The notes under the pieces are model-generated. The model ran no database searches. It saw only the letters and a list, made by a program, of their open reading frames with translations, and had not been told where the DNA came from. Shown in pieces: positions 1 through 11,260 of a stretch of 11,260 nt of DNA (positions are counted from its first letter, which is position 1; every line of letters begins with the position of its first letter). This DNA is from Betaproteobacteria bacterium (GTDB lineage Bacteria; Pseudomonadota; Gammaproteobacteria; Burkholderiales; Nitrosomonadaceae), in assembly GCA_022601315.1 (NCBI GenBank), contig JAHZIU010000103.1, positions 1 to 11,260 on the forward strand, in the 5' to 3' direction. The position numbers were made by a program, and so were the translations under genes.

Positions 1-1
1 A

Positions 2-271
2 TTGCTGGTCCAGGCTTATGAGGCGCTCACCGCTGCAGATAATGAAATTAAAATGCTGCGTGATGAGATCTTACCGGGTGCCAAGGAAACTTTCTCCATG
101 GCAAGCCGGGGATATGAACTAGGAAGATTTGGTTTTTTGGAGTTGCTGGATGCGCAGCGAACATTATTTCAGAATCAAACATTATATCTAAATGCACTAT
201 CAAACTACCAACGTTTGGTAAACGAAATTGAACGATTAACTGCAGAACCTATTGAAAATGCAGTCAATTAA
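2..271 (+). CDS. czcC: CzcC/TolC-family outer membrane efflux protein, 3' end only
   Basis: This is the last 89 or so codons of a gene that enters from outside the window; the TTG at its left edge is not a credible start. The visible part matches the C-terminal end of TolC-like outer membrane channel proteins: a long heptad-rich helix followed by the conserved block YELGRFGFLELLDAQRTL (residues 38-55 of the visible part) and a final helix with NALSNYQRLVNEIERL. In the CzcCBA system this trimeric channel spans the outer membrane and docks with the periplasmic adaptor. It lies 42 nt before the adaptor gene in the same direction, which supports one operon. The TolC-family assignment is secure. 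The name czcC rests on the neighbours rather than on residues visible here, so other outer-membrane factors of heavy-metal pumps (CnrC, NccC, CusC) are possible. Confidence 0.85.
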   Translation: MLVQAYEALTAADNEIKMLRDEILPGAKETFSMASRGYELGRFGFLELLDAQRTLFQNQTLYLNALSNYQRLVNEIERLTAEPIENAVN

Positions 272-313
272 TCTTTGAAATCGTATGAAATCAATGGATT
301 TGAGGGATAGATT

Positions 314-1816
314 GTGAATGAGACCAATTTAAAGCCAATCATTATTACGATTATGGTTGGTTTGTTATTAGGTGGCTTAATTCTTGGTTGGGAAAAGCCT
401 GGTTTATATGATGAGGATAATGGTGAAATATCGAATGTACTTGGTGATGAAGCCGATGAGGAACTGGAAATCGGCCCGAAAGGCGGAAAAATTTTTACTA
501 CAGATGATTTTAGTGTGGAAGTGACTATTTTTGAAGAAGGTGTCGAGCCACAGTTTCGTGTGTATGTTTACGATAGTGACAAGCCGCTACCGCCTGCTGA
601 AGTCAAAATTGCGATTACATTATCGCGTTTAGGCGCGCCAGCGCAGTTGTTTGGTTTTCAAGCACAAGGCGATTATCTATTGGGTGATCATATTGTCGAA
701 GAGCCTCATTCTTTTGACGTAGCAATCGCTGCTGAGTGGCAGGACAGGACCTACCATTGGGGGTACAGCCAGGTTGAGGCACGTATAGAAATGTCTGATG
801 AAGCATTGAAGAGCACTGGCATTGAAATAAAAACCGCTGGCCCGGCCATTATTAAACCAACACTTCAGATGCCGGGTGTTATTGCATTTAACCATCATAA
901 TGTGGTGCGTGTCGTGCCGCGTGCACCTGGTATTGTGATCGAAGTTGAGCGACATTTGGGTCAACAGGTCGAGCAAGGTGAAATATTGGCTGTGATTGAG
1001 AGCCAAATATTGGCTGATATGAGAAGTCAATTTCTTGCCGCTCAAAAACGTTTGGTGCTGGCACGTACTACGTATGCGCGGGAAAAAAAACTCTGGGAAG
1101 AAAAAATTACCGCTAAACAGGATTATCTTGTGGCGCAACAGTTACTAAGTGAAGCGGAAATAACCTTGGATCTTGCTGCGGCGAAATTACGTTCATTTGG
1201 TGAAGATCCACAATCAGTCGGGCAAATTAAGAATATTACGTACTATGAAGTGCGTGCACCGATTTCTGGGCTTGTTATCACTAAAACCATTGCCAGAGGG
1301 CAGGTTATTAAAGAAGACAGTGAGATTTTTACGCTGGCAGATGTTTCAGATATGTATGCCAATTTAACGATTTATCCAAAGGATTTGGGCGTTATAAAGA
1401 TTGGTCAGAAAGCAACTATAAATGCTGCTGCATCAGATCTTGAGGGTGAAGGGGTGGTGTCCTATATCAGCGCACTGATTGATGAACAAACACGTACCGC
1501 AAAAGCACGCGTTACACTTGATAATGAAGACGGGCATTGGCGAGCCGGAATGTTTATAAATGTCGCGTTGATCACTGAAGAAATAGAAGTGCCTGTTGCC
1601 GTTTCGGTTGATGCACTGCAAACATTGTATGACTGGTCGGTGGTTTTTGGGCGTTACGGCGAATATTTTGAAGCACGTCCATTGGAGCTTGGTCGTAGTG
1701 ATGGGAGTATGGTCGAGGTGCTGGATGGGTTTTCGGCTGAGGAGCAATACGCAGCAGGTAATAGTTTTGCCATCAAGGCCGAGCTGGGTAAGGCAGGTGC
1801 ATCACATGATCATTAA
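314..1816 (+). CDS. czcB: CzcB-type periplasmic adaptor (membrane fusion protein) of a heavy-metal RND pump
   Basis: This 500-residue protein is the periplasmic adaptor linking the RND pump to the outer membrane channel. The GTG start at 314 is chosen because a GAGGGA ribosome-binding sequence sits 6-7 nt upstream and the protein opens with a membrane anchor (about residues 7-25, IIITIMVGLLLGGLILGW). Residues 50-165 form the extra N-terminal domain of CzcB-like adaptors (GPKGG, VEVTIFEEGVEP, EEPHSFDV). Then come the barrel-sandwich halves (VVRVVPRAPGIVIEV; VRAPISGLVITKTIARGQ) flanking an alpha-hairpin coiled coil (about 235-295), and then the beta-barrel. The protein ends in SHDH, a possible metal-binding tail. 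The order czcC-czcB-czcA and short gaps indicate one transcript. The metal cannot be fixed from the adaptor alone; CnrB or CusB relatives are alternatives. Confidence 0.92.
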   Translation: MNETNLKPIIITIMVGLLLGGLILGWEKPGLYDEDNGEISNVLGDEADEELEIGPKGGKIFTTDDFSVEVTIFEEGVEPQFRVYVYDSDKPLPPAEVKIAITLSRLGAPAQLFGFQAQGDYLLGDHIVEEPHSFDVAIAAEWQDRTYHWGYSQVEARIEMSDEALKSTGIEIKTAGPAIIKPTLQMPGVIAFNHHNVVRVVPRAPGIVIEVERHLGQQVEQGEILAVIESQILADMRSQFLAAQKRLVLARTTYAREKKLWEEKITAKQDYLVAQQLLSEAEITLDLAAAKLRSFGEDPQSVGQIKNITYYEVRAPISGLVITKTIARGQVIKEDSEIFTLADVSDMYANLTIYPKDLGVIKIGQKATINAAASDLEGEGVVSYISALIDEQTRTAKARVTLDNEDGHWRAGMFINVALITEEIEVPVAVSVDALQTLYDWSVVFGRYGEYFEARPLELGRSDGSMVEVLDGFSAEEQYAAGNSFAIKAELGKAGASHDH

Positions 1817-1877
1817 GATGTGGCGAGTTCATAAATGATTGCCGAAATAAATCAAACATTCACCCAGGAGCCAAGTC

Positions 1878-4800
1878 ATGTTTGAGCGAGTTATACAAAC
1901 AGCTATAAATTATCGTGGTTTGGTTATGGTGGCGGTGCTGGCAATGGCGGCATTAGGGGTGTACAGCTATCAGAATCTTCCCATTGATGCGGTACCAGAC
2001 ATAACCAATGTGCAGGTACAAATCAATACTACGGCGCCTGGGTTTTCGCCACTAGAATCTGAACAGAGGATAACTTTTCCAATTGAAATAATTATGGCTG
2101 GCCTTCCCAATCTTGATTATACCCGATCACTCTCTCGTTATGGTTTGTCGCAGGTTACAGTTGTTTTCAAGGATGGTACTGACATTTATTTTGCTCGTCA
2201 GCTGGTTAGCCAGCGTATTCAAGAAGCAAAAGGTCGTTTGCCCGTTGGTATAGAACCCAAAATGGGACCGATCTCTACGGGTCTGGGCGAAATTTTTATG
2301 TGGACGGTTGATGCGGTAGATGGCGCCAAGAAACCGGATGGCACAGCTTTTAATCCAACCGATTTACGTGAAATCCAAGACTGGATCATTAGGCCGCAGC
2401 TGCTTACTGTAAAAGGAGTTACAGAAGTAAATTCGGTCGGAGGGTATGTTAAGCAATTTCATGTGACACCTTATCCCGAGAAACTGATTGCGTTTGGTTT
2501 GACGCTACAAGATGTTACCACTGCTTTGGAGCGTAATAATCTCAACGTGGGTGCCGGTTATATCGAAAAAAGTGGCGAACAGTATCTGGTCCGCTTGCCT
2601 GGACAAATCGTTAACCTGGATGAAATTGGGAATGTCTTTCTTGGTTCGCGGCAGGGTGTGCCCATACGCATTAAAGATGTAGCAGACATACTGATAGGTA
2701 AGGAATTGCGTACCGGTGCCGCTACACAAAACGGCAAGGAAGTGGTACTGGGTACCGCGCATATGCTGATGGGAGAAAACAGTCGCACTGTTTCGCAGGC
2801 CGCGTCTGAAAAACTGGCGGAGATTAATCGCAGCCTGCCTGAAGGTGTCATTGCAACCCCTGTCTATAATCGTACCACCCTTGTAGACAAAACTATTCGC
2901 ACTGTCGTTAATAACTTAACGGAGGGCGCGCTCCTGGTAATTGTGGTGCTATTCTTGGCGCTCGGTAATCTACGTGCGGCGCTAATTACTGCGCTTGTTA
3001 TTCCGTTGTCGATGCTTTTCACTTTCAGCGGTATGGTGTCTAACCAGGTTAGTGCTAACCTGCTAAGTCTGGGAGCGCTCGATTTTGGTATCATCGTTGA
3101 TGGTGCTGTCATCATTGTCGAAAACTGTATTCGGCGTTTGTCTCATGAGCAGGGACGGTTGGGCCGGGAATTAACCCGTAACGAGCGCTTTGTAGTGGTT
3201 TTTGAAGCATCCAAGGAAGTGCGACGACCGTTGCTCTTTGGACAGCTTATTATCATGGTGGTTTATGTGCCCGTCTTTGCGTTGTCCGGAGTGGAAGCAA
3301 AAATGTTCCATCCCATGGCTTTCACGGTTTTGTTTGCTTTGCTAGGAGCGCTCATTCTTTCCGTGACATTTGTTCCGGCAGCGGTCGCTCTTTTTCTCTC
3401 TGGAAAAGTGACTGAAAAAGAAGGTGGGGCGTTGCTATGGGTAAAGAACGTCTATTCACTATCGTTGGATATTGCAATGCGTAATAAGGGATTGACCGTT
3501 ACGCTTGCTGTGGTCATTGTTGTGCTGTCCGGCTTGTTGTTAACGCGCATGGGCAGTGAATTTGTTCCTAGTCTCGACGAGGAGGATATTGCGCTTCATG
3601 CAATTCGTATTCCGGGCACCAGCCTGAGTACTGCTATTGAGATGCAAAATGAACTGGAGAAAACTCTCAAAGCTTTTCCCGAAGTAAAACGGGTTTTTGC
3701 TAAGATCGGAACCGCTGAGATTGCTACTGATCCGATGCCGCCGAGCGTTGCCGACATCTTCATCATTCTCAAACCTAAGTCGGAATGGCCGGAGTCGCGA
3801 GGCAGCAAGGCAGAACTGATAGCCGCAATGGAGCAGGCGGTATGGAAGGTTCCGGGCAACAACTATGAGTTTACCCAGCCGATACAGATGCGTTTTAATG
3901 AGTTGATATCGGGTGTTCGGGCGGATGTTGCGGTAAAGGTATTTGGCGACAACATGGATACCCTGTTCGAAGTAGGTGAGCAGATTGAAGCAATTCTTCA
4001 AACCGTCCCCGGTGCTGCGGATGTAAGAGTAGAACAGATTACTGGCCTGCCTGTGCTTTCCATTCAAATGAATCGTGCCCAGATGGCGCGTTACGGTTTG
4101 AACGTAGCAGATGTGCAGGATGCTGTTACCATTTCTGTCGGTGGAAGGAGCACTGGTATTATTTATGAGGGTGACCGCCGTTTTGAATTGCAGGTGCGGC
4201 TGCCGGAGCAGGTGCGCGGCGATATCGAAGAGCTGAAACGTTTACCGATTGCTCTCCCTGCTCGGAATATTGGTGGAGATGCAAACGCAAACGCTCTTCA
4301 ACCTGGCTTGCCTTTTTATGTTGCCTTAGGTGAAGTGGCCGAGTTTGAAATCGTTCAGGGTCCCAATCAGATAAGCCGCGAAAACAGCAAGCGCCGAGTG
4401 GTGGTCACCGCAAACGTACGTGGTCGGGATATGGGTTCGTTCGTCAGTGATGCGGAAGCACTTATTGCAGAGAGAGTACGAATTCCCCCCGGATACTGGA
4501 CGACATGGGGAGGTCAATTCGAACAGATGATTTCCGCTAAACAGCGCCTTCTGATAGTGATTCCACTTGCTTTGGGTATGGTCTTTCTTTTGATGTACAC
4601 CATGCTTGGAAATTTTCGCGATAGCATGCTGGTGTTTACTGCAGTTCCGCTAGCTGTTACTGGTGGGATTTTGGCCCTGTGGTTACGTGATATTCCCTTA
4701 TCTGTTTCCGCCGGGGTGGGTTTCGTTGCCATGTCTGGGGTGGCAGTATTGGATGGTCTGGTGTTGATACAGTTTATCCGTAATCTGCGAGAAAAAGGGA

Positions 4801-5070
4801 TGCCTTTGAACGATGCGGTTCGAGCTGGATCGCTTCTTAGACTGCGTCCGGTTCTGATAACAACCTGGGTGGAAACCCTCGGTTTTTTGCCAATGGCACT
4901 TAGTACCAGTACCGGTGCAGAGGTGCAGCGCACACTGGCAACAGTAATGGTCGGCAGCACTCTTTCTCAATCGCTGTTGACACTGCTGGTTTTGCCAGTG
5001 CTGTATCAGCTAGTTCATAGTCGAAATGTTTCTGCTGCAGACACGAATGCAGACAAAATTGCATTAAAAT

Positions 5071-5072
<2 letters not shown>
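1878..5072 (+). CDS. czcA: CzcA-type heavy-metal efflux RND transporter (inner membrane pump)
   Basis: This 1064-residue protein is full length for the heavy-metal efflux branch of the RND superfamily, which uses proton influx to expel cations through a tripartite complex. The ATG at 1878 follows AGGAG at 1866-1870. The N-terminus has TM1 and the family signature LPIDAVPDITNVQVQI. TM4 holds DFGIIVDGAVIIVEN, placing D402, D408 and E415 at the same numbers as the proton/cation-relay residues reported for Cupriavidus CzcA. This signature is typical of pumps for divalent ions (Zn, Co, Cd, perhaps Ni) rather than Cu/Ag pumps. Two large periplasmic loops follow TM1 and TM7. The last membrane segments contain unusual residues (LITTWVETLGFLPMALS) where most relatives have [17 protein letters not shown], and the tail is short. 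It lies 61 nt behind czcB. A decayed czcA-type copy starts at its stop codon. The exact substrate remains inferred. Confidence 0.95.
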
Positions 5073-5567
<495 letters not shown>

Positions 5568-5942
5568 CCTTCTAATAAAAACGGGCATAGTCAAGAAAAA
5601 TTATTGTGACTTTATTTATGGATGATTATTGGCGAGTAGTTGTCTTAACTAGTAAAATAGTTGGAAGTTCTGAATCTCAAAATTTTGGTACAATATAGTA
5701 AGAGAATAGCAATTTTCATAAATACATTAAGATAGTTGTCGAAATTATTTACACTTTAAAATTAGAACTTTAATTGAAAAAAAATCAAAACTGGAACTTA
5801 TTGAATTAAGAATATGTTTTTTGATATGGCATGAATGTTGCTTTAATAAATAGCAGTAGTAAATAGAGCAGTCTGTTGATGCTTAAACTAGAGTGCCTCT
5901 GTTTACATAAGCCTATGATGCATTAACCGAGACTAATTAAAA
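5568..5942. other. AT-rich intergenic region between the czc remnant and the Tat/HprK-type cassette
   Basis: This 375-nt stretch contains no credible reading frame on either strand. It marks a change from the more GC-rich efflux genes to a distinctly AT-rich cassette. It holds a small palindrome, CAAAATTTTG (5678-5687), and a strong -24/-12 promoter match at 5827-5842. No stem-loop plus T-run terminator was found behind the czc remnant, so read-through into the cassette cannot be excluded. The part upstream of the promoter could hold activator sites for a sigma-54 enhancer-binding protein, but no repeated operator was recognised. Confidence 0.6.
5827..5842 (+). promoter_or_regulatory. Sigma-54 (RpoN) -24/-12 promoter
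   Basis: The sequence TGGCAT-GAATG-TTGCT matches the consensus TGGCAC-N5-TTGC(A/T) at all but one position. The invariant GG (5828-5829) and GC (5840-5841) are separated by exactly 10 nt. Transcription would start near 5853, giving a leader of about 90 nt before the ATG at 5943. A sigma-54 promoter implies that an AAA+ enhancer-binding activator controls the cassette. In exosortase/PEP-CTERM bacteria the PrsK/PrsR pair is known to act through sigma-54, but a link to that regulon is inference. No competing well-spaced sigma-70 promoter was recognised close to the gene. Confidence 0.7.
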
Positions 5943-6383
5943 ATGACTGATAAGAAAGAGCATAAACAAGCGCAAATAGAGCAGCAACTGGCGTTGAAAG
6001 CTTCAGAGGACAGTTTATCTAAAAATAAAAGAAGGCGACTACTGAAGGGAGCGGTTGCGCTGCCTGTCATTATGACGTTACACAGTGGTGCTGCACTGGC
6101 TCGCACCAGCAATATGATTGGTGATGCTCCAGCTGTAGATGCACAAGTTGACATGGAAGGACGGTTGCTTTGTGCTCATCCTGACCCTACACAGCCTCAA
6201 ATTGCAGGTGGACCATATGATCTGGGGATGATGCCATCAGGGCATTATGAAAAGCAAATAGATGGCAATGGACCCATTTCTCTTGATAATCAAGCGATTA
6301 ATTGTCGGGCTGGTGGTGGCGTCGTGATTTCAGGTGTTGCATATACTTCTATCATGAGTAGAAGTGGCTTTAATATAATGTAA
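5943..6383 (+). CDS. Small Tat-signal protein, candidate substrate of the downstream modification genes
   Basis: This 146-residue protein has no family I can name. Residues 1-28 are hydrophilic, charged and probably helical (rich in K, E and Q). They precede a twin-arginine motif, KRRRLLK (29-35), where RR at 30-31 plus R-L-L-K fits the RRxFLK pattern. A hydrophobic core (37-50) follows, with a likely AxA cleavage site after A53 (SGAALA|RT). The mature part of about 93 residues has two cysteines (C77, C121), is rich in G, P and D, and ends SRSGFNIM. The start is fixed by the need to include the signal; its ribosome-binding site is weak. It lies behind the sigma-54 promoter and 50 nt before a PqqD-like gene. 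The 28-residue extension before the signal could be a leader read by that RRE-like protein; this is inference. A structural or surface protein merely co-regulated with the cassette is the alternative. Confidence 0.8.
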   Translation: MTDKKEHKQAQIEQQLALKASEDSLSKNKRRRLLKGAVALPVIMTLHSGAALARTSNMIGDAPAVDAQVDMEGRLLCAHPDPTQPQIAGGPYDLGMMPSGHYEKQIDGNGPISLDNQAINCRAGGGVVISGVAYTSIMSRSGFNIM

Positions 6384-6433
6384 TATCTAAGAAACCATCA
6401 ACTTTCATTGTAATTACTATTCTCAATTGACTT

Positions 6434-6721
6434 ATGTTTTCCTCAATACGATGGCAAACTGTCAATTTCTCTTCATTAAGAATTGAGGAATGGGATGGAG
6501 AATATACTATGTTCCAGCCTGAGGCGGGAAAAACTCATCTTCTGAATCGGATGAGTATAAAAATTATTACATATCTCAGTCAAGCGCCCGCATCAACTGA
6601 TGAAATCTGTCACACGCTTGCTGTAAAATTTCAGCTAACGTCTGATGCAGCTTTCTTACGTAATATTGATAATACACTTCACCATTTTGATGCGTTGGGT
6701 CTCATTAAAAAAGTAAAATAG
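6434..6721 (+). CDS. PqqD-like (RRE-type) peptide chaperone of the HprK-related kinase A system
   Basis: This is a 95-residue protein with the PqqD/RRE fold pattern: N-terminal beta strands around W7 and EEWDGEYTMF (18-27), the motif GKTHLLNRM (32-40), then a winged-helix-like part (TDEICHTLAVKF, 55-66) and a final helix ending HFDALGLIKK (84-93). The (G)xTHLL segment and the DALGLI ending are, from memory, typical of the small PqqD relatives always found beside HprK-related kinase A. PqqD itself and other RiPP recognition elements bind leader peptides and present them to modifying enzymes, so a role in binding the upstream small protein is plausible but unproven. The start lacks a clear Shine-Dalgarno sequence, suggesting modest initiation or coupling. 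The stop codon overlaps the AGGAG of the following kinase gene. Confidence 0.82.
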   Translation: MFSSIRWQTVNFSSLRIEEWDGEYTMFQPEAGKTHLLNRMSIKIITYLSQAPASTDEICHTLAVKFQLTSDAAFLRNIDNTLHHFDALGLIKKVK

Positions 6722-6732
6722 GAGTAGTCAGC

Positions 6733-7641
6733 ATGATAGTGGGTCAAATTCCACTTCGAGAATTTAGCATGCTGATTTCAAATCAAGGACTTAGAGTAGT
6801 TATAGGGCCTTTCAATGTTTGTATTATCACAACCTATCAGCCATTAATCGTTCAGCTCCATAAGCTTTATAAAAATTATGAACTTGCGCAGGATGAAATC
6901 GCAGAATTTCATGTGCGAATTGTGGCAACAAGACCAATAAGAAAGCCGCTATCTGTATATGTTCGTTTTTTACTAGATGGCCAATCTCCATTTGCAGATT
7001 TTCCTGAAGAGCAGGCACTTGCAGTGCTGGAATGGGGAATTAATCTTGCGATTGCAATACGTGTTAATAACCTTATGTTGCTTCATTCTGCGGTGCTTGA
7101 AAGAAATGGACATGTACTATTGTTTCCCGCCTGGCCTGGTAGTGGAAAAACAACACTGAGCACGGTTTTATGTCACCGTGGATTCCGCTTATTTTCAGAC
7201 GAGTTTGGCTTAATGGATCCACAAGCAGGTGTTTTTTTTCCTATTCCAAGACTGATGCCACTCAAAAATGAATCTATTAATGTTGTTAAAAATTATTTGC
7301 CTGAAGCAATCTTTGGACAAGAAATACCTAACACACAGAAAGGTACAGTAGCACATGTTAGGCCACCCGAAGAAAGCATGCGACGTGCACAAGAAAGTGC
7401 AAAAGCAAAATGGATAATTTTTCCAAAATGGATAGCAAATTCTAAACTGGATTTATTGTCTTTACCTGACTCTGAGGCCTTTATGCTGTTGGCAAGCAAT
7501 TCATTTAATTACGAAATACTTGGAGAAACGGGGTTTCAGGCGGTGACTAGCCTGATAAAAACTTGCATATGCTATAAATTAGTGTATTCAGAGTTTGATG
7601 ATGTTCTTGCAGCAATTCAAACATTAACCGATGATATATAA
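6733..7641 (+). CDS. HprK-related P-loop kinase (HprK-related kinase A type)
   Basis: This 302-residue protein resembles the catalytic half of HPr kinase/phosphorylase. After a divergent N-terminal 110 residues comes the block LLHSAVLERNG (116-126), a Walker A loop AWPGSGKT (133-140; K139, T140) and FSDEFG (154-159). D156-E157 there stand where HprK has its paired acidic residues. KGTVAHVRPP (203-212) is a further motif I associate with this subgroup. True HprK phosphorylates a serine of HPr, but no HPr or PTS gene is near. HprK-like kinases can also modify peptides, as in lasso clusters where they phosphorylate a C-terminal serine. The ATG has AGGAG (6720-6724) at ideal spacing, and the 3' end overlaps the next gene by 11 nt, pointing to translational coupling. 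ATP-dependent phosphorylation of the small Tat protein is the favoured but untested idea. Confidence 0.87.
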   Translation: MIVGQIPLREFSMLISNQGLRVVIGPFNVCIITTYQPLIVQLHKLYKNYELAQDEIAEFHVRIVATRPIRKPLSVYVRFLLDGQSPFADFPEEQALAVLEWGINLAIAIRVNNLMLLHSAVLERNGHVLLFPAWPGSGKTTLSTVLCHRGFRLFSDEFGLMDPQAGVFFPIPRLMPLKNESINVVKNYLPEAIFGQEIPNTQKGTVAHVRPPEESMRRAQESAKAKWIIFPKWIANSKLDLLSLPDSEAFMLLASNSFNYEILGETGFQAVTSLIKTCICYKLVYSEFDDVLAAIQTLTDDI

Positions 7642-8749
7642 AGAACCAGACCATCAACAATTGCTTGTGCAAGCTTTGATAAATCCAGATTGCTTGATTG
7701 TTTATACTAATACTGACTGGGAATTACTGATAAGACTAGCTAGACGTGTAAAGTTATTGGGTCGTTTAGCAATGATGTTGAAGCAAAGGAGTTTGTTGGA
7801 AAAAATTCCACAAAGAGCCGCATACCAACTGAGATCAAGCCTTATCCAGGCAAAAAGACTCCAGCAACTGAGTCATTGGGAGTTAGACAGAGTGTTGTGG
7901 GCGCTACAAGTTATTGATGTTCCAATTGTTGTCTTGAAAGGTGTTGCCTATTCATTGGCGGGATTACCCGAGTCAAATGGGCGAGTTTACGCCGATCTGG
8001 ATTTTCTGGTACCAGAAAATGAATTGGGGAATGTGGAAACCATACTAACCAGTAAAGGTTGGCAATTTCAGAAGCTTTCAGCTTATGATGAGTATTACTA
8101 TCGTGTTTGGAGTCATGAAATACCACCACTTATTCATTGTGAAAGAGAAACTGAAGTTGATATCCATCACACCATCGCACCATTAACCAGTCGATTGAAA
8201 ATTAATACGGATTTGCTCTTTAAGGAAGCAATTACAGTGAATAATGATTCTGAATTAAAAATACTTAGTCCGGCTGATATGGTTACTCATTGCGCGGTCA
8301 ATTTGTTCCAAAATAATGAGCTGACAGATGATTTGCGGGATTTATTGGATTTTCACGATTTGTTGTTATTTTTTAGTGCTAAAGAAGAGAAATTTTTGGA
8401 AAAACTAACAGCGCGAGCAAATCAACTGCGCTTAAGTTATATCCTTTTTTATGCGATGTACTTTAGCAATCATATTTTTAAAACCAAGATTCCAGACTAT
8501 GTATTCAATGGTCTTGATAAAAAGCCTGGAAAAATAAAATTGTGGATCATGCATCGGACCGTTCCGCTGGCTTTGTTTCCTCAGAATCCAGACAAACAAT
8601 CAAAGATTGTTTTCATGGCTCGAACTTTAATGTACTTACGTAGCCACTGGATACGCATGCCACTTTACCTATTAATACCACATTTGGCCTATAAAACGTT
8701 TTTAGCAGTATTCCCAAAGAAGACAGCAGGCGTATCAAGTAATAAATAG
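7631..8749 (+). CDS. Nucleotidyltransferase family protein (NTP_transf_5-like)
   Basis: This 372-residue protein carries the marks of the NTP_transf_5 branch of the polymerase-beta nucleotidyltransferase fold: IVVLKGVAYSLAGLP (from V101-L102-K103-G104), then YADLDFLV with the metal-binding pair D122 and D124, and further on EVDIHH with D177 and H179 as the third acidic site. SPADMVTHCAVNLF in the middle is also typical of the family. The C-terminal 60 residues are basic and hydrophobic (HWIRMPLYLLIPHLAYKTF) and may touch the membrane. Members would transfer a nucleotide or related group to an unknown acceptor; relatives occur in lasso-peptide clusters as tailoring enzymes. The ATG overlaps the kinase stop, so the two proteins are probably made in fixed ratio and act together. 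No terminator was recognised in the 34 nt before the converging gene. Confidence 0.85.
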   Translation: MIYKEPDHQQLLVQALINPDCLIVYTNTDWELLIRLARRVKLLGRLAMMLKQRSLLEKIPQRAAYQLRSSLIQAKRLQQLSHWELDRVLWALQVIDVPIVVLKGVAYSLAGLPESNGRVYADLDFLVPENELGNVETILTSKGWQFQKLSAYDEYYYRVWSHEIPPLIHCERETEVDIHHTIAPLTSRLKINTDLLFKEAITVNNDSELKILSPADMVTHCAVNLFQNNELTDDLRDLLDFHDLLLFFSAKEEKFLEKLTARANQLRLSYILFYAMYFSNHIFKTKIPDYVFNGLDKKPGKIKLWIMHRTVPLALFPQNPDKQSKIVFMARTLMYLRSHWIRMPLYLLIPHLAYKTFLAVFPKKTAGVSSNK

Positions 8750-8783
8750 CAGCTTTGTATTAATGATTATAGTTATATGATAT

Positions 8784-9854
8784 TTAATCAACGATTTTTT
8801 TGCGTGGTTGCGCATAAGTCACGTCGTTTGATGCATCCTCATCGGTCATTTGCCTTCTGAGTTTTCTTAGTACCAATGCTTTTAGTTCATTATTTACCCA
8901 TGCTTCAACTGGTAATGCCCATAGTTTGTTATCTGCAAATTCTGAGCATTGTATGGCATTTTCCTCGGGCATTAGTATCGCTTCTGCATCAGGAAAGTTA
9001 AAGTCTTGTTGAACAAAACGGTGATCTTCTGAAAAAGAATGCAGCTCTGCATTCAGTCCCGCCATTTGAATATAATCAAAGAATTCTTGGGAATTATTAA
9101 AATCTGCAACTGCATATAGCCGTTTATCTTTCAAGTCTGAAGCGAGCTGACAGTTGCTGGGATCTGATAGATTGTAGATAGTTTCGCTCACCAGTTTCAT
9201 GTTATAAGTTGGTGCCCAATCACTACTGTCAATATCTTCCGTTAGTTTGCCATTTGTTACAACAGCATCAACATTCTCAAGACGGTCAAGACTTTCACGC
9301 AGCGGCCCAGCGGGTAGCATTAAACCATTACCAAAGCTATGTTCACTGAAATCTGCGACGACAATTTCTATATTGCGCTCTAACCGGGGGCAATGTAGGC
9401 CATCATTACAGATGATTACATTACAGCTTGGATTAGCATACAGTAATGCTTGGGCAACTGCAGCACGGTCATCTCCAACCCAGACTGGACAAGTATTTCC
9501 GCAGCGCTTTGCTAACAACATAATTTTTCCACCAATTACAGTTGGATCGCTTGTGTCTGTAACTGCCATCGGAGTACCAGGATTATCAGAATATCCACGT
9601 GTAACGATACCGGGGCGTAATCCACGTGCTTGTAAGAAATCAACAAGCCATAGAATCAGTGGTGTTTTTCCGCCATCCTCGGTTGTGATACTGTCAACAA
9701 CGATGACAGGAACGGGCAACTTAACAGACTGGAAGATATCCAGCCAGTAACATAGTTTTCGTAGTAGTAAGAATATTCCGAATAAAACGCTTAACGGCCA
9801 TAACAGAATGTGTAATGGTGTAAAACGATGCCAGTAAAGTTCAGATAGTTTCAT
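8784..9854 (-). CDS. Degenerate LpxK-like protein (tetraacyldisaccharide 4'-kinase family), probable pseudoenzyme
   Basis: This is a 356-residue protein with clear LpxK architecture: an N-terminal membrane helix (about 14-32, ending LLLRKLCYWL), the strand LPVPVIVV, the block RPGIVTRGYS (80-89), and FGNGLMLPAGPLRE (174-187). LpxK phosphorylates the lipid A precursor at the inner membrane. Here the working motifs are changed. The P-loop reads DSITTEDGGKTP (54-65) instead of GNxxxGGTGKTP, GDEP became GGKI (108-111), DDGLQH became NDGLHC (150-155), the GIGNP-type turn is DFNNS (251-255), and EKDAVK is EENAIQ (298-303). K63, T64 and a DH (277-278) remain. The tail after 335 is acidic, then basic. 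The frame is intact over the full length, so the gene is probably still expressed. A CGGGGG-like ribosome site precedes the ATG. It stands alone, without msbA or kdsB. A repurposed or regulatory role is likelier than lipid A kinase activity. Confidence 0.85.
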   Translation of the reverse strand: MKLSELYWHRFTPLHILLWPLSVLFGIFLLLRKLCYWLDIFQSVKLPVPVIVVDSITTEDGGKTPLILWLVDFLQARGLRPGIVTRGYSDNPGTPMAVTDTSDPTVIGGKIMLLAKRCGNTCPVWVGDDRAAVAQALLYANPSCNVIICNDGLHCPRLERNIEIVVADFSEHSFGNGLMLPAGPLRESLDRLENVDAVVTNGKLTEDIDSSDWAPTYNMKLVSETIYNLSDPSNCQLASDLKDKRLYAVADFNNSQEFFDYIQMAGLNAELHSFSEDHRFVQQDFNFPDAEAILMPEENAIQCSEFADNKLWALPVEAWVNNELKALVLRKLRRQMTDEDASNDVTYAQPRKKIVD

Positions 9855-10570
9855 TGGGTACCCCCGATAAATTTAAAAGCGATTACTGGTTCAGTTGCTT
9901 AAATATTAGTGTGCTCAAATTAAAATTGAAAGATTTTTACATGGTACTGATTGAGTATGCAAGGGTTTATAAAAATATTATTACATTCACTCATAAAAAA
10001 TTGTCAATTTACTCTAACCGATATTCATATTATCGTTTGATTGAGGAAAAACATTAAGCATGTTCATTTAATCATAGAAACTGGCACGATTCTTTCCGGG
10101 CAATGAACTTTGTAGTTGTCTGTAATTTGCTTAGCGTTGATATGGGTTTAGTCTTTAAAAACCAATAAGGTAAATGTGTAATTAATCTTACACTTTGTTA
10201 ATTTATTATGAATCAGGCCGTTTCTATATTTGACTTAATATTCATGGGTTAGTTTTATTAATAGTTGTGTGGGTACGGGGCATTGCATGATTTGAAAATC
10301 AATATCTACTTCTAAATGTAATAAATACGCATTGGTTTAATCAAGTAGGTTTATTTCTTTTTACTGCACTGTCATAGGGAAGATTTGTTTACCTGTAATA
10401 CCGCTTTCCTATACTTTGGTTCCAACATACACCTATCGAATTTTGCTGTCAGTCATTAGGGATTTTTTCGTTAAACTGTATAGAGAATTAATATTAGGCG
10501 TACTTTTTATAATTGATTTAATTATTTCAGTCTAGCCAAAGATGATTAGATAAACAATCAGGTGAGAATT
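9855..10570. other. Long AT-rich intergenic region before the hydrolase gene
   Basis: These 716 nt hold no reading frame I would defend. The longest (9854-10057, +) begins at a TTG inside the lpxK-like start, has no ribosome site and has a low-complexity AT-driven composition. The region must contain the leaders of two divergent genes. Candidate signals are a sigma-54-like site at 10082-10097 and a sigma-70-like pair TTGACT (10230-10235), 17 nt, TTTTAT (10253-10258). The latter lies about 310 nt before the hydrolase start and is weak. No tRNA, tandem repeat or transposon end was recognised. A small RNA or a decayed gene could be hidden here. Confidence 0.55.
10082..10097 (+). promoter_or_regulatory. 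Possible sigma-54 promoter with imperfect -12 element
   Basis: TGGCACG-ATTC-TTTCC has a perfect -24 box (GG at 10083-10084), but at the correct 10-nt spacing the -12 dinucleotide is TC instead of the nearly invariant GC. No gene follows closely: the next start is at 10571, about 475 nt on. It may be a decayed promoter, a non-productive RpoN-binding site, a promoter for an unseen small RNA, or chance. Confidence 0.25.
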
Positions 10571-11260
10571 ATGACGACATTTATTGAGCAACTATTGGTG
10601 CCAACACCTTCAGCTAATGGCGAAACTAAAAAACCACATCAAATTGCCTATACAGATTGGGGTGATCCGCAAAACCCACATGTTGTTATCTGTGTGCATG
10701 GACTTACTCGCAATTGTCGTGATTTTGATTATTTAGCTCGGGCATTTGCTAACGACTGCCGTGTTATCTGTGTCGATGTAGTAGGGCGCGGTCAAAGTGG
10801 ATGGCTTGAACATGCGGAAGATTATGACTATTACCCATTATATCTTTCAGATGCTGCTGCTTTACTTGCGCATATCAAGGCTCAGTATAATACGAATATC
10901 ACGCTGGATTGGGTTGGTATTTCAATGGGTGGACTAATCGGTATGATCTTAGCCGTTCAACCAGATATTCCTATTCCAATAAATAAATTAGTTCTGAGTG
11001 ATATAGGCCCGTTAATTCCCATGTCTGCATTATCAAGAATGTCGGAATATGTCGGTAAAGACATGCACTATAAGAATTTTGATGAATTTGAAAGCTATAT
11101 GAAAAAGATTTCAGTGTCGTTTGGTCCGCTGACTGACGAGCAATGGCACCACATGGCAATTCATAGCGCCCGTGAATATAGTGATGGAAGCTATGGCTTT
11201 CGTTATGATCCCAAAATTGCATTTAGTTTCAAAGAGCATGAATTGAAGGATATCGATTTA
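10571..11260 (+). CDS. Alpha/beta-fold hydrolase, 3' end outside the window
   Basis: The first 230 codons are open to the window edge with no stop. The start ATG at 10571 follows GGTGAG (10561-10566) at good spacing. The protein shows the alpha/beta hydrolase order: strand VVICVHG with oxyanion HG and LTRNCRDFDYLA, then VICVDVVGRGQSGW, and the nucleophile elbow GISMGG with S118 as the presumed catalytic serine, followed by strand KLVLSDIGPLIP (139-150), where D144 is a possible acid. The cap region starts around 155, and the catalytic histidine would lie beyond the window. There is no signal peptide, so it is probably cytoplasmic. Such proteins hydrolyse esters, thioesters or C-C bonds; the substrate cannot be read from sequence. 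It is preceded by a long intergenic stretch and is probably transcribed on its own or with genes downstream. Confidence 0.88.
   Translation, partial: MTTFIEQLLVPTPSANGETKKPHQIAYTDWGDPQNPHVVICVHGLTRNCRDFDYLARAFANDCRVICVDVVGRGQSGWLEHAEDYDYYPLYLSDAAALLAHIKAQYNTNITLDWVGISMGGLIGMILAVQPDIPIPINKLVLSDIGPLIPMSALSRMSEYVGKDMHYKNFDEFESYMKKISVSFGPLTDEQWHHMAIHSAREYSDGSYGFRYDPKIAFSFKEHELKDIDL

Follow-up and report, generated by a model that had tools for sequence, protein, structure and literature searches.

Among the closest described systems are the clusters for phosphorylated lasso peptides. As set out in their reports, the paeninodin, pseudomycoidin and bsf clusters place a PqqD-type RRE and an HPr-kinase homologue beside a ribosomal precursor, and the latter two also carry a nucleotidyltransferase (PMC9266682, PMC8498205, PMC10368454). 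BsfK is described as phosphorylating Ser3 of the lasso precursor, a reaction greatly sped up by the RRE BsfB1, and the action of the bsf nucleotidyltransferase is given as unknown (PMC10368454); PsmN is described as adding hexoses to phosphoserine (PMC9266682). A second relevant system is HPr-rel-A, a recurring cassette comprising TIGR04352 and TIGR04353 proteins together with PF14907. The family titles retrieved for it name no substrate, nor does any paper listed by our searches of the open-licence PMC literature.

We analyzed a cassette of this kind in the window, i.e., the whole 11,260-nucleotide stretch studied here. Four forward-strand genes at 5943..8749 encode, in order, a small protein, a PqqD-like protein, an HprK-related kinase A and a PF14907 nucleotidyltransferase. 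The gene coordinates confirm the compact layout proposed in the initial annotation, with gaps of 50 nt and 11 nt followed by an 11-nt overlap between the last two genes. Both the kinase and the PqqD-like protein score over the cut-offs of their HPr-rel-A families. To this system our analysis adds a Tat-type precursor, a signal motif, a serine at position +3 and a link to XrtA; such cassettes occur in Nitrosomonas-type and many other Proteobacteria.

The kinase (302 aa; 6733..7641, + strand) matched TIGR04352 with 326.9 bits (cut-off 200) and carries a GSGKTT P-loop at 7138..7155 (+), seen in translation and alignment. Residues H118, K139, D156 and E157 were invariant in 16 sequences, the second catalytic acid being Glu (E157) here and Asp in the lasso kinases. 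A kinase profile matched HPr kinase structures at E-values of 4e-4 to 7e-4, while PDB searches with the single kinase and nucleotidyltransferase sequences gave no matches. The nucleotidyltransferase (372 aa; 7631..8749, +), which starts 11 nt inside the end of the kinase gene, matched PF14907 with 166.4 bits (cut-off 31.2). The nucleotidyltransferase fold is marked by a G-R..DxD motif and a third Asp, and these were found as G117, R118, D122, D124 and D177, invariant in 9 aligned sequences; the stretch GRVYADLD (7979..8002, +) is presumably the active-site motif. This gene was present at 70 of 90 loci and at 77 of 80 named loci.

The PqqD-like protein (95 aa; 6434..6721, +) matched TIGR04353, titled “HPr-rel-A system PqqD family peptide chaperone”, with 60.6 bits (cut-off 35), and reached 19.5 bits against PF05402, under the cut-off of 23.4. 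An RRE consists of strands followed by three helices in a winged helix-turn-helix arrangement. The AlphaFold2 model (pLDDT 87.9) has the order E-E-E-E-H-H-H-E, matching that of an RRE, and the best PDB profile match was the lasso RRE TfuB1 (6jx3_B), weak at E 0.0042; the single window sequence had zero PDB matches. The RRE-like character proposed in the initial annotation was thus upheld, and we call the protein RRE-like on the basis of its predicted secondary-structure order and sequence profiles. Since only 2 relatives were retrieved when the PqqD-like protein of the window served as query, locus translations were used instead for its comparison. T34-H35 was invariant in 53 sequences. Our PqqD profile detected an RRE at 74 of 90 loci and 66 of 80 named loci. 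At six of the loci that it missed, an ORF of 69–112 aa, a candidate PqqD-like gene only, occupies the RRE place.

We consider it fairly probable that this trio modifies the small twin-arginine-signal protein in the cytoplasm, after which the product exits through Tat. Specifically, the export signal would be bound, leader-like, by the PqqD-like protein; a serine adjoining the signal, most likely Ser56, would be phosphorylated by the kinase; and the nucleotidyltransferase would attach a further group to the phosphate, either an NMP or, as PsmN does, a sugar; the modified protein would then leave through Tat and have its signal cleaved. By analogy, the working mode is likely that of the RRE–kinase–nucleotidyltransferase part of phosphorylated lasso clusters, except that the export signal takes the leader's place and the lasso protease family is absent. 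At the level of sequence and comparison, the observations under this proposal are gene order, protein families, catalytic motifs, co-occurrence, the conserved motif in the signal, the recurrence of Ser at +3 and the association with XrtA. With a likely substrate, recognition element (the export signal), acceptor residue and physiological partner (XrtA), the HPr-rel-A cassette becomes directly testable. If true, the proposal would join the fields of RiPP tailoring and Tat export, and would add an extra route to phosphate-linked groups on extracellular proteins.

Because RRE, kinase and nucleotidyltransferase are all known from lasso clusters, the locus could also be read as a degenerate or unusual lasso-type cluster, in which a C-terminal or internal core would be excised and cyclised by enzymes encoded elsewhere. 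However, the lasso protease family PF13471 (the B2 leader protease) was found in 0 of 21 cassette genomes searched, for which reason we did not adopt lasso membership. The window precursor also differs from lasso precursors in its length of 146 aa, its twin-arginine-type signal and its predicted folded mature part, and no YxxPxL leader was noticed in the precursor alignments. Its invariant positions extend beyond residue 60 (93-sequence alignment) into the part predicted to fold. Overall, we regard excision of a lasso core here as scarcely plausible.

The small protein (5943..6383, +) belongs to no known family, with zero Pfam or NCBIfam matches at E ≤ 1, and a PDB profile search gave chance-level matches only (E 0.12–0.82). 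It is nevertheless a real gene: 127 proteins, its own entry included, were retrieved at E ≤ 0.001, and its pattern is conserved across 93 aligned sequences. From about residue 65 onward it is predicted to be folded, i.e., most of the mature part would be a folded domain and not a short peptide. Tat signals are recognized by RRx[FL]LK, a hydrophobic stretch and AxA, and all three occur here, as R30-R31-R32-L33-L34-K35, a hydrophobic stretch and A51-L52-A53. This twin-arginine-type signal (R30-A53, RRRLLKG..P.IMTLHSGAALA; 6030..6101, +), for which we propose a second role as a leader, contains nine positions invariant in the 93 sequences (R30, R31, P41, I43, T45, L46, S48, G49 and A53). A search of the whole genome that contains the window with the general Tat-signal model TIGR01409 gave zero matches (E ≤ 0.001), and the model was likewise absent from the NCBIfam matches of the small protein (E ≤ 1). 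TatC was found in 21 of 21 cassette genomes tested.

The N-terminal extension was first considered as the leader. A conserved element does exist, but it spans residues 30–57, covering the export signal plus the start of the mature protein, while in residues 1–28 conservation is limited to Met1 across the same alignment; the extension was accordingly dropped as a leader. Judged from sequence, the conserved “leader” of the small protein is the export signal itself, which is new here.

Next, we compared this signal with ordinary Tat signals. The motif T[LVM]xS[GR] occurred in 34 of 35 Nitrosomonas-type precursors, 59 of 99 others and 0 of 31 ordinary Tat signals; it was hence missing from 40 of the 99 others. 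A looser form gave 35/35, 74/99 and 3/31, respectively. These counts cover 134 unique signals after removal of seven loci (L113, L125, L129, L131, L163, L193 and L199), and are lowered by a few remaining wrong picks, e.g., L111, L116 and L178. At L113 and L115 the visible part of the precursor is its C-terminal end alone, and at L193 the precursor is visible only up to RRKL. The ordinary set comprises 31 unique signals passing an RRx[FLIM] filter, drawn from 39 loci, some of them at the same place. The signal regions of two precursor types proved homologous (hhalign 98.8%, E 7.6e-17), and a common signal type is shared by mature domains that look unrelated across samples.

We also hold tentatively, and rate somewhat below even, a broader reading: a phylum-wide exported class in which the twin-arginine signal would serve as a RiPP-type leader read by the RRE, an HprK-type kinase would phosphorylate the +3 Ser, a nucleotidyltransferase, or a sulfotransferase protein in some Magnetococcales-type loci, would elaborate the product, and the folded protein would be exported into an XrtA-built matrix.

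Alternatively, the four genes might merely lie side by side and share no function, with the signal-peptide protein secreted independently: gene order alone is no proof, and the small protein lacks any known domain. Co-occurrence provides a counterweight. Within the window's family, the kinase scored over the cut-off in 32 of 125 genomes, and the small protein was found in 30, all among these 32 and each time next to the kinase. Across the phylum and the named loci, an RR-signal protein lay upstream of the kinase at 49 of 58 and 73 of 80 loci, respectively (assigned partly by eye). The association exceeds chance: under an automatic rule requiring RR, a hydrophobic stretch and AxA, an upstream ORF was picked at 77 of 90 loci, a handful of them wrongly (e.g., L108, L113, L125, L129 and L131), versus 11 with reversed protein sequences. 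The small RR-signal protein thus belongs with the trio, as the initial annotation had supposed, and far from being absent beside most trios, it adjoins the kinase at most loci. Of the 58 phylum loci, 9 showed no precursor beside the kinase, as did 7 of the 80 named loci (three lie at contig edges, and a fourth gave no clear call). Within the family, genome G002 carries a kinase and nucleotidyltransferase without PqqD match or precursor; another (G003) may resemble it, but its contig begins there. Although the three samples (family, phylum and named loci) overlap in part, co-occurrence across all of them, over unrelated-looking mature domains with a common signal type, already disfavours independent neighbours, which we regard as very improbable.

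For the proposed modification by the trio, the likeliest phosphorylation site would be Ser56 (6108..6110, +), residue 3 of the predicted mature protein and invariant in the alignment. Cleavage sites were set by the AxA rule, i.e., predicted from sequence without a signal-peptide predictor. Among 78 SG-type precursors, 67 had Ser at +3 and 70 had Ser or Thr there, compared with Ser or Thr in 6 of 21 for ordinary Tat signals; the precursor sample was drawn from 87 unique signals fitting a T[LVM]x[SPN][GRQ]...AxA-like pattern, so that the +3 count is not independent of the motif. None of the nine SRP-type precursors counted had Ser at +3. Given these nine and the 40 of 99 other precursors lacking the strict motif, Ser56 may not be a general site. 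Two further serines, S130 and S136, show the same invariance.

Finally, the PqqD-like protein might act mainly as an export chaperone for the Tat signal, the kinase and nucleotidyltransferase working elsewhere, e.g., on an XrtA exopolysaccharide precursor. As a dedicated Tat-signal chaperone it would resemble the Tat redox-enzyme maturation proteins (TorD/DmsD type), from which it differs in its RRE-like fold and in the accompanying kinase and nucleotidyltransferase. Some kinase-A genes do lie amid sugar or polysaccharide genes without PqqD match or precursor (L094, L128 and L130, judged by eye), and some cassettes are flanked by XrtA glycosyltransferase or PrsK genes, both of which would suit this division of labour. 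We nonetheless consider it unlikely, since every occurrence of the small protein found in the window's family was accompanied by the kinase (30/30), and a lasso RRE is described as greatly speeding a kinase of similar general type on its peptide (PMC10368454).

Under the preferred reading, modification followed by Tat export, the likely setting of the cassette is the XrtA extracellular polysaccharide system. The cassette precursor differs from the proteins of the XrtA/PEP-CTERM system in having no apparent C-terminal sorting signal, and XrtA is found without the cassette too. Co-occurrence is strong: within the genus, exosortase XrtA was detected in 27 of 27 cassette genomes versus 0 of 58 others, and phylum-wide in 25 of 61 versus 10 of 337, although the Fisher tests on these counts assume independence, which does not hold for related genomes. 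The cassette lay near the XrtA system in 7 of 18 cases.

Gene coordinates in the window confirmed the compact forward-strand cassette of the initial annotation: a small protein (5943–6383), a PqqD-like RRE protein (TIGR04353; 6434–6721), an HprK-related kinase A (TIGR04352; 6733–7641) and a PF14907 nucleotidyltransferase (NTase; 7631–8749), separated by gaps of 50 nt and 11 nt and an overlap of 11 nt. In family profile scans, the last three (the trio) clearly exceeded their family cut-offs, and the 146-aa small protein had zero matches in Pfam and NCBIfam at E ≤ 1. A search of 5.8 billion proteins recovered 127 relatives of the latter at E ≤ 0.001 (own entry counted), the named ones chiefly from Nitrosomonas and Nitrosospira. 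Searches of open-licence PMC found no literature on the cassette family.

Three sets of loci bore out the earlier suggestion that a small protein with a twin-arginine-type (RR) signal accompanies the trio. Of 125 genomes of the window’s family, 32 had the kinase over cut-off; the small protein turned up in 30, all within these 32 and with both genes adjoining. The two exceptions belong to another genus: one (G002, locus L129) has kinase and NTase, with PqqD match and precursor absent within 9 kb, and the other (G003, L003) has kinase A and NTase without precursor or PqqD match on a contig that starts just before the kinase gene; locus L199, likewise from another genus of the family, has the same composition. 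In a phylum-wide sample of 398 genomes, the kinase was over cut-off in 61, and 58 loci were examined after leaving out two that the family set already covered and one broken across contig ends. Combining an automatic rule with ORFs read by eye, we found an RR-signal protein 5′ of the PqqD/kinase genes at 49 of these 58 loci and none at L087, L094, L104, L119, L128, L130 and L131; L100 lies at a contig edge, and the reading of L125 was ambiguous. The automatic rule alone was positive for 77 of 90 loci (32 family, 58 phylum), including some wrong picks, versus 11 for reversed sequences. Finally, an RR-signal protein lay 5′ of the PqqD/kinase genes at 73 of 80 named loci, i.e., the best 80 of 592 kinase relatives from a genome-contig scan, a set biased to near relatives and overlapping the others; none was seen at L150, L163, L182, L199 and L202, and L157 and L165 lie at contig edges. 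Among the named hosts are Nitrosomonas, Methylococcaceae, Accumulibacter, Chromatiaceae, Thiobacillus, Rubrivivax, Massilia, Noviherbaspirillum and Magnetococcales. This sequence comparison gives good support to the small protein being a partner, and likely the substrate, of the trio.

By eye, the kinase A genes of L094, L128 and L130 lie amid sugar and polysaccharide genes, without PqqD match or precursor. The cassette kinases of L182, L193, L202 and L206 lie 3′ of genes that we take to be prfA- and/or prmC-like.

With our own profiles, the PqqD-like gene was detected in 74/90 and 66/80 loci and the NTase in 70/90 and 77/80. At 6 of the 16 PqqD misses among the 90 loci, an unconfirmed ORF of 69–112 aa occupies the PqqD position. 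The NTase was not found at several loci from families that include Magnetococcales, and its calls were discordant at L173 (match flagged) and L093 (none), which lie on contigs of equal length. Of two downstream genes tested, that of L085 encodes a TPR-sulfotransferase (PF13469, 154.6 bits) and that of L067, cut by the locus end, TPRs only. At L084 (1438–3564), one 708-aa frame matches kinase A and NTase alike. In the NTase, GR..DxD and a third Asp are conserved in 9/9 sequences. The PqqD-like protein is modeled as strands followed by three helices, and the best PDB match of its 53-sequence profile is the lasso RRE TfuB1 (E 0.0042). A lasso cluster was considered and rejected, the leader-protease family being absent from 21/21 cassette genomes.

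The N-terminal extension of the small protein was considered as the leader and dropped: across 93 aligned sequences, only Met1 reaches ≥90% conservation within residues 1–28. Because invariant positions cluster further on (R30, R31, P41, I43, T45, L46, S48, G49, A53, R54, S56 and N57), the best-conserved part covers the export-type signal and extends past the predicted cleavage site; C77, D93, G95, G126, S130 and S136 are also invariant. In the AlphaFold2 model (pLDDT 69.6 overall), residues 1–57 are mostly below 50, and ten-residue blocks from 71 onward average 81–92, predicting a small folded domain. TatC was found in 21/21 cassette genomes. Since the general Tat-signal model TIGR01409 had zero matches at E ≤ 0.001 in the window’s genome, export via Tat rather than Sec is a prediction resting on the RRRLLK motif.

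Before the cleavage site, T[LVM]xS[GR] occurs in 34/35 Nitrosomonas-type and 59/99 other precursors versus 0/31 ordinary Tat signals from cassette-bearing genomes (looser form: 35/35, 74/99 and 3/31), a contrast whose p = 1.6e-10 is inflated by sequence relatedness. Mature parts fall by eye into at least four kinds: the Nitrosomonas kind, an SCWxSF ending, cysteine/SG-rich starts (e.g., QCSISGMxSGNLS) and CEIPVP...GFTC[FY]ASLQ. By hhalign (98.8%, E 7.6e-17), the first two kinds are related in their signal regions. In family f45 (L109–L117), the common tail GFTC(F/Y)ASLQ, mostly ASLQMPRG, is strikingly constant.

At +3 from the AxA site, 70 of 78 SG-type precursors carry Ser/Thr (Ser in 67), as do 34/42 outside the Nitrosomonas pattern, 6/21 ordinary Tat signals and none of nine SRP-type precursors counted. 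This residue, Ser56 in the window, is a likely acceptor. The lasso kinase BsfK is reported to phosphorylate precursor Ser3, greatly accelerated by the RRE BsfB1, in a cluster that includes an NTase to which no function has been assigned (PMC10368454). Another study describes C-terminal Ser phosphorylation by PadeK, ThcoK and SyanK, an essential His-Lys-Asp-Asp motif and PsmN as responsible for hexoses on phosphoserine (PMC9266682). The window’s kinase shares the first three residues (H118, K139, D156) but has Glu in last place (E157), all kept in 16/16 diverse aligned sequences. We propose that the kinase would phosphorylate Ser56 and the NTase would then add a group, a reasoned scheme that is plausible if not quite probable.

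Of the 85 genomes in the window’s genus, exactly the 27 with the cassette have an exosortase frame of XrtA length (about 520–550 aa), counting one split into two frames (G033); G024, G056 and G058 have exosortase fragments of ambiguous type, and a ~300-aa frame in one cassette-less genome is XrtB. In the window’s genome the frame is exosortase A, accompanied by EpsI and adjacent to the XrtA FemAB and deacetylase genes. The association within the genus may be a clade effect. XrtA does not imply the cassette, because genus g3 has the long frame in 22/23 listed genomes (fragments in the remaining one) and the small protein in three. Phylum-wide, XrtA was over cut-off in 25/61 cassette genomes versus 10/337 others: all 25 cassette genomes of the window’s order, its class and families f45 and f78 have it, and the 36 without fall in other families, six with a weaker exosortase match. 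Cassette and XrtA share a contig in 18/25, within 60 kb in 7 of the 18 (1.3 expected under a uniform model), and 4 of 10 neighbor genes tested, picked from 22, belong to the XrtA system.

In the window (1878–5567) and at 23/31 family loci, a CzcA-type RND transporter gene ends upstream of the cassette, as is the case at most genus g1 loci and at none of the three g3 loci (L025, L028, L031); this may reflect either function or plain synteny. In the window, a 139-aa frame (5148–5567, forward strand) corresponds to the C-terminal part of a CusA/CzcA-type transporter; lying 3′ of a full-length copy (1878–5072), it looks like the remnant of a second copy.
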